A stretch of 64,000 nucleotides of DNA from Prosthecobacter sp. SYSU 5D2 (GTDB lineage: Bacteria; Verrucomicrobiota; Verrucomicrobiia; Verrucomicrobiales; Verrucomicrobiaceae). The notes beneath the pieces were generated by a model. It saw nothing but the letters and a program-made list of their open reading frames with translations, had not been told where the DNA came from and did not search any database. Of this stretch, positions 1 through 64,000 are shown piece after piece (position 1 is the stretch's first letter; each line of letters starts with the position of its first letter). A program made the position numbers and the translations under genes. The DNA lies in assembly GCF_039655865.1 (NCBI RefSeq), contig NZ_JBBYXL010000006.1:248001-312000 (forward strand), given 5' to 3'.

Positions 1-1
1 C

Positions 2-280
2 GGCATGCATGAAGGCTACTTGCCTGGCTACCCGGCCTCCCATGGCTGCATCCGCCTGCCCACGGACATGGCGGCCCATTTTTACAATGCCACGCCGCAT
101 GGTACGCCGGTAAAGATTGTGGGCAATGCGGCGCTGGCTCCTTATGAGCAGCCGGTCACCGTCCCCGCCCCCGCTGAGCCTGCCAGTATACCCGGCTCCA
201 GCAACTGGCTGCGGCCCGAACGCCGTTCCAAGATCCCCAAACGCCAGGCTCTGGCTCCCGGAACCACCTTGTATCTGTAA
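2..280 (+). CDS. L,D-transpeptidase (YkuD family), C-terminal part
   Basis: The 5' part lies outside the window; about 92 codons remain. The visible stretch contains the YkuD catalytic signature: a His-Gly pair near the edge, then SHGCIRLP with the nucleophilic Cys and following Arg. L,D-transpeptidases form 3-3 peptidoglycan cross-links or anchor proteins to peptidoglycan in the periplasm. After the catalytic domain there is a short Pro/Ala-rich tail with a basic end. The motif makes the family assignment solid, but whether it is a cross-linking or anchoring type cannot be judged without the N-terminus. Confidence 0.85.
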   Translation, partial: GMHEGYLPGYPASHGCIRLPTDMAAHFYNATPHGTPVKIVGNAALAPYEQPVTVPAPAEPASIPGSSNWLRPERRSKIPKRQALAPGTTLYL

Positions 281-336
281 TCAGGCGGACAATCCGTTCT
301 GCTTGTGCGGAGGCGCAATTTCGCAACGGTGATCGG

Positions 337-1437
337 ATGACAAGAACCGAAGCTTACCTGGCCCTGAACCTCATCCCGCAAGTGGGGCCGGTGCGCATCA
401 GGCGGCTTCTTCAGGCCTTTGGCTCCCCGGAGCGGGTGCTGACGGCCAAGGCAACGGAACTGGCCCGGGTAGAAAGCATTGCCATGGCCCAGGCGGAGGC
501 CATCGCGGCCTGGGACGCTCGAGGTCAGGTGGAAGTGGAGTTGAAAAAAGTCCGTGACCGGGGCCTGACGCTGCTGACGCAGGAGGATGAGCTGTTCCCG
601 CCGCTGCTGAAGCAGATCTATGACGCGCCAGTCCTGCTCTACGTGTGGGGCCAGCTCCAGAAGCGGGATCACCAGGCCATCGGCGTGGTGGGCAGCCGCC
701 ATGCCACCCTCTACGGCATGAATGCCACCAAGAAGCTGAGCTACCAGATTTCTTATGCGGGCTACACTGTCGTCAGCGGCCTGGCCCGGGGGATTGACAC
801 CGCTGCGCATGAGGCTGCCCTGGCTGCAAAAGGCCGGACGGTGGCGGTGATTGGCTCCGGCATGGGCAAGCTCTACCCGCCGGAAAACCTGGCCCTGGCG
901 GAGCGCATTGCCCAGAACGGGGCGGTCATCAGCGAATACCCGGTGGACCGGATGGCTGACCGGCAGACTTTTCCGTACCGGAACCGCATCGTGGCGGGAT
1001 GGTGCAGCGGTCTTCTGGTCGTCGAAGCGCCCATCAAGAGCGGATCTCTGATCACGGCCCAGCAGGCAACTGAGCAAGGCCGGACAGTATATGCGGTGCC
1101 AGGGCCCATTGACAAACCCACCTCCACCGGTTGTAACAGGCTGATCCAGCAAGGAGCCAAGCTGGTGATGGATGGGGCGGACATCCTGGATGACCTGATG
1201 GCCCTCTTCCCCACCGCGCCGATGCCCCCAAAGGTGGAAGCTCTCCCGCCTGCGGCCAATCTGACCCTGGATGAGCAGATCCTCTTTGATGCCATGACGA
1301 CGGAGGAGGTCCATATTGACGAGCTGACCTCACGCTCCGGCCTGGCGGCAGGCACGGTGAATGTGAACCTGATGCGGCTGGAAATGAAACGGCTAATCCG
1401 TGCGCTGCCTGGAAGGCGATATGTGCGCGTGGCCTGA
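337..1437 (+). CDS. dprA: DNA-processing protein DprA/Smf
   Basis: This 366-residue protein is DprA, which binds incoming single-stranded DNA during natural transformation and loads RecA. The Rossmann-like core is clear: GVVGSRHATLYG near residue 117, SGLARGIDTAAHEAAL near 148, and PIKSGSLITAQQATEQGR near 232. An N-terminal helix-hairpin-helix-like segment (LIPQVGPVRIRRLLQAFG) and a C-terminal winged-helix-like segment (residues about 305-366) match the full-length family. The ATG at 337 is the only sensible start. It lies 57 bases after the L,D-transpeptidase stop. No other competence gene is in the window, so a transformation role is inferred from the family. Confidence 0.95.
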   Translation: MTRTEAYLALNLIPQVGPVRIRRLLQAFGSPERVLTAKATELARVESIAMAQAEAIAAWDARGQVEVELKKVRDRGLTLLTQEDELFPPLLKQIYDAPVLLYVWGQLQKRDHQAIGVVGSRHATLYGMNATKKLSYQISYAGYTVVSGLARGIDTAAHEAALAAKGRTVAVIGSGMGKLYPPENLALAERIAQNGAVISEYPVDRMADRQTFPYRNRIVAGWCSGLLVVEAPIKSGSLITAQQATEQGRTVYAVPGPIDKPTSTGCNRLIQQGAKLVMDGADILDDLMALFPTAPMPPKVEALPPAANLTLDEQILFDAMTTEEVHIDELTSRSGLAAGTVNVNLMRLEMKRLIRALPGRRYVRVA

Positions 1438-1516
1438 TTTCAGAGGAATGATTCCATGGGCCTTGCCGATGCGTATCCCATGCGTTAAACATCGCGCCCC
1501 TCTTTGTCCTGACCCT

Positions 1517-2812
1517 ATGCGCATTCTCCATCTCACCCCCGGAACTGGCAACTTTCACTGCGGAAGCTGCCTGCGGGACCATGCGCTCATCAAAGCCCTG
1601 CGCTCCCGAGGCCACGATGCCATCATGGCACCGCTTTATCTGCCGCTGGTGACGGACCGGGAGGTTTCCAACCCGGAAATCGGCATCCGGGTGGGCGGCA
1701 TATCGTTGTATTTGCAGCAGAAATTTCCGTGGTTCCGGCACCTGCCGCGCTTCATCCACCGGTGGCTGGACAAACCGGAGAGGCTGCGCTTTGCCGCCCG
1801 GTTCATGGGCATGACCAGTGCGCGGGATCTGGGGGAAATGGCCCTGGGCGCACTGCAGGGAGAAGCAGGCCGCCAGTGGCCGGAGTGGCAGCGGCTGATC
1901 GAATGGATCCGTACAGAAGGCAAACCGGATGTCGTGTCCCTGTCCAACAGCCTGCTCATCGGCCTGTGCCCGGTGATCGAGCGGGACCTGGGCATTCCCG
2001 TGGTGGTCTCGCTCCAGGGGGAGGATTCGTTTCTGGATACGCTCATTGATCCTTACCGCGAGCAGTCCTGGGCGGCGATGCGGGCTAACGCGCAGCATGT
2101 ATCAAAATTCGTGGCCCCAAGCCGGTTTTATGCGCGGGTGATGCAGGAAAAGCTGGGGGTAGGCGAAGACAAAATGGCGGTGATTTTCAATGGTCTGGAT
2201 GCCAATTCCTTCGGCGTTGCAGAGCCTGACCCAAACTGGCCGGTCATCGGCTACTTCGCCAGGATGATCCATGGCAAGGGACTGACCACGCTGGTGGATG
2301 CGTTCATTGCCCTCTCCAAACGCGGCACGGTGCCCCGGGTGAAGCTGAAGATCGGCGGAGCCAAGACGGCTGCCGATGAAAAGTATGTGGAAGGCCTGCA
2401 AAAAAAGCTCAAAGACGCAGGCTGTGCCCAGCGCGTGGAGTGGCATCCGAACTTGAACTTTACAGATAAAGTCAAGTTCTTCCGCAACCTGACCGTGCTC
2501 TCCGTGCCTGCGACCTATGGCGAGGCCTTTGGCCTGTATGTGCTGGAAGCCATGGCCAGTGGCGTGCCGGTGGTGCAGCCAGATCATGGCGCCTTCCCGG
2601 AACTCATCGCGGCCTCCGGCGGTGGTGTCCTGTGCCCGCCTGACGATGTGAGCGCCCTGGCGGATGCGCTGGAGACACTGCTGCTGGATGACCACCAGCG
2701 GGAGCAGATCACGAACAAAGGCCTGGCCGGGGTGAGAAACGAATTCAGCGCGGCGCGGATGGCAGAGCGTTTTGACGAGGTGCTGGCAGAGATCAAAGAG
2801 GGCCAGCCATAA
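1517..2812 (+). CDS. Glycosyltransferase, GT4-like (GT-B fold)
   Basis: I place the start at ATG 1517, because the protein then opens with the first beta strand and glycine-rich loop of a GT-B enzyme (MRILHLTPGTGNFHCGS); the open frame upstream looks non-coding. The product has 431 residues. The C-terminal half carries the nucleotide-sugar-binding region with EAFGLYVLEAMASGVPVV and the following GAFPEL, typical of GT4 retaining transferases. It probably transfers a sugar from a nucleotide donor to a lipid, polysaccharide or small acceptor in the cytoplasm. No glycan cluster surrounds it, so the acceptor is unknown. It lies 79 bases after dprA. Confidence 0.85.
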   Translation: MRILHLTPGTGNFHCGSCLRDHALIKALRSRGHDAIMAPLYLPLVTDREVSNPEIGIRVGGISLYLQQKFPWFRHLPRFIHRWLDKPERLRFAARFMGMTSARDLGEMALGALQGEAGRQWPEWQRLIEWIRTEGKPDVVSLSNSLLIGLCPVIERDLGIPVVVSLQGEDSFLDTLIDPYREQSWAAMRANAQHVSKFVAPSRFYARVMQEKLGVGEDKMAVIFNGLDANSFGVAEPDPNWPVIGYFARMIHGKGLTTLVDAFIALSKRGTVPRVKLKIGGAKTAADEKYVEGLQKKLKDAGCAQRVEWHPNLNFTDKVKFFRNLTVLSVPATYGEAFGLYVLEAMASGVPVVQPDHGAFPELIAASGGGVLCPPDDVSALADALETLLLDDHQREQITNKGLAGVRNEFSAARMAERFDEVLAEIKEGQP

Positions 2813-2873
2813 CCCCGGCGAGGATTTTACCTCTGCGATTGCCACACTTGCTGCGGGCACGTATGCTGAGGAC

Positions 2874-4328
2874 ATGAAGTCCGCCTTTTTAATGCCTTTT
2901 CTGGTCTGCCTGACGATGCTGATGGCTGTGTCTGTCCCGGAGGTTCGAGCGCAGGAAACAAGCTATAAAGGCAAGGTGGTGGTCATTCCAGTGGGGGAAG
3001 AGGATCTGATCGCCCGAGCGCGTTTTGAATTCATGTCACGGACGCTGGAGCGCTGCACGGACGAAGGCGCAGAGGCGGTGATTTTTGAACTGGACACTCC
3101 CGGGGGCCTGCTTTGGGACACGGTAGATCTGATGATGAATGACCTGCAGAAGCTGAAGCCTCGCAGCTATGCCTTTGTCAACAAACGGGCACTGTCCGCC
3201 GGGGCGATGATTGCGGTGGCGACAGACGGCATTTACATGGCACCTGCCGGCACTGCCGGTGCGGCCTCACCCGTCTATGGAGGCGGACAGGAAATGGGCG
3301 ATGCGGAGCGTGCCAAGATGAACTCCGCCACCATGGGCATGGCCCGCGCCGTGGCCAAGCGCAAGGGGCACGACCCGCGCGTGATTGAGGCGATGATTGA
3401 CATGAGCCGGGAGCTGAAAATTGGTGACCTGGTGCTGGACGACAAGGACTCCATCCTGACCCTGGATGCCGAGCAGGCCATCCTGAAGCTGGACAATGGC
3501 AAGCCTGTCTTTGCCAAGGGCATCGTGGATTCGCTGGATGACATCAAGAAGGCTGAAGGCCTGAAGGGCGAGACGGTGATTGCGGAACCCACAGGTTTTG
3601 AAAACATCGCCATTTGGGTGACAAAGTACGCCGCCCTGCTCATCCTAATCGGTGTGGCCGGAGGCTATCTGGAAATGCAGGCTCCCGGCTTTGGCATTCC
3701 CGGTTTTGTCTCCATCGCCGCCTTTGGCCTGTTTTTCTTTGGCCACTATGTCGCGGGCAGCCTGGTCGGCCAGGAGGCATTCGCCACCGTGGCGGCCATG
3801 TTTGTGATTGGCATTGCGCTGATCATTGTGGAGCTGGCCATCTTCCCCGGCCTCCTGGTGCCGGGAATCCTGGGTTTTGTCCTGGTGATGGTGGCGCTCG
3901 TGTACACCATGTCAGGCTGGGAGATGCCAGTGGCCCCCGTTGTCCCCGGCGTTCCTGCTGAGCCAGGTGAGGGCGGCCGGTTTGATCTTAACGTCTATGC
4001 AACAGGCCTGCGCAATTTTGCCATCGGCATCCTGGGGGCCGGGGTGCTGATTCTGGCCGTGTTCCGTTTTCTCCCGCAGACCGGGCCTTTTCAAAGGCTG
4101 GTTCTGGCCACTTCCATTGATGGTGGTGATGCGATGATGCCGCCAACTGTAACACTGCAGGTGGGCGATGAAGGCCAGGCCTGCAGCGCCCTGCGGCCCT
4201 ACGGCACCGTTCAGTTTGGCGAGCGCCGCGTGGAAGCCATGGTGGAAGGCGGCTACCTGCAAAGCGGAAGCAACGTCCGTATCCGGGAGATCCAGGGGCC
4301 GAAAATCATTGTGGAAGCGGTGGGTTGA
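2874..4328 (+). CDS. NfeD-family membrane-bound serine protease
   Basis: Starting at ATG 2874 gives a 484-residue protein with a clean signal peptide (MKSAFLMPFLVCLTMLMAVS). The N-terminal half is a ClpP-like domain: ELDTPGG oxyanion region, the presumed nucleophile in SAGAMIAVATDGIYM, and a downstream Lys in the RAVAKRKG helix for a Ser-Lys dyad. The middle has four or more membrane segments (about residues 245-400), and the C-terminus is an OB-fold NfeD domain (about 410-484). Long NfeD proteins of this type usually pair with a stomatin-like slipin and act in membrane quality control. No slipin gene is adjacent here. Confidence 0.9.
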   Translation: MKSAFLMPFLVCLTMLMAVSVPEVRAQETSYKGKVVVIPVGEEDLIARARFEFMSRTLERCTDEGAEAVIFELDTPGGLLWDTVDLMMNDLQKLKPRSYAFVNKRALSAGAMIAVATDGIYMAPAGTAGAASPVYGGGQEMGDAERAKMNSATMGMARAVAKRKGHDPRVIEAMIDMSRELKIGDLVLDDKDSILTLDAEQAILKLDNGKPVFAKGIVDSLDDIKKAEGLKGETVIAEPTGFENIAIWVTKYAALLILIGVAGGYLEMQAPGFGIPGFVSIAAFGLFFFGHYVAGSLVGQEAFATVAAMFVIGIALIIVELAIFPGLLVPGILGFVLVMVALVYTMSGWEMPVAPVVPGVPAEPGEGGRFDLNVYATGLRNFAIGILGAGVLILAVFRFLPQTGPFQRLVLATSIDGGDAMMPPTVTLQVGDEGQACSALRPYGTVQFGERRVEAMVEGGYLQSGSNVRIREIQGPKIIVEAVG

Positions 4329-4466
4329 GGCGCAAGAACCATAGCTTGGGCTTGATCTGCCTCGGCACCCACAGGTCGCCCGGTCATCACGCAGCCTCAA
4401 CATTCGTCATTGCCGCCAGCCACTTTCGCCCTTTACTCCCCCTTTCCCGAATCACACTCCGAACAC

Positions 4467-6005
4467 ATGCCCATCGCCCGCGCTCTTCTTTCTGTCTCCG
4501 ATAAAACCGGTCTTCTCGACTTTGCCAAAGGTCTGGCTGAGCTCGGCATCGAAATCCTGTCCACAGGCGGCACGGCAAAGCACCTCAAGGACGCCGGATT
4601 GACCGTCATTGATGTCTCCGAACACACCGGTTTCCCGGAGATGTTCGATGGCCGCGTGAAGACCCTGCACCCCAAAGTCCACGGCGGCCTGCTTCAGCGC
4701 CGGGACAATGACGAAGACAAAAGGAACGCCGCCAAGCACAACATCCCGGTCATTGATCTGGTGGCCATCAATCTTTATCCCTTTGAGCAGACCATCGAGA
4801 AGAAGGATGTAACCCTGGAAGAGGCCATTGAAAACATTGACATCGGCGGCCCGTCCATGCTGCGCAGCGCGGCCAAAAATCACCGCTGGGTAACCGTCAT
4901 CTCTGACCCGGCAGACTACCCCATCGTCCTGGAAGAGCTGAAGGAGCACAAGGGCGAGACCACCCTCGCCACCCGTGAGCGCCTGGCCTGTAAAGTCTTC
5001 CAGCGCACCTCCAGCTACGATGCCGCCATCGCCAGCTTCCTTAATAAGGAGCAGGTCACCCAAAAAACTTTCTCCCTGAGCCTGCCTCTGCACAGCGAAC
5101 TGCGCTACGGCGACAACCCGCACCAGAAGTCCGCCCTTTATGGCAACTTCAGCGACTACTTTGTGAAACTGCACGGCAAGGAGCTGAGCTACACCAACAT
5201 CCTGGACATCCACGGAGCAGCCGCCCTCATCCACGAATTTCGCCGCCCCACCGTCGCCATCCTCAAGCACACCAACCCCTGCGGCATCGGCTGCGCGGAC
5301 GAGGACCTGCGCGAGGCCTGGGCGAAGGCGTTTGAAACCGACAAGCAGGCCCCCTTTGGCGGCGTTATCGTCATCAACCGCAGCATGACCGTCGGCCTGG
5401 CCCGCATCATCTCGGAGATCTTCACTGACATCATCATCGCCCCGGACTTTGATGCGGATGCCCGCGCCCTGCTTCAAAAGAAAAAGAACCTCCGCCTCAT
5501 CCAGATGCTGCCGGAAGTCACCAAGACCTTCAGCGACCCCATCATCCGCAGCGCCCCCGGCGGCGTCCTCGTCATGGACAGCGATCCGCGTGCGCTGGGT
5601 CTGGAAGACTTGGAAAACAAAGTCAAAACCCAGCGCCCGCCCACCCGCGAGGAGCTGGAGGCCATGCGCTTTGCCTGGCGCGTGGTCAAGCATGTCAAGT
5701 CCAACGCCATCGTCTTCGCCACCCATGACCGTACCCTCGGCATCGGTGCCGGCCAGATGAGCCGCGTGGACTCCTGCCGCATCGCCATCTGGAAGGCCAA
5801 AGAGGCCGGACTTTCCCTGACCGGCAGCGTCGTCGCCAGCGATGCCATGTTCCCTTTCGCCGACGGTCTCATCGCCTGCTCCGAAGCCGGTGCCACCGCC
5901 GCCATCCAGCCCGGCGGCTCCATGCGCGACGAAGAAGTCATCGCCGCTGCCGATGAGCGCAAAATGGCCATGGTCTTCACCGGCTACCGCCACTTCCTGC
6001 ATTGA
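4467..6005 (+). CDS. purH: Bifunctional AICAR formyltransferase / IMP cyclohydrolase
   Basis: PurH performs the last two steps of purine synthesis, formylating AICAR with 10-formyl-THF and closing the ring to IMP. The ATG at 4467 gives 512 residues, the usual length, beginning with the MGS-like IMP cyclohydrolase domain ([18 protein letters not shown] and STGGTAKHL). The formyltransferase domain contains the family motif KHTNPCG near residue 265 and ends with [15 protein letters not shown] and the terminal [10 protein letters not shown]. It is followed after 30 bases by pdxJ-acpS and may be co-transcribed with them. Confidence 0.97.
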
Positions 6006-6035
6006 GATTTACCAGGCCCAAACAATCTTTCATTG

Positions 6036-6791
6036 ATGCGCTCCCAACTCCTTCTCGGCGTCAACATTGACCACGTCGCAACACTCCGCCAGGCCCGCTA
6101 CCGCACGATGCTGGGGGCGCACAATGTGGAGCCTTCTATCCTGCAGGCTGCCTTGGAGGCGGAGGCGGCGGGGGCGCAGTCTATCACCATTCACCTGCGG
6201 GCGGACCGGCGTCACATTGTGGATGAGGACGTGTATCTGCTGCGCAAGAAAATCGGCACCAAGATGAACCTGGAGATGGGCAATACGCCGGAGATCCTGG
6301 CCATCGCCCTGGAGGTGAAGCCGGACTTTGTCTGCATGGTCCCGGAGAACCGCGAGGAGGTCACCACTGAGGGCGGGCTGGATGTCGTGGGCCAGAAGGA
6401 GTTGCTAAGGGCCAGCGTCAGCCAGCTTGAGGCCAATGGCACCCGTGTGAGCATGTTCATTGATCCTGACCTCGACCAGATCCGCGCCTCCGCTGAAATC
6501 GGAGCCAGCATGGTGGAACTGCATACCGGCACCTTTGCCAATGAGCAGGGGAAAAAACGCACCCAGGAAGCCGCACGGCTGAAAGCCGCCGCCGAGCTTG
6601 GCCACAGCCTCGGCCTCCAGATCAATGCCGGCCACGGCCTGACCGTCGCCAATCTGCCGGAGCTTTTTATTGTACCGCATTTGGCAGAGCTGAACATCGG
6701 CCATAGCATCGTCGCCCGGTCCGTATTTGTCGGCATGCGGCAGGCCATCGCCGAGTTCCGGGCCGTCATGGATACCTATACCCGGCCATGA
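6036..6791 (+). CDS. pdxJ: Pyridoxine 5'-phosphate synthase
   Basis: PdxJ condenses 1-deoxy-xylulose 5-phosphate with 3-amino-2-oxopropyl phosphate to pyridoxine 5'-phosphate in the DXP-dependent vitamin B6 route. The product from ATG 6036 is 251 residues and opens with the signature LGVNIDHVATLRQAR. Other family blocks are ITIHLRADRRHI, NLEMGNTPEI and the C-terminal NAGHGLTVANL and LNIGHSIVARSVFVG. A TTG lies three bases upstream, but the ATG is preferred. The stop overlaps the acpS start by 4 bases, the classical pdxJ-acpS arrangement, so the two are translationally coupled. Confidence 0.96.
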   Translation: MRSQLLLGVNIDHVATLRQARYRTMLGAHNVEPSILQAALEAEAAGAQSITIHLRADRRHIVDEDVYLLRKKIGTKMNLEMGNTPEILAIALEVKPDFVCMVPENREEVTTEGGLDVVGQKELLRASVSQLEANGTRVSMFIDPDLDQIRASAEIGASMVELHTGTFANEQGKKRTQEAARLKAAAELGHSLGLQINAGHGLTVANLPELFIVPHLAELNIGHSIVARSVFVGMRQAIAEFRAVMDTYTRP

Positions 6792-7168
6792 ACCCCATCG
6801 GCCTCGGTATAGACCTGGTGGAAGTAGGCCGTATACGCGACCTGCTCACCAAGCATGGCCAGCGTTTCAAAGAGAAGACTTATACGGCTGGAGAGATCGC
6901 CTACTGCGATGGCTGTGCAGATCCGGCCATGCATTATGCCGCCCGCTTCGCCGCCAAAGAAGCCGCCGCCAAGGCCATCGGCACCGGCCTATGGGCGGAG
7001 GGGGTGGACTGGAAGGACTTCGAGATCAGCCGGGAGCCGTCAGGCAAACCGGTTCTCCATCTGCATGGCGGCGCCAGGATGCATGCCGAAAGGCAGGGCG
7101 TGACCCGCTGCCTTGTTTCCCTTACCCATACACGTGACCTGGCCCAGGCGCAGGTCATCCTGGTGTGA
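6788..7168 (+). CDS. acpS: Holo-[acyl-carrier-protein] synthase
   Basis: AcpS moves the 4'-phosphopantetheine arm of CoA onto the Ser of apo-ACP. The 126-residue protein shows the family N-terminus GLGIDLVEVGRI and the metal/CoA motif RFAAKEAAAKAIG near residue 55. The C-terminal SLTHTRDLAQAQVIL matches the usual SISHs..yA.A block with small changes. It overlaps pdxJ by 4 bases (ATGA). It is the only phosphopantetheinyl transferase in the window and could also activate the separate carrier protein at 58805, which is an inference. Confidence 0.95.
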   Translation: MNPIGLGIDLVEVGRIRDLLTKHGQRFKEKTYTAGEIAYCDGCADPAMHYAARFAAKEAAAKAIGTGLWAEGVDWKDFEISREPSGKPVLHLHGGARMHAERQGVTRCLVSLTHTRDLAQAQVILV

Positions 7169-7182
7169 GGATATGGACGGGA

Positions 7183-7392
7183 TTAAAAATCCAGCCCCCA
7201 CTGCATCGGTGTAGGCGTGCGGTCCTGATCGCGTGGGGGGACATGGCGAAAGTTGGTCGGAGTGGGGCGCAAATTGGTATCGCCACGCATCATGTAGCCC
7301 AGGGAGCCAGCAGGCTCAACCTGGCTGCAGCTTGTGCCTGCGAGAACCATACCGACAGTCAAGGCCAGCAGGCCGAAAGAAAGAGAAGACAT
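7183..7392 (-). CDS. Small secreted or lipoprotein-like hypothetical protein
   Basis: The 69-residue product starting at ATG 7392 (MSSLSFGLLALTVGMV) has a hydrophobic leader followed by LAGTSCSQVEPAG. The Cys could be a poor lipobox (GTSC rather than LxGC) or simply follow a signal-peptidase I site. The remainder is Pro/Arg/Thr-rich with no recognised domain. It lies convergent with acpS, 14 bases from its stop. The leader is the main argument that this is a gene rather than chance. I do not recognise the family. Confidence 0.5.
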   Translation of the reverse strand: MSSLSFGLLALTVGMVLAGTSCSQVEPAGSLGYMMRGDTNLRPTPTNFRHVPPRDQDRTPTPMQWGLDF

Positions 7393-7463
7393 TGGATTGA
7401 AGGGGGGTTGCTGGCAGCATCCATGAATTGAGGCTTGCCTACGCAATTTGGTGAATAAGTCTA

Positions 7464-7508
7464 ACATATCTTATTCGGCCCAAACTGACGAATAAGATGT
7501 GTTTTTTT
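7464..7508 (+). terminator. AT-rich hairpin with T-tract before thrH
   Basis: ACATATCTTATTCG pairs with CGAATAAGATGTG around an 11-base loop, with one mismatch, and is followed on the plus strand by seven Ts (7502-7508). A third copy of the core GAATAAG lies at 7453. The form is that of an intrinsic terminator. It could end leftover pdxJ-acpS transcription, act as an attenuator in the 180-base thrH leader, or be a protein operator because of the extra half-site. Confidence 0.5.
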
Positions 7509-7571
7509 ATTTGCTCAACAAGCCTGACAGGCTGGACAGGAAGACCAAGTGATGACACAGAAGCGCTTTCC

Positions 7572-8180
7572 ATGAAAAAACAGACCATCGTCACCCTGGA
7601 CCTCGAAGGCGTGCTTGTGCCGGAGATTTGGATCGCCTTTGCAGAGAAGACGGGCATCGCCGAGCTGCGCCGCACCACCCGGGATGAACCGGACTACGAT
7701 GTACTGATGAAAGGCCGCCTGGCCATCCTGGACCAGCATGGTCTGAAGCTGGGGGACATCCAGGAAGTCATCGGCACCCTCTCCCCGATGGAAGGGGCAA
7801 AGGACTTTCTGGATGAACTGCGGTCACTGACCCAGGTGATCATCCTGAGCGATACCTTTGAGGAGTTCGCCCATCCGCTCATGCGCCAGCTCGCCTGGCC
7901 GACCATTTTCTGCCACTACCTGGAAACGGACCCGGAAGGACGGATCGTGAATTACAAGCTGCGCCAGTCTAACCAAAAGCAGCATGCCGTGGCCGCCTTC
8001 AAAAGCCTGAACTACCACGTCATCGCCGCCGGGGATTCCTTCAATGACACCACCATGCTGGGAGAGGCACACAAAGGTTTCTTATTCCACAGCCCGGAGA
8101 GCATCCAGGCGCAGTTCCCCCAGTTCCGGCCCTTCGACAGGTATGAGGACCTCCTGACTGCGATCAAAGCGGAGCTTTAG
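7572..8180 (+). CDS. thrH: Bifunctional phosphoserine phosphatase / homoserine phosphotransferase
   Basis: ThrH is a HAD-superfamily enzyme that dephosphorylates phosphoserine and can pass the phosphate to homoserine. The ATG at 7572 gives 202 residues, the usual ThrH size. ThrH proteins start with LDLEGVLVPEIW, where the second acidic residue of the HAD DxD motif is Glu, and this protein does so. Motif II lies in IILSDTFEEFA, and motif III/IV in the basic Lys-bearing region followed by AAGDSFNDTTML near residue 155. It stands alone; no threonine or serine pathway gene is adjacent. Confidence 0.9.
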   Translation: MKKQTIVTLDLEGVLVPEIWIAFAEKTGIAELRRTTRDEPDYDVLMKGRLAILDQHGLKLGDIQEVIGTLSPMEGAKDFLDELRSLTQVIILSDTFEEFAHPLMRQLAWPTIFCHYLETDPEGRIVNYKLRQSNQKQHAVAAFKSLNYHVIAAGDSFNDTTMLGEAHKGFLFHSPESIQAQFPQFRPFDRYEDLLTAIKAEL

Positions 8181-8390
8181 AGCCCGGTCAGAAAGGCTGT
8201 TTTTTGCGCGATTTGCACGAAATCAGGCATTAAAATTTTCGATAAAATGCGCCGACACTTGGCCTGCTAGCTGCTTAAACAATACTCGAAGCGCAAGCTT
8301 CACCACAACGAGCTGGACTGTCACTTCATGGTTGGGGACAGCCCGGTCAATTAAGGCCCGGTGGGATTTTGGTTGGGTCCCACCGGGCCG
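8181..8390 (+). ncRNA. Possible structured non-coding RNA or long leader between thrH and xylA
   Basis: The 292-base gap before xylA has no convincing ORF but holds several local hairpins in a row. They are GATTT/AAATC (8210-8224), GCATT/AATGC (8227-8250), GAAGC-GCAA-GCTTC with a GNRA loop (8288-8301), CTGTC/GACAG (8318-8341), and a 12-bp terminator stem (8355-8389). The decamer AGCCCGGTCA occurs at both 8181 and 8340, and AGGCTGTTTT near the start could pair with GGGGACAGCC near the end. This is what a small RNA with its own terminator would look like. No Rfam family is recognised by eye and expression is unknown. Confidence 0.35.
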
Positions 8391-8395
8391 CTTTT
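8355..8395 (+). terminator. Strong intrinsic terminator-like hairpin upstream of xylA
   Basis: GGCCCGGTGGGA (8355-8366) pairs perfectly with TCCCACCGGGCC (8378-8389) around an 11-base T/G-rich loop, followed by GCTTTTG. The stem is very stable but the T-run is short. It lies 83 bases before the xylA ATG, so it may end the preceding transcript (thrH or the candidate RNA) or attenuate xylA. Confidence 0.7.
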
Positions 8396-8472
8396 GACAA
8401 GAAGCGTTCCGGACCATTCTTTCTTTGAAGCTTGACGCCTTCGAGGCAAAGGTCTCCAATGGCGCTCCTATC

Positions 8473-9783
8473 ATGAGCGAAGCCTTTCCCGACATCCAGA
8501 AAATCCAATACGAAGGACCCAAATCCAGGAACCCGCTGTCCTTTAAACATTACAACGCTGACGAGGTGGTCGCCGGCAAGAAGATGCGGGATCATTTCCG
8601 CTTTGGCGTGGCCTACTGGCATGCAATGAGGAATACGCTGGCGGACCCGTTTGGTGCGGGCACGGCGCAGCGGCCCTGGGATGATGGGACGAACTCGGTG
8701 GCGAATGCGCAGCGCCGGGTGTGGGCCTGCTTTGAATTCATGGACAAGCTTGGGGTGGACTACTACTGCTTCCATGACCGCGATGTGGCCCCCGAGGGGG
8801 AAACGTTGGCTGAAAGCAATGCCAACCTGGATGCGGTGGCGGATGAGCTGGAGAAGGCACAAAAGGAGACGGGCAAGAAGCTGCTGTGGGGCACCGCCTG
8901 CCTGTTCGCCCATCCACGATATAACCAGGGCGCGGCGACGAGCCCGAATGCGAGCGTGTATGCGTATGCGGCGGCCCAGGTGAAGAAGGCTCTCGAAGTG
9001 ACCCACCGTCTGGGCGGCGAGGGCTATACCTTCTGGGGCGGCCGCGAGGGTTATGCCTCACTGTGGAATACGGACATGAAACGGGAGCTGGACCATCTGG
9101 CGCGCTTCCTGCACATGGCGGTGGATTACAAGAAGGAGATCGGATTTACCGGGCCGTTTTATATCGAGCCGAAGCCGCGTGAGCCATCCACCCACCAATA
9201 TGACAGCGATGCGGCGGCCTGCCTGAACTTCCTGCGCGAGCATGGACTGATGGAGCATTTTAAACTGAACCTGGAGACCAACCACGCGACGCTGGCCGGT
9301 CATAGCATGTGGCATGAAATGGAGGTGGCCGTGGCCGCTGGAGCGCTGGGCTCTGTGGATGCGAATACCGGGGATGAGCTGATCGGCTGGGATACGGACC
9401 AGTTCCCGACGGACATTTATCTGACCACGCAGATGATGCTGGTGATCTTGAAGAGCGGCGGTTTCACCACTGGCGGCCTGAACTTTGACGCGAAGGTGCG
9501 GCGTGAATCCTTTGAGCCGGTGGACCTGTTTCATGCGCACATCGGCGGCATGGATGCCTTTGCACGCGGGCTCAAAATCGCCTCGGCAATCATTGAGGAC
9601 GGCCGTCTGGAAGGTTTTAGAAAGGCGCGCTACAGCACCTTTGACCAGGGCATCGGCGCCAAGATCGAGGCGGGCACGACAAGCTTCGCCGAACTGGAAG
9701 CCTATACGCTGGAAAACGGCGAGCCTCTGATCAGCAGCGGCCGTCAGGAGATGCTGGAAAATTTAGTGAACGAGTACATTTAA
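8473..9783 (+). CDS. xylA: Xylose isomerase
   Basis: XylA converts D-xylose to D-xylulose using two divalent metals in a TIM barrel. The ATG at 8473 gives 436 residues, the length of the larger (class II) group; the TTG frame upstream is not needed. Landmarks are the catalytic-His region [13 protein letters not shown] near residue 97, WGGREGY near 188, the metal-ligand region [17 protein letters not shown] near 268, and [19 protein letters not shown] near 295. No xylulokinase or transporter is adjacent, so it appears as a single-gene unit with its own terminator. Confidence 0.96.
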
Positions 9784-9804
9784 GCGGCCTGACAGGCTAT
9801 GCTC

Positions 9805-9839
9805 AAAACGCCGGGGATGAAAGTCCCCGGCGTTTTTTT
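9805..9839 (+). terminator. Intrinsic terminator of xylA
   Basis: AACGCCGGGGA and TCCCCGGCGTT form an 11-bp GC-rich stem with a TGAAAG-type loop, followed by a run of seven Ts. It begins 22 bases after the xylA stop. Confidence 0.9.
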
Positions 9840-9841
9840 GT

Positions 9842-10174
9842 ATTAGTCGAAACGGATTCATTTGCGGACGGTGCTTTCAAAAGCAGCAGGCCACGCGGCC
9901 ACGGCCGCCATGACTGCAAAACCGCCTGACATCGCCACAAAATCACCGTCAATGCTCAGCCGGACCAGCATGCACAATCCGGGATGCTGCTGCGACACAA
10001 GAATATCATTGCCTCCACAGCGTTTTTCCTGGAACTTCCTGCCGTGACGGGGGTTGATGCTGCTGAGTTTTGGCCGATTCCTGACCTTCCCTTCGTATTT
10101 CCAGCGAGATGACGAGGGTCCATGCCGTTTGGATTGCCAGCTAAAGCCGCCGTCTGTTTTTTGCTCCCGCTAGC
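9842..10174. other. 333-base intergenic region before the T2SS operon
   Basis: No convincing gene is seen. A 61-codon frame at 9862-10047 has a Cys/Pro/Ser-rich product without domain, leader or good ribosome-binding site and is not accepted. The promoter of the secretion operon should lie here, but I cannot point to a clear -35/-10 pair. Confidence 0.6.
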
Positions 10175-11416
10175 ATGCCCTCCTTTTCCTACACTGCTCT
10201 CAATCCCGCCGGTCAGACGGTCACCGGCAGCCTGGCTGTCGGGTCAAAAGCGGAGGCTTTCCGCAAGCTGGAGGCGCAGGCGCTGACGCCGGTGAAGGTG
10301 GCGGAGGAGGCCAAATCCGCCAAATCAGCGGCGGAGACCACGGCCAAAGCAGCCTTGGACAATCAGCCAGTACCGCTGCGGCGGGCACAGATCATCCTTT
10401 TCACGGAGGAACTGGCGGACATGCTGGACGGCGGTTTGCAGATTGACCAGGCGCTGAAGGTCATCGCGGAGCGGCAGGAGGATGTGGGTCTGCGTCGCGT
10501 CTCCACCATCATGCGGGACCAGTTGCGCGAGGGGTCCACGGTTTCCAAGGCGCTGAAGAAGGCCTCGCCCAGCTTTGACGAGCTGTATTGCAACCTGGTG
10601 GCCGCTGGTGAGGTGAGCGGCTCCTTGCCCGAGATCTTGCGGCGGCTGGGGCAGAACCTGGTGGTGATGGCGGAACTGCAGTCGAAGGTGACTTCGGCCA
10701 TGATTTATCCGGCCTTCCTCATCGGTGCCTGTGCGGTGCTGATGGTCGTCTTCATGACGGTGATGGTGCCGCAGATCACGGACCTGCTGGCCAAGAGCGG
10801 GCAGAAATTGCCCTTCGCCACGCAGATGCTGATCAGCTTTAACAGCTTCCTGGCGCAATGGTGGTGGGTGATTCTGACGGTCATTACGATCGTTTCGCTG
10901 TCCTTCAAAGCCTACGTCGCCACGCCGAAGGGGCTGATGTGGTGGCATGAGACGAAGCTGAAGACGCCTCTGTTTGGCCCCATCATCGCCACGCGATTTT
11001 ACGCGCAGTTTGCCCACTCCATGGGCAGCCTGGTGGGGAATGGCGTGCCGCTGATGAACAGCATCCGGCTGGTGTCAAAGATCTCGGCGAACGTTTTTAT
11101 CCAGTCCCTCCTGGCCAAGGTCACCGGAATGGTGGCGGAGGGCGGGTCACTTTCCAGCTCATTGAAAAAGGTGTCGCACTTCCCCATGATGCTCATTGAT
11201 ATGATTGCCGTGGGGGAGCAGACGGGGATGCTGGGCAAGTCTCTGGAAAAATGCGCCACGCGTTATGACAAGGAGCTGGACAAGCGCATCAAACGCATGA
11301 CGGCGCTCATTTCCCCCATCATCATCCTTTTCATGGCCGTGATCGTGGGGGTGGTGGCCTACTCCATCATCTCGGCTGTGTTTCAGTCGGTCAATGGCAT
11401 CAAGAGCCGTGTGTAA
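10175..11416 (+). CDS. gspF: Type II secretion inner-membrane platform protein GspF
   Basis: GspF is the polytopic platform that couples the cytoplasmic ATPase to pseudopilus growth. The 413-residue protein begins with the typical FSYTALNPAGQTVTGSL fold and contains two T2SSF four-helix domains. Membrane segments are near residues 175-200 (MIYPAFLIGACAVLMVV), 225-245 (WWWVILTVITIVSL) and 375-400. Family signatures such as EVSGSLPEIL and VGEQTGMLGKSLEKCA are intact. It is the first gene of the cluster; the partner ATPase GspE is not in the window. Confidence 0.94.
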   Translation: MPSFSYTALNPAGQTVTGSLAVGSKAEAFRKLEAQALTPVKVAEEAKSAKSAAETTAKAALDNQPVPLRRAQIILFTEELADMLDGGLQIDQALKVIAERQEDVGLRRVSTIMRDQLREGSTVSKALKKASPSFDELYCNLVAAGEVSGSLPEILRRLGQNLVVMAELQSKVTSAMIYPAFLIGACAVLMVVFMTVMVPQITDLLAKSGQKLPFATQMLISFNSFLAQWWWVILTVITIVSLSFKAYVATPKGLMWWHETKLKTPLFGPIIATRFYAQFAHSMGSLVGNGVPLMNSIRLVSKISANVFIQSLLAKVTGMVAEGGSLSSSLKKVSHFPMMLIDMIAVGEQTGMLGKSLEKCATRYDKELDKRIKRMTALISPIIILFMAVIVGVVAYSIISAVFQSVNGIKSRV

Positions 11417-11508
11417 AGGACCACGGCCGGTCAAAGGTCAAGAAGTCAACAATTTCGCCTCCACTCCCGTCTCAGTTTCTGATAATCTGCAACTTCTCCA
11501 CTCTCATC

Positions 11509-11955
11509 ATGAACATCCCAAGCCGCCTCCAGCGCGCACCGCGCCACGCCTTCACCCTCATTGAAATCGTCATCGTGCTGACGATCATCTCCATCCTGGC
11601 CGCCGGCTCCATCTACATGCTGAAAGGCAACGTGGATGTGGCCAAGGAAACTCGGGTGGACGGGGACCTGCAAAACATCATGACGCAGATTCAGCTCTAT
11701 GAAGCCCGCAACATGCGCCCGCCGACCACAGACCAGGGCCTGAAGGCGCTGGTGGAGCGCCCCACCACCGAGCCGCTGCCGGAGAAGTGGACCGCTCTCA
11801 TGGAAGAAGTGCCGAAGGATCCTTGGGGCCAGGAATACAAGTACCGCTACCCGGCGCAGAAATCCAAGAAGTCCTATGACGTCTGGTCCATCGGCAAAGA
11901 CGGCGCGGACGGCACCGAGGATGATGTGGGGAACTGGAAGAATGTGGTGAAGTGA
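11509..11955 (+). CDS. gspG: Major pseudopilin GspG
   Basis: GspG is the main subunit of the T2SS pseudopilus. The 148-residue protein has a short basic leader ending in an atypical HA-FTLIEIVIVLTI junction, where Ala replaces the usual Gly before the cleavage site and Glu is at +5. A long hydrophobic helix and the C-terminal GspG fold follow, with PPTTDQGLKALVERP, DPWGQEYKYRYP and the calcium-loop region DGADGTEDDVGNW. The Ala at -1 is tolerated by some prepilin peptidases. The stop lies 9 bases before the first copy of the short repeat. Confidence 0.95.
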   Translation: MNIPSRLQRAPRHAFTLIEIVIVLTIISILAAGSIYMLKGNVDVAKETRVDGDLQNIMTQIQLYEARNMRPPTTDQGLKALVERPTTEPLPEKWTALMEEVPKDPWGQEYKYRYPAQKSKKSYDVWSIGKDGADGTEDDVGNWKNVVK

Positions 11956-11964
11956 CTCCTTGAA

Positions 11965-12047
11965 ATGACGAATGACGAATGACGAATCCAGAAAGGAGGA
12001 AGTGAACGGTGAGCCGGATGAGTCTGGTTCATCGTCATTCGGCATTC
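11965..12047 (+). repeat. ATGACGA repeat element, copy 1
   Basis: This begins with three tandem 7-bp units ATGACGA (11965-11985), then ATCCAGAA, AGTGAACGG and a GGTTCATCGTC block, and ends with TCGTCATTCGGCATTC, an imperfect inverted copy of the start. Because the unit is 7 bp, the three copies put an ATG and an overlapping TGA in all three frames. The GspG-like gene starts at the second unit. Copy 2 at 12499-12659 shares the same order of blocks. Confidence 0.85.
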
Positions 12048-12502
12048 AGACTTCTTCAGGCTATGTGACTGAAGAATCATCCAATCCCGACAAGCGAGGC
12101 GTCAACCGCACCAACAGATTGATTCGGGTCTTTCTTTGGCTAGCCATTCTTTTCCTGATTGTGGTGGTGCTTATAAGGCCCATTGGCCCGCCTCCTGAAG
12201 GAGCGGCCGAAGCCTCAGCGGCCGAGGCCCAGATGAACACGATCGCTGTGGCCCTAACTCAGTATAAAACGCTGAATCGCACCCTGCCTACCACTGAGGA
12301 AGGGCTGGCCGCTCTTGTTCAACCACCCGCCAACGCCCGGTCTCAAAAGAAATTGGCTGAAGCCGCGGCCCTCCGGGATCCGTGGGGCAATCCTTATCTA
12401 TACCGCCATCCTGCAGTGAGAACTGATAGGCCTTTTGACCTGTGGTCCTCCGGACCTGACGGAAAAGATGGAACCGAAGATGATGTCTGGGGTTGGAAAT
12501 GA
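11972..12502 (+). CDS. GspG-like protein lacking a prepilin leader
   Basis: The C-terminal half of this 176-residue protein is clearly paralogous to GspG next door (PTTEEGLAALVQPP, DPWGNPYLYRHP, SGPDGKDGTEDDVWGW). The N-terminus differs: there is no G/A-FTLIE cleavage motif, and a plain membrane segment near residues 50-67 (VFLWLAILFLIVVVLI) replaces it. Residues 1-25 are encoded by the repeat and share the VNG...SGSSSFGI pattern with the next gene. The start may be ATG 11972 or a later internal codon. It is probably a membrane-anchored T2SS accessory protein derived from a gspG duplication; function unknown. Confidence 0.75.
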   Translation: MTNDESRKEEVNGEPDESGSSSFGIQTSSGYVTEESSNPDKRGVNRTNRLIRVFLWLAILFLIVVVLIRPIGPPPEGAAEASAAEAQMNTIAVALTQYKTLNRTLPTTEEGLAALVQPPANARSQKKLAEAAALRDPWGNPYLYRHPAVRTDRPFDLWSSGPDGKDGTEDDVWGWK

Positions 12503-12659
12503 CGAGTGACGAGTGACGAGTGACGAGTGCCAAATGACGGATGACGAATCCAGAATGAAGAAAGTGAACGGAGTATCGGAGTTTTCCGGTTCTTCTTCAT
12601 TCGGCATTCGTGTCCGCACGCGTGATCATTCGGCATTCGTCATTCGGAATTCGGCATTC
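12499..12659 (+). repeat. ATGACGA/GTGACGA repeat element, copy 2
   Basis: The longer copy opens ATGACGAGTGACGAG with several GTGACGA units, then ATGACGGATGACGAATCCAGAA, AAGTGAACGG, a CCGGTTCTTCTTC block, and ends with CATTCGGCATTC, CATTCGTCATTC and another CGGCATTC. The right-hand arms are the inverse of the left-hand units. It overlaps the stop codon of the upstream gene (TGA at 12500) and encodes the first 49 residues or so of the GspH-like protein. Confidence 0.85.
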
Positions 12660-13295
12660 TCTCACCGCCGGGGTTTCACCCTCGTCGAGATCGTCGTTTC
12701 CCTGACGATCATCATTATCATTGCGGCCGGGGCGGTTCCGATGTTTAAGGGGCTGCGGGAGGAGCAGCTGGCGCGGGAGCCGATCATTGAACTGGTGCGT
12801 CTGGCGAAGGAAGCACGCATCCGGGCGATGCGGGAGAAGCGGCCCTACCAGGTGGCTTTTTATCCCGGGGGATTCATGGCTTCACGGTACTTCAGCCCGT
12901 ATCTACAACTGGCGGAGCTGACGACTTTCCTTCAGGAAGGGGAGAGCGGGGTTTACCGGCTGAATCCGAATGCCGACGATGATGGGTCCGACTTGGACGG
13001 TGGGTCGGACAAAGTTTCCCAAACGGACCTGGCGCTGGCCCCAGAGGGTCCGCCGTTGAATGACAACTGGGAGGAACATTACCAACTGCCGCAGGATGCG
13101 CAGTATTCCATCAAGTACTGGCATGACATGGAGGAGACGTTCATCGAGGGCGAGGTGGTGAAGCTGTGGGTCTTTCAGCCTAGCGGGATCTGCCAGCCGC
13201 TGAAGCTGCACCTGGAGCGACCTAGCGCTGTGTTTGATGTGGAATTCGGCGCACTGACGGCTGACATCACCCGGGAGGTCATTGAACTGCGATGA
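12513..13295 (+). CDS. gspH: Type II secretion minor pseudopilin, GspH-like
   Basis: The mature part begins at the prepilin motif HRRG-FTLVEIVVSLTI near residue 54, with Gly at -1 and Glu at +5, followed by a long hydrophobic helix and a 190-residue globular domain. Position in the operon and the N-terminal region LAREPIIELVRLAKEARIRAM fit GspH. The upstream 50 residues are unusual for a pilin leader and come from the repeat element. Possible starts are GTG 12513, ATG 12534 and ATG 12555; none has a clear ribosome-binding site, and I give the longest. The leader is removed on processing, so the foreign N-terminus may be harmless. The stop overlaps the next gene by 4 bases. Confidence 0.8.
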   Translation: MTSDECQMTDDESRMKKVNGVSEFSGSSSFGIRVRTRDHSAFVIRNSAFSHRRGFTLVEIVVSLTIIIIIAAGAVPMFKGLREEQLAREPIIELVRLAKEARIRAMREKRPYQVAFYPGGFMASRYFSPYLQLAELTTFLQEGESGVYRLNPNADDDGSDLDGGSDKVSQTDLALAPEGPPLNDNWEEHYQLPQDAQYSIKYWHDMEETFIEGEVVKLWVFQPSGICQPLKLHLERPSAVFDVEFGALTADITREVIELR

Positions 13296-13702
13296 AGATC
13301 CACCGGAGCATGCTTGGAAGCTCGAGTGGGGGTTACATCCTGCTGGAGCTGATCATTGCGCTCTCCATGTTTGCCATTGGGGTTCTGGGGCTGGCGCAGA
13401 CGCTGAATACCTCCATGGAGGTGGCCAACATCCTGAACAAGGACCAGCGGGTGCGCATTGGCCTGCGATCGTTTTTGGAAGAAGTGCGGCGGAAGCCTCT
13501 GAGCGATATGTCCACCAACTATGTGGATGTGGCGACGGGGGTGACCTACACGAGCAGCATCGAGCGGGTGGCGCTGACCACCACGCGCGGGGAGGTGCTA
13601 AGCGACCTTTATAACCTCAAAGTCGTGGCCACCTTTGTGGCAGGAAGCGAGCAACAGGAGGAAAGCGTGGACGTGTATGTTTATAAACCCGCCACCCGAT
13701 AA
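13292..13702 (+). CDS. gspI: Type II secretion minor pseudopilin, GspI-like
   Basis: This 136-residue protein has a short leader and a hydrophobic helix with Glu at about +5 (GGYILLELIIALSMFAIGVLG), and it sits between H and J. The residue after the cleavage Gly is Tyr rather than Phe. GspI forms the tip complex with J and K. The globular part is small and has no further recognisable motif. It overlaps gspH by 4 bases (ATGA) and gspJ by 26 bases, so translation is coupled. Confidence 0.8.
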   Translation: MKIHRSMLGSSSGGYILLELIIALSMFAIGVLGLAQTLNTSMEVANILNKDQRVRIGLRSFLEEVRRKPLSDMSTNYVDVATGVTYTSSIERVALTTTRGEVLSDLYNLKVVATFVAGSEQQEESVDVYVYKPATR

Positions 13703-14684
13703 ACCGTCAACGTCCAGAGGGCGGAGGCCGGCGGGCTTCTCCCTGATGGAGGTCGTCATCGCGCTGACCATTCTGGGGATGATTATGGGCACGCTGTTTG
13801 CCATCATCCAGGGCAGTGTGCGCGCAGCGGCACAGATCGAGCAGTTGCAGCGGGAAAACGATGCCATCAACCGCTTCCTGGACCTGAGCCGGAAGGCCTT
13901 CACCACCCTGCCCAGTACGGCCACGCTGACGCTCACCGCGCTGGATCCGAACAATCCCCTTTCCTCCGGACAGGAGCTGACCATCAGCGGCTCCACGCAC
14001 TGCTTCAGTTTTGGCCTCAGCCCGATCTCGTATGAGGACACGATTCTCGGCCTGCGCCCGGACCCCAACGGAGCCACGGACGCCAACGGCCTGCTGCTGC
14101 AATACCTCAGCCTTTCCCGTGAAGATCTGATTCCCCAAACGGATGACAGCGGCATGGCCCTGCGCCAGGAGACCACCGGCCTGAGCGCCCCCGACGAACA
14201 GGGACGCTACTGGATGCCGCTGCTGCCGGACGTGGTGCAGCTCAAGTGGCGCTTTTACAAAGAAGACGATGAAACCTGGCTGGAGGAATGGGATGACAGT
14301 GACTGGCCGGACCTCATCGAAATCCAGCTTCAAATGCGCGACCGGAGCACACCGATGCGGATGGTCTATAGTGTTCCAACTATCCATATCATCGCAGGCA
14401 CTGGTGGCAGTACTTCCAGCAGCAGCGGGAGCAGTTCAGGAAGCTCCAGCCAGGGCGGTCAAACGGGAGGCAATCAAGGCGGAGGCCGGGGAGATCAAGG
14501 CGGTGGTGGCAGGCCTGGTGGCGGTGGTCAGAATGGTGGCAGTGGACGTCCCGGTGGTGGAGGCCAAACCGGAGGAGGAGGGCCAGGGGGCGGACAAGGT
14601 GGCGGTGGCGGACGCCCAGGTGGAGGTCCGGGCGGAGGTCAAAGCAGTGGCGGTGGTTCTACGGGAGGAGGGGGCTCACGATGA
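13677..14684 (+). CDS. gspJ: Type II secretion minor pseudopilin, GspJ-like, with Gly-rich tail
   Basis: The ATG at 13677 gives 335 residues with a basic leader and the prepilin motif PAG-FSLMEVVIALTILG near residue 20. The globular domain to about residue 240 includes the acidic, Trp-rich stretch typical of GspJ (LKWRFYKEDDETWLEEW). From about residue 241 the protein turns into a Ser-rich and then Gly-rich tail of nearly 100 residues made of GGGGxPGGG-like repeats, which GspJ proteins normally lack. It overlaps gspI by 26 bases and gspK by 4. Confidence 0.82.
   Translation: MFINPPPDKPSTSRGRRPAGFSLMEVVIALTILGMIMGTLFAIIQGSVRAAAQIEQLQRENDAINRFLDLSRKAFTTLPSTATLTLTALDPNNPLSSGQELTISGSTHCFSFGLSPISYEDTILGLRPDPNGATDANGLLLQYLSLSREDLIPQTDDSGMALRQETTGLSAPDEQGRYWMPLLPDVVQLKWRFYKEDDETWLEEWDDSDWPDLIEIQLQMRDRSTPMRMVYSVPTIHIIAGTGGSTSSSSGSSSGSSSQGGQTGGNQGGGRGDQGGGGRPGGGGQNGGSGRPGGGGQTGGGGPGGGQGGGGGRPGGGPGGGQSSGGGSTGGGGSR
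14395..14681 (+). repeat. Low-complexity GGT/GGC/GGA-rich tract in gspJ
   Basis: About 290 bases of imperfect glycine-codon repeats with interspersed CCN, CAN and AGN codons encode the Ser/Gly-rich tail of GspJ. Codon use varies from unit to unit, so this is an old, diverged repeat rather than a fresh expansion. Length may still differ between strains. Confidence 0.8.
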
Positions 14685-15610
14685 AACATTCTTCGATCCA
14701 GCCTTTCAAAAAGCGCTCCGGCTCTGCTCTCATGATCATGGTGTGGGCATTGATGCTCATGGCCATCACTGTGATGGGCGTGGGGGAATACATCCGGTAC
14801 AGCGCGGAGGAGGCTATTCTCGCCTCGGCTGAATTTCGTGCCCTGCACCTGGCGGAAAGCGGCCTGGCCGTGGGTCTGCACCCGAGTGCGCGGCGCGGGG
14901 ACAAGGTGCTCAAGCAAAAGCTCACCCCGGACAGCGGCTTTGATGTAGTGATCAATTACGAAGGCGCGCGCATACCCATCAACTACATCACGGATGAGCG
15001 GCTGCGCGAGGCGGTGTATGAACTCTTTGTTCGCTGGGGGCTGAACAGTGACGAGGCCACCATCGCCAGCGAATCCCTGGCCGACTGGGTGGACCGCGAT
15101 GATGAAGTGCGCAGCAACGGAGCCGAGACGGCCTTTTATGAAAGCCAGGGCATCTTTGAGCTGCCGCGCCAAAAGGGGTTCATCAATGTGGATGAGATGC
15201 TGCTAGTTCGCGGCATGGGCATGGTGGACCGCCTGAAGCCGGACTGGCGGGAGTATTTCAGCGTTTTTGGAGACGGCACGATTGACCTGCGCACAGCTTT
15301 TAAAGAGACGCTGATCGCCGTGGCAGGCGCGTCTGAGACGGATGTGGACAGCTACATTGGCCGCCGCGACGGGCCGGACGGCATCGCGGGGACGGAGGAT
15401 GATCAGCGCATCTCCGACGGGGAGGCCTTCCGCATGCTGGGGCTGACCGGCGACCGCGCCCGGGCTATGCAGAGCATCCTGACCAGTGATGACGATCTGC
15501 GGCGCATCACCAGCACCGGTTACGTGGGGGAAAAACGCGCCCAGATCATCGTCATCGCCCGCCGTGGAGAGGACCGGTCCCTGACCTATCTGGCCCGGCT
15601 GGAAGAATAA
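14681..15610 (+). CDS. gspK: Type II secretion minor pseudopilin GspK
   Basis: This is a 309-residue GspK-type tip pseudopilin. It has the leader KKRSG-SALMIMVWALMLM followed by a membrane helix, and lacks Glu at +5, as is common for GspK. The AEEAILASAEFRALHLAESGL helix and the ADWVDRDDEVRSNGAE region match the family's alpha domain. A helix-hairpin-helix-like block (GFINVDEMLLVRG) follows. GspK caps the pseudopilus with I and J. It overlaps gspJ by 4 bases. Confidence 0.85.
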   Translation: MKHSSIQPFKKRSGSALMIMVWALMLMAITVMGVGEYIRYSAEEAILASAEFRALHLAESGLAVGLHPSARRGDKVLKQKLTPDSGFDVVINYEGARIPINYITDERLREAVYELFVRWGLNSDEATIASESLADWVDRDDEVRSNGAETAFYESQGIFELPRQKGFINVDEMLLVRGMGMVDRLKPDWREYFSVFGDGTIDLRTAFKETLIAVAGASETDVDSYIGRRDGPDGIAGTEDDQRISDGEAFRMLGLTGDRARAMQSILTSDDDLRRITSTGYVGEKRAQIIVIARRGEDRSLTYLARLEE

Positions 15611-15672
15611 GGTCTTTCTTTGTGCAACTCCCGCGCAACTCCTGGGCGCAAACAACGTTTATCCCCCATCGC

Positions 15673-16887
15673 ATGTCGTTTGCCGCCACTACACTTCTTT
15701 TACCCTCACCTGATGCCACCTGGCGTGTTTGGAAACCGAGGAGTACAAGCGGCGGTGAAGCGGTGGAAAGCCCGGCATCTGTCTCCAGCCAGGGCAAGCC
15801 ACTCATTGTGGGCCTGCCGGCCTCCGCCTGCCGGACGGTGGGACTGGTACTGCCAAACGCGGATCATGAAATCCTGGAGCAGATCATCATCACCCACCTG
15901 GACCGGAAAGGTCTGAAACTGGAAGGTGGAGCGAACCGCAATTTCCGCTGGCATCTGCTCACTCAAAATGCCTCCGTGGCCACGGTCAGTGTGGACATCC
16001 TGGCGGAGCCTTTTCCGCAGGATCTGGCGCTGCCGCAAGCATCTGACTACACTTCCGCGCTCCGTCTGCTAATGCTGCCCAACGGGCATCTGCTCATCAC
16101 TGAGGAGCACGGTTCACTGGTCCTGGCAGCGAATTACCAAGGCAAGCTTTATCACAGCCACCTCTTTGCCCCGGCCACGTCTTCACCGGAGGAAATCGCA
16201 CAGGAGATTCTGCTATCGCGTCTGGCATTGGAGCAGGACTTGGGAGTGGGTGCCATTTCGGGCATCACACTGGCGGGATCCTCCTGGAGCCAGGACACCT
16301 CCAGAACCCTGGAAAAACTAACGGACCTGCCCTCCAAAGTGGTGGCGCAACTGCCGCCGAATGCGGAGCTGGACACACGGGCCTGGCCCCGCCTGCTGCC
16401 CCAAAGCGTGCGGGAGTCTCAGAACAGTACAGCACGCCGGGCCAAGCTGGTGCGTTTTGGCATCCTGGGCGGGGCGCTGCTGGTGGCGCTGATGTTCATG
16501 GCCTTCGCTTATCTGAATCTGCAAGAGCGCACTGCGGCCGAACTGGCCGAGGCGGTGGAAGCAACCTCGGAACCCGCGATGCAGGTGAAAAAGACGGTGG
16601 AGCGCTGGAAGGCCCTGGCACCTGCCATTGAGCCTAAACGTTATCCCATGGTCCTGCTGGCGGAAGTGACCCAGCTCATGCCGCCAAGCGGCATCGTGAT
16701 CCGTGAATTTGAGGCCAAGGACACAGAGCTGGAAATTCGGGGTGAAGCAAGGGATGCGCAGATGGCGGTCCAGTTTGTGGAGGACCTGCAAAAGCACAAA
16801 ATCCTGGGCCAGTACCAATGGAGCAAACCCCAGCCGACGGTTCGTGAAAAAACGGCTCAGTTCCGCGCCCAAGGGAAATTGCAGTAA
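15673..16887 (+). CDS. gspL: GspL/PilM-PilN-like inner-membrane assembly protein
   Basis: The ATG at 15673 gives 404 residues. The N-terminal two-thirds resembles the actin-like cytoplasmic domain of GspL. A single membrane segment follows near residues 260-280 (FGILGGALLVALMFMAFAYL), then a periplasmic coiled-coil and ferredoxin-like domain. In the T2SS, GspL links the ATPase to the pseudopilus. Sequence identity to GspL is hard to judge by eye; the assignment rests on topology and the position between K and M. Confidence 0.7.
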   Translation: MSFAATTLLLPSPDATWRVWKPRSTSGGEAVESPASVSSQGKPLIVGLPASACRTVGLVLPNADHEILEQIIITHLDRKGLKLEGGANRNFRWHLLTQNASVATVSVDILAEPFPQDLALPQASDYTSALRLLMLPNGHLLITEEHGSLVLAANYQGKLYHSHLFAPATSSPEEIAQEILLSRLALEQDLGVGAISGITLAGSSWSQDTSRTLEKLTDLPSKVVAQLPPNAELDTRAWPRLLPQSVRESQNSTARRAKLVRFGILGGALLVALMFMAFAYLNLQERTAAELAEAVEATSEPAMQVKKTVERWKALAPAIEPKRYPMVLLAEVTQLMPPSGIVIREFEAKDTELEIRGEARDAQMAVQFVEDLQKHKILGQYQWSKPQPTVREKTAQFRAQGKLQ

Positions 16888-16914
16888 CCAAAGCCCCCTT
16901 TGACCCCCACCCCC

Positions 16915-17466
16915 ATGGCTCAAAAACTGACACCCCGTGAAAAGAACCTCCTGCTCGGCTGTGTGGGCGTGCTGGTCTTCATGGTCTTCGCCGTCTTTGT
17001 GAATGACTTCCTGCAACGGCGCAGCACCGCGCTGCAAAAGATCGCCACCTTGCAGGCCCAAAAAAATGAAAACGCCACCTGGATGGCTGACCGTGAGTTT
17101 TGGGAAAAACGCCGCAACTGGCTGGTGGAAAAAATGCCCACCACGGAAAGCCTGGGCCGGGCCCAGGGCCAGCTTTTGGAGGATCTGCAAAACCAGGCAT
17201 TGGAATATGGCATCACCGCCGAGCAGCCCACCCTGCCACCCCTGGCTGCGCCGAACGAAAACTTCCGGGAAGTGACTGTCTCCATGCGTCTGCGTGGAGA
17301 CCAGATCACCGTGCTGCGCTGGCTCTCCACCATGCAGTCGCCGGAAAAGTTCCAGGCCATCCGGCTGCTGGACATCGAGATAGACACCCGCTCACGGGAA
17401 GTCACCCCACAAGTCGTGTGCAACCTGACCGTCGCACGGTGGTTTAAACCTGAAACCGGCCTTTAA
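16915..17466 (+). CDS. gspM: GspM/PilO-like inner-membrane assembly protein
   Basis: From ATG 16915 the product has 183 residues: a short cytoplasmic tail (AQKLTPREKNLLLG), one membrane helix (about residues 14-33), a coiled coil, and a ferredoxin-like periplasmic domain. This is the GspM/PilO layout, and the PREK-LLL start is typical of GspM. It would pair with the preceding GspL-like protein. A TTG five codons upstream is an alternative start. Confidence 0.75.
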   Translation: MAQKLTPREKNLLLGCVGVLVFMVFAVFVNDFLQRRSTALQKIATLQAQKNENATWMADREFWEKRRNWLVEKMPTTESLGRAQGQLLEDLQNQALEYGITAEQPTLPPLAAPNENFREVTVSMRLRGDQITVLRWLSTMQSPEKFQAIRLLDIEIDTRSREVTPQVVCNLTVARWFKPETGL

Positions 17467-17478
17467 CCCACCCAGCCC

Positions 17479-18126
17479 ATGAAGACTTCCCTGCCCCTTG
17501 CCATTTTTCTTTTGCTGCCCGCAGCGGCATTGATGGCGGCTGATCCTGATCCTGATCTGCCGCAACCTTTTGATGCAGCGCGGCTCACCCCGGTGGTGGC
17601 AAGTTCGCCCTTCACCCGCATGGTGAACATGTCGGACAACCTGGTGCTGACTGGCATCGCCTATATTGACGGGAAGCCGGTGGCCACGGTCTTTAACATG
17701 GAGACCAAGCAGTCCCACATCGTCAGCTCGGAGCCCAATTTCCAGGGCTGGACGCTGCAAGAGGCCATGCCGGCCCCGGACATCACCCGCAGCCAGGCAC
17801 GCATTACTATCGGTGGAGAGGTGGTCAGCGTGCGCTATGCTGCACTGAATGCCAAGGACATGAAGAGCGACGGCAAGTCCTCCGAGCGCAGTGACCGCGG
17901 CGGCCCGTCGGGTGGAGAACGCTTCCGGGGCAGTTCCCGGGGGCCTTCGGAAGAGGACCGCAAGCGCTATGAAGCCCTGTCAGAAAAGGGGCGCGAAAAA
18001 TTGCGAGAAACCCTCCGCGCGAAATTCAGCGATGAAAAATTCCGCAATGCTCCCGAAGAGGAGCGGAGGAACATCATTCGCAAGGAGGTGGAGCGCATCG
18101 AAAAAGAGGACAAAGGCGGCAAGTGA
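17479..18126 (+). CDS. Secreted T2SS-operon protein, possibly GspC/PilP-like
   Basis: This 215-residue protein has a clear signal peptide (MKTSLPLAIFLLLPAAALMA). A region around residues 50-110 (LVLTGIAYIDGKPVATVFN, then ARITIGGEVVSVRYA) resembles the small beta domain by which GspC or PilP touches the secretin. The C-terminal third is charged, with a Gly/Ser/Arg linker and a long helical stretch rich in E, K and R. It lies 12 bases after gspM and 54 before gspD, where a secretin-contacting periplasmic protein would be expected. The function is inferred from position. Confidence 0.6.
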   Translation: MKTSLPLAIFLLLPAAALMAADPDPDLPQPFDAARLTPVVASSPFTRMVNMSDNLVLTGIAYIDGKPVATVFNMETKQSHIVSSEPNFQGWTLQEAMPAPDITRSQARITIGGEVVSVRYAALNAKDMKSDGKSSERSDRGGPSGGERFRGSSRGPSEEDRKRYEALSEKGREKLRETLRAKFSDEKFRNAPEEERRNIIRKEVERIEKEDKGGK

Positions 18127-18180
18127 CCGCTGCCACCTCTCCTCTCACACCCCTACCCTTTTCCCAGCCACCCCATTTTC

Positions 18181-20889
18181 ATGTTCCTCTCCCGGCTCCG
18201 CCCCCACCCGCTTCTTACCTTGAGTGCCATGCTGATTTCCGCAGGGCCAGTTCTCAGCCAGGAGGCAGCCCCGGCTCCGGCTCCCCCGGCAGAAAATACG
18301 CCGGCGGATCCAGCACCGCCCGCACCTGCTCCCGAGGGCAGCGGTGAACGGACCGGACCACCAACTGAGGGCGGCATGGGTCCTGGTGGCAGATTTCCAG
18401 GCGGCCCGGGAGGCCCCGGCTTTGGTGGCCGCAGACGTCCCGGTGAAGGCGGTCCAGGCTTTGGCGGCACCGCAGCAGGTGCCCCTGGTGCTCCAGGCAT
18501 GGGACCTGGCGGCAGCAATATCCAGAGCACACTGGCGCAGACCATACGCATGGAGGGTGACCGCATCGTCCTCCAATTTCCCAATAATCCCGTGGCGGAC
18601 ATGCTGAGCATCTATGAGCTGCTGACCAATGTTACGCTGATCAAGGACACGAACATCTTCAATGACGGAGCTCCAGTCAGCCTGGCCACTCCGAGAGCGG
18701 TGAGCAAAGAGGAAGCCGTGAAGCTCATTGAGGCGACTCTTCTGACCAATGGTTATGCCATCGTCATGGAGGCGGATGGCAAAAGTGCGCGCATTCTTCC
18801 AGCACGTAACCAGAGCGCCAACGCAGTGCAATTTTCTCATGGCGTACGCTTTTATACATCAGCCCTGGACCTGCCGATGGGGGAGACCATCGTGACTTAT
18901 TTCATGAAGCTGGATTTCCTGGACCCGGAAGAGGCGGCGGCCATGTTCTCCGGCCATGTGGGCCTGAGCGTCTATGGCCGCATCACCCCGGTGCTGACGC
19001 CACCCGGCCTGCTGCTGACGGAAAGCAGCACGGTCATCAAGCAGCTCATCAGCATCCGCGAGGCCATTGATGTGGGGGATTCAGGCTCGGCGTTGGTCAC
19101 CAAATTCATCCCGGTGGAATACGCCGAGGCGGCCACCATTGCCCAGATCATCCAGGCCACGCTGACTGCCCAGGCGCAGGAGAAGGAGACCAAGGGCATC
19201 AATACCATCCGGGGCAGTGCGGCCAGCGATGGGCGCAACCGGGAGGAAAGGCGTGAAGAACCACGCTCACCGTCTTCCAACAACAGCGGCAATAACAATT
19301 CAGGAAATCCGGGCAATGCCCAGATGGCAATGCCATCTGCCCAGGTGGTGGCGGATACGCGGCTGAATCAGATCCTGGTGGTCTCCTCCCCGGAGGACTA
19401 TGCCTACATCGCCAGTCTGATCTCCGAATTCGACAAACCGCTGCAGGTGGATGCCCCTTATGAACGCAAACTTCGTTATGCCGCTGCGGTGGATGTGCTC
19501 AGTGCCATCACTGATCTGCTGCAAGACACCAATACCGGCACCACGCAACTCCCAGGGGGCGGCACCATCCAGCAACAACGTTCCCAGCCGCTGGCCAGCA
19601 GCAGCCAGCTTCTGACTGGACGCACCACCACCGGGACGCGCGGCGGCCAGGTCCTGACCACCAGCGGTGCCACGGGTGCCGATGACACCGCCACCGGCGG
19701 CAGTGCCTCACGGGCAGACCTGATCCAGGGTCCCAGTGAGGACAATGCGCCGATCTCCGTGCTGGTGGGCAAAACCCGCGTGGTGGCCGATCCGATGGCC
19801 AATTCCATCCTGGTCATGGGCCGCAAGGAGGCGATTGACAAAGTCAACGGGCTCCTGGACGTGCTGGACCGCAAGCCCTCACAGGTTTACCTTTCCACCG
19901 TCATCGGCCAGCTCACTTTGGGCGACGAATTCCAATTTGGCATTGATTACCTCAGCGCTTTAACAAATAAAAACGGCACCAACTTCAGCAGCAGCAACAT
20001 TAATTCCCGCCAGGACATCCTGGGCAACACGGCCAACCGCGCCATCGGAGACCTGCGCAACAATGTGATCAGCAATGCCTTCGGTCCCGCAGCGGGCCTG
20101 AACGTCTATGGTGCCATCGGCGACAGCCTGGACATCTTTGTGACAGCGCTGGAAACGACCAACCGTTTCAAGGTACTTTCGCGACCGAGCGTCTTTGCCC
20201 TGAACAATAAAAAAGCCACCATCACCTCCGGCCAGCTCATCCCCGTGCCGGTCCAGTCGGTGGTCAATACCAACAACATCGGCAATGGCAACAATGTCAC
20301 GACCAACATCGAATATCGCGATGTGGTGCTAAAGCTGGAAGTGGTGCCGCTCATCAACGTGGACGGCGAGGTGACCCTGACCATCGCCCAGGTGAACGAC
20401 ACGGTCATTGGCACGCAGCTTGTGGAGCCCAACCTCATCCCGATCATCGGCACGGAACAGATCGTGACCTCGGTGACGGTGCCGGACCGAAACACCATTG
20501 TCCTGGGCGGCCTCATCTCCGAAAAGACTGACAAGGCGACAGGCGGAGTGCCCTTCCTGAGCCGCATCCCCGGCGTGGGGAACCTGTTCAAGGATACCAA
20601 AGACAACAGCACCCGCAGCGAGCTGATCATCTTCATCCAGCCGCAAGTGGTGACGGACAATGTCGGGCTGCGCAGCACATCATTAGGCGAAGACGCACGC
20701 ACCCAGGTGGGGGCCGATGCCGCCGCGCGCTTCCCTGAAAGTGTGGATGTGGATAGCGCCCGCATCCTTCATGACAAAGAAGTCATGGACCTTGAGGCCC
20801 AAGCCCAGGGCGGATTTTTTTCCCGCATGTTCCGCCGCAACCCAGCGCCCCGCGCAGTGACAAATCCACCGCCAGGAGTGCGCAGGTAG
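18181..20889 (+). CDS. gspD: Type II secretion outer-membrane secretin GspD
   Basis: This 902-residue secretin forms the outer-membrane gate. A signal peptide is followed by an unusual Pro/Ala then Gly-rich region (about residues 22-115, units such as GGPGGPGFGGRRRPGEGG). N0-like and repeated N domains come next, interrupted by Ser/Asn-rich loops near residues 350-380 and 460-520. The C-terminal secretin domain shows VPVQSV, the VGTQ-like VIGTQLVEPNLIP, the TIVLGGLISEKTDKATGGVP block and VPFLSRIPGVGNLF near residues 780-800. It ends the plus-strand secretion operon. Confidence 0.95.
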   Translation: MFLSRLRPHPLLTLSAMLISAGPVLSQEAAPAPAPPAENTPADPAPPAPAPEGSGERTGPPTEGGMGPGGRFPGGPGGPGFGGRRRPGEGGPGFGGTAAGAPGAPGMGPGGSNIQSTLAQTIRMEGDRIVLQFPNNPVADMLSIYELLTNVTLIKDTNIFNDGAPVSLATPRAVSKEEAVKLIEATLLTNGYAIVMEADGKSARILPARNQSANAVQFSHGVRFYTSALDLPMGETIVTYFMKLDFLDPEEAAAMFSGHVGLSVYGRITPVLTPPGLLLTESSTVIKQLISIREAIDVGDSGSALVTKFIPVEYAEAATIAQIIQATLTAQAQEKETKGINTIRGSAASDGRNREERREEPRSPSSNNSGNNNSGNPGNAQMAMPSAQVVADTRLNQILVVSSPEDYAYIASLISEFDKPLQVDAPYERKLRYAAAVDVLSAITDLLQDTNTGTTQLPGGGTIQQQRSQPLASSSQLLTGRTTTGTRGGQVLTTSGATGADDTATGGSASRADLIQGPSEDNAPISVLVGKTRVVADPMANSILVMGRKEAIDKVNGLLDVLDRKPSQVYLSTVIGQLTLGDEFQFGIDYLSALTNKNGTNFSSSNINSRQDILGNTANRAIGDLRNNVISNAFGPAAGLNVYGAIGDSLDIFVTALETTNRFKVLSRPSVFALNNKKATITSGQLIPVPVQSVVNTNNIGNGNNVTTNIEYRDVVLKLEVVPLINVDGEVTLTIAQVNDTVIGTQLVEPNLIPIIGTEQIVTSVTVPDRNTIVLGGLISEKTDKATGGVPFLSRIPGVGNLFKDTKDNSTRSELIIFIQPQVVTDNVGLRSTSLGEDARTQVGADAAARFPESVDVDSARILHDKEVMDLEAQAQGGFFSRMFRRNPAPRAVTNPPPGVRR

Positions 20890-20905
20890 AAAGGCAGCCC
20901 CCGCC

Positions 20906-21142
20906 TTATTGGACACCTTCCGGCACCTGGCCGACAAGGCGGGGCTCCAGGCCAATGTTGGTGAACACTTCCATGATGTCCTTTAAGGAAATCTGGGCAG
21001 GCTCATCCAGTTCAAAATAGACCAGATCATGATGGGCATCCACCTTGTAACGGACATGCGGTTGCATGTCCATCTGGCCGCGCAGTTCCAGCAGTCTTGA
21101 CTCCGCACGGAGCCCACGGGCATACACTTCGATTTCGATCAT
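20906..21142 (-). CDS. Small conserved-looking hypothetical protein
   Basis: This 78-residue acidic protein has regular alternation of strands and helices (MIEIEVYARGLRAESRLLEL, LVYFELDEP, ISLKDIMEVFTNIGLEPRLVG). The pattern is reminiscent of a small ferredoxin-like fold such as an ACT or HMA domain, but no metal-binding Cys pair is present. It starts 50 bases downstream of the SNF2 helicase stop on the same strand and is probably co-transcribed. It is convergent with gspD. I do not recognise the family. Confidence 0.6.
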   Translation of the reverse strand: MIEIEVYARGLRAESRLLELRGQMDMQPHVRYKVDAHHDLVYFELDEPAQISLKDIMEVFTNIGLEPRLVGQVPEGVQ

Positions 21143-21192
21143 CGCGCTGTTTTAGCGAAAACAGTTGGGGACGGCCAGCAAAAAGGTTGGCC

Positions 21193-23919
21193 TTATGAGG
21201 CTTCCAGCAGCCGCTGGATGTCGTCCTGGGTCAGGCGCAGTTTTTCCGTGCGACCGGACAAGAGTCCTTCGATCAGAGCGGCCTTGGTCTTTTGCATGCC
21301 GACGATGCGCTCCTCGATGGTGCCCTGGCAGATCAGCTTATGAATGAAGACCGGCTTGGTCTGGCCGATGCGGTGTGCCCGGTCGCTGGCCTGTGCCTCG
21401 GCGGCCGGGTTCCACCAGGGATCATAGTGGATGACGGTATCCGCCGTGGTGAGATTCAACCCGGAGCCGCCGGCCTTCAGGCTGATGAGAAAGACCGGCA
21501 CCTCCCCGGCCTGGAAACGGCGCATGGGCGTCTCCCTGTCCTTGGTCTCGCCGGTCAGTTTGACAAAGGGAATCCTGGCTTCCTTCAACTGCTCTTCAAT
21601 GATGGCCAGCATCTGGGTGAACTGGGAAAAAATGAGGACCCGGTGTCCTTCATCAATCAACTCCGGCAACAGGTCTTCCATGAGGAAAGCGGTCTTGGCA
21701 GATTCCGCGAGCTTTTGTGCCGCTTCCATCTTCAGGAGCTGCGGGTGGCAGCAGACCTGGCGCAATTTTAACAGGGCATCCAGAACGATGATCTGGCTGC
21801 GGTCCAGCCCCTGGGCGTGAATGGCCTCCTTCACCCGCTGGTCCATGGCGGCGCGAATGGTCTCATAAAGGTCCGACTGCGCCTTGCCCAGCTCAATGGT
21901 GTGCAAGATTTCGGTCTTGGGCGGCAGATCCTTGGCCACCGCACTTTTGGTTCGGCGCAGGAGCAGCGGCTGCAGCCTGGAAGCCAGTTGCTGCTGGCGC
22001 TCGGAGTCACCATCCCTTTCGATAGGAGTGCGGTAAAAGCTGCGAAAGCCCTCCGCATCCCCCAGAATGCCGGGCATGAGGAACTGGAAGAGGCTCCACA
22101 GCTCTCCGAGGTGGTTTTCCACAGGCGTTCCGGTCAGACAGAGACGATGGCGGCTTTTAAGCGTGCCGCAGACCTGGGCCACCTTGCTCTTTGGGTTCTT
22201 GATGTGCTGGGCCTCATCCAGGACCACCAGATGCCAGTCCACCGCCCCCAGCACATCCGCATCCCGGACCAGCAGCGGATAGGAGGTAATGATTAAATCA
22301 TATTTGCCAATGCGGCGGAATTCGCTGCGGCGCTCCTCCCCGTGGAGCAGCAGCACACGCAGCAGAGGGGTGAATTTGGCCGCCTCGCGCGCCCAGTTTC
22401 TCAGCACGGAGGTGGGTGCCAGGATGAGGCAGGGGCGGTCCATGCGCCCGGATTCCTTTTCCAAAAGCAGGTGGGCCAGCGTCTGCACAGTCTTGCCCAG
22501 ACCCATGTCATCCGCCAGCACCCCATGCAGGCCAAATGCCCGCAGGAACTGCAGCCAGCTCAGGCCCTCCTGCTGATAGGGACGCAGGGAGGCGCGCAAA
22601 CTGGCAGGAGGCTGCACTACAGACAGGGAGGTAAAGGCCTGCAGCCGCTCCTTCAGCACCGCCAGCTCTGCCGGTACACGGATGGGCAGCCCGTCCAGAC
22701 TGGCGAGCTGGGCAGCGCGCAGCTTGTCCAGTTGCAGGCGGCCGTTCTTCTGTGCGGGACGGGTGGCCAGAAGTTCATCCAAAAAGCGCAGCAGCACCAG
22801 CAGACGCCGTGCAGGTACGGCCAGCACAGGATTTCCGGGCCCCGGAAGGGCGATGAGATAATTTTGATCCAGGTTCTGCTCCAGCAGGGCCGTTGTCAGC
22901 CCACGGTCAATGCAATCCACCAGCAGCGGGACAAGGGAGATGCGTTCCCCTTTGACATCCACGCCCAGATCCAGGGAAAAGCTGTCACGCCCATGAATAT
23001 CATCCTCCAGCTCAGTGAACCAGGCGTCTTCACCCGTTTCATGGATGCTAAAACCAAAGTCCTCCGCCAGTTCCACCTCCCAGCCTTCACTCCGCAGCAA
23101 GGGGACGTAATCCCGCAAAAAGGTGGACCAATGCAAGGAATGCTCACGCTCGTCCATGGTGAACAAGGGCCCGGCTGGTTCCGTGAGGCGTGCGTCTGGC
23201 AGGGCCTGCGTAAGCGGCAGCAAACGGGTCTGGATGAGATCAGACAGGAAAAGACGTTCCAGCCTGGGGTTTCGGGTCAGCGCCCAAGTCCGCCCGTCGC
23301 CGTCTTTCCAACGGGCACCGGCGTTGCGCCCTGGCAGTTGAAAGCGCTGACTACATCCTTCATAGCTGATAAAAAGCTCTGCAATGCCGATGCTCAACTG
23401 CACCTGGGCGAGCTGGCTGCGGCCAATTTTTACCTGCGGACGCTCCACCGTGATGCGGCGCAGGCGCAGATGCGGCCGGGGGCTGTCGTTGGCCAGTTGC
23501 TCCGCATCATCCGCACCGCTCGCCGTGCCGCCATGGGCATCCTCCCCCACAGTAGCCAAACCAGGCCGAGCCATGCGCTCGATCAATTCACGGTTGGCCT
23601 GCACGTCACAGACCAGCATGAAGGCGGCGGCATGCTCACACAGGGCACCGGCATGGCAGGTGCACTCCGTCGTCACGCACATGTCGCCGTTGGCGGCCAG
23701 GCGCAGGCGCAGACGCGGCTCTTCGTGCGTCAGGTCACTGCGGCCCACAGCCCCTGCCAGCTCCAGCTCCAGCGGATTGATCAAAGTCACCGTTTTGATC
23801 TTTGTGTGCAGCTTTGTCCAGCGCGCTGCGGACTCAATCTGCTGGCGCTTGAACAGCCACATCCAGGACTTGCGGCGCACTTGGGACCAAAGCTGGGCAA
23901 AGGGAAACGGTTCGGACAC
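21193..23919 (-). CDS. SNF2-family helicase with SWIM zinc finger
   Basis: This 908-residue protein starts at GTG 23919. A SWIM zinc finger (CTCHAGALCEHAAAF, CxCxnCxH) lies near residues 84-98. A middle SNF2-associated bacterial region leads to the helicase core from about residue 455: LADDMGLGKT (Walker A), VLDEAQHIKN (Walker B) and the helicase-C blocks LIFSQFTQML, LKAGGSGLNLT and DPWWNPAAEAQASDRAHRIGQ. Bacterial SNF2 proteins of this type are thought to remodel RNA polymerase or protein-DNA complexes (HepA/RapA-like). No methylase or nuclease lies beside it, so this is not an obvious defence system. Confidence 0.92.
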   Translation of the reverse strand: MSEPFPFAQLWSQVRRKSWMWLFKRQQIESAARWTKLHTKIKTVTLINPLELELAGAVGRSDLTHEEPRLRLRLAANGDMCVTTECTCHAGALCEHAAAFMLVCDVQANRELIERMARPGLATVGEDAHGGTASGADDAEQLANDSPRPHLRLRRITVERPQVKIGRSQLAQVQLSIGIAELFISYEGCSQRFQLPGRNAGARWKDGDGRTWALTRNPRLERLFLSDLIQTRLLPLTQALPDARLTEPAGPLFTMDEREHSLHWSTFLRDYVPLLRSEGWEVELAEDFGFSIHETGEDAWFTELEDDIHGRDSFSLDLGVDVKGERISLVPLLVDCIDRGLTTALLEQNLDQNYLIALPGPGNPVLAVPARRLLVLLRFLDELLATRPAQKNGRLQLDKLRAAQLASLDGLPIRVPAELAVLKERLQAFTSLSVVQPPASLRASLRPYQQEGLSWLQFLRAFGLHGVLADDMGLGKTVQTLAHLLLEKESGRMDRPCLILAPTSVLRNWAREAAKFTPLLRVLLLHGEERRSEFRRIGKYDLIITSYPLLVRDADVLGAVDWHLVVLDEAQHIKNPKSKVAQVCGTLKSRHRLCLTGTPVENHLGELWSLFQFLMPGILGDAEGFRSFYRTPIERDGDSERQQQLASRLQPLLLRRTKSAVAKDLPPKTEILHTIELGKAQSDLYETIRAAMDQRVKEAIHAQGLDRSQIIVLDALLKLRQVCCHPQLLKMEAAQKLAESAKTAFLMEDLLPELIDEGHRVLIFSQFTQMLAIIEEQLKEARIPFVKLTGETKDRETPMRRFQAGEVPVFLISLKAGGSGLNLTTADTVIHYDPWWNPAAEAQASDRAHRIGQTKPVFIHKLICQGTIEERIVGMQKTKAALIEGLLSGRTEKLRLTQDDIQRLLEAS

Positions 23920-24012
23920 GGGACAGTCTGGCTTACCGTGCCAGAGGGCTGTGCCAAGCAGTTTTATGAAAAATCAGGAAGGTGCCTGTGCTGACTTCGT
24001 CAGCCAGTTTCC

Positions 24013-24720
24013 TCACTGTTTTTCCGGCTTGTCCATGGTCATGTAAGTCATCCCTTTGGTATCACCATTGAGGGGGTTGAAGGATTGCACCCTCATCTCA
24101 CGCAAGGCGCTTGCCTCACCGACTTTCCAGACTTTCAGCACCTCAAACCGCTTCACCATTTTCCCGGCGGCATTGTAGGCCTCCATCTTGGCGACCCCGC
24201 CGCTGTCCTGATGCACCCAAAGGTCCACGGTGTAGTAAGCGCCCTTGGTATCCGGTGCCGTCACACGGATGAGCCAGCACTTCACGCGGGCAGCCGTGAT
24301 GCGGGCATTGGCATCCAGCAGTTTGACGTTTTTCCAGTACAGGAAACGCTGGGACAGGTCTTCATAATTGAAATCCATGCCGCGCACGGACTTGCTTGCA
24401 TTGCTCATCGGGACCTGACTGCTGCCGCCGGGTTTCACTTCCCAAAGGGTCGCAGGCACAGTCGTCAGATCCAAGTGGACGATCTCCGGCGGCGGATTGG
24501 TAAAGCGGAAGCGCATCACTGATTTTGTCAGCGTCAGTTCCAGGGGCTCTTCCTTCCCGGTTTCCCGGTCTCGGAGCTTGCCTGTCATCCTGTGATCCTG
24601 CATGGCGTAGCTGCGCCGGACCAGTCCCAAAATCTCCTCGGCGGTGGGGGTGGCATCAGACTGGGCCTGGCTGAGGGTGGACAGGGAGACAAGGGTGGCA
24701 AGAAGGAGACGGCGTTTCAT
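24013..24720 (-). CDS. Secreted LolA-like (outer-membrane lipoprotein-sorting-like) protein
   Basis: The 235-residue product has a signal peptide (MKRRLLLATLVSLSTLSQAQ) followed by a beta-rich domain. The stretches EEILGLVRRSYAMQDHRMTGKL and DLSQRFLYWKNVKLLDAN, and the later AYYTVDLWVHQDSGGVAKMEAYNAAGK, recall the LolA-like or uncharacterised lipoprotein-sorting families. It may bind lipids or lipoproteins in the periplasm. It lies 93 bases upstream of the SNF2 gene on the same strand and 97 bases downstream of the regulator. The family assignment is moderate. Confidence 0.6.
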   Translation of the reverse strand: MKRRLLLATLVSLSTLSQAQSDATPTAEEILGLVRRSYAMQDHRMTGKLRDRETGKEEPLELTLTKSVMRFRFTNPPPEIVHLDLTTVPATLWEVKPGGSSQVPMSNASKSVRGMDFNYEDLSQRFLYWKNVKLLDANARITAARVKCWLIRVTAPDTKGAYYTVDLWVHQDSGGVAKMEAYNAAGKMVKRFEVLKVWKVGEASALREMRVQSFNPLNGDTKGMTYMTMDKPEKQ

Positions 24721-24817
24721 GGATAAGTTCTGACTTTAGACACCCGGCCGGGGTCTTTCATTCAATCGTCCTTCCCACAGCCTATGGCTGTGGAAGCGGG
24801 AAAATCCGGCATCAGGA

Positions 24818-26191
24818 CTACGCCGTGGTCTTTCGGTCCACATTGAGACCCATCTTGCGGTACAGAGTGGCGATGCTGACGCCGAGCATGGAAGCCGTTT
24901 TTTCGCGAGAGCCATTGTTGTATTTAAGCGTTTCCTGAATGAACAGGCGCTCCTGGCCGCGGATGAAATCATCCAGCGTGGACCCAATGGGAAGCTGTGT
25001 GGTGCCACCGGAAACCGATGAAGTCGGCACTTCCACCTGCTGGGTGACCTTCGCTGGCAGGTCTGCCGGACGGATACGGTCATTCTCAGCAAAGGCGCAG
25101 GCGCGCTCGACAGCGTTTCTCAGCTCGGAAATGTTCCCTGGCCATGGATACTTTTCCAGAAACTCCAGCGCGTACGTATCCAGGGCCTTGGATCTCGAAT
25201 CAGTGCGGTCTGCGAGTTCCTTGAGGAAATGATCCACCAGCGGTTTGATGTCCTCACGACGATCCCGCAGCGGCGGGATTTTCAGAGGAACGACGGACAG
25301 CTTGTAGTAGAGGTCTTCACGGAATGTGCCTTTTTGGGAGGCGTCCTCCAGACAGATGGTGGTGCTGACGACGAGCCGGAAGTCCGCCACGCTGTTACCG
25401 CTCCAGGCACTGCGCCGGGACTGCATTTCATCCAGGAATGTGTTCAACTGGGCCTGGATGCGGGCAGGCAGCACGTGCACTTCCGCCAAATGAACCGTGC
25501 CGCCGCTGGCACGGCTAAAAATGCCTCCCTGGCCGTTGGTATGTCCAAAAAGCTCAGCTTCCAGAGCTTCTTCAGGCATGGCGCTGCACTGCAGCTCTTT
25601 GAAGGGTGCCGTGCTCCGGCGGCTGGCTTCATGCAAAGCGCGCGCAACCATGTGCTTACCTACGCCAAACTCCCCTTCCAAAAGCACGGGGCTGTCATTA
25701 TCCGCAACCCGTCGGACAATCTCAAAGATGCGCTGAATGGCTTCGCTATGGCCGATCAATTTTGAGGATGCAGGGCTGCGCACGCTGGCAGTGCTGCTGA
25801 GAGAGGTTGATACCTGGCTTCCGTTCTGACTGTTGCGGTTCAAGGCCTGATTGACCGTTTTAATCAGGTCTCCCAAATCGAAGGGCTTGGTCAGATAATC
25901 AAAGGCCCCCAGCCTCATCGCCTCCACAGCAGTCTCCACGGTGCCATGCCCGGTCACCATGATGACAGCCGTGCTCGGAAACTGCTCTTTGCACATGCTT
26001 ACCAAGTCCAGGCCGTTGACATCGCCGATCCGCAGATCCACGATCACCAGGTCCGGTTGCTGGCTGCGTATCGCCGCCATGCCGTCAATACCCGTGGTGC
26101 AACCAAATACTGTATGGCCGGCCGCACGGCACAGCTTGCTCATCAGCTCAAGGATGGCAGCCTCGTCGTCAATGATTACCAGTTTGGCCAT
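24818..26191 (-). CDS. NtrC-type response regulator with degenerate AAA+ domain
   Basis: This 457-residue protein has an intact receiver (IIDDE, VIVDLRIGDVNG with the phospho-Asp near residue 53, VTGHG and LTKPF). An AAA+ domain follows near residues 145-375, then a Fis-type helix-turn-helix at the C-terminus (NNGSREKTASMLGVSIATLYRKMGL). The AAA+ domain is altered. Walker A is GEFGVGKH, the usual ELFGHexGAFTGA loop reads ELFGHTNGQGGIFSRASGG, and Walker B GGTLFLDEI has become GGTVHLAEV. GAFTGA is needed to contact sigma-54 and the Walker B Asp for ATP use, so it is probably not a classical sigma-54 activator. No sensor kinase is adjacent. Confidence 0.9.
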   Translation of the reverse strand: MAKLVIIDDEAAILELMSKLCRAAGHTVFGCTTGIDGMAAIRSQQPDLVIVDLRIGDVNGLDLVSMCKEQFPSTAVIMVTGHGTVETAVEAMRLGAFDYLTKPFDLGDLIKTVNQALNRNSQNGSQVSTSLSSTASVRSPASSKLIGHSEAIQRIFEIVRRVADNDSPVLLEGEFGVGKHMVARALHEASRRSTAPFKELQCSAMPEEALEAELFGHTNGQGGIFSRASGGTVHLAEVHVLPARIQAQLNTFLDEMQSRRSAWSGNSVADFRLVVSTTICLEDASQKGTFREDLYYKLSVVPLKIPPLRDRREDIKPLVDHFLKELADRTDSRSKALDTYALEFLEKYPWPGNISELRNAVERACAFAENDRIRPADLPAKVTQQVEVPTSSVSGGTTQLPIGSTLDDFIRGQERLFIQETLKYNNGSREKTASMLGVSIATLYRKMGLNVDRKTTA

Positions 26192-26491
26192 AAATAGTTA
26201 TAAATTGAGAGTCAAATTTGATTATTAAATATGCTAAATGTACTATTGAAAGCCGTCAATGGTCATTCATTTAGCATGATAAGAATATCAGTATTTCTTT
26301 TCGTTGGCATCTTTTAAAAACAAAAAAAGTGGGGAATACCTGCCAAGGTCTTCAGATTTTCAACTCGACCTCCTGTCAGACGTTTAGAAGTTCCTGATTT
26401 TCATAAGACGACAGGCTTTTAGCTGAAATTATTGCATGTCACACAGTATGTCTTGCGAGTTGGTTTATGACCTGCTTCCATTCCGCCTTTG
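26192..26491. promoter_or_regulatory. AT-rich divergent promoter region
   Basis: These 300 bases are strikingly AT-rich compared with the surroundings and separate the divergent response-regulator and coiled-coil genes. Several A/T runs and the repeated element TTTAGCAT/ATGCTAAAT (inverted, near 26231 and 26270) are seen. No sigma-54 -24/-12 site with the required GG and GC could be found. Both promoters should lie here, but exact positions are not evident. Confidence 0.5.
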
Positions 26492-27241
26492 ATGGCCAGT
26501 CCCACCGAACACCAAATCTATGTCTTCGCCACCTCGTTGATGGCGGCATTCTTCGTAGCCGCCATGGTCCGCCTTTGGCTCCTGCGCCGCGTGGAAGAAA
26601 AGCTCCTTAAAAACAAAGAAGCTCTCGAAAAGCAGATCGTCCTTCAACAGAAGGATCTGCTGACAGTGCGCCAGGAATCCAATGCCTGGCGCATGGAGAT
26701 GCAGCGTCAGTTTGATCTCTTCCGGCACATGGCCAGCGATCAGCTTGGCGTGGAAGAAAAGCGGTTTAACGAACTCCTGGCCAAGTCCACCAGGCGTGAG
26801 TACGAACTCCAAACCGCTTTGGACATCGCCAAGCAGATGTGCAGTGAACTGCCTGCTGCAAAGGCACGCATTTTGTACTTGGAATCTCACCAGAGCGCTC
26901 CGACCCCGCCTCCTCCCCCTTCCGGGAGTGATGAAGACGGCGGCATGCCATCATCTCCTGTCACCCCGATGCCGGATCTAAGCGGCGGCGGGGCCTCGCT
27001 GCCTTCCCGTTTCATTCCGGCGGCACCGCCAGCACCGGCAGAGCAGCCATCCAATGAAAACATGATTTTTGTCGATCAGGACAAGTTTACCCAACTGGAA
27101 GAAAAGCTGGCTGAGGCCGAAAAAAAAAACGCCTTTCTCTGGGTGGCTTTGACGACAACCCGGCGGTCACGTTTGCGGCCTAGCTCACTGGTTCGGCGTC
27201 CCTCACCCAAAAAGTGGGCTTTGGCAGCAGCAGGAAGGTGA
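26492..27241 (+). CDS. Membrane-anchored coiled-coil protein; 3' end frame uncertain at an A10 tract
   Basis: An N-terminal membrane helix (YVFATSLMAAFFVAAMVRLW) is followed by a long charged coiled coil (about residues 30-125), a Pro-rich linker (130-195), and a short acidic helix (FTQLEEKLAEAEKK). A run of ten As at 27120-27129 then occurs. The reported frame continues with an Arg/Ser-rich tail of about 36 residues that looks like out-of-frame sequence. With one extra A, or slippage, the end would instead be KRLSLGGFDDNPAVTFAA and stop near 27181, which looks more protein-like. The family is not recognised. Confidence 0.7.
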   Translation: MASPTEHQIYVFATSLMAAFFVAAMVRLWLLRRVEEKLLKNKEALEKQIVLQQKDLLTVRQESNAWRMEMQRQFDLFRHMASDQLGVEEKRFNELLAKSTRREYELQTALDIAKQMCSELPAAKARILYLESHQSAPTPPPPPSGSDEDGGMPSSPVTPMPDLSGGGASLPSRFIPAAPPAPAEQPSNENMIFVDQDKFTQLEEKLAEAEKKNAFLWVALTTTRRSRLRPSSLVRRPSPKKWALAAAGR

Positions 27242-27268
27242 TTTTGCAGAGACTTTCGCAATCCGGCT

Positions 27269-28369
27269 TCACTTCCGGATCTCATCCACAGCAGCGACCA
27301 GATCGTGTTCGGTTAAGTCTGAACTCACGTAGGCATCCCCGAGGTTGGGGAGAAGGACAAAGCGGATTTTACCGGTCTCGAATTTTTTGTCCATGCGTGT
27401 GATGCGCAGCAGTTCCGCCGTATCGAAGCCGTCAGGAAGACGCGTTGGCAGGTCAAATTTTTGTAGCAGGGCCAGAATGCGTGCAGCGTCTGCCTTCGGG
27501 AGTCCGGCATGTTTGACCGAAAGCCACAGTGCCGCCCGCAGACCCAAGGAGATGGCCTCCCCGTGTAGAAGGACTCCGTAGCCTGCGGCCGCCTCCACGG
27601 CATGGCCAAGCGTGTGGCCAAAATTCAACAGCGCACGCAGCCCTAGGGTTTCGTATTCATCCGCCTCCACAATCGCCGCTTTGATCGCGATATTGCGCCG
27701 GATCAGTTCCGCCACATCCCCTGCCCCGTCAGCCACGGCATCAATCGCGTCCAGCATGGAGGCATCGCGAATGCAGGCATGTTTGATGATCTCGGCAAAA
27801 CCCTCGTTCCATTCCCGCTTATGCAGCGAATCCAGCGTGGCCACATCCGCAACCACATGCAGCGGCTGATGGAAGGCGCCTACCATGTTTTTGGCATCGG
27901 GAAGATTCACCCCCGTCTTGCCACCGACGCTGCTGTCCACCTGGCTAAGCACAGTCGTCGGCACTTGCATGTAAGGAATGCCCCGTTGAAAAATGCTGGC
28001 ACAAAACCCCCCCAGGTCCCCGATCACTCCGCCGCCCAAGGCAACGACAAAACTTTTGCGGTCCAGGCCAGCCCGAACCATCTCCCCGCAGACGGTTTGT
28101 GCGCAAAGCAAAGATTTGCTGGCCTCCCCGGCTGGGACCGTGATGAGATGCGCCGCGATGCCGACCTCACGCAGGCTCTGCAGCACGGTGTCTGCATAGA
28201 GGGGGGCCACGTTGGAATCGGTGATGACGGCGCAGCTTTTCCGCCCGCCCATTTTCGCGGTCACTGCTTCGCCAATGCCAGCCAGGATTCCGCTGCCCAC
28301 CTGCACCGTGTAGCTGCGGGGGCCTAAATTGACGGCGACGGACTGGATGGCAGTGGGGGTGGCAGGCAT
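27269..28369 (-). CDS. aroB: 3-dehydroquinate synthase
   Basis: AroB converts DAHP to 3-dehydroquinate, the second step of the shikimate pathway, using NAD and a metal. The 366-residue protein has the NAD-binding block VVALGGGVIGDLGGFCAS, the PTTVLSQVDSSVGGKTGVN block, metal ligands in the region NEGFAEIIKHA, and the histidines in LLNFGHTLGHAVE and LLHGEAISLG. It overlaps the end of miaA by 46 bases on the same strand, so the two form an operon with miaA first. Confidence 0.96.
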   Translation of the reverse strand: MPATPTAIQSVAVNLGPRSYTVQVGSGILAGIGEAVTAKMGGRKSCAVITDSNVAPLYADTVLQSLREVGIAAHLITVPAGEASKSLLCAQTVCGEMVRAGLDRKSFVVALGGGVIGDLGGFCASIFQRGIPYMQVPTTVLSQVDSSVGGKTGVNLPDAKNMVGAFHQPLHVVADVATLDSLHKREWNEGFAEIIKHACIRDASMLDAIDAVADGAGDVAELIRRNIAIKAAIVEADEYETLGLRALLNFGHTLGHAVEAAAGYGVLLHGEAISLGLRAALWLSVKHAGLPKADAARILALLQKFDLPTRLPDGFDTAELLRITRMDKKFETGKIRFVLLPNLGDAYVSSDLTEHDLVAAVDEIRK

Positions 28370-29268
28370 GGAAAGTGATCAGAAAGGATTTCGAGCAGGG
28401 ACTCTGCCGTGGACTCGGGATTCAGGCAAATCGTTTGCAGCCAGGTCTCACGCCGAAACCATGTGCCCTGCCGCTTGGCATAGCGGCGGGTGTTTTGCTG
28501 CATCTGCTCCGTGGCCGCCTCCAGGGTCATCTCCCCGCGCAGGTGCGCCTGCATCTCCCGCAGCCCGATGGCTTTCTGCGCGGTGATGCCCAGCTCCGGC
28601 AGGGCGGATACCTCCGCAAGCAGACCTTGCTCCAGCATGATGTGAACGCGCCTGTTGATGCGGTCATAAAGCACGTCCCGCTCCCATTGCAAAAGCACCC
28701 CTGCCCCGGCAGGCTCCGTTTGCGCAAAGGTCTGTCTCAGGGCCGATTGCGGCTGCCCGGTCAGCAGGCAGATCTCCAGGGCGCGGCTCACATATCTAGG
28801 ATTGGCCAGCGGCACGTTCTGAGCCGCCTGCGGGTCCAGTTTTAACAGCATCTCCCTCGCCTCTTCCGCAGCCATTGCCACCACGCGTGCCCGGAGTTCT
28901 GGGTCCGTCGGCGGCAGCGGAGCCAAGCCATGGGACAGTGCTTTGATGTACAAGCCAGAGCCTCCCACCACGATGGGCAGCTTTCCCCGAGCCATGATGT
29001 CTGCGATGACAGGCAGAGCCATGTCACGGTACCTTTGGGCATCGCAGGCCTCCGTCAGCGGCAAGACGCCGTAGAGGTGATGTGGCAGCGTTTGGAAATC
29101 CTTTTTACCCGGTTTCGCCGTCAAAAGGTCCATGCCGCGATAGAGCTGAAAAGCATCCGCGTTCACAATCTCACCGTCCCACTTCTGCGCCAAAGCCACC
29201 GCCAACGCCGATTTCCCGCTGGCCGTGGGGCCGACGATGAAAAAGGGCTTACAAATCCGTCTCGACAT
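28324..29268 (-). CDS. miaA: tRNA dimethylallyltransferase
   Basis: MiaA adds a dimethylallyl group to A37 of tRNAs reading U-starting codons. I choose ATG 29268, which places the P-loop FIVGPTASGKSALAVALA at residues 9-26; the open frame farther upstream is antisense to the next gene. The product is 314 residues. Family blocks include NADAFQLYRGMD, PHHLYGV, IVVGGSGLYIKAL and the C-terminal RRYAKRQGTWFRR. The last 15 residues are Pro/Ser-rich and encoded in the stretch that overlaps aroB. Confidence 0.94.
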   Translation of the reverse strand: MSRRICKPFFIVGPTASGKSALAVALAQKWDGEIVNADAFQLYRGMDLLTAKPGKKDFQTLPHHLYGVLPLTEACDAQRYRDMALPVIADIMARGKLPIVVGGSGLYIKALSHGLAPLPPTDPELRARVVAMAAEEAREMLLKLDPQAAQNVPLANPRYVSRALEICLLTGQPQSALRQTFAQTEPAGAGVLLQWERDVLYDRINRRVHIMLEQGLLAEVSALPELGITAQKAIGLREMQAHLRGEMTLEAATEQMQQNTRRYAKRQGTWFRRETWLQTICLNPESTAESLLEILSDHFPCLPPPLPSSPSPSI

Positions 29269-29301
29269 ATCCCCACCTAGCTGACGTATCCTATTCTGTC
29301 C

Positions 29302-30213
29302 ATGAAACCCCTTCGCCCATTCCTCATCGCTGCCCTCCTGACCGCCAGCCTTCACGCCCAGGAGACCGCTCAAAGTCCTCAGGAACTGATGCAGCGCCTG
29401 TTTGATCCCAAGGCCAGCGGCGATGAACTGCTGGAAACCACCAAAAAAGCCGGCATGGCAGGCATCCCACGCCAGCAGATCATTGAGGCCAAACTCGTCT
29501 GGGGCCTGCGCAACCAGGACGCCGAATGGCTGGGAAAAATCCTCCCGGAGCTGGAAGTCCTGGCCGAAAACTTCGACCGCACCCAGTCCGCAGGCCTGAA
29601 GTCTGCTGATGAAATCCGTTCCTTCATCGCCTATTCCAAAGCTCTCCAGGCCCAGGCGAAAAACGATGATGCCGAATTTAAACAGCAAATTCTAGAAGCC
29701 ATCTGGCTGAACCCCGGCCAGGCTCAGATTTTCACCCAGGTCATCGAAAAAAAACGCATTGAGGCCAAGATGGCCAGCCTCAAAGTGGACCTCGGCCAGG
29801 TCATCACCACTCATGATGGCGAGGCCACCACCCTGGCGGATCAGCTTGGCGATAAAAAAGCCCTCCTGGTGGACTTCTGGGCCTCCTGGTGCGGCCCCTG
29901 CATGCAGCTCATGCCCGAGCTCAAAAAGAAAGCCTCCGAACTGTCCAAGCACGGCATCGTCGTCGCCGGCATGAACAAAGATGACAAAGACGCCCAGGCC
30001 GTCACTGCCAAGCTGCATGATGAGCTTAGCATCGAGTTCCCGTGGCTTATCGAGCCGGCCGAGCGTCCATTCACCAAGCTGCTGGAAATCGAAAGCATCC
30101 CCCGCATGGTGCTCATCGCCCCCAACGGGCAGATCCTCTTCAACGGCCACCCCCAGGATCCTGCCTTGTGGGTCGCCCTTCAAAAGGTGAATCCGGACAT
30201 CAAAGCTCCTTGA
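29302..30213 (+). CDS. Secreted TlpA-like thioredoxin-fold protein
   Basis: This 303-residue protein has a signal peptide (MKPLRPFLIAALLTASLHA), a helical N-terminal domain of about 140 residues, and a C-terminal TlpA/ResA-type thioredoxin domain. The redox motif is WASWCGPCMQLMPELK near residues 193-208, and the cis-Pro region is SIPRMVLIAPNG. It is probably a periplasmic thiol-disulfide reductase, for example for cytochrome c maturation or envelope proteins. The helical N-terminal half is of unknown function. It is divergent from miaA with only 33 bases between starts. Confidence 0.87.
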   Translation: MKPLRPFLIAALLTASLHAQETAQSPQELMQRLFDPKASGDELLETTKKAGMAGIPRQQIIEAKLVWGLRNQDAEWLGKILPELEVLAENFDRTQSAGLKSADEIRSFIAYSKALQAQAKNDDAEFKQQILEAIWLNPGQAQIFTQVIEKKRIEAKMASLKVDLGQVITTHDGEATTLADQLGDKKALLVDFWASWCGPCMQLMPELKKKASELSKHGIVVAGMNKDDKDAQAVTAKLHDELSIEFPWLIEPAERPFTKLLEIESIPRMVLIAPNGQILFNGHPQDPALWVALQKVNPDIKAP

Positions 30214-30237
30214 GGCCAGTCAAAAGAATGGCCGTGT

Positions 30238-31569
30238 TTACTTCCCCACCGCCCGTTTCAGTTCGTGCTGGGCTTTGTTAAAGTCCGTCACAGACTTCAC
30301 CCGCCCCTGGCGGGCACGGGTCAGTTCCTCACGGGCTAACAAATATTCCAACACGACACCGAGCTGGCTGGCCTGGCGGTCTTTGGCCAGTTTAACCATC
30401 TCTTCCGCAGCGCCCACCGCTTCGTCATTGATGCCGAGCTGATCCTTCGCGGATTGAGCCCTCAGCACGGCCTCCACCACTTCCCTGCCGATGGCCGCCT
30501 TGACCTGGTTTGCCTGAAGAGCGATGCCCTGCTCACGCGCATCGGCGATCTTCTGCCGCTGCCGGTCGAACAACCCACCGGGGCCGATCTTCCAGCCAAG
30601 ACCGACGAAAAAGTCCTGCTGGTCATCGAAGTTGCCAAACTCTCCGGCAAAACCGCCGCCAAGACCGCCGACACTGTAGCCAGCCTGCACGCTGGGGATC
30701 ATGGGCGCAATGCGGGTGCGATCACTTTCCAAAGCCGCTGCTGTGTGGGCTGCACCTGTGGCCCTGAGTTCCGGACGATTTTGGTTGGCCTGCGAAATCA
30801 GCGTCGCCACGCCTGATGTGCTCATGAGTGAGACTGGCACCAGATCCGACTTGGCTGGCCTCAACGCCGTATCTGGTGACAGCCGTAAAATTTCCGCCAG
30901 TGCCGCAGCCGCCATATCACGCCGCTCCTGAACCTGCCTCACGGCTATTTTGGCCCGGCTCACCTGCGTGGTCACCCGCAGCAAATCCGCCCGGAAAGCT
31001 GTACCTGCATCCACCGCACCGGTCAGTTGTTTTTCATAGTCCTGGGTCAGCCGCAGATCATCCTCGATCACCGCCATGTCCGCCTCGGCTGCCAGCAGAT
31101 CATAGTATCGCTCAATCGCGTCCTGAACAATGTCACGACGGGTTTTTTCCGCCAGGTGCTCAGCAGCCAGGGCTTTTTGTTTGGCGGCGAGGGCGCTGTA
31201 ATAGATGTCCCCTGGCGACCAGTCAATCATCACTCCAGTGCCCACGGTGTACTGCTGCTTGCGTGCGTTGAAAACGGCTCCTCCGATGTCCTGCACATTT
31301 CCCTCATGCCCGCGGTATCCGGCATTCAGCGAAAGCGTGGGCCAGAAGCGCTGCCAGGCCTGCTTGCTCTCCGCGATGGTCTCCACATGCCTCACCCGCG
31401 CCTGCTCGATCTCATCATTATTGGCTCCTGCCAGTTTCATGACCGTCGTCAGATTAACATGCATCGGAGCCGCCGAAAGCAGGCCCCCGGTACAGATAAA
31501 CATCAGGGCCAGATGTCCCAGACCGAGGGTCGGGTTCCGGAACAAGGGACTTTTGGAAAAAACATTCAT
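30238..31569 (-). CDS. TolC-family outer-membrane efflux channel
   Basis: This 443-residue protein has a signal region (about residues 14-33) and two OEP repeats of long helices with short strands, as in TolC/OprM (VRHVETIAESKQAWQRFWPTLSLNAGYRG; RAQSAKDQLGINDEAVGAAEEMVKLA). It forms the outer-membrane channel for the RND pump encoded upstream on the same strand. It is the last gene of the pump-adaptor-channel operon, 77 bases after the adaptor, with a palindromic site in that gap. Confidence 0.9.
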   Translation of the reverse strand: MNVFSKSPLFRNPTLGLGHLALMFICTGGLLSAAPMHVNLTTVMKLAGANNDEIEQARVRHVETIAESKQAWQRFWPTLSLNAGYRGHEGNVQDIGGAVFNARKQQYTVGTGVMIDWSPGDIYYSALAAKQKALAAEHLAEKTRRDIVQDAIERYYDLLAAEADMAVIEDDLRLTQDYEKQLTGAVDAGTAFRADLLRVTTQVSRAKIAVRQVQERRDMAAAALAEILRLSPDTALRPAKSDLVPVSLMSTSGVATLISQANQNRPELRATGAAHTAAALESDRTRIAPMIPSVQAGYSVGGLGGGFAGEFGNFDDQQDFFVGLGWKIGPGGLFDRQRQKIADAREQGIALQANQVKAAIGREVVEAVLRAQSAKDQLGINDEAVGAAEEMVKLAKDRQASQLGVVLEYLLAREELTRARQGRVKSVTDFNKAQHELKRAVGK

Positions 31570-31593
31570 GCAAAAATGGCAGGCTAAGATCTA

Positions 31594-31614
31594 ACAAATA
31601 GTTTGTCACAAACT
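31594..31614. promoter_or_regulatory. Overlapping palindromes, possible operator upstream of the TolC gene
   Basis: Two perfect inverted repeats overlap: ACAAATAGTTTGT (31594-31606) and AGTTTGTCACAAACT (31600-31614). They lie 25-45 bases upstream of the TolC-like start inside the efflux operon. The arrangement resembles a TetR- or MarR-type operator, but no such regulator is encoded nearby. It could equally be a processing or attenuating hairpin. Confidence 0.4.
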
Positions 31615-31646
31615 CGGAAATGGGTCATTCATTCCTTCAAAAGGGA

Positions 31647-32645
31647 TCATTTCACCGTCACATCCTGCCCGTCTGCCAGCACCACAGTGCCAGGAAGCAA
31701 GATCACATCTTCAGGTTTCAGCTCTGGCAGTTCCACATTCACGCCATCGTTGAATCCAGGCTTCACTGCGGTCTTCACCGCCTTGCCATTGACATGTTTG
31801 AAGACAAAGCTGGCGGCCTTCTCCTTCACCAGACCAGCCACCGGGATGATGGTTGCATCATCATGCTGCTCCACGGCGAGACGCGCCGTCACATACAGGC
31901 CGGGCTTCATGCGGCCATCTTCATTTTTGAGGTCTGCTTCCACAATAAGGGTCCTCGTCGCTTCATCCAGTCCGCCGGAAATGCGGCTGATGCTGCCCTT
32001 CACCACACTGCCTGCCAGGGCTTCAGCCTTCACTTCCACCTGCTGACCCACCTTTAGAAAACCTGTTTCCAGTTCAATCACCGGCACCCGCATGCGCAGC
32101 GTGTTTGTGTCCATAATGTGCAGCAGGGTTTCGCCACCGGCAGCAGCATAAGCACCTGGATCCACATTGCGGGCAGTGACCACACCTGCAAAGGGTGCCT
32201 TGATCTGGGCAAAATCCAGCAGCGTCATTGCCTCCTGCATGCCAGCTTTTGCGATGGCTAGCTTGGCCTCCGCATCATCCACTGCCTGGGGAAGAATCAG
32301 GTCAGGAGACTTCTTGCGGGCTTCATGCAGACGCTTCACTTCGATGTCCGCTGCGGTCACTTCCGCACGGCGGCTGATGATTCCGGCTTCCAGCTCGGGC
32401 ACTTCAATTTCGATGAGCTGCTGTCCGGCAGAGACCGTGTCTCCCAGATCTACAGAAACGCTTTTCACATACCCTGCCACCCGTGCTTTCAGCGCCACCT
32501 GCTGCCAAGGTGCCAGGCTGGCAGGAAGGCTGATCCAGCGGTGAATGGTGCCTTTTTGCGGCTTGGTTGCGGGGAGCTCCACAGCTAGCACGTTGGGAGC
32601 GAGCGGCATCAACAGGAGGGCGGTGAGGATATAAACAGGATTCAC
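31647..32645 (-). CDS. RND efflux periplasmic adaptor (membrane fusion protein)
   Basis: Starting at GTG 32645, the 332-residue protein has a signal peptide (MNPVYILTALLLMPLAPNVLA) and the adaptor layout: split lipoyl domain (VALKARVAGYVKSVSVDLGD near residue 47, then IKAPFAGVVTARNVDPGAYA near 150), a short alpha-hairpin between, and beta-barrel and membrane-proximal domains after. It bridges the inner-membrane pump and the TolC-like channel. It lies 73 bases after the pump stop. No metal-binding motif points to a substrate. Confidence 0.9.
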   Translation of the reverse strand: MNPVYILTALLLMPLAPNVLAVELPATKPQKGTIHRWISLPASLAPWQQVALKARVAGYVKSVSVDLGDTVSAGQQLIEIEVPELEAGIISRRAEVTAADIEVKRLHEARKKSPDLILPQAVDDAEAKLAIAKAGMQEAMTLLDFAQIKAPFAGVVTARNVDPGAYAAAGGETLLHIMDTNTLRMRVPVIELETGFLKVGQQVEVKAEALAGSVVKGSISRISGGLDEATRTLIVEADLKNEDGRMKPGLYVTARLAVEQHDDATIIPVAGLVKEKAASFVFKHVNGKAVKTAVKPGFNDGVNVELPELKPEDVILLPGTVVLADGQDVTVK

Positions 32646-32718
32646 AAGATTTCAGGATTAACAAGATTTGCGGAACGAAAAAGGCGGTGTGAGGAATGGG
32701 GCTGAATAGGGCTCGTCA

Positions 32719-35700
32719 TCAGACAGCATGAGCTTCAAAAAAAGCGCCTTCCTCATCATCGGGATCCAGCGAGGCGGAGGTCGGTTTTTTGCTGGCAAAC
32801 ATGGCAAAGACTGCGGGCAGGACCAGCAGGGTGGCCACCGTGGCCAGGGCCAGACCGCCCACCACGGCACGGCCCAAGGGAGCGGACTGCGCGCCGCCTT
32901 CGCCCAGGCCCAGGGCCAGCGGCATCATCCCGGCGATCATGGCAAAGCTGGTCATCAAAATCGGCCGCAGACGGCTGACCGCACCCTCCACCGCGCCCAG
33001 GCGACGGTCTCCGTGATGGCTGATGCGGGAACGGTCTGCAAAGGTGACAAGCAAGATCGCGTTCGCCACCGCCACACCCACGGCCATGATGGACCCCATC
33101 GCGGACTGGATGTTCACAGTCGTCCCGGTAAAGAACAACGCCAGCACCACCCCGGCGATGACCGCCGGCATGGTGGAGATGACGACCAATGCAAGCCGCA
33201 GGGACTGGAAGTTGGCGCACAGCAGCAAAAAGATCACCACAATGGCAATGACCAGGCCGCTGCTGAATCCTTCATATAGCTGGTTATACGGGATCACCTG
33301 TCCGCGCACATCCACCCGTGTCTTGCCATCCGGCGCCGGGCCCAGCTCTGCCAGCAGTTTGTTCACCGCCTTGATGGCGCTGCCAAAATCAGTATCCACC
33401 ACGTTGGCGGTCACGCTGACAATCCGCACCAGGTTATAGCGCTCATAGGTTCCCACCGCCGTCCCCTTTTCAATCTTCGCCAGATTCCGCAGCAAGACCG
33501 GCGTGCCGGTTTTGGAGGTCACCGTCATGTTGCCCAAGTCCTCGATGGACTGGGTGCGCTCCTCAGGAATCTGCACCTGCACGTTGAAACTGATACCGCT
33601 GCCCGGGTCCGCCCAAAACACCGGGGCCGTGAAACGGCTTGAGGTTGTCGCCGCGACGAGGGAGCGCGTGACATCTTCCACATCCACCCCCAGCAATCCC
33701 GCCCGCTCACGATCAATCTGCACATTCACCGTCGGTGCATCCAGCGTCTGGGCGATCTGCACATCGCGCATGAAAGGCAGCTCTTTCAGTCTGGCCATGA
33801 TCTTCTCCGCATGCTCCTTGCTGGCAGGCAGGCTGGGCCCGCTCACCGCAATCTCCACAGGAGTTGGCGAGCCAAAACTCATCACACGGCTGACAATATC
33901 CTGCGGCTCAAACGACAGCCGGACATCTGGCAGATCCCGGGCAAAGATGCCGCGCAGTTTTTCCTGAAAAGCTTCCACCTCCACTCCCGCTTCCGGTTTG
34001 AGCTGCACCGCCAGCCAGCCCTCCTCCGGACCTCCGTTCCAGAGATGCACCAGGTTCACCGGGAAGCTGGAGTTATGCACGCCCACCATGCCAATGGTCA
34101 TGTCCACCTTGTCCTCGCCGCCTGCTTCATCCGCGATGGTTTTGAGGATCTGCTGGGCGATCTTTTCCGTGATGCCCACCTGCGTGCCGCTCGGTGCACG
34201 AAAACGGATGGCAAACTGGCCGCTGTCCGTCTTCGGAAAAATCTCGGTCCCCAGAAACGGGCCAAAGCTCATGATGATGAGCACCGCCCCAGCCAGGTAG
34301 CCTGGCACCAAAATCCAGCGGATGGCCACCGCCCCCTTCACCAACCCCTGGTAGGCACGGCCAAAGAAACTCAGACGGTTCTCCTCATGCTTTGCATTCT
34401 TGGGCAGAAACCACACCGACAGCACTGGCACCAGGGTGCTGGAAAGAATGAAGCTGGCGAACATCGCAAACCCCACGGCCAGGGCCAGCGGCACGAACAA
34501 AGCCTTTGCCGCGCCCTCCATAAAGAAGGCTGGAATGAACACCGCCAAAATGCAAAGCATGGCCAGCAAGCGCGGCAGAGTCGTCTCCAGCGTACCGTCC
34601 AATGCCGCGCGCGCCAGGGACTTGCCACGCCCCAGATGGGTGTGGATGTTTTCCACTGTCACTGTGGCTTCATCCACCAGGATGCCCACCGCCAGGGCCA
34701 GGCCACCGAGGGTCATGAGGTGGATGTTTTCCCCCGTGATCCACAGGCCAAAGGCCGCCGCCAGCAGGGACAGCGGGATGTTGATGATCACGATGAAGGC
34801 CGTGCGCAGATCCCGCAGGAACACCAGCACCATCAGGCCGGTGAGCACAGCCCCCAGGGCCCCTTCCTTGACCAGATCCCGGATCGTGCGGTTCACCACC
34901 GGCGTCTGGTCAAAGGCGAAGTCCACCTTGATGCCGTCCGGCAGCAGTTTCTGAAATTCAGGAATGCTCTCCCGCACCTTCTTCACCACATCCAGCGTGG
35001 AGGCCTCTGCACGTTTCGTCACCGGGAGATAAACGGTGCGCTTGCCATTGGCCAGGGCATAGGCAGTGGTCACATCCGCCCCGTCAGAAACGGTGGCCAC
35101 ATCCCGGATGAAGACCGCGCCCGCCTCCGTCTTCTTCAGCGGCACCGCCTCCAGGTCCTTGACATTGGAGACGATCGCATTTGTCGGCACAATCGGGTAG
35201 AGACCATCCAGGTTAATGTTTCCTGATGGACTGATGGGGTTGCCCCGCGAAATCGCCTTTACAATATCATCCGGTGATAGGCCGTAGGCTTTCATGCGGT
35301 CCGGATTCACATTCACCAAAATGGCGCGCGAGCTCCCGCCAAACGGCGGCGGTGCGGACACGCCTGGCAACGTGGCAAAGGCCGGGCGCACCCGGTTCAG
35401 CGCCTGGTCCTGCATCTGGTTCAGCGTAATATTAGGATCGTCCGTGGAAAAGACCAGATGCCCCACCGCCACACTGCCCGCATCAAAGCGCATGATGAAC
35501 GGAGCCACCGTGCCGGGCGGCATGAAGGCGCGTGAGCGGTTCACCTGTGCCACCGTCTCAGACATCGCCTGGCTCATGTCCGTGCCGGGATGGAACTGCA
35601 GCTTCATGATGGAAGCTCCCTGGATGGACTTGCTCTCCACATGAGAAATATTGGCAATGTAGAGGAAATGGTACTCGTAACGGTAGGTCAGGTAGCCCTC

Positions 35701-35877
35701 CATCTGCAAAGGATCCATGCCTCCATACGGCTGCGCCACATAGATGGTGGGGATGCCCAGCGGTGGAAAAATGTCCCGCGTCATCCGTTGCAGACCCAGC
35801 CATGCCCCCAAGCACACGGCCACCACGGCGACAAGAACAGTCCAAGGATGACGAAGGGCGAAACGGGCTAAATTCAT
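32719..35877 (-). CDS. RND-family efflux transporter
   Basis: This 1052-residue protein is a full-length RND pump. It has an N-terminal membrane helix (WTVLVAVVAVCLGAWLGL), a large periplasmic loop, a central bundle including the proton-relay helix GGLALAVGILVDEATVTVENI with adjacent Asp/Glu, a second periplasmic loop, and a C-terminal bundle (MGSIMAVGVAVANAILLVTF). The first gene of the operon, it is driven by the proton gradient and works with the adaptor and TolC protein. The first relay helix has VDEATV rather than the VDDAIV of AcrB, and with the efflux motifs seen here the substrate class cannot be assigned by eye. Confidence 0.93.
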   Translation of the reverse strand: MNLARFALRHPWTVLVAVVAVCLGAWLGLQRMTRDIFPPLGIPTIYVAQPYGGMDPLQMEGYLTYRYEYHFLYIANISHVESKSIQGASIMKLQFHPGTDMSQAMSETVAQVNRSRAFMPPGTVAPFIMRFDAGSVAVGHLVFSTDDPNITLNQMQDQALNRVRPAFATLPGVSAPPPFGGSSRAILVNVNPDRMKAYGLSPDDIVKAISRGNPISPSGNINLDGLYPIVPTNAIVSNVKDLEAVPLKKTEAGAVFIRDVATVSDGADVTTAYALANGKRTVYLPVTKRAEASTLDVVKKVRESIPEFQKLLPDGIKVDFAFDQTPVVNRTIRDLVKEGALGAVLTGLMVLVFLRDLRTAFIVIINIPLSLLAAAFGLWITGENIHLMTLGGLALAVGILVDEATVTVENIHTHLGRGKSLARAALDGTLETTLPRLLAMLCILAVFIPAFFMEGAAKALFVPLALAVGFAMFASFILSSTLVPVLSVWFLPKNAKHEENRLSFFGRAYQGLVKGAVAIRWILVPGYLAGAVLIIMSFGPFLGTEIFPKTDSGQFAIRFRAPSGTQVGITEKIAQQILKTIADEAGGEDKVDMTIGMVGVHNSSFPVNLVHLWNGGPEEGWLAVQLKPEAGVEVEAFQEKLRGIFARDLPDVRLSFEPQDIVSRVMSFGSPTPVEIAVSGPSLPASKEHAEKIMARLKELPFMRDVQIAQTLDAPTVNVQIDRERAGLLGVDVEDVTRSLVAATTSSRFTAPVFWADPGSGISFNVQVQIPEERTQSIEDLGNMTVTSKTGTPVLLRNLAKIEKGTAVGTYERYNLVRIVSVTANVVDTDFGSAIKAVNKLLAELGPAPDGKTRVDVRGQVIPYNQLYEGFSSGLVIAIVVIFLLLCANFQSLRLALVVISTMPAVIAGVVLALFFTGTTVNIQSAMGSIMAVGVAVANAILLVTFADRSRISHHGDRRLGAVEGAVSRLRPILMTSFAMIAGMMPLALGLGEGGAQSAPLGRAVVGGLALATVATLLVLPAVFAMFASKKPTSASLDPDDEEGAFFEAHAV

Positions 35878-36002
35878 GCAGAACGGGAGTGAAAAAAAGC
35901 AGGTGTTAAACGAGAAGCGATTACGGACGGCGTAAAACTATTCAAGCGGATTGATCTATCACAATAAAAGAAAAAAATCAGGATCAGGTCATGAGGCTGT
36001 CG

Positions 36003-36033
36003 AAAAAAAGGCGGAGAAGCATGGCAACATGCT
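36003..36033 (-). terminator. Weak terminator-like hairpin after the TSUP gene
   Basis: AGCATG-GCAA-CATGCT (36018-36033) forms a 6-bp hairpin. On the minus strand it is followed, after 8 bases, by seven Ts (36003-36009). It lies just past the stop of the TSUP C-terminal frame. The distance to the T-run makes it a weak candidate. Confidence 0.35.
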
Positions 36034-36046
36034 AAAGAACGGGCGC

Positions 36047-36442
36047 TCAAAACAAGCCGGAGATCAATCCGGCTCCCACCAGGAGCAGGAGTGCACTAAC
36101 GAGCTTTTTCATCAAGCCGAACTCCATCTTCTTCAACCACCGGGCGGACAGGAATGCGCCCAGAAAAGCCGAGAGGCATACCAGCCCAATAAGCGGCCAG
36201 TCTGCCGAACGCTCTGATCGTAAAAAATCACCCGCATAGACAGGCAGCCTCGCCACATCAACCACCGCCGCCAGCACGATCCCCGTGGCAATGAACTTTT
36301 CCTTGGACAGACCCGCTTTCAACAAAAACAGACTGCGAAAAGCGTCCTGATTGCCAGAGAGTCCGCCAAAGAAGCCTGAGATAAATCCCCCCAGAGGCAG
36401 ATACCGGACATCAAGCGCCATCCGCTCAAAGGCCGGGATCAA
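36047..36442 (-). CDS. TSUP (TauE/SafE) family transporter, C-terminal half
   Basis: This 131-codon frame from TTG 36442 holds the second half of a TSUP carrier: LGGFISGFFGGLSGNQDAFRS is the typical start of the second repeat, followed by ATGIVLAAVVDVARLPVY and three more membrane segments. It overlaps the first half by 4 bases in another frame. One added base near 36440 would join the two into a normal protein of about 255 residues. Either this is a frameshifted gene or the halves are made separately by restart at TGA/TTG. TSUP carriers move sulfite, sulfoacetate, thiosulfate or related anions. Confidence 0.7.
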   Translation of the reverse strand: MIPAFERMALDVRYLPLGGFISGFFGGLSGNQDAFRSLFLLKAGLSKEKFIATGIVLAAVVDVARLPVYAGDFLRSERSADWPLIGLVCLSAFLGAFLSARWLKKMEFGLMKKLVSALLLLVGAGLISGLF

Positions 36443-36819
36443 CTCCAGATGACAAACAGGATGATGAGCAATCCAACGACCACCTTCACGGGCATCACAG
36501 AAATCTCCCGCCCTGCCAGGTTATATTCCAAAAGGGGCGTCATTTGCGCTAACCAGCCCAGCAACCAGGCTCCTGCCACTGCGGCCAAGATGGCAGGCAC
36601 ACCAAAGCGAATCACCACCTGAAAATCTGCCTTCAGGCCTAACAACCCAAGTTTGAACAAATTATTGGCGAGATGCACCACCGCACTGATGGCTATGGCG
36701 GTATCCAGCGGAAAAAACAGTGCGATGACCGGCATCAGCAGCGTTCCCAGGCCAAACCCGGAAAACAGCGTCAGGCTTGAGGCCAGAAACGCCACCAGTG
36801 CTATGACCAGGATTTCCAT
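36439..36819 (-). CDS. TSUP (TauE/SafE) family transporter, N-terminal half
   Basis: The ATG at 36819 has a GAGG ribosome-binding site 10 bases upstream (a GTG at 36828 is also possible). The 126-residue frame shows the first TSUP repeat (SLTLFSGFGLGTLLMPVIALFF) and four membrane segments, ending in LLIILFVIWS at the TGA. TSUP proteins normally continue straight into the second repeat, which here is found in the next frame. It follows the DoxX gene by 12 bases in the same operon. Confidence 0.7.
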   Translation of the reverse strand: MEILVIALVAFLASSLTLFSGFGLGTLLMPVIALFFPLDTAIAISAVVHLANNLFKLGLLGLKADFQVVIRFGVPAILAAVAGAWLLGWLAQMTPLLEYNLAGREISVMPVKVVVGLLIILFVIWS

Positions 36820-36831
36820 TGGAACCACGCC

Positions 36832-37278
36832 TCAGGAATCAGCTGCATCTCTGCGCTGGCGCATCCATGCATCCACTGAAAACGCTCCAGCTCCTACCAG
36901 CAGCAAAAACAGCGAGCCCATCACCACGGAAAAATCCGTACGTGCCTCGTGCGCCATCTTCCAAAAACCTTTGTTCGTGAGAATGGGTAGCTTGGTGGTC
37001 CACAGAGCCGTGAACATGATGGCCAGCAGAGGCAGCACGGTAAGGCGAGTCATGAAACCAACCAATACCAAGGCCCCGCAAATAATCTCAGATCCACCCA
37101 CGAACGCAGCGAGAAGTTCCGGCTCCGGCAGACCAATCTTGGCAAACCGCCCCGCACCCACTTCCGCAGGTAAAAGGAACTTCTGGATACCTTCCGACAG
37201 AAAGACCGCACCCACCATCAGACGGATAAGCGGAATGGCCGCATGGGTTGAAACAGCAGGTAATGTTGACACCTTCAT
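36832..37278 (-). CDS. DoxX-family membrane protein
   Basis: The 148-residue protein from ATG 37278 has four membrane segments and the DoxX motif pattern IPLIRLMVGAVFLSEGIQKFLLP near its start. DoxX proteins occur in thiosulfate:quinone oxidoreductase and in stress or sulfur-linked operons. Its pairing with a TSUP carrier suggests a role in handling a sulfur oxyanion or oxidative stress, which is inference. A GTG at 37296 is an alternative start but has its ribosome-binding site too close. Confidence 0.8.
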   Translation of the reverse strand: MKVSTLPAVSTHAAIPLIRLMVGAVFLSEGIQKFLLPAEVGAGRFAKIGLPEPELLAAFVGGSEIICGALVLVGFMTRLTVLPLLAIMFTALWTTKLPILTNKGFWKMAHEARTDFSVVMGSLFLLLVGAGAFSVDAWMRQRRDAADS

Positions 37279-37303
37279 GAAGATGAAAATATCCACCCCT
37301 CTT

Positions 37304-37320
37304 TAAACGTCAACCGTTTA
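37304..37320. promoter_or_regulatory. 17-bp palindrome upstream of the DoxX operon
   Basis: TAAACG-TCAAC-CGTTTA is a perfect inverted repeat whose near end lies 26 bases before the chosen ATG. A second small palindrome, ACGATTTTCGT (37320-37330), follows immediately. The position is right for a repressor operator controlling the DoxX/TSUP genes. No regulator gene is adjacent. Confidence 0.45.
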
Positions 37321-37521
37321 CGATTTTCGTAATATAAATCGATTCAGACTGCACGTTGCAGTGAGATGAAATTCCTGGCTGTTGAAGCCCCCGGCGGTGC
37401 CCTCCGCGTTTCATGGCCCAAGATTCTAGCACACCTCACCTAATTAAGCCTCTTCCGCCTGAATTCCCGCCCCGCTTCAGGTCTTCATAGGCCATGCTGC
37501 ATTCCATTCCCGCAATGATGA

Positions 37522-37947
37522 TCACTCCTCCGCCCCCACCAGCCTCAACAACCCCTTTGCATATTTCCTCATCTGCTTCTCACTCGGCCCGTCTGCCAGA
37601 TTTGAAAGCATGTCCGCAATCTTCACCTTCCTCGCCAGCGCCGATCCCGCGATCCCCTCCAGATACGCTTCATAATCCGTCCCCTCTGTCTTCGTCATCA
37701 GCACCACCACCTTCACCAGATGCGCCGGGATCCCCGCCTCCACCAGCGATTCCGCCGTAAGGCCAGAGTCCTCCAGGACATCATGCAGCCAAGCCACCAC
37801 TTGCGCATCCTTGTCATCCCCCACCCGCCCCACCACTGCCCTCGGATGTTCAATGTACGGAACCACCCCGCCCCGCCGGAATTGCCCCTCATGAGCCTCA
37901 GTCGCAATCTTCTGCGCAAGCTCCAACAATGAATCCGAGATCATCAT
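37522..37947 (-). CDS. HD-domain phosphohydrolase-like protein
   Basis: This 141-residue protein carries an HD domain: the metal residues are suggested by AHEGQFRRGGVVPYIEHPRAV (first His), VVAWLHDVLEDS (His-Asp pair near residue 53) and KIADMLSNLAD (second Asp). The pattern matches the small SpoT-like (p)ppGpp hydrolase or Mesh1 type rather than a large synthetase. It may hydrolyse (p)ppGpp or another nucleotide, but substrate is not proven by sequence. It stands 244 bases from the DoxX operon and 79 bases from the PH-domain gene. Confidence 0.8.
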   Translation of the reverse strand: MMISDSLLELAQKIATEAHEGQFRRGGVVPYIEHPRAVVGRVGDDKDAQVVAWLHDVLEDSGLTAESLVEAGIPAHLVKVVVLMTKTEGTDYEAYLEGIAGSALARKVKIADMLSNLADGPSEKQMRKYAKGLLRLVGAEE

Positions 37948-38028
37948 AGAAACAAGATTTCACACGCCCCCAAGCGTTCCGCAACTCCTTTGTCCCATCC
38001 ACCTTGGCCTGATTTTCGGGGGCCCCCT

Positions 38029-38790
38029 TCAATCCTCCCTCTTACCCTGTCCTCTTTGCAACTTCCGAACCAGTTCCTTCACTGCGTGCGCCCCCCGGAT
38101 ATCGCGAAACTGCACTTCGATCCCCGAATTTGCCGCCGAAGAAAAATCCACTGTGCCCAGCCCCAGCAGCCCCTTCAGCCCGCTTTCATACACATCGATG
38201 CTGCGGATGTCGCAGATCCGCACCTCCTTGGAACTGCGGCCCAGGATCCCCCACACCACCTCCACCCGCTCCTCCGTCACCACATACACCCTCGTTGCCC
38301 GCGCCACCCACACAGCCATCAAAACGCCCCCTGCGCACACCCCGCTCAGCAACGCATAATCCGGCTGGATCTGCAGTAGCATCCAGGTCGTGATCCCCAG
38401 GAGGAAAACCAAAAAAAGCGACTTTCCCGCCCCAAGCCACGCTGGGTGGGAGCGATGCAGGATTAGCTCCCCCGCCAACGTGAACTGCCCCTCGTCCAGC
38501 GGCAGTTCTCCCGTATCGTCATCATCCTCTTCCCATGGCAGATCTTCCTCCATCTCCCCCGGTGCGTCCGCACGGATTTCCCTGAACATCGGCCTCTCGA
38601 TCTGTGCCCCCGCCCGCGCCCTTGCCGCCCTCATATCCCCAATCACATCCCCCACTGTATGGTCCCGCCCGGTCACCGTATCTGCGCACAAATCTCCTCG
38701 CGCCAGCGACCCCCTCTCCACCAGGAGAAACAGATCCTCTTTGGACAGCAGCCCCGGAAACGCCGGATGTTCGTGCAGACGATAACGCAT
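38029..38790 (-). CDS. PH-domain (bPH2/YdbS-like) membrane protein
   Basis: This 253-residue protein has an N-terminal soluble region (about 1-55, LLSKEDLFLLVERGSLARGDLC) that looks like a GYF2/DUF4339-type module, then an acidic linker (PWEEDDDDTGE). A pair of membrane helices follows near residues 125-165, and a C-terminal bacterial PH domain (TRVYVVTEERVEVVWGILGRSSKEVRICDIRSIDV). Such proteins are membrane-bound and of unclear role. It is preceded by a 98-base divergent gap to vsr. Confidence 0.75.
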   Translation of the reverse strand: MRYRLHEHPAFPGLLSKEDLFLLVERGSLARGDLCADTVTGRDHTVGDVIGDMRAARARAGAQIERPMFREIRADAPGEMEEDLPWEEDDDDTGELPLDEGQFTLAGELILHRSHPAWLGAGKSLFLVFLLGITTWMLLQIQPDYALLSGVCAGGVLMAVWVARATRVYVVTEERVEVVWGILGRSSKEVRICDIRSIDVYESGLKGLLGLGTVDFSSAANSGIEVQFRDIRGAHAVKELVRKLQRGQGKRED

Positions 38791-38888
38791 GTTATAAAAC
38801 CGCCCCAGTCATAAAGGAATCCCCACAGAGATGCAAAAGACAAAACGACTTAGCCACGAAGGCCTGCACGTTGTAATATTGCCTCCTC

Positions 38889-39407
38889 ATGACCGACATC
38901 TTCACCCCCGAGAAGCGCAGCGAGGTCATGGCGCGCATCCGCTCCACAGGTAACAAAGATACTGAGTTGAAACTCATGGCCGCCCTGCGGGAGGCGGACA
39001 TCAAAGGCTGGCGGCGGCACGCAATCGTCAAGGTCGCCGCAGCGACAGCGGGCGGAGTGCGGACGACCTCGTCCGCATCCCCCAGAAGCAGAGCAGGTGA
39101 AAAGCCAAAAAAAACCGCCAAAATCGCTCTCAAAGTCCGTCCGGATTTCGTCTTCTGGCGCGCCCGTGTGGCCCTCTTTGTGGACGGGTGTTTCTGGCAC
39201 GGCTGCCCCAGGCATGGGACCCGGCCGCGACAGAACGGGGAGTTTTGGTCAGCCAAAATCCTCCGCAACCAAGCGCGAGATCGCAAAGTCAGTCGTGTAC
39301 TGCGCAGGGATGGCTGGTCGGTCCTGCGCATCTGGGAATGCACCCTGACTCCCCGCCGCATCATCGCCACCCTGGCGCGGGTGAAACGCGCCTTGGAGAG
39401 AAAATGA
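38889..39407 (+). CDS. vsr: Very-short-patch-repair (Vsr) endonuclease with an in-frame insertion
   Basis: Vsr nicks next to T:G mismatches arising from 5-methylcytosine deamination. The 172-residue protein has the N-terminal block FTPEKRSEVMARIRSTGNKDTELKL, the catalytic RPDFVF (Asp), VDGCFWHGCPRHGT with the metal/His cluster, and GWSVLRIWECTL. Between the GWRRH strand and RPDFV lie about 30 extra residues, Ala/Ser/Lys-rich, coded by palindromic DNA (39033-39077). No cytosine methyltransferase is nearby. The insertion sits in a loop next to the active site, so activity is plausible but unproven. Confidence 0.85.
   Translation: MTDIFTPEKRSEVMARIRSTGNKDTELKLMAALREADIKGWRRHAIVKVAAATAGGVRTTSSASPRSRAGEKPKKTAKIALKVRPDFVFWRARVALFVDGCFWHGCPRHGTRPRQNGEFWSAKILRNQARDRKVSRVLRRDGWSVLRIWECTLTPRRIIATLARVKRALERK
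39033..39077. repeat. Two consecutive palindromes inside vsr
   Basis: GTCGC-CGCA-GCGAC (39033-39046) is a perfect 5-bp hairpin. TGCGGACGA-CC-TCGTCCGCA (39058-39077) is a perfect 9-bp hairpin. They fall in the extra, low-complexity segment of Vsr that the family lacks, and look like a REP-type element inserted in frame. Confidence 0.7.
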
Positions 39408-39525
39408 GAGGCAGTCGCGATAACTCGATGGCCATGGGCAAACGAGTGGCAGTCGGTTCCAGGAATCATTGGTGACCTGCCGCCATTCTGCCGCCCCACG
39501 GTCAAAGGACTGCAGGTATTCGCTG

Positions 39526-40248
39526 CTAAAACTGCGGAAAGCCTCCCAGGGGGACAATGGTGTAGCCTTTGTCCTCGAGATCAAGGTTCACGATGGACAC
39601 GGCATCGAGCAGACTGCCGCCGAGAGCGTTGGCCTTGTCTGAAAGCTTGGTGTCAAAACGGAAACTGCTTTTGGAACTGTTGATTTCAAAAAAATTGCCC
39701 GCCAGATATTCCCCCAGATTGAGGGGGTCAGGGCGGAAGTCTTTGGACCAGCGGGTGTGCGTATGAAAGCCTTTGAGGCTGGGGGCGGCATTAATCGTGA
39801 ATCCAGCCTCTTTCAGTTTGATGCCTTTCCGATTGCCCACCAGATAACCTGACTTGGAATTCAAGATGTCTTCTTCATCACCCACATCAGCCAGATCATC
39901 AGCCCACCATGCATTGAACTGCGGATGGATTTCGAGGCTCTTCCCTTTGCCTGCAATATTTACATAATGGGAGGGGCCGCAGCCAAGGTATTCACCCTGA
40001 TATTGGTAGGCAATCTTGAGTTTCTTGTCCAGGGTGTAAAGCGCATAGAAGTCGTTGCCCAAGGTGGAACTGATGCCAATCTGCGTATCAGTCCGGCTCA
40101 TTTTGGTGATCTGGCTGGCGCTGCCGTCAAAGGAATACTGCATAATTTTGTTCACGGTGGTGCCGCGATAGATGCCGGAGTCGGCATGAACTGAGGCGCT
40201 GAAAGCAATAAATGCCGCACAGGCGCTGGTGATGAAGGACGTTTTCAT
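39526..40248 (-). CDS. Secreted hypothetical protein
   Basis: This 240-residue protein has a clear signal peptide (MKTSFITSACAAFIAFSASVHA) and a predicted beta-rich mature region (YRGTTVNKIMQYSFDG, DFYALYTLDKKLKIAYQYQGEYLGCG). Only one Cys is seen in the mature part and no catalytic motif is recognised. It is transcribed alone on the minus strand. I do not recognise the family. Confidence 0.7.
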   Translation of the reverse strand: MKTSFITSACAAFIAFSASVHADSGIYRGTTVNKIMQYSFDGSASQITKMSRTDTQIGISSTLGNDFYALYTLDKKLKIAYQYQGEYLGCGPSHYVNIAGKGKSLEIHPQFNAWWADDLADVGDEEDILNSKSGYLVGNRKGIKLKEAGFTINAAPSLKGFHTHTRWSKDFRPDPLNLGEYLAGNFFEINSSKSSFRFDTKLSDKANALGGSLLDAVSIVNLDLEDKGYTIVPLGGFPQF

Positions 40249-40368
40249 AGTTTACGAGCTTTATGTTAGACTTCACTGTCATGCCCTCCGGCAGGCTTTA
40301 CAGCCTGTCGTCCTGTGACGGATAAAAACCGGACAGGCCTCCTATGTCAACATAATTGGTTCGGCAGG

Positions 40369-41268
40369 TCAGTCTTTTTCAACCAGCTCGCTATCGTAAC
40401 GCTTTTGGTTAGCCTCCCACCAGGCGGCAGCTTCTGCCGGGTGTTCAAAGGACTTGCCAAATAAAAACTCCAAGGCTGCTGCGGCCTCCTGGCGCACCTC
40501 GGCCAGTGGTGCGTTCATTCCGGAGATCAGCACCGGAATGCCGGCATGGCTGGAACTGACCTGCAATTCCCCAATGGCTTGGAGAGCGACATCAGGATGG
40601 GCTGCCATGAGAGCTTTTCCGTAGATGCGATGACGGACGTGCTCTGTCTGGTGTTCAACAGCATCAAAGACGCTTAACCGGACCAGGGAATCTGGATCCA
40701 TGAGCGAGCTGCCGATGAAGTCAATGACATCCGGGCTGCGCACCTGCGAGGAAGCCAAAAGCGCCCTTGTGCGAAAGTCCTCATCCCCTGCGCGGATGGC
40801 GGATCGGAGCAGCGGAAGGATTTCAGGTGAAGTATTGCCCGACAGCAATTCCAGCGCCCGGTCACGCACAAGGCTGCTCATTTGCTCCTGGGGCGATTCA
40901 ATGATTTTTTTCAGAAAAGGCAGGATCATGACGGTGTAGAAACGGATTTCGATTTGATCCAGCATTTCAAGCCTGAACGTCTCGTCCCCCGTTTCCCAAA
41001 ACTCCTTTTCCATTTGTTCCCAAGCAGCCTGGTCGGTTTCATTGGACTCCCTGAACTCCCGTGGAATTTCGGGAGCCGATGGGAAGAAGGCAGATGCCTT
41101 GGGGGATGGAGGGACATGATTTTTTATCTCCTTTGCCAAGGTTGGGCCGCCAGGCACATTTTCCGGTTTTGCCTCGTCATCCAGAACACGCAGCATTAGC
41201 AGGCAGGCCAGCACGCCAAGCATAATGCCGGCGGCCAGAGCCGAAACAGTGTGAGGAACGGCTTTCAT
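40369..41268 (-). CDS. Membrane-anchored HEAT-repeat-like protein
   Basis: ATG 41268 gives 299 residues; the open frame upstream of it lacks coding character. A single membrane helix near residues 5-25 (SALAAGIMLGVLACLLMLRV) is followed by helical pairs such as SLVRDRALELLSGNTSPEILPLLRSA, RTRALLASSQVRSPDVIDFIG and LVRLSVFDAVEHQTE, the pattern of HEAT or PBS-lyase-like repeats used for protein contacts. It faces sufS with 268 bases between starts. Confidence 0.75.
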   Translation of the reverse strand: MKAVPHTVSALAAGIMLGVLACLLMLRVLDDEAKPENVPGGPTLAKEIKNHVPPSPKASAFFPSAPEIPREFRESNETDQAAWEQMEKEFWETGDETFRLEMLDQIEIRFYTVMILPFLKKIIESPQEQMSSLVRDRALELLSGNTSPEILPLLRSAIRAGDEDFRTRALLASSQVRSPDVIDFIGSSLMDPDSLVRLSVFDAVEHQTEHVRHRIYGKALMAAHPDVALQAIGELQVSSSHAGIPVLISGMNAPLAEVRQEAAAALEFLFGKSFEHPAEAAAWWEANQKRYDSELVEKD

Positions 41269-41536
41269 AACGCATTGAAAGGTGAAGAGGTTTCTCCGTG
41301 TGCAGCCCTGATGTATGACGCACGTCTCATCAGCGGAATTGCAGAAATTGTATGTGCGACAAATTTTCAAAGCTCAATCAAGCTGTCTGGCGTTTCCACA
41401 CTCGCGCCTGACATAGGATTTTGTCCGGTATGAATGAACCCCCGTTTGATGGGAAAAGTATTCAGACTGCGTAGCCCTCGCCCTCTTGCGCTGCGTAAAC
41501 TCCAATGTTACTTCAAGCTTTCCCGATTACACTTCC

Positions 41537-42751
41537 ATGGACTGGCCACAACTGCGCGCTGATTTTCCCATCCTCAACCAGGAGGTGCATGGTCATCCGC
41601 TTGTGTACTTTGACAATGCCGCCAGCAGCCAGAAGCCGCGCCAGGTGATTGACGCCCTGGTTCATTATTACCAGCACGACCATGCCAACGTGCATCGCGG
41701 CCTGCATGAACTGAGCATGCGCGCCACCGACGCTTTCGAAGCCACTCGGAAAAAAGTCGCCCGTTTTATCGGGGCCGCCCGTGAGGAAGAGATCATCTAC
41801 ACACGCGGCACCACGGAGGGCATCAACCTCGTCGCCCAGGTCTGGTCCTCCCAGTATCTGAAGCCAGGGGATGTCATCCTGCTCACCGGCATGGAGCATC
41901 ACAGCAACCTTGTTCCCTGGCAGCTTGCGGCCAAACGCAGCGGGGCCGTTGTAAAACACATCCCTGTTTTGGAGAACGGAACCCTGGACCTTGAGGCGGC
42001 TGAATCCCTCCTCAATGAGCAGGTGAAAGTCTTCGCCTGCGTCCACATTTCCAATTCCCTCGGCACGATCAATCCGGTGAAGGAGCTGTGTGGCAAAGCG
42101 CGCGCCCTCGGCGCCATGACCCTGGTGGACGGTGCTCAGGCAGTCGGACATGTGCCGGTGAACGTCCAGGACATAGGCTGTGATTTTTACGCCTTCTCCG
42201 GTCACAAAATGTGCGCCCCCACCGGCATCGGCGCTCTTTACGGCCGCTATGAACTGCTAGAAAAAATGGACCCCTGGCATGGCGGTGGCGAAATGATCAC
42301 CACCGTCACGATGGAAACCGCCGCTTATAAGGCACCACCCGCCAAGTTTGAAGCCGGCACGCCAAACATTGCCGATGTCATCGGCCTCGGTGCAGCCATT
42401 GATTATCTGGAAAGCATCGGGATGGAAAACATCCAGGCTCACGGTCTGGAACTGACCGCCTATGCCTATGCGCAGATGCAGACCCTGCCCGGCATCCGCA
42501 TCCTCGGCCCGGAGCAGCCCCGGGCCTCCCTCATCGCCTTTGCCCTGGACTGTGCGCATCCCCATGACCTGGTGGAATTTGCCAACACCTATGGCCTGGC
42601 TCTTCGCGGCGGCCATCACTGCACGCAGCCGCTGATGAAGCGCTTCAAGCTCCCTGGCACCAGCCGCGCCAGTTTTTACTTTTACAACACCCAGGCCGAG
42701 GTGGACCAGATGATGAACATCCTCAACCAGGCCGTAAAATTTTTCTCCTGA
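41537..42751 (+). CDS. sufS: Cysteine desulfurase, SufS type
   Basis: SufS takes sulfur from cysteine for Fe-S cluster assembly using PLP. ATG 41537 gives 404 residues starting with the family block LRADFPILNQEVHGHPLVYFDNAASSQKP. The PLP Lys is in FSGHKMCAPTGIGALYG near residue 224, with the upstream His in TGMEHHSNLVPW. The catalytic Cys is in ALRGGHHCTQPL near residue 362. The stop overlaps the sufU start by one base, so sulfur is passed to SufU. The SufBCD genes are not in the window. Confidence 0.96.
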   Translation: MDWPQLRADFPILNQEVHGHPLVYFDNAASSQKPRQVIDALVHYYQHDHANVHRGLHELSMRATDAFEATRKKVARFIGAAREEEIIYTRGTTEGINLVAQVWSSQYLKPGDVILLTGMEHHSNLVPWQLAAKRSGAVVKHIPVLENGTLDLEAAESLLNEQVKVFACVHISNSLGTINPVKELCGKARALGAMTLVDGAQAVGHVPVNVQDIGCDFYAFSGHKMCAPTGIGALYGRYELLEKMDPWHGGGEMITTVTMETAAYKAPPAKFEAGTPNIADVIGLGAAIDYLESIGMENIQAHGLELTAYAYAQMQTLPGIRILGPEQPRASLIAFALDCAHPHDLVEFANTYGLALRGGHHCTQPLMKRFKLPGTSRASFYFYNTQAEVDQMMNILNQAVKFFS

Positions 42752-43194
42752 TGGCCCTCTCCGACGAACTCCGCGACCTCTACCAGCAAGTGATCCTCGA
42801 TCACTCCAAAAATCCACGCAACCACGGCGAACTCACCGGAGACTGCGTTCATGTCCATGGCGACAATCCCACCTGTGGGGACGAGATTGACATGTGGGTC
42901 AGGTTCGGCCCTGAAGGCCAGGTGGAAGACATCAAATTCACCGGCCAGGGCTGCGCCATCAGCCAGGCCAGTGCCTCCATGATGACCGTCAAAATCAAAG
43001 GTGCCGAAGGTGCCAAGGCCAGGGCCATGCTGGAGGACTTCCGCCACGTCGTCCTGGGCGATGCCCCCGTCAAAGATGAAGACGCCCTCGGCGAACTCAT
43101 CCTTCTTGAAGGTGTGCAGAAATTCCCCCAGCGCGTTAAATGTGCCATGCTCGGCTGGCGTGCCCTCGAGCAGGCCATGGGCGAGCAGAAGTGA
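42751..43194 (+). CDS. sufU: Fe-S cluster assembly sulfurtransferase SufU
   Basis: This 147-residue protein has the three SufU/IscU cysteines in the contexts NPTCGDEIDMW, GQGCAISQASASMM and RVKCAMLGW. Length and the 1-base overlap with sufS match the SufU type, in which zinc-bound SufU accepts persulfide sulfur from SufS. The GEL-motif region DALGELILLEGVQ is present. The pair makes up a minimal sulfur-transfer unit. Confidence 0.94.
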   Translation: MALSDELRDLYQQVILDHSKNPRNHGELTGDCVHVHGDNPTCGDEIDMWVRFGPEGQVEDIKFTGQGCAISQASASMMTVKIKGAEGAKARAMLEDFRHVVLGDAPVKDEDALGELILLEGVQKFPQRVKCAMLGWRALEQAMGEQK

Positions 43195-43294
43195 CGGACT
43201 CAGTCCTCGAAAAAACGGTCCGCATCACAATAGGGTGTCAAAACAGCCCATCCGAGCGCAAGGTGACCGCTTCTGCAAAACGTTGAATGTGCCC

Positions 43295-44179
43295 ATGTCT
43301 CCTGTTCTTCGCCTTTGTGTCATCGCCATCCTTGGACTCTTCATGGACGCCTCCTTTGCCAAGGAACCGTTTAAGCCCAACCTCGGCCCGGACCTGCCCA
43401 CCATCACAGTCATCTGCGGAGATGTCACCCTGGTGCTACGGCAGGCCTCCCAATGGACACCTTCGCGCATTGACTATCGCGGCTCGCCCATGACCACCGA
43501 GCGCAGCGCCTACGGCACTGTCTTCTCCTTCAATGAGGTCGGTTTTATCGGTACCGGTCATCTGGAAAACGAACCTGAGCCCTTAAAATCCCTCACCTTC
43601 ATCCTGGATGGTCAGCCCGTGGCCGTACCCACCGCCGAGATGAAAGGGCAGACCTTCCGTTTCGAGCGCACCTCCCGCATCCGCAACTTTGACCTCACCT
43701 GCATCATTGAGATTCGCGACAACCGCCTCTATGAGACCACCACCGTCCATACTGACGAGGAACAACCCTTGAACTTGGTCTATCACTTCATGCACGCCTG
43801 GGTGCCCACCGTCACCGCCTACCTCGCCGGGCAGGATGCCGCGCCTGATGGCTCCATCTCCGGCGAGCTTCTGGATACCCCGGAAACCCTGCGCCAGTTT
43901 TACATCAACAAACGCGTGGACTGGATCTCCGTCTATGACGCCAAAAGCAGCCAGTATGCCGTCTCCCGGCTCACTCAGGTCCCGGCGAAAGGCAGCCACA
44001 TCTCCATGATCTGGAACGTCCCGCCCACCTACCGGAAGTACTATCTCAAATGCTTCAGTAAAGACACCGTCCCCGCCAACTTCACCGGCACCTGGAAAAT
44101 GACCACCGCCTTTGGCGCAGTCTCCGTCGCTGAATGGTCAACCTCAGCCCGCGAAACCGCTGCGGCTTTGAAGCCGTGA
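43295..44179 (+). CDS. Secreted hypothetical protein
   Basis: ATG 43295 gives 294 residues with a signal peptide (MSPVLRLCVIAILGLFMDASFA). The mature protein is rich in predicted beta strands, with aromatic and charged runs (SAYGTVFSFNEVGFIGTGHLE, TFRFERTSRIRNFDLTCIIEI, LVYHFMHAWVPTVTAYL), a pattern seen in secreted carbohydrate-active or structural beta-sandwich proteins. No catalytic motif is identified. It lies between sufU and mutM on the same strand, 100 bases after sufU. I do not recognise the family. Confidence 0.75.
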   Translation: MSPVLRLCVIAILGLFMDASFAKEPFKPNLGPDLPTITVICGDVTLVLRQASQWTPSRIDYRGSPMTTERSAYGTVFSFNEVGFIGTGHLENEPEPLKSLTFILDGQPVAVPTAEMKGQTFRFERTSRIRNFDLTCIIEIRDNRLYETTTVHTDEEQPLNLVYHFMHAWVPTVTAYLAGQDAAPDGSISGELLDTPETLRQFYINKRVDWISVYDAKSSQYAVSRLTQVPAKGSHISMIWNVPPTYRKYYLKCFSKDTVPANFTGTWKMTTAFGAVSVAEWSTSARETAAALKP

Positions 44180-44216
44180 GCTGGCTTTGGCTTTATCAGC
44201 GGCTCGTTCCAAAACC

Positions 44217-45032
44217 ATGCCTGAACTCCCCGAAGTTGAAACCACCTTGCGCGGCGTCTCACCTTACCTGGTGGGTCGGTTGGTGCGGGAGGTGGTGGTG
44301 CGGGACCGCAGGCTGCGCTGGCCGGTGCCGGAGACGGTGCATGAACTGGAGGGGCAGCGCATCTCAGAGGGCACCAGGCGGGGAAAGTATTTGCTGTTCA
44401 CATCCGCCAAAGGAACGCTGCTGCTGCATTTGGGCATGTCGGGGAGCCTGCGCGTGACGGACCCGGCCACGCCCTGGCGGAAGCATGACCACCTGGCTCT
44501 GACCACGGACCGGGGCATGCAGATACGCCTTCACGATCCGCGCCGTTTTGGTGCCGCCCTTTTCATCCAGGGGGAAGCCCCTCTGTCACATCCTTTGTTA
44601 GCCGAACTGGGGCCGGAGCCGCTGTCTGATGCCTTCACCGCAGCGGTTTTAAAAGCAGCCTGCCAGGGCCGCAGCGCTCCCATCAAAGCCGTCATCATGG
44701 ACAGCCATGTGGTCGTCGGCGTGGGTAACATTTATGCCTGCGAGGCTCTTTTTATGGCGGGCATTCCCCCGATGAAAGCGGCAGGCAAGGTCAGCGGACC
44801 GCGATTGCAGAAGCTGGTCGCTGCCATCCGGGAAGTCCTGGCTGCCTCCATCGAAATGGGTGGCACCACCTTGCGGGACTTCCTCAATGAAAAGGGTGAG
44901 CCGGGTTACTTCTACCAGACCCTCCGCGTCTATGACCGGGAAGGAGAGCCCTGCCGCACCTGTGGAACACTGGTCAAGCGGGCAGTCATGAGCAACCGCT
45001 CCACCTTCTACTGCCCGAAGTGCCAGAAGTAA
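44217..45032 (+). CDS. mutM: Formamidopyrimidine-DNA glycosylase
   Basis: MutM removes oxidised purines such as 8-oxoguanine from DNA. ATG 44217 gives 271 residues starting MPELPEVETTLRG, with the catalytic N-terminal Pro after Met removal and the following Glu. The central helix-two-turn-helix region is GVGNIYACEALFMAGI, and the C-terminal zinc finger is CRTCGTLVKRAVMSNRSTFYCPKCQK-like (two Cys pairs; residues about 244-270). It is followed by 304 bases without a gene. Confidence 0.96.
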   Translation: MPELPEVETTLRGVSPYLVGRLVREVVVRDRRLRWPVPETVHELEGQRISEGTRRGKYLLFTSAKGTLLLHLGMSGSLRVTDPATPWRKHDHLALTTDRGMQIRLHDPRRFGAALFIQGEAPLSHPLLAELGPEPLSDAFTAAVLKAACQGRSAPIKAVIMDSHVVVGVGNIYACEALFMAGIPPMKAAGKVSGPRLQKLVAAIREVLAASIEMGGTTLRDFLNEKGEPGYFYQTLRVYDREGEPCRTCGTLVKRAVMSNRSTFYCPKCQK

Positions 45033-45336
45033 TTTTGTATCTTTTTCATTGAGCGGCGCACATTTCGACGTTTTAAACTTCTGTGAATCGGGTGACGTTT
45101 TTCGCTGTGAGACTCGGCTAATGACGGGCACTGGCTTTTTCCCTGCCTGGAGGAAGTCATGAAGTGGCAGGCTCATAACATGATTGGTTTTAAGGGACAT
45201 AAAGTCTTAAACACGATGTTGCCCATCCCTTCGCGATGCCGTTTTAGCGAAATGAGGGTGATGAAAAAGCGGGCAGGATGACTTTAGGTTGTCAAAAGAG
45301 GCGGGCACGGCTTGATTCGTAGGCGTTCTTATTTGC
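45033..45336. other. 304-base intergenic region without a gene
   Basis: No ORF, RNA gene or clear terminator is seen. A weak stem TTCGC/GCGAA near 45233-45257 is present. The region must hold the promoter of the following membrane operon, but no strong -35/-10 pair is evident. Confidence 0.5.
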
Positions 45337-46059
45337 ATGGCTGCCCTTCCCCCCGCTGACACCCTTCAACCTGTGGAGCTTGCCGACGGTGTGGAGATCC
45401 ACCTGAAGGTGGCTGGTCCGGCCGTTCGGAGCGTGGCGTGGCTGGTGGATCTGATGATTTTTTTAGCAGTGCTGGTTGTCCTGCTGATCGGGATGGTGAT
45501 GCTGACTTCCGCGTTGGGAGACAAAACGGTGCAAGGCATTTTGCTGCTATGCCTGTTCGTGATGGCGTGGTTCTACAATGTGGTTTTTGAGATGAGCAAG
45601 AAAGCGGCGACACCGGGACAGCGGATGATGAAGCTGAAGGTGGCGAGCGTTTCGGGAGCACCAGTGAGGCTGCCGCAGTCGCTGATCCGGAATCTGCTGC
45701 GGGTCATTGATTTTATGCCGGGTTTTTATCTGTTTGGCCTCACCTGCTGCCTCTTTACCCGGCGTTTTCAGCGGTTGGGGGATCTGGTGGCGGACACGGT
45801 GGTGGTGTATGCGGAGCCGGAGAAAGTGAAAGTGATGACTCACCAGGTAAATGCGGATGCGCTACCCCCGCCGGTGCCGCTTTCACGCACGGAGCAGGCG
45901 GCGCTGCTACAGTTTTTGGAGAGGGCACCGCAGTGGTCTGAGGAACGGCGCACAGAACTGACGGACCTGCTAGAACCGCTGACAGGCAGCACGGGGGTGA
46001 AGGGCTTGAGGCAGGCCTGCGGCATAGGCCTTTGGCTGCAAAAGGGAGGGCAGGAGTAA
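45337..46059 (+). CDS. RDD-family membrane protein
   Basis: This 240-residue protein shows the RDD pattern: the Arg-Asp-rich start is represented by RSVAWLVDLMIFLAVLVVLL, followed by TPGQRMMKLKVASVSGAPV and the final RFQRLGDLVADTVVVY. Three membrane segments fall near residues 38-58, 65-85 and 125-145. The 80-residue C-terminal tail is soluble. It heads an operon with a SpoIIM protein and a DUF4129/DUF4350 protein, a combination known from other bacteria where it often sits with MoxR and DUF58 genes. Confidence 0.88.
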   Translation: MAALPPADTLQPVELADGVEIHLKVAGPAVRSVAWLVDLMIFLAVLVVLLIGMVMLTSALGDKTVQGILLLCLFVMAWFYNVVFEMSKKAATPGQRMMKLKVASVSGAPVRLPQSLIRNLLRVIDFMPGFYLFGLTCCLFTRRFQRLGDLVADTVVVYAEPEKVKVMTHQVNADALPPPVPLSRTEQAALLQFLERAPQWSEERRTELTDLLEPLTGSTGVKGLRQACGIGLWLQKGGQE

Positions 46060-46079
46060 TTCTCTGATCTGAACATCCC

Positions 46080-47054
46080 ATGATGAGCCCGACGCAGTTT
46101 GAAAAAGAGAATGAGGCCCGCTGGCAGCGGCTGGAAGTGCTGCTGAACGAGGTGGATGCCGGCAAGACGAATGCGAATGTGGAGGAACTGCCGCAACTGT
46201 TCCGCCAGGTGTGCCATGACCTGAGTGTGGCACAGCACCGCATGTATGGTTCGCGCCTGGTGGGAAGGCTGAACACGCTGGCCATTGACGGCTACCGGGC
46301 GATTGAGCGCCGCATCAGCGGCGGGTGGGAGAAGCTGGTGATGATGGTTTTCAAAGACTTTCCCCGGGCAGTGCGGAATGAGCGTGGGCTGTTCTGGTTT
46401 TGCATGGCGATGTTCTGGCTGCCATTTTTGTTCCTGGCGGCATGGTCGCCGTTTGACCCGGAATGGGCGATGTCCATTCTGGGACCTCAGGGCATGATCC
46501 AGATGGAAATGATGTATGGAAAGAACACTTCACCGCTGGATTACATGCGTGAGGAGTTCGGATCGAATTTTGCGATGTTCGGCTTTTACATATACAACAA
46601 TGTGAGCATTGACCTCCGGGCTTTTGCGGGTGGTCTGCTGGGCGGGGTGGGGTCCATTTTGATCATGGTGTTTAACGGCGCGCACCTGGGGGCGGCGGTG
46701 GGGTATGTACATCATGCATGCAACCCAGAGACGTTTTACTCCTTTGTGGCGGGTCATTCGGCACCGGAACTCATGGGGGTGGTGATCTCCGGGATGGCGG
46801 GGATGCGGCTGGGGCTTTCCCTGGTGAAACCGGGGCAGTATGACCGGCGGACAGCGCTGGTACTGGGAGGAAGGAAGGCGCTGGTGCTAATCACGGGTGC
46901 GGCGCTGATGACGGCCTTTGCAGCAGTGATCGAGGGCTTTTGGTCGGCGAATCCGTTTCCCCCGATGGTACGGTATGGGGTGGGCGTGATCATGTGGACT
47001 TTGACCCTGGGCTATCTGTTTTTATGCGGGAGGGAGAAAAGCCATGAGGCTTGA
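46080..47054 (+). CDS. SpoIIM-like (stage II sporulation protein M) membrane protein
   Basis: This 324-residue protein has a soluble N-terminal helical part (about 1-95) and five to six membrane segments. The central region (FAMFGFYIYNNVSIDLRAFAGGLLGG and later GHSAPELMGVVISGMAGMRLG) is the signature of the SpoIIM superfamily. In non-sporulating bacteria it is an integral-membrane partner of DUF58/MoxR systems and not sporulation-specific. It lies 20 bases after the RDD gene and overlaps the next gene by 11 bases. Confidence 0.88.
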   Translation: MMSPTQFEKENEARWQRLEVLLNEVDAGKTNANVEELPQLFRQVCHDLSVAQHRMYGSRLVGRLNTLAIDGYRAIERRISGGWEKLVMMVFKDFPRAVRNERGLFWFCMAMFWLPFLFLAAWSPFDPEWAMSILGPQGMIQMEMMYGKNTSPLDYMREEFGSNFAMFGFYIYNNVSIDLRAFAGGLLGGVGSILIMVFNGAHLGAAVGYVHHACNPETFYSFVAGHSAPELMGVVISGMAGMRLGLSLVKPGQYDRRTALVLGGRKALVLITGAALMTAFAAVIEGFWSANPFPPMVRYGVGVIMWTLTLGYLFLCGREKSHEA

Positions 47055-49779
47055 GGATCTGACCATTGTGCTGCGTCCCCGCATGGGCTGGGAAGCGGCG
47101 GACCTGGGCTGCACGCTGGTGCGGCGGGACTATGGGCGCATTCTTCTGCTCTGGCTGATCACGGCGGTGCCGGTGTGGCTGATGCTGGCAGGGCTGCTGC
47201 GGGATCACCCGGTCTGGTTTGGCCTGGCGGCATGGTGGCTGAAACCGCTGTATGACCGGCTGCCGCTGTTTCACCTGAGCCGGGCGGCCTTTGGGGCCAG
47301 GCCGACACTGAAGGAGACGCTAAGGGAATGGCCCCGGTTATGGTCGCGCTTTTTGTTATCCGCGCTGCTCCTGAGGAGGCTGTCATTTATCCGCAGCTTT
47401 GCACTGCCGGTGTGGATGCTGGAGGGGCAGCGGGGGCGATCCGTGGGAAAAAGACTGGCGGCGCTGGCGGCAGACGGGGGCGGCAGCGGAGCGATTGTAA
47501 CGTGGGTTTTTCTAAAACTGGAGATCGCTGCGTGGCTGGGCCTGATGGCGCTGGCGAGCAGCTTTGGGCCCACAGGGGATGAAATGGAGTGGGGAGAGAT
47601 TATAGCAAATCCGGAAGGGTTTATGGAGTCATCCGATGCGCAGACCTGGCGCAGTAACATTGTCTATCTGGTAGCCATGACGATGATGGAGCCCTTCTAT
47701 GTGGGAGCCGGCTTTGGGCTGTATCTGAACTCAAGGACGAAGATCGAAGGCTGGGATGTGGAGCTGTCTTTCCGGAGGCTGGCGGCAAGGCTGCGGCCGG
47801 TGGTGACAGCGGTTGTAATGTTATTGACGGGGCTGCTGACAGCCGGAGGAATGGCGATGGCGCAGGAGCCGCCGGATGAGAAAGAAGTGAAGACGGTGCT
47901 GGAGGAGATCCTGGCCCAGGAAGAATTTAAGGAGCACACCCGGACGCAAAAAATGTGGGTCCCTGACGACCTGGAGTTGAAAGACGTCAACATGGATGAG
48001 GATGCCTTTCACTGGTTGGGGATGATTTTTTACGGAGTGATGATAGCACTGGTGGCGTGGCTCGTTGCCCTGGCAGTGCGCTGGCTGATTCTGAACAAGC
48101 ATCTGTTTGGCCTGGGGCTGCCGGGGAAAAAGAATCAGACGGAGGAATCAGGGCCACGGGTCGTGATGGGGCTGGATATTGCCAAAGAAAACCTGCCAGA
48201 TGACCTCATCGCCGCTGCACGTACGGCCTGGGCGGCGGGGCAGGTGCGGGAGGCTTTGAGCCTGCTTTACCGGGGGGCGCTTTCCCGGCTGGTGGAGCAG
48301 CGGCGGCTGCGGATCCGTGACAGTGACACGGAGGACGACTGTCTGATGAAAGTGGCAGAGATGGGAGATGTGCCGGTGACGGATTTCTTCCGCAGGCTGA
48401 CGATGATCTGGGTCCGGGCGGCGTATGCGGGTGAAGAGGCGCAGGAAAGTGAGTTTGACCGGCTCTGCCTGCAATGGCCGTTCCAGCAACACCCGGCTTC
48501 CCAAGGTCGCAAACTGGCAGGAATGCGAGGTGCCGGATTGTTTTTGCTGGTGCTGATACCGGCGCTTGCCGGTTGCAAAGGTCACTGGGAGGACGTGACC
48601 CTTCCCCTGGGTTACAAGGGCAAGGCGCGGACGGATCCTTTTCTGGCAGCGCAAAGGCTGCTGGAGGAATACGGCCATGAAGCCATGCGCAAGCCGGCTT
48701 TTAACAGTCTGCCTGAAAGCGACAACGGGGTGGTTATTTTATCCGGCGAAGCCGGCATCCCGGAAGCAAGGGCTAGGCAGCTCCTGGAGTGGGTGGAGGA
48801 CGGTGGCCATCTGGTGTATGCGCTGGCAGGCTGCGCACCGTATAACGACTGGGGCCTGTTCGGCGGGATGAGTACTTTTGGTTATACCGGCAATGAGGAA
48901 CGGCCTGATCCTGTGCTGGAAAAACTCGGCATCCAGGTGGAAGGCGGAGCCGGGCTGGATGCTTTTAAAAAGGCGGTCAAAGACCAGATGAGCGGCAAGG
49001 GCACAAACAAGGAAGCTGACGAAGATGTGAAGGAAAATGAAGAGTCCAAGAAGATCAAAACGCCGGAGGATGTGCTCACGATCATCAGCGAGGTGGCGCT
49101 GGATGAGGACACGTACCAGGTGGAGTTTCCGGCTGTGCATACGCTGTCCATTGACCGGCTGCTGACCGCTGGTGAATCTCATACGGGCACTCTGGAAAAG
49201 GCCACGCTGCTGGACCTCTGGCATGGCCTGGGCCGGGTGACGGTGATCAGCCACGCAAGGCCCTTGAGAAACCGGTATCTGGATGAAAACGACCATGCGC
49301 GCTGGCTGCTGGCCCTGCTGGAAGGAGACAGCCGGGAGGTCCATTTCATCGTCAGTTTGCAAAGCAGCTTCTTGAGCCTGCTATGGACACGCGCATGGAT
49401 GCCTCTGATGGGCCTGGCCCTGGTGACGGTGGTCTGGCTGTGGCTGAACATGCCCCGGTTTGGCCCGATGAGGCAGGTGGAGCTGCATGATACCAAACAC
49501 TTCACCGAGCACATCAGTGCGCTGGGACAGTTTTTCTACCGGCTGAAGCGGGGGGATGTACTGCTGAATGCGGCGGCGGATGCGGTAAGGGCGCGAGCCA
49601 TCCGGAAACATCCGTATCTGGCGCAGATGAATGATGAAGCGCTGGTGCAGCTTTTGGCGGAGGCATCCACCATGCCGGCGGCGCGCATCCAGGCGGCTTT
49701 TGTTCCTGAGGCCAAGGTGCCAGCGCATGAGATGCTGCGCCGCCTGCAGGATCTGCAGAAGCTGAAGGCGGCGCTATGA
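47044..49779 (+). CDS. DUF4129 / DUF4350 fusion membrane protein
   Basis: This 911-residue protein has several membrane helices in the N-terminal 350 residues, a DUF4129-like cytoplasmic domain near residues 379-480 (AARTAWAAGQVREALSLLYRGALSRLVE), and a DUF4350-like domain from about 521 (DPFLAAQRLLEEYGHEA, GVVILSGEAG, LLEWVEDGGHLVYA). A membrane helix follows near 779-803. Between the domains, residues 494-511 read as a full lipoprotein signal ending LAGC, with an in-frame ATG at 48523. The two halves are normally separate genes, so this is a fusion, or the second half is also made from the internal start. It overlaps the SpoIIM gene by 11 bases. Confidence 0.82.
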   Translation: MRLEDLTIVLRPRMGWEAADLGCTLVRRDYGRILLLWLITAVPVWLMLAGLLRDHPVWFGLAAWWLKPLYDRLPLFHLSRAAFGARPTLKETLREWPRLWSRFLLSALLLRRLSFIRSFALPVWMLEGQRGRSVGKRLAALAADGGGSGAIVTWVFLKLEIAAWLGLMALASSFGPTGDEMEWGEIIANPEGFMESSDAQTWRSNIVYLVAMTMMEPFYVGAGFGLYLNSRTKIEGWDVELSFRRLAARLRPVVTAVVMLLTGLLTAGGMAMAQEPPDEKEVKTVLEEILAQEEFKEHTRTQKMWVPDDLELKDVNMDEDAFHWLGMIFYGVMIALVAWLVALAVRWLILNKHLFGLGLPGKKNQTEESGPRVVMGLDIAKENLPDDLIAAARTAWAAGQVREALSLLYRGALSRLVEQRRLRIRDSDTEDDCLMKVAEMGDVPVTDFFRRLTMIWVRAAYAGEEAQESEFDRLCLQWPFQQHPASQGRKLAGMRGAGLFLLVLIPALAGCKGHWEDVTLPLGYKGKARTDPFLAAQRLLEEYGHEAMRKPAFNSLPESDNGVVILSGEAGIPEARARQLLEWVEDGGHLVYALAGCAPYNDWGLFGGMSTFGYTGNEERPDPVLEKLGIQVEGGAGLDAFKKAVKDQMSGKGTNKEADEDVKENEESKKIKTPEDVLTIISEVALDEDTYQVEFPAVHTLSIDRLLTAGESHTGTLEKATLLDLWHGLGRVTVISHARPLRNRYLDENDHARWLLALLEGDSREVHFIVSLQSSFLSLLWTRAWMPLMGLALVTVVWLWLNMPRFGPMRQVELHDTKHFTEHISALGQFFYRLKRGDVLLNAAADAVRARAIRKHPYLAQMNDEALVQLLAEASTMPAARIQAAFVPEAKVPAHEMLRRLQDLQKLKAAL

Positions 49780-49793
49780 TCCTGCGGACGGAC

Positions 49794-50975
49794 TTACAGC
49801 CGGATTTCCATGGACTGGGCGGCGCGGTGGGCTTTGGCGCGGGCTTCTTCCACCGTTTCAGCCCGGGCGAGGGTGACGGCCATGCGGCGCTGGCCGCTGA
49901 CGGTGGGTTTGCCAAAGAGGCGAAGCTGGGTGTCCGGCTCGGCAAGGACTTGGTCCAGAGACCCGAACTGAACCTGGGAGGAATCTCCCTCCACCAGTAC
50001 GGCGCAACTGGCACTGGGGCCGTGCTGGCGGATGTTGGGGATAGGCAGGCCGAGGATGGCACGGACGTGCAGGGCGAACTCGGAGAGGTCCTGGGAAATG
50101 AGGGTGACAAGGCCGGTATCGTGCGGCCGGGGGGAGACTTCGCTGAAGATGACCTCATCACCTTTGATGAAGAGCTCGACACCGAAGAGTCCCCTGCCCC
50201 CGAGAGCTTCCGTGATGGCTCCGGCCATGTGCTCGGCGGCGGCGAGAGCTTTTTCGCTCATGGCGTGAGGCTGCCAGGATTCGCGGTAGTCGCCTTTAAT
50301 CTGCGTATGGCCTACAGGGGCGCAGAAGGCGGTGCCACTAGCATGGCGGACGGTGAGCATGGTGATCTCATAGTCAAAGTCCACAAAGCCTTCCACGATG
50401 ACCTTCCCCTTCCCGGCGCGGCCGCCTTCCTGGGCATACTGCCAGGAGTGGGAGATGTCGGATTCGATTTTCACGACGCTCTGACCTTTGCCGGAGGAGG
50501 ACATGATGGGCTTGACCACGCAGGGCATGCCGATCTGGGCGATGGCGGCGCGAAATTCCTCCTCAGTCCCGGCAAAGATATAGGGGGAGCATTTGAGGCC
50601 AAGCTCCTCGGCAGCGAGGCGGCGGATGCCTTCGCGGTTCATGGTCAGCTTGGCCGCGCGGGCGGTGGGGACAACGGTGAAGCCTTCGTTTTCAAGTTCG
50701 ACGAGGGTATCTGTGGCGATAGCCTCGATCTCCGGGACGATGAAATTCGGCTGCTCGACCTCCACCAAGCGGCGGAGAGCTTCGCCATCCAGCATGGAGA
50801 TGACGTGGCTGCGGTGGGCCACCTGCATGGCGGGGGCATTGGCGTAGCGGTCCACGGCGATGACTTCGCAGCCGAGGCGCTGGAGCTCGATGACGACTTC
50901 TTTGCCCAGCTCGCCTGAGCCGAGGAGCATGACTTTGGTAGCGGTGGAGGAAAGAGGGGTGCCGATGCGGGACAT
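49794..50975 (-). CDS. purT: Formate-dependent phosphoribosylglycinamide formyltransferase
   Basis: PurT makes formyl-GAR from GAR, formate and ATP, the folate-free version of purine step three. ATG 50975 gives 393 residues, the family length. The N-terminus [22 protein letters not shown] and [18 protein letters not shown] are typical. The ATP-grasp core includes [16 protein letters not shown] near residue 150 and the metal-binding [27 protein letters not shown] near 268. It is on the opposite strand to the membrane operon and convergent with it, with only 14 bases between stops. Confidence 0.96.
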
Positions 50976-51006
50976 GCCTCTATCTTTGGCCGGACATTGC
51001 GCCACG

Positions 51007-52326
51007 TCAATTCAGGGACACGGCTCCGATGGAAGGAACCACGACTTCATCACCCTCTTTCAGCTTGCTGTCGGGGCTGAGTTTGTTGAGCTCGCGAATT
51101 TTATCCGGGGTGGTGTTGAAGAGATTGGACACAGTGTTGATGTCATCACCACGCTCCAGACGGTAGGCGACAATGCCGCGACGGTTGCTGCTGACGGGGG
51201 CAGCGGGTTTGGAAACGGGTGCGGGTTCGGGAGCCGGGGCAAAGGAAGGTGCCGGGGCTGGCTCAGGCGTTGAAGTGACATAGGACTCCAGAGCTGCACC
51301 AGGCAGGGGCTGGGTATCGGTATCAGAGTCAAAGGACGGATAGGCAGGAGCGGGACTGCGGGGGGGCGAGCCGCCAGGGATGATCAGACGCTGCCCAGGC
51401 TCGATGAGATTGGCGTTTTTGAGCTTGTTCGCCGAAGCGAGGGTGGCGGTGGGAATGCCGTAGCCCTTGGCGATGGCACCCAGGCTTTCGCCTTTTTTGA
51501 CAATGTGGGCAAGGGAAGAAGCCGTGGCCGGGTTACTGGCAGGAGGGGGCGACCAGGAGGGAGATGAGGTGGATTTTTTTCCAGGGATGACCAGACGCTC
51601 ACCGACCAGGAGCCTGTCTGGATAAGCCGAGGGATTCGCACGGGCGAGTGCATCCTGGGAGATGCCATTGGCGTGGGCGATTTCAGAAAAAGTATCCCCT
51701 GGGCGGACGATGTGGACACCTGCCGGGCTTGAGCCGGAAGCCGGGGGGGCAGAGACCGGGCCATGGCCGGGGATGACCAGAGTCTGGCCGATGGTGATGG
51801 TCTCTCCCGAAATACGGTTGGCGGCTTTGAGCGCGTTGATGCTGGTGCTGTGCCTGTCGGCGATGCGCCAGAGGGTGTCGCCGGGACGGACCGTGTAGAG
51901 CTTTCCTTCCGCCGGGGCGGAACTGTGATGACTGCTGCCTGTGCCGGTCCCGCGCTCCAGGCTGGAAAGACGCCGATCCTGCTGGGCGTCATTCTTTTCC
52001 AGCCGGGCTACCTTGGTCTCCAAAGTGACCGGCTTGGAGTAGGATTTCGGGGCCGTGCTGGCTTTTGGAGTCGGGGGCTTGTAGCCCGTAGGCGGGGTGC
52101 CATAACCGGCTTGATATCCCTTCGGAGCCTGAGGAGCAGTGGAAACGTAACGCTGCTGCTGAGAAGGCGGCTGCGGGCTGTAAGCGGAACCAGCCTGCCT
52201 GTATGCCGGTGCCTGCACGGCTCCGGGTGCATAATTTTGCCCCTGGGCAATGCCGCTGTATAAGCAGAGGGCCGTGATGACCAGACGGGGATACATCGTG
52301 AAAAAGTCGGCAGGCTGCGCTTTCAT
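51007..52326 (-). CDS. Secreted protein with four LysM domains
   Basis: This 439-residue protein (start ATG 52326, or 52296 with a tighter signal peptide [19 protein letters not shown]) has four LysM peptidoglycan-binding domains separated by Pro/Ser/Ala-rich linkers. Each shows the opening [19 protein letters not shown] type and ends in VIPG or VVPS: about residues 144-188, 204-249, 272-317 and 389-433. No catalytic domain is present. It probably binds peptidoglycan and acts as a scaffold. Its start is 63 bases from that of the divergent amidase gene, so the two share a control region. Confidence 0.88.
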
Positions 52327-52389
52327 GATTGTATTTTAGTGATTATAATAGTTAAGGCCAAGTAATATTTTAAAAAAACTGAACAATTT

Positions 52390-53241
52390 TTGAAAAAATC
52401 TGTCTCCAGCTCTGTCCGCCCTTGGGCGAAAATTGGCTTCGTGGCTCGCAGCATGGGTTCGTACGGCGCCTTGATGGCAGGGCTTGTTTCATTGGCCTGG
52501 CATTCAGTTGAACTTGAGGCTGTGCCCAGTGTGAGGCTGGAAGCCTGGGATGCCAGTGCTGTGCCGCTGGTAGTGCTGGATGCGGGGCATGGCGGTCATG
52601 ATGGTGGAGCCGTGGCGGGGGGAACGCTTGAAAAAAAACTGGCGCTGGAACTGACCCTGCAGCTTCGGGAAAAACTCCTGCTCAAAGGACTGCGGGTAAA
52701 ATTGACACGTAGCGAAGATGTTTTTTTGCCGTTGGAAGAGAGAGCGGCAGTCGCAAACGAATCAGAGGCCACAATTTTTGTAAGTCTGCATCTGAATACC
52801 AGCTCTTCCAGTGAAGTAAACGGCATCGAGACTTATTTCACGGAGCGGAAGTCCCTGGCCGCACAGCGTGCTCTACAGGCAAGGTGGGCGCTGGATTCGG
52901 CTGCAGTGAAGGATGAGCGCGGCCGCTGGCTGGCGGAAAACCTGCAAAACCAAGCCTGCTTGAGCACCCGGGCGGCCAGCCGGGGGATCAAGGAGCGCAA
53001 CTACGCAGTGGTGAGCCAGACCCTGATGCCTGCTGTCTTGATCGAATGCGGTTTCCTGACGAATGCGGCAGAAGCGGAGCGGCTTAAAACGGAAGAGTAT
53101 CAAAACAAACTGACTGAAGGCATCTCGAAGGGAATCATGCTCTTTCTCAAAGCACATCCCCGCGACTCACGAAGAGGCATCCACCTGCTTGCCGGACCTG
53201 CCACAGCTCCGGCAGAGGAAAGAGAACAAGCAGCCCGATGA
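52390..53241 (+). CDS. N-acetylmuramoyl-L-alanine amidase (AmiC type)
   Basis: The protein has an Amidase_3 fold: the metal-binding motif VVLDAGHGGHDGGAV near residue 62, the helix with the metal-ligand Glu in the GTLEKKLALELTLQL region, the second metal His in SLHLNTSSSSEVNGIETYF near residue 137, and the catalytic Glu in LIECGFLTNAAEAERL near residue 218. It cleaves the amide bond between MurNAc and the stem peptide. The TTG at 52390 gives 283 residues with a basic N-terminus and hydrophobic leader; ATG 52453 is an alternative. It is divergent from the LysM gene. Confidence 0.88.
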   Translation: MKKSVSSSVRPWAKIGFVARSMGSYGALMAGLVSLAWHSVELEAVPSVRLEAWDASAVPLVVLDAGHGGHDGGAVAGGTLEKKLALELTLQLREKLLLKGLRVKLTRSEDVFLPLEERAAVANESEATIFVSLHLNTSSSSEVNGIETYFTERKSLAAQRALQARWALDSAAVKDERGRWLAENLQNQACLSTRAASRGIKERNYAVVSQTLMPAVLIECGFLTNAAEAERLKTEEYQNKLTEGISKGIMLFLKAHPRDSRRGIHLLAGPATAPAEEREQAAR

Positions 53242-53318
53242 CAGCAGAAGCCAAGACTGCTTGGCAATGCTTCTGCTAGCTGCTAAAAACAGTCCGCTTC
53301 GCTTCATCTGTCTCCATT

Positions 53319-54068
53319 ATGCCGATTCCATCCATGCGACCTCTGATGTGGACTGTGATCCTCATCGCAGGTGCTGCACTGGCGATGTACGGTACTTTTG
53401 CCAGAGTGCATTATCAATGGAACTGGCAGGGAATGTGGGAATATCGCGAGCAAATTCTTTATGGCTGGCTGACAACCATGTCCATTTCGCTGGGAGCAAT
53501 GGTATTGAGCATATTAGTAGGCTTTATATTGATGGCTGGTAGGCGGTCCGCAATCACGCCTGCACGTCTTTTGTGCAGCGGTTTTGTGGAACTGCTGCGA
53601 GGATCCCCTCTTTTAGTGCAATTGTTAATAGGGTATTACATCATCGCAACAGCTCTTCATATCCGTGATCCACTGTTTGTGGGGATGATCCTGCTGGGGC
53701 TGTTTGAAGGGGCTTATCTGGCAGAAATATTCCGTGGCGCGGTGGAGAGCATCGGGGCATCACAGAGGGAGGCTGCCAGGGCTGTCGGATTCGACAAAGT
53801 ACAAATGTACCGGTATGTCATCATCCCCCAGGCCATCCGCAGGGCGCTGCCTGGCACAACAGGACAGCTGGTCTCCCTCATCAAGGACTCTTCTTTGCTA
53901 TCGGTGATCGGCATTGAAGAACTTGTGCAGAAGGTCAAGATTCTGAACAGCAGCAGCTACACCGCATTGGAAGGTTACCTGCCTCTGGCAGCGGCTTATC
54001 TTGTCGTGACACTGCCGCTGTCCTGGTATGCCGGACGGCTGGAAAGGAGGTTCGCGTATGAAACTTGA
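53319..54068 (+). CDS. Polar amino-acid ABC transporter permease
   Basis: This 249-residue permease belongs to the His/Glu/Gln/Arg/opine (HEQRo) family. It has about five membrane helices and the classic loop EAARAVGFDKVQMYRYVIIPQAIRRALP near residue 150 that contacts the ATPase. The block VELLRGSPLLVQLLIGYY is also typical. The ATP-binding gene overlaps its end by 11 bases. No substrate-binding protein is encoded in the window, so the binding protein is elsewhere or missing. A role in feeding the amino-acid/carrier-protein cassette downstream is possible but speculative. Confidence 0.92.
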   Translation: MPIPSMRPLMWTVILIAGAALAMYGTFARVHYQWNWQGMWEYREQILYGWLTTMSISLGAMVLSILVGFILMAGRRSAITPARLLCSGFVELLRGSPLLVQLLIGYYIIATALHIRDPLFVGMILLGLFEGAYLAEIFRGAVESIGASQREAARAVGFDKVQMYRYVIIPQAIRRALPGTTGQLVSLIKDSSLLSVIGIEELVQKVKILNSSSYTALEGYLPLAAAYLVVTLPLSWYAGRLERRFAYET

Positions 54069-54795
54069 AACGCGGGACGTGGTGAAACGCTACGGCAAAT
54101 TCACCGCGCTGAACAGTGCCAGCTTTCAAACCGGCAATGATGCGCGAGTGGTCGTCCTTTTGGGGCCCAGCGGTGGTGGAAAGTCCACCATGCTACGCGT
54201 TCTTGGCGGGTTGCTGGTGCCTGAAGAAGGCTCAGTTCTCGTCAATGATGAAGAAATTCCCCATAACCCGTCGGAGGCTTTAAAAGTGCTTCGGCAGAAC
54301 GGATTTGTCTTCCAGGGTTATAATCTGTTCCCTCACCTGACTGCCCTGCAAAATGTGACACTGCCGCTGACTGCCGTGCATGGGAAAAGCAGCCTGGAAG
54401 CTGTGCAGCGGGCGGAAGAATTGCTGATACGGCTGGACCTGGCCGACCATTTGCACAAACGACCGGCGGAACTTTCAGGTGGGCAGCAGCAGCGGGCAGC
54501 CATCGCAAGGGCACTTGCATCCAGGCCCAGACTGCTGTTGCTGGATGAACCCACTTCTGCCCTGGATCCGGTCATGACAGGAGAGGTGCTGGACGTGATC
54601 CGTGAACTGGCCGCTTCCGGCCAGCAGATTGTACTGGCGACTCATGAGCTGAGCTTTGCCCGTCAGATAGCTGACTGGGTCGTTTTCCTGGCTCAAGGAG
54701 TCGTATTGGAGTCCTGCCCCGCAGTTAAGTTTTTTGATGATCCATTGTCATCCCAAGCGAAGGAATATTTGACGGCGGTCACAAAATACCGTTGA
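54058..54795 (+). CDS. Amino-acid ABC transporter ATP-binding protein
   Basis: From ATG 54058 the product is 245 residues and carries all ABC motifs: Walker A GPSGGGKST near residue 39, Q-loop QGYNLFPHLTAL, signature LSGGQQQRAAIARAL, Walker B LLLLDEPTSALDP, and the switch His in VLATHELSFAR. It pairs with the preceding permease, overlapping it by 11 bases. This is a complete ATPase of the amino-acid importer type (GlnQ/HisP). Confidence 0.94.
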   Translation: MKLETRDVVKRYGKFTALNSASFQTGNDARVVVLLGPSGGGKSTMLRVLGGLLVPEEGSVLVNDEEIPHNPSEALKVLRQNGFVFQGYNLFPHLTALQNVTLPLTAVHGKSSLEAVQRAEELLIRLDLADHLHKRPAELSGGQQQRAAIARALASRPRLLLLDEPTSALDPVMTGEVLDVIRELAASGQQIVLATHELSFARQIADWVVFLAQGVVLESCPAVKFFDDPLSSQAKEYLTAVTKYR

Positions 54796-54964
54796 ATAGT
54801 GTATTATCCACTTTGTAGGGTTTTCGGAAAATCCGATGCCTGTTCCTCACCGAATTAATCGTCAAATCCAGTAACAGCCCCACTCAGAATGGGTATTGCT
54901 CACGATAGAATGAGAACTCTGAGAACATTCACTTGCTAACTTTCAGAGCGACTATAAAATCCAT

Positions 54965-55678
54965 ATGATGTTAACCGTTCCAGAAAACCCAATGGGCCTC
55001 TCACCCTGGCAAGACCCAACCCGCCGGGGGCCGTTTCATCTCTCCGCTTTTCTTGCTGATGCGGCTGAAAGGACGCCGGAAACCACGCTGACAGTGGACG
55101 GGATGGAATTCACGTGTGAGCAGGCATGGATGAAAGTGCTGCGAATCGCCACCTGGCTGCAGGAGAATGGGGTACATCGCGGAGAAAAAGTGGTCGCTGT
55201 ATTGCGGCATAGCCCGGACCTACATCTTATCACGCTGGCAGTGGCCCACATCGGAGCCGTCTTTTCCATCGTATCTCCTCAGATCCGCGCAGAAGCATTT
55301 CAAGAAATTCTTGAGGAAGCTGAACCGGTCTGTCTCTTTTTGGAAAAGACGAGCCGTCATTTGAAGGCGGTGGCGGACAATATCCTGACCGTCTGGCTGG
55401 GTGAGGGGCTCAATGGCGGCAACTGGGATGAGGCGGATTTCACCGAGGTGATGAATACGCGACCAGCATGGGGCATGCGCTTCCCAGGCAAATCCGAAGA
55501 TCCAGCCTTTCTTGTTTTCTCTGAGACGGCCGGTGCGGATCGTAAGCATGGAGTGCTCCTTTCCCACGAAAATGTGCGCAACATGCTTTCAGAGCAGCCT
55601 CGCCAAGGGGGGATATTCGCCCTGTTTGAAGATGTGGGCAGTCCGTTGAAGCTGGAAACGACCGCAATGGAAGCGTGA
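54965..55678 (+). CDS. Truncated AMP-binding (acyl/aminoacyl-adenylating) enzyme paralogue
   Basis: This 237-residue frame matches only the N-terminal third of the adenylating enzyme at 56031: FTCEQAWMKVLRIATWLQENG and GVHRGEKVVAVLRHSPD, then AHIGAVFSIVSPQIR. It runs to the ATP-loop region DPAFLVFSETAGADRKHGVLLSHENV, where the normal FTSGSTGxPKG motif is degraded to FSETAGADRKHG. The acceptor and C-terminal domains are missing. It is either a decaying duplicate or a small regulatory relic. An AT-rich region with TATAAAAT near 54953 precedes it, so it may still be transcribed. Confidence 0.65.
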   Translation: MMLTVPENPMGLSPWQDPTRRGPFHLSAFLADAAERTPETTLTVDGMEFTCEQAWMKVLRIATWLQENGVHRGEKVVAVLRHSPDLHLITLAVAHIGAVFSIVSPQIRAEAFQEILEEAEPVCLFLEKTSRHLKAVADNILTVWLGEGLNGGNWDEADFTEVMNTRPAWGMRFPGKSEDPAFLVFSETAGADRKHGVLLSHENVRNMLSEQPRQGGIFALFEDVGSPLKLETTAMEA

Positions 55679-55820
55679 TATCCGTTTCGCGGAAACGGCC
55701 ATCAGCCACATGATGAATCTGTTTTGCAGAAGCTGGCGGCTGGGCTGTCACAGGCCGTCAGTATCTGCAAATGATCTCTTGCAAGCGAAGCAAGCTTCCT
55801 GAATATATCACCGCACCGAG

Positions 55821-55895
55821 GCACGGATAGCTCAGTGGTAGAGCGGCTCGTTTACACCGAGTTGGTCGGGGGTTCGAATCCCTCTCCGTGTACCA
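55821..55895 (+). tRNA. tRNA-Val (anticodon UAC)
   Basis: A complete cloverleaf is seen: acceptor GCACGGA/TCCGTGT with a G-U end pair, D-arm GCTC/GAGC, anticodon stem GCTCG/CGAGT with loop TTTACAC (anticodon TAC, read as UAC), and T-arm GGGGG-TTCGAAT-CCCTC. The gene encodes its own CCA. It reads Val codons GUA/GUG. It lies between the truncated and the intact adenylating-enzyme genes; tRNA genes are common integration or rearrangement points. Confidence 0.93.
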
Positions 55896-56030
55896 TTCAG
55901 AGGCTGTCAAGGCAAACCGCCACAACTGGAAGCTGCAACGGACATCCCTTAATCTGTTTATGGAAATTGCAGGATGATGAAAAAAATTTCGGCATGTATG
56001 GATTTCCGCATAAAGTAATCAGTTGACCGC

Positions 56031-57545
56031 ATGACCGATGAACTGTCCTCCCATTTAAATCTGCCTTGCCACTGGCTGGCTGCGACTGCAAACCAGTGGC
56101 CGGACAAGTTGTTCATTTCAGGGTCTGCCCCGCTGACCTACGGCGAAGCCCAACGTCGTGTGAATGCCCTGGCAGCCTGGATGCAAAAGCAAGGGATCGT
56201 CAAGGGTGACAGGGTGGTCGTGGTGATGCCCAACCGCACCGAGGTGCTGCTGATCAGTTTTGCTGCTTTGCAGGCAGGGGTGATCTTTTCTGTTCTCAGC
56301 CATCAAATCCAGCCGGAAGGACTGACCCGCATTCTGTCCCAATGTGAGCCAAAGGTACTGTTTACCGATGCGGGCACGGCAAAGCTTGGTGAAGATGCTG
56401 CGGGGAGCAAGACGTTCTGCGTGGACGGTCCAGAGTGGGCCTCGCTCTTTGTTCCGGACTCTGCCACACAGCCGCTGCCTGTCTCGGTGTCGTCTGAGGA
56501 CATTGCCTTTCTGGTGTTTACCTCCGGCAGTACGGGAACACCGCGCGGAGTGATGCTGACCCAGGGGAATGTGGCCTTTGTCTGCCCGGCTATTCTGCAA
56601 AGACTGGGCTACAGGATGGAGGATTGCATCGGCATCTTTCTGCCCCTGGCCTTTGATTACAGTTTCTATCAGGCCTTTTATGCCTGCCTCACGGGTGCCA
56701 GCCTTTTTCTCGGAAGGCCAGAGATGGTAGGTCCGGAGCTGCCTAAAATCCTGGCCCGTGAAGAGGTGACAGTGCTGCCTGGAGTGCCTTCTGTTTTTGC
56801 AGCGCTGATCAAGATGCAACGCTACCGGCCGGTGGATCTGCCTAAACTGCGAATGATCACCAATACGGGAGATCATCTGCCCCTTGCGTATATCGAACAG
56901 ATCCAGTCGCTGCTGCCGCAGATCCAAGTATATCCGATGTTCGGGCTGACAGAGTGCAAGCGCGTTTCCATCCTGCTGCCGGAGGAACTCGAGGAACATC
57001 CGGAGAGCGTGGGCAGGCCGCTGGATGGAACGGAAGTTTTCACGGTGGATGAAGCCGGGACCCGCCACCCGCCGGGAGTGGCGGGTGAACTGGTGATCCA
57101 GGGACCGCATCTGGCCGCAGGTTACTGGCTGGCGCCGGAAGAAACGGTACGCCGGTACCGGGACCTGGAAGGAGTACGGACGCTTTTCAGCGGAGACCAG
57201 GGGAGCGTGGACTCCCTGGGATACATCACGTTTCATTCGCGCAGCGATTTTGTCATCAAACATCGCGGCACGCGGCTGAGCCCCGCTGAGGTGGAAGAGG
57301 CGGCGTGTGCGATTCCGCAGGTCATCGCTGCAGGCTGCGTGAAGGATGACACCAGAGATCTGCTATTTCTGTTTGTGGCCAGCACGGAGGAAGGGATGAC
57401 CGAAGCCGGAGTTCTGACCGGGCTGTCTGCGCGGCTGGAGCGTGGCAAGCTGCCAGACCGGGTAATCTTTCTGGCCGAACTGCCGCGAACCGGGAATCAA
57501 AAACTGGACCGCAAAGCGCTGCGCAATCTGCTCACCACTGTCTAA
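56031..57545 (+). CDS. AMP-dependent acyl/aminoacyl ligase
   Basis: This 504-residue enzyme is of the ANL adenylating family. It has the ATP loop FLVFTSGSTGTPRGVML near residue 160, the SVHPMFGLTE-like block VYPMFGLTECKRV near 305, VAGELVIQGPHLAAGYW near 350, the FSGDQGSVDSLGYITFHSRSDFVIKHRGTRLSP hinge region near 390-420, and the catalytic Lys block PRTGNQKLDRKAL at the end. It activates a carboxylic acid as the adenylate and likely transfers it to the carrier protein at 58805. It is the first gene of a tight three-gene operon with 9- and 11-base gaps. Confidence 0.9.
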   Translation: MTDELSSHLNLPCHWLAATANQWPDKLFISGSAPLTYGEAQRRVNALAAWMQKQGIVKGDRVVVVMPNRTEVLLISFAALQAGVIFSVLSHQIQPEGLTRILSQCEPKVLFTDAGTAKLGEDAAGSKTFCVDGPEWASLFVPDSATQPLPVSVSSEDIAFLVFTSGSTGTPRGVMLTQGNVAFVCPAILQRLGYRMEDCIGIFLPLAFDYSFYQAFYACLTGASLFLGRPEMVGPELPKILAREEVTVLPGVPSVFAALIKMQRYRPVDLPKLRMITNTGDHLPLAYIEQIQSLLPQIQVYPMFGLTECKRVSILLPEELEEHPESVGRPLDGTEVFTVDEAGTRHPPGVAGELVIQGPHLAAGYWLAPEETVRRYRDLEGVRTLFSGDQGSVDSLGYITFHSRSDFVIKHRGTRLSPAEVEEAACAIPQVIAAGCVKDDTRDLLFLFVASTEEGMTEAGVLTGLSARLERGKLPDRVIFLAELPRTGNQKLDRKALRNLLTTV

Positions 57546-57554
57546 AGCAAGCTT

Positions 57555-58793
57555 ATGAACCCCGCTTTTGCCAACCGCCTGGCCGACGAATATAGCACGC
57601 CCTTTTATGCCTATGATCTGGCACAGGTGGAAGAGCGCACGAAGGAATTGCGGGCGTCTCTGCCTGAAGGTGCCCGGCTGTATCATTCCTTCAAGGCCAA
57701 TCCCCTGCCCCGCATTGCTGAAGAAATCCGCAAAGGCGGGGCGCAGGCTGAGATTACCTCCGAAGGCGAGCAGAAAGCAGCAATCGAAGCAGGACATGAT
57801 TTGAGCCAGGCACTGTATGGTGGTCCTGGTAAAACGGCCGCAGAAATCCAGTCTGCCATCACTGCGGGAGTGCGGTGGTTTTCCTGCGAGTCCTGGCTGG
57901 ATCTCAAGCGCCTGTCAGAGTCGGCTGTGGCGAATTCGGTGGAACTGCAAATCTTGCTGCGGGTGAATCCGGCAGAAGCCCCCAATGCACGGCTGGCCAT
58001 GACAGGAGTGGAAAGCCAGTTTGGCTTTGATGAGACACTTTTCCATGCTCCGGATGCGGCTGAAAGGGTGCGCCAGCCCGGCATCTGCCTGCGCGGAGTG
58101 CATGTCTATTTTGGCACCCAGGTGGCCTCCGTGCAGGCATTGGCGGACAACACACGCAGGGCGCTGGAAACGGCCAGCCGGCTGGAGGAAACGCTGGGGC
58201 TTCAATGTACGGTGGTAAATGCAGGCGGGGGATTTCCATGGCCGTATGCCAACCATGCCTCCTATCCCGATCTGACTGGCCTGTGTGCGGCTTTGACCGC
58301 CGTCTGGGAAGCTTCTCCTATGCACAATAAGGCTGAGTTGTGGTTTGAAGCCGGAAGGTATCTTTGCGCCGGTGCCGGCAGCCTGGTGACGCGAGTCCTG
58401 GATGTGAAGCAATCCCGCACGCGGACGTTTGTGGTGCTGGACACTGGGATTCACCATCTGGGCGGCATGGCGGGCCTGGGTCGCATTCCACGGGGAGCGG
58501 TGACATTTCAGAATCTGAGCAGCGAAGAGGGGGCCGAAATGACGGCCGATATCGTAGGTCCGCTCTGCACACCGCTGGACAGTCTGGCCAGAGGAGTGAA
58601 ACTGCCTGCAGTTGAACCCGGTGATTTGCTTGCCGTGCCCAATGTTGGCGCGTATGGACTGACCGCCAGTTTGATCGGTTTCCTCAGTCATGGGGCGCCT
58701 GCCGAGATTTCCTACCGCGAGGGGGAGGTCGTCCAGGTGTCCTGCTGGCGTACCGGCCACCAGACGATTTATCCTGCCGAGATTCCCTATTGA
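57555..58793 (+). CDS. PLP-dependent decarboxylase (Orn/DAP/Arg fold type III)
   Basis: This 412-residue enzyme has the TIM-barrel and beta-domain layout of DAP/ornithine decarboxylases. The PLP Lys lies in LYHSFKANPLP near residue 45. HVYFGTQVAS near 185 replaces the usual HFHVGSQ, and phosphate-binding VVNAGGGFPWPY (near 218) and EAGRYLCAG (near 262) are intact. The active-site Cys loop is VGPLCTPLDSL near 338, and YGLTAS lies near 368. Members grouped with an adenylating enzyme and a carrier protein, such as BtrK or exosortase-system decarboxylases, act on carrier-bound amino acids. Free DAP is a less likely substrate here. Confidence 0.9.
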   Translation: MNPAFANRLADEYSTPFYAYDLAQVEERTKELRASLPEGARLYHSFKANPLPRIAEEIRKGGAQAEITSEGEQKAAIEAGHDLSQALYGGPGKTAAEIQSAITAGVRWFSCESWLDLKRLSESAVANSVELQILLRVNPAEAPNARLAMTGVESQFGFDETLFHAPDAAERVRQPGICLRGVHVYFGTQVASVQALADNTRRALETASRLEETLGLQCTVVNAGGGFPWPYANHASYPDLTGLCAALTAVWEASPMHNKAELWFEAGRYLCAGAGSLVTRVLDVKQSRTRTFVVLDTGIHHLGGMAGLGRIPRGAVTFQNLSSEEGAEMTADIVGPLCTPLDSLARGVKLPAVEPGDLLAVPNVGAYGLTASLIGFLSHGAPAEISYREGEVVQVSCWRTGHQTIYPAEIPY

Positions 58794-58804
58794 TTTGATC
58801 CGCC

Positions 58805-59065
58805 ATGTCCGATACCGCCTCCCGCCTGATCGCCCTGCTCCGCCCGCACCTGCGCCTGGTCCCGCCAGATGCGCCCATTCAATTGGATGATGATCTGGGC
58901 AGGCTGGGGCTGGATTCCTTGGAGTCCATCGAGGTGCTGATGGAAATTGAAACGGAATTCGGCATTCCGATACCGGACGATCTCATCACCGTAGAGACCC
59001 TGGCCACACCGGGCAATCTGCTGCGTGTCCTGGAAGAGCAACTGGCTTTGATTCCCCAGGCCTGA
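58805..59065 (+). CDS. Acyl/aminoacyl carrier protein
   Basis: This acidic 86-residue carrier protein has the phosphopantetheine site GLDSLESIEVLMEIETEFG with the modified Ser near residue 38. It lies 11 bases after the decarboxylase gene and closes the operon. The likely role is to carry the substrate activated by the adenylating enzyme while the decarboxylase acts, as BtrI does in butirosin synthesis. It is separate from the fatty-acid ACP, which is not in this window. Confidence 0.92.
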   Translation: MSDTASRLIALLRPHLRLVPPDAPIQLDDDLGRLGLDSLESIEVLMEIETEFGIPIPDDLITVETLATPGNLLRVLEEQLALIPQA

Positions 59066-59071
59066 CAGGGG

Positions 59072-59848
59072 TCACAGCCACCCACGCCAACGGTAGATCC
59101 AGGTGCCAATGGTTTCGTGAAACCAGGAATCAAACAGGTCGAATGAGCCGCGATAAGGCAGGTGCAGCCAGCTTCCTTCGCCGATCTGATTGTAGCTGCT
59201 CATGTAATGGCAGGGAACAGGAACGACAGGGACGCCAGCTTTGGCGAAGGTGGCGACGGACCGCGGCATATGACTTGCCGAGGTGACGAGGACGACTTTT
59301 TTCCACTCGCGGTCCCGGGCCAGTTTGGCCACTTTGAGGGCTTCGTCTCGCGTATTGGCACAAGTGCCAAGGCTGATGGACTCAAAGGACTGATCGGGAA
59401 AGCGCTTTAAGAAGTCTAGAATGGCATCTGCCTCGGAGTGCATCTGGCCGTCCTGTTTATATCCTCCCCCACCGATGACCAAAATGGGTGCCATGCCGGA
59501 AGCTGCCATGGAGAGGGCGGTGGCCAGACGGTCTGCGCCCCGCACGAGGTGCAAACCCATGGGCTCAGTGAGTGAAGGCTGGATGCCACCGCCCAGGCAG
59601 ACAATGACGTCTGCGCCCTCCACATCCGCCGGTGCGGGCAGGGCGTAGCGGTTCTCCAATCCAGCCAGCAGCCATGAAGCCAGAGAGGTACAAGTGATGA
59701 CTGTAAGAAGGAGCCAGGCAAGAGTGGGCAGTGCGGCCCAACGCCAAAGGCGCATCCAAACCATGCGGGCCACCCAGATGCCGAGCAAAAGCCAGACGAG
59801 GGTAAGCGGCTGAATGAGGGTGAAAAACCATCGGAGGAGAGTTTCCAT
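59072..59848 (-). CDS. YdcF/ElyC-family (DUF218) membrane protein
   Basis: The ATG at 59848 gives 258 residues with two N-terminal membrane helices (FTLIQPLTLVWLLLGIWVARM; WAALPTLAWLLLTVITCTSLAS) and a DUF218 domain starting at ADVIVCLGGGIQPS. The motif SLGTCANTRDEALKVAKL and VLVTSASHMPRSVATFAKAGV is characteristic. ElyC-type proteins affect envelope and peptidoglycan carrier metabolism. It lies 7 bases after mazG on the same strand and 6 bases from the convergent carrier-protein gene. Confidence 0.87.
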   Translation of the reverse strand: METLLRWFFTLIQPLTLVWLLLGIWVARMVWMRLWRWAALPTLAWLLLTVITCTSLASWLLAGLENRYALPAPADVEGADVIVCLGGGIQPSLTEPMGLHLVRGADRLATALSMAASGMAPILVIGGGGYKQDGQMHSEADAILDFLKRFPDQSFESISLGTCANTRDEALKVAKLARDREWKKVVLVTSASHMPRSVATFAKAGVPVVPVPCHYMSSYNQIGEGSWLHLPYRGSFDLFDSWFHETIGTWIYRWRGWL

Positions 59849-59855
59849 AAAAGCG

Positions 59856-60644
59856 TTAATCAAGCCTCTTTTTAATTTGCTCCCAGGCAGCGTCCATTTC
59901 CTCCAAAGTGGCATCGCCAAGCTTTTTCCCCTGCCCTGCCAGGGCTTCTTCCACGGCGTGAAAACGGCGGACAAACTTTTCATTGGCGGCGGCCAGGGCG
60001 GCTTCCGATTCCACGCCCAGCTTGCGGGCCAGATTGACCACGCTGAACAGCAGGTCGCCGAGCTCTTCCTCAATGGCGATGGGACGGCCCGCTTTGACAG
60101 CCTCTTCCAGCTCAGCCGTTTCCTCGCGGATTTTGTCATACACGGGTGCTGAATCAGGCCAGTCGAAGCCCACCCGCGCGGCCTTCTTTTGCAGTTTTTG
60201 AGCCCGCATGAGGGATGGGAGCCCGTTGCCAACCCCATGCAGATGGCCTTCCTTTTGGGTGCCTTTTTCCTGGCGCTTGATGGCGTCCCACTGAGTGAGA
60301 ACTGCGGCGGAGGTTTCCGCGCTGCCCTCGCCAAAAACATGGGGATGCCGGCGGATCAGTTTTTCCGTCAGGCCGGTGGCGACTGCATCCAGATCAAAAG
60401 CGCCTGCTTCCGCTGCGATTTCTGCATGGAGGACTGGCTGGAGGAGCAGATCACCCAACTCGTCACAGATTTGGGCGGAATCGCCGCTGCGGATGGCATC
60501 TACCACTTCGTAAGCCTCTTCCAGCACATGCGGGATGAGGGTTTCATGGGTCTGCTCCTGATCCCAGGGACAGCCACCCGGAGCACGCAGGCGGTGGACG
60601 ACATAGCGCAAACGGGTGATGGGATCGGGATGATCAAGACTCAT
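59856..60644 (-). CDS. mazG: Nucleoside triphosphate pyrophosphohydrolase MazG
   Basis: MazG hydrolyses NTPs to NMPs and pyrophosphate and limits aberrant nucleotides or (p)ppGpp signalling. ATG 60644 gives 262 residues starting with the typical ITRLRYVVHRLRAPGGCPWDQEQTHETL. Two helical domains carry the EExxD-type metal motifs: HVLEEAYEVVDAI with DELGDLLLQPVLHAEIA, and IREETAELEEAV with EELGDLLFSVVNLARK. It is followed at once by the YdcF gene. Confidence 0.95.
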   Translation of the reverse strand: MSLDHPDPITRLRYVVHRLRAPGGCPWDQEQTHETLIPHVLEEAYEVVDAIRSGDSAQICDELGDLLLQPVLHAEIAAEAGAFDLDAVATGLTEKLIRRHPHVFGEGSAETSAAVLTQWDAIKRQEKGTQKEGHLHGVGNGLPSLMRAQKLQKKAARVGFDWPDSAPVYDKIREETAELEEAVKAGRPIAIEEELGDLLFSVVNLARKLGVESEAALAAANEKFVRRFHAVEEALAGQGKKLGDATLEEMDAAWEQIKKRLD

Positions 60645-60773
60645 GCCAGCACGGGATAGCTGGAAAAGCGGCAGATGAAACGTGAAAATGATTGATTCAC
60701 CGTCAGCCGCGCCTACCTCATGCATCGTTACACCTGACAGCAGCGTAACTTTTCCTCACCCAACTTTATACCT

Positions 60774-61103
60774 ATGGCCTCCGAAGCAGTCCTCAATCTG
60801 AACGAATCCAACTTCCAGACGGAAATCTCCAGCAGCACGGTCCCTGTGATTGTGGACTTCTGGGCTGAATGGTGCGGTCCCTGCCGGATGCTGACCCCGA
60901 TCCTGGAACAGCTGGCCGCTGAAAAAGGTGATGCCGTGAAAGTGGCCAAGGTGAATGTGGATGAAAACCCGAATCTGGCCGCCCAGTACAATGTGCGGTC
61001 TATCCCGATGCTGCTGTTCATCAAGAACGGCGAAGTGAAGGATACTGTGGTGGGCGTGCAGTCCAAGGATGCCCTGTCCAAGAAGCTGGATGCGCTGGCA
61101 TAA
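60774..61103 (+). CDS. trxA: Thioredoxin
   Basis: This 109-residue cytoplasmic thioredoxin has VIVDFWAEWCGPCRMLTPILEQLA with the CGPC redox pair, KVNVDENPNLAAQYNVRSIPMLLFIKNGE with the cis-Pro, and the final helix. It is divergent from mazG with 129 bases between starts. A hairpin terminator follows. Confidence 0.96.
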   Translation: MASEAVLNLNESNFQTEISSSTVPVIVDFWAEWCGPCRMLTPILEQLAAEKGDAVKVAKVNVDENPNLAAQYNVRSIPMLLFIKNGEVKDTVVGVQSKDALSKKLDALA

Positions 61104-61127
61104 GCCGCCGCGGATCTTATTGAATTT

Positions 61128-61160
61128 AAAAGCCAGTCTCCGTGAGGGGATTGGCTTTTT
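61128..61160. terminator. Terminator after trxA, possibly bidirectional
   Basis: AAAGCCAGTCTCC pairs with GGGGATTGGCTTT, using two G-U pairs around a GTGA loop, and a TTTTTTCTT run follows on the plus strand. The A-run at the left end gives a shorter T-run on the minus strand, so it could also serve the convergent ThuA gene. Confidence 0.8.
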
Positions 61161-61187
61161 TCTTGGATAAAGAAGGGCGTGTGAAGT

Positions 61188-62153
61188 TTATTCTGCGACA
61201 GCTTTCACATTGCCCAGTTCGGCTTCACATTCGACGAGACCGAGAGCCCATTTGATGCCGCCGAGGATGTGCTCCTGATAGGTGCGGGCGATCTCGGGGG
61301 TGTTTTTGCGATCTTTAGTATCGGCTTTCCAGGTCGGATCCCAGACGTCTTCACGGTGGCCCAGCGAAGTGTAGAAGACTTTGCCTTTGCCAAAGTCTTT
61401 GCACCAGGAGACGGGGTAATAACCTGGAGTGCCTTCATTCGGGTGCGCATTCAGGCCCATGAGAGCATGAACGGTAGCGGGATCGTAGTTTTTGAAGATG
61501 TAAATTTCATCAAACACCCGCCAGCCGGCGGGGATGGGCTTGGTGGCGGGATGAGCGGGATTGTGAAGGATGGGCTGGACTTCCACCTGGGCCTTATGGG
61601 TGAGAAACTCGCCGCCGAGCATGTCCACGTAACCACGGAAGGGATGGTAGGTATCGCCACCGGAATGCATGGCGATGAAGGCCTTGCCGCCTTTGATCAA
61701 TTCCACGAAACCTTCGCGGTCCGGGAACTGGAGGTCGCCGGTGGTGTTGGCGAAGATGAAACCGTCGTAGTCCTTGATTTTGTCCAGGGCCATTTTATCC
61801 GCCATGTAAGCTTTTACCTGCTCAGTCCACACGGCATTGGCCGCATTGTAGCCGGCCAGTGCCTGGCTGTAGTTTTCCTGGCGGGTCTTGAAGGCTTCGT
61901 CGGTTTCTTTGAGTTTCTTTTCAGGTGCGCGGCCTGGGTTTTTGGGCTGGCCGGGAGGCTGCTGGACAAAGTCCACGGTGAAGGCACCGGAGGATTTGCC
62001 GATTTCAGCCAGGACTTTTTCGGCGGTCTCAATGGAAGAGTGCCGGAAGCCGGTTGTGACGGTGACGACGAGGAGTTTTTTAGGCGCATCAGCCGCCTGG
62101 GCGGTGACGGTGGCCAGGACGGCCAGCAAGGTGAAAAAGGAACGGCGGAGCAT
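61188..62153 (-). CDS. Secreted ThuA-domain protein
   Basis: ATG 62153 gives 321 residues with a signal peptide (MLRRSFFTLLAVLATVTAQA). A ThuA domain starts at KKLLVVTVTTGFRHSSIETAEKVL, and later blocks include GFIFANTTGDLQFPDREGFVELI, IAMHSGGDTYHPFRGYVDMLGGEF and the end KVFYTSLGHREDVW. About 45 charged residues (PPGQPKNPGRAPEKKLKETDE) are inserted after the first strand. ThuA is a glutamine-amidotransferase-like fold used in sugar-related functions; such secreted copies are frequent in Verrucomicrobiota and Planctomycetota. Confidence 0.9.
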   Translation of the reverse strand: MLRRSFFTLLAVLATVTAQAADAPKKLLVVTVTTGFRHSSIETAEKVLAEIGKSSGAFTVDFVQQPPGQPKNPGRAPEKKLKETDEAFKTRQENYSQALAGYNAANAVWTEQVKAYMADKMALDKIKDYDGFIFANTTGDLQFPDREGFVELIKGGKAFIAMHSGGDTYHPFRGYVDMLGGEFLTHKAQVEVQPILHNPAHPATKPIPAGWRVFDEIYIFKNYDPATVHALMGLNAHPNEGTPGYYPVSWCKDFGKGKVFYTSLGHREDVWDPTWKADTKDRKNTPEIARTYQEHILGGIKWALGLVECEAELGNVKAVAE

Positions 62154-62217
62154 AAGGGTGGGGTTGGTTTGACAGGGACACAACGCGGGCTAAGGTATCT
62201 CCCTTGCCAACACGGAA

Positions 62218-62264
62218 GCGGGGACGACCCCGCCGCTCCATTTTTCACATCAGGGACGGCCCTG
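62218..62264 (+). promoter_or_regulatory. Guanidine-II riboswitch (mini-ykkC)
   Basis: Two hairpins with ACGR tetraloops, the defining pattern of this class, are present: GCGGGG-ACGA-CCCCGC (62218-62233) and CAGGG-ACGG-CCCTG (62251-62264), separated by 17 bases. The second ends 16 bases before the ATG of an SMR guanidinium exporter, the best-known target. Guanidine binding at both loops would raise expression of the exporter. The perfect pairing of both stems and the downstream gene type support each other. Confidence 0.92.
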
Positions 62265-62280
62265 GCAACACTTGTTTAAA

Positions 62281-62601
62281 ATGGCTTGGATCTATCTTGT
62301 TCTCGCAGGCATTACTGAAATCGCATGGGCCATCGGCCTGAAACATACACACGGGTGGACCCGGCTTGGCCCTAGCATCGTTACCGCTGCTTTGATGGTG
62401 GTGAGCTTTGGCTTTCTTTCCCAGGCTCTGAAGACGCTTCCAATCGGGACAGCTTATGCGGTCTGGACGGGCATTGGGGCTGTGGGCACGGCAATCGTGG
62501 GTATCGTCTTTTTCGATGAACCGCGTACGGCCATCAGGCTGATCTGCATCGGGCTGATCATGGCGGGTATCATTGGACTGAAGATGAGTGCGGAGGCGTG
62601 A
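62281..62601 (+). CDS. gdx: SMR-family guanidinium exporter (Gdx/SugE type)
   Basis: This 106-residue protein has four membrane helices. The conserved Glu near residue 13 ([22 protein letters not shown]) is the proton/substrate site. The [12 protein letters not shown] block marks the SugE/Gdx group, which exports guanidinium and not broad quaternary cations as EmrE does. I use ATG 62281; a TTG three codons upstream is not needed. The guanidine-II riboswitch directly upstream makes the substrate assignment strong. Confidence 0.93.
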
Positions 62602-62625
62602 ACAAGCCGGAGAGGTACTGTGGCT

Positions 62626-63882
62626 TTAAAGACCCACCTGGGGAAGCCCCAGAAGGCGGCGGCGAAGCATGTCCATGGCGGCCTGGGAGGTGAGCAATTT
62701 GAAACGGTCCCGGCTGATGGGAAAGAAGAAGCGACGGACCAGGGTTTCCTGCCCCTTGGTGGCGAGACCGATAAAGACAGTTCCTGCGGGTTTTTCCTGC
62801 GTGCCGCCGGTGGGACCGGCGATGCCGGTGATGGAGAGGGCGTGATCCGCACCCGAGGTGGCCAGACAGCCATCCGCCATGGCACGGGCGACGGGTTCAC
62901 TCACAGCGCCGTGAAGGTCCAGAAGGCTGGCTGGCACGCCGAGGTGCTTTTGTTTGGCTTCATTGGCGTAGGTGACAAAGCCGTGGCCAAAGACTTTGGA
63001 AGAGCCGCTGACATCGGTTAGCCGGCTGGAAAGGTAACCGCCGGTGCAGGATTCCGCCGTGGCCAGCCACTGGCCCCGTTCTGCGAGGCTATGAATGATG
63101 ACCTCCTCCAGCACGCGGCGGTCTTCTGAGATGATGAATTCACCGAGGCGGTCTCGGACGATCTGCGCGCCGCGCAGTACCGGCTCCGGCTGTCCGGCCA
63201 GCCGCACATCCACATCGCCCTTGCCGATGCAGTAACCCAATTCCAGCCCCGCAACAGCTTCCAGCTCCTTTTCGGCTTTTTCGACAATGTCGGATTCTCC
63301 AATACCGGTGAGTTTTAAATAGAGGACGAGGCGGGACAGGCCATCCGGGGATAGGGCGCGGAGGCGGGGCTCGACACAATTTTCGACCATGGGCTTGATC
63401 TCGCGGGGCGGGCCTGGGAGCAGGAAAATGTGACTGTGCCATCCACGTGCAGCCCCGAGTTGTGCGGGAAAATAAAGCCCCGGAGCGGTACCAAAGGCAT
63501 TTTCCAGCACCTCTGCCCCCACAGGAACCATGGCCTGGCGCAGGGTGGCGGGAGAGACGGGCTTATTGCGCTTGATAAAATAGGCCTCCAGGTGCGCGGT
63601 GACCTCAGGATTCTGCACCATGGGCAGGCCGAGGAGTTCAGCGGTAGATTCGCGGGTGACGTCGTCATTGGTGGGACCAAGACCGCCGGAAACGAGGACG
63701 ACATCAGCGCGAGAGGCAGCTTCCGCGATGGCTTCACGCACGGCACCGCCATCGGGGACAACGGTCTGCCGGGCAACCTCGATTCCCAGAGCGGCCATGC
63801 GCTGGCCGATCCAGGCGGCATTGGTGTTGATGGTATCACCGAGGCAGAGTTCGGTGCCGGTATTGACGAGTTCAAGGCGCAT
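62626..63882 (-). CDS. cinA: CinA-family protein (COG1058 domain plus nicotinamide-nucleotide amidase)
   Basis: ATG 63882 gives 418 residues. The N-terminal COG1058/MoaB-like domain starts MRLELVNTGTELCLGDTINTN and includes LVSGGLGPTNDDVTRE and LLPGPPREIKPM. The C-terminal CinA domain has ATAESCTGGYLSSRLTDVSGSS with the catalytic Ser near residue 275 and SITGIAGPTGGTQEKPAGTV. Such proteins clean up or recycle pyridine nucleotides and are linked to competence in some bacteria; dprA is also present in this window but 60 kb away. Confidence 0.95.
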   Translation of the reverse strand: MRLELVNTGTELCLGDTINTNAAWIGQRMAALGIEVARQTVVPDGGAVREAIAEAASRADVVLVSGGLGPTNDDVTRESTAELLGLPMVQNPEVTAHLEAYFIKRNKPVSPATLRQAMVPVGAEVLENAFGTAPGLYFPAQLGAARGWHSHIFLLPGPPREIKPMVENCVEPRLRALSPDGLSRLVLYLKLTGIGESDIVEKAEKELEAVAGLELGYCIGKGDVDVRLAGQPEPVLRGAQIVRDRLGEFIISEDRRVLEEVIIHSLAERGQWLATAESCTGGYLSSRLTDVSGSSKVFGHGFVTYANEAKQKHLGVPASLLDLHGAVSEPVARAMADGCLATSGADHALSITGIAGPTGGTQEKPAGTVFIGLATKGQETLVRRFFFPISRDRFKLLTSQAAMDMLRRRLLGLPQVGL

Positions 63883-63917
63883 GGAGTGGGAGCAGATAGC
63901 GGTGAAGAGGGAGGACA

Positions 63918-63998
63918 TCAAGGGGCCAGATCAGGTGATGGTTTGATGATGCTTTTGCGTCTTCGAATGATCTTCTGGCCTTGGTGCAAGAAGAATCG
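63918..63998 (-). CDS. Possible C-terminal end of a gene beyond the window
   Basis: A minus-strand frame open from the window edge ends at TGA 63918-63920, 36 bases upstream of the cinA start. Its 26 residues are basic (HQGQKIIRRRKSIIKPSPD) and look like the cytoplasmic tail of a protein. It is too short to identify and a second frame also stays open for 22 codons. Confidence 0.3.
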   Translation of the reverse strand, partial: RFFLHQGQKIIRRRKSIIKPSPDLAP

Positions 63999-64000
63999 TC

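Follow-up and report, generated by a model that had tools for sequence, protein, structure and literature searches.

Two arrays of 7-bp repeats lie between consecutive secretion genes in the window, the whole stretch of 64,000 nucleotides from Prosthecobacter sp. SYSU 5D2 that was analysed here, and each of them reaches into the open reading frame that follows it. The locus therefore raises the question of what such repeats do at a gene junction, and in particular whether the downstream proteins, a GspG-like protein and a GspH-like pseudopilin, begin inside them.

The two elements and their reading frames

A search of the window for unit dimers gave 8 matches (at most 1 mismatch), where shuffled sequence gave 0.02 on average, and the layout of two repeat elements between consecutive secretion genes, as given in a preliminary description of this DNA, was confirmed. 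Each element consists of a 5' arm and an inverted 3' arm with a loop between them; the inverted pairs I1 to I8 are present in the window, and the right arms are indeed inverse copies of the left ones. An 82-nt direct repeat relates the two elements to each other (11966-12047 and 12528-12609, 79%). The RNA folding scores compared with shuffled sequences were z -3.6 for element 1 and z -6.3 for element 2, against -0.3 for a control stretch. The positions of the genes, the arms and the possible start codons are given in Table 1. The GspG-like gene was missed by a codon-usage gene caller, which points to an atypical composition; it is possibly acquired or decaying.

Table 1. Genes, repeat arms and in-frame start codons at the locus (numbering of the window)
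Feature	Position	Strand	Remarks
gspG	11509..11955	+	Pseudopilin; Pfam N_methyl and T2SSG
Element 1, 5' arm	11965..11985	+	ATGACGA x3; 10 nt past the final base of the gspG stop codon
Element 1, 3' arm	12032..12047 (approx.)	+	TCGTCATTCGGCATTC; inverted pair I7, 94% complementary
GspG-like ORF	11972..12502	+	Pfam T2SSG domain, without N_methyl match
GspG-like ORF, in-frame starts	11972, 12002; GTG 12064		First two within element 1; GTG past element 1
Element 2, 5' arm	12499..12547	+	GTGACGA/ATGACGA units at 12499-12526 and 12534-12547; TGA 12500-12502 of the GspG-like ORF inside the first unit
Element 2, 3' arm	12592..12658 (approx.)	+	In frame within the GspH leader: HSAFVIRNSAF
gspH-like pseudopilin ORF	12513..13295	+	Mature part from FTLVE; F codon 12675
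gspH, in-frame starts	GTG 12513, ATG 12534, ATG 12555, GTG 12564		All within element 2

Since 7 leaves a remainder of 1 when divided by 3, each arm gives an identical reading in every frame. Whatever the frame, the 5' unit ATGACGA is translated as MTNDE*R and the 3' unit TCGTCAT as the stop-free SSFVIRH, which agrees with the earlier statement that the units hold a start and a stop in every frame. It follows from this frame-independent reading that the 5' arm terminates any frame and offers an ATG, and that translation in any frame can pass the 3' arm. A second heptad class, ACTGARN, behaves alike, with TEH*TLN on one strand and VQCSVFS on the other in all frames.

Distribution and placement of the family

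The two elements of the window belong to a family of heptad-built palindromes, (ATGACGA)n-loop-(TCGTCAT)n, that is dispersed in Prosthecobacter-like Verrucomicrobiaceae. The genome to which the window belongs contains 28 overlapping matches to the triple unit, compared with 0 in the reversed control. In 1.264 Mb of this genome (60 random 20-kb stretches and the window), 20 clusters were found, 11 of them two-armed, with a search at 3 mismatches that gave 2 chance matches in shuffles of 20 stretches, so that single short matches may be noise. The 5' arm precedes the 3' arm in every two-armed element. The triple unit occurs in 24 of the 56 genomes searched (own genome included), all 24 belonging to one of the 14 GTDB genera represented. 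Among 288 genomes sampled across the phylum, own genome included, 9 contain the exact sequence (GAATGAC)3; they belong to 7 of 151 genera. Relatives of gspH are carried by Prosthecobacter, Brevifollis, Verrucomicrobium and other Verrucomicrobiaceae, including two records titled Akkermansia.

Other heptad classes exist, and by eye some arrays shift from one class to another while the 7-nt period stays; the class ACTGARN has 11 matches in the own genome and 0 in the control. Near position 1500 of loci L346 and L350 the class changes within the run with the 7-nt phase held (in L346 from TCAGTCC to TCGTCAT). The pattern is also contained in 23 viral stretches. Locus L226 (G022:C35) has, at 1365-1521 of the reverse complement, a very long 3'-type array (about 157 bp) with the reading SSFVIRH whatever the frame; it runs in frame through an ORF which gives the impression of a collagen-like or phage-tail-like protein.

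To describe the placement of the two-armed elements, those of the own genome and of targeted loci in relatives were deduplicated into one set, of which 24 lie in tandem gaps, 1 in a convergent and 1 in a divergent gap, 3 are intragenic and 1 is at an edge. Tandem gaps thus hold 24 of 26 two-armed intergenic elements compared with 647 of 948 junctions in the own-genome sample (p = 0.004), a test in which the baseline comes from the own genome only, the elements come also from relatives, and the 3 intragenic elements and the edge element are left aside; the longer locus of the edge element, L003, is convergent, and its inclusion would make the count 24 of 27. The 5' arm starts at most 15 nt from the upstream stop in 21 of the 24 tandem elements and at most 30 nt from it in all 24, and in 9 the upstream stop codon is itself a TGA inside the array. 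On this placement at upstream stops the preliminary description was supported.

The two strands of the arrays are distributed differently at starts and stops. Among array-gene pairs for arrays of at least 24 nt, the stop-free strand is found at 32 of 36 pairs near starts (within -15 to +25 nt of the called start), and the stop-rich strand at 52 of 64 near stops; the genes were called by a simple hexamer caller trained in this analysis, with approximate starts and firm stops. For single arms only, the corresponding numbers are 21 of 23 near starts and 20 of 30 near stops, the latter a weak bias (p = 0.10).

Start of GspH and other N-termini

GspH of the window is the clearest case of a protein that appears to start inside an element. 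No ATG, GTG or TTG is present between element 2 and the start of mature GspH (FTLVE), so GspH should begin inside the element; judging from the sequence, its translation appears to start there, with the 3' arm serving as the prepilin leader. The GspG-like protein may start at the GTG at 12064, downstream of element 1. Of the earlier claim that both downstream proteins start within an element, the part on GspH, with all four starts inside, was upheld, and the part on the GspG-like protein is less certain, as this GTG lies after element 1.

To see whether the arrangement recurs, we read the stretch from the gspG stop to the FTL motif in 32 loci (own genome included), which are the pattern-recognised share of 77 gspH loci and are mutually related, not independent; in the other 45 the gspG end was not recognised or the sequence was a duplicate. 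This stretch contains 8 stops in the gspH frame compared with 55 and 53 in the other two, and is open in 26 loci in the gspH frame compared with 4 and 3. The last 110 nt before FTL fold with z < -2 in 23 of the 32 junctions, whereas the same threshold is passed by 2 of 32 for the gspH body, 5 of 32 for the gspG 3' end and 0 of 30 for the gspG leader. Over the full junction strong folding is seen in 24 of 32; the own junction, whose longer element is truncated by the 110-nt limit, scores z 0.4 there and -6.8 when taken at full length. The units at this junction differ among species, and strong folding nonetheless recurs. In the sole alignable junction group (11 sequences) covariation was seen in 1 of 16 pairs, the group being too conserved to judge, and the structural support at this junction therefore comes from the folding scores. 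A paralogous T2SS-like operon in G015 has elements at the starts of a gspH-like and a gspK-like gene (L157:296-408 and 1876-2019).

The similar N-termini of the two window proteins could be attributed to two separate insertions. The loops of the two elements resemble each other with z = 10.1, while the loops of nine other elements of the own genome score at most 5.1 against either of them; when those nine are compared with one another, z is above 3 in 6 of 36 pairs and reaches 6.3. From the gspG tail, which is also a conserved protein motif, 32 nt are repeated at an almost equal spacing (559 and 562 nt). The reading as two independent insertions was rejected on account of the loop match and the repeated tail, and the similarity is best explained, from these comparisons, by one element having been copied along with the gspG tail in the own lineage, so that the GspG-like ORF and GspH would carry sister copies. 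The distance from the FTL motif of gspG to that of gspH is about 490-640 nt in relatives showing both and 1124 nt in the own genome; the shorter spacing leaves no room in those relatives for a second gspG. The GspG-like ORF resembles another GspG family, with 50% identity to a locus of G000:C10, and those of its homologues elsewhere whose frames were read are pseudopilins of the ordinary kind, having a leader and FTLMEMM. A GATCCCGC-type motif recurs in the loops of L072, L092 and L107 (pairwise z 5.7-6.3) and may mark the core of a subfamily.

We then sorted the 84 three-prime arms that are directly followed by a sense gene into 51 in the UTR only, 21 ambiguous and 12 of N-terminal type. An arm was placed in the last class when the gene has an in-frame start ahead of the arm and lacks an in-frame ATG in the 75 nt behind it; three arms of this class are intragenic, which leaves nine cases. 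An ATG follows within 75 nt in 41 of the 51 UTR-only arms. Donation of an N-terminus is thus a minority outcome, because more 3' arms lie outside coding sequence. The nine cases are gspH, a cytochrome c, a PSCyt1/PSD protein, two orthologues of DsbD_N, a trypsin/PDZ protein, BatD, a caspase and one protein with no Pfam match over the cut-off. From the sequences, the N-termini of the cases other than gspH are likely to be read from the elements, and element-derived N-termini beyond the window, the DsbD_N orthologues included, accord with the preliminary description. Only gspH, L107 and L125 are free of any start codon from -8 to +59 nt; a GTG or TTG is present in this interval in the other six, and in our reading its use would remove most or all of the hydrophobic stretch derived from the arm.

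The nine N-terminal cases were all counted as exported. Among UTR cases the count was 13 of 41 (p = 2e-4), and among 956 genes the share was 33%. The hydrophobicity rule applied is crude and the 3' arm itself adds to its score, which makes the statistic partly circular. The rule is passed by seven of the nine; gspH and one DsbD_N orthologue fail from their shortest start and were counted by domain and position. Two of the nine are orthologues, and a count of 7 of 7 gives p = 0.001. Left out of the test were the 21 ambiguous arms, the 3 intragenic arms and those 10 of the 51 UTR arms that are not followed by an ATG within 75 nt. By eye, the dsbD_N junction shows an element-like signal peptide of FVI/FVL type in six genomes (L316, L321, L339, L340, L345 and L258); three close relatives have a heptad of TTTTCAG type there, and further genomes have leaders of the ordinary kind. 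In this comparison 8 of 30 loci gave no row, one of which, the G013 gene, was read separately as L258.

Insertion into a coding sequence was seen in ispG (GcpE), where an in-frame element is present in 3 of the 29 loci read (G011, G015 and G032) and 26 are without it; a thirtieth locus, L276, gave no row. These filled and empty sites agree with the earlier comparison to palindromic elements that insert in frame in other bacteria. The filled loci have about 16 extra non-element residues ahead of the element, and the comparison defined no target-site duplication; going by the sequences, the three insertions may share one event. In-frame 3' arms were also noticed just ahead of a transmembrane segment of an unassigned protein in two species, G010 and G032 (L166:1408-1438 and L244:1498-1528), and within a squalene-hopene-cyclase-like protein by Pfam (L130:1983-2013, gene on the minus strand).

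Possible explanations and published relatives

We consider it somewhat probable, from the sequences compared here, that these dispersed palindromes bridge neighbouring genes with two unlike arms. In the two-armed elements, which lie mostly between same-strand genes, the stop-rich (ATGACGA)n arm sits at the upstream stop and the stop-free (TCGTCAT)n arm before or within the next gene. If a hydrophobic N-terminus is tolerated by the protein that follows, translation appears to begin in the element, and the 3' arm would become a signal peptide or prepilin leader; elsewhere the arm remains in the 5' UTR. We infer that 7-nt slippage together with inverted copying gives rise to the units and makes them drift, and that the hairpin of the gspG|gspH mRNA may tune or couple translation of the minor pseudopilin. 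A stronger form, which we regard as unlikely, is a leader cassette independent of frame, whose 5' arm ends one gene and starts the next, whose 3' arm gives a signal-peptide core in any frame, whose insertion or growth at a junction would re-address a protein to export, and whose stem would tie its translation to the gene upstream.

That the arrays are neutral debris of polymerase slippage, which would expand 7-nt units anywhere, with survival only of copies at gene ends, tolerance of extra N-terminal residues by exported proteins and no function as RNA or protein, is doubtful but deserves consideration. Units are of different classes and change along a single array, a second class exists (ACTGARN, 11 matches against 0), non-coding 3' arms outnumber coding ones, covariation is nearly nil in the alignable junction group, and heptanucleotides, according to one survey, were in the majority of genomes the most abundant long simple repeats, for which slippage was proposed (PMC4679880). 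Plain slippage, however, yields direct arrays and not inverted pairs of constant arm order, and it does not account for 5' arms tied to a stop in 21 of 24 cases or for strong gspG|gspH folding that recurs with different units. The bias to tandem gaps, the placement close to stops and the folding in 23 of 32 readable gspH loci would also suit intercistronic hairpins acting mainly on mRNA, by protection of the 3' end or attenuation downstream, with coding of N-termini as a by-product. We think this rather unlikely, for an RNA-only role needs neither a gspH frame that, in 26 of 32 loci, is open from end to end of the junction nor the dominance of exported-looking proteins among the coding cases.

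Movement by a transposase (RAYT or other), as a MITE- or REP-type element with in-frame insertions like those of Rickettsia palindromic elements, seems to us unlikely. The palindromic shape, the dispersed copies, the filled and empty ispG sites and 10 Y1_Tnp matches in the own genome speak for it; against it, loops are mostly unlike (6 of 36 pairs above z = 3, highest 6.3) and no target-site duplication was established in ispG. Linkage to RAYT genes was rejected, as no array was present in the stretch read at 8 of the 10 Y1_Tnp loci. MITEs have a target-site duplication and fixed terminal inverted repeats; here inverted arms were observed, together with the extra non-element residues in ispG, and the filled and empty sites compared are from different species.

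We found no description of this family in the open-licence literature searched, and by published descriptions the family differs from each of its nearest relatives, namely the TAACTGA heptamers, the Rickettsia palindromic elements (RPEs), RU-2 and the REPs. The TAACTGA heptamers are direct repeats of Beggiatoaceae, Cyanobacteria and some Bacteroidetes (MacGregor 2015, PMC4679880). As described there, they are like the present elements in being 7-nt units near gene starts with one strand that stops all frames; they overlap the upstream stop codon in 13 cases, and their other strand gives the seven-residue cycle LSVISYQ (PMC4679880). They differ in being direct repeats (with one inverted case) without predicted folding, whereas the elements here are palindromes with z -3.6 and -6.3, and in having the stop-containing strand face the start, whereas here it is the stop-free strand (32 of 36) and the unit is ATGACGA (PMC4679880). 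A role as signal peptide, such as is proposed for the elements here, is not described in the available part of that report (PMC4679880).

RPEs are palindromes of about 100-150 bp found in frame in conserved genes, to which the ispG cases (3 of 29) are comparable, but they encode family-specific conserved peptides, whereas here the 7-nt arms are common and the loops mostly unlike (PMC10969869, PMC2229807). Yersinia YPAL/RU-2 and the enterobacterial RU elements are likewise stem-loop repeats and are reported to be co-expressed with upstream genes; YPAL/RU-2 has a fixed sequence of 168 bp and, unlike the present elements, is not built of heptads (PMC2759123, PMC2229807). GTAG and CGTC REPs are also short palindromes near gene ends, and GTAG REPs often provide a TAG stop, but they are 20-40 bp long with a fixed tag where ours are heptad arrays of variable length and unit, and GTAG REPs are linked to Y1 transposase genes, whereas 0 of 8 Y1_Tnp loci read here had an array (PMC3733652).

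The family suggests a route from a simple repeat to coding sequence, in which the arithmetic of a 7-nt unit makes one arm readable in any frame. Orthologous junctions with and without the repeat are natural cases for the origin and turnover of signal peptides and prepilin leaders, and they bear also on whether intercistronic palindromes couple translation. In such genomes, gene starts may be hard to annotate where they are held by the repeats, and in some exported-looking proteins the repeat itself may become the export signal.
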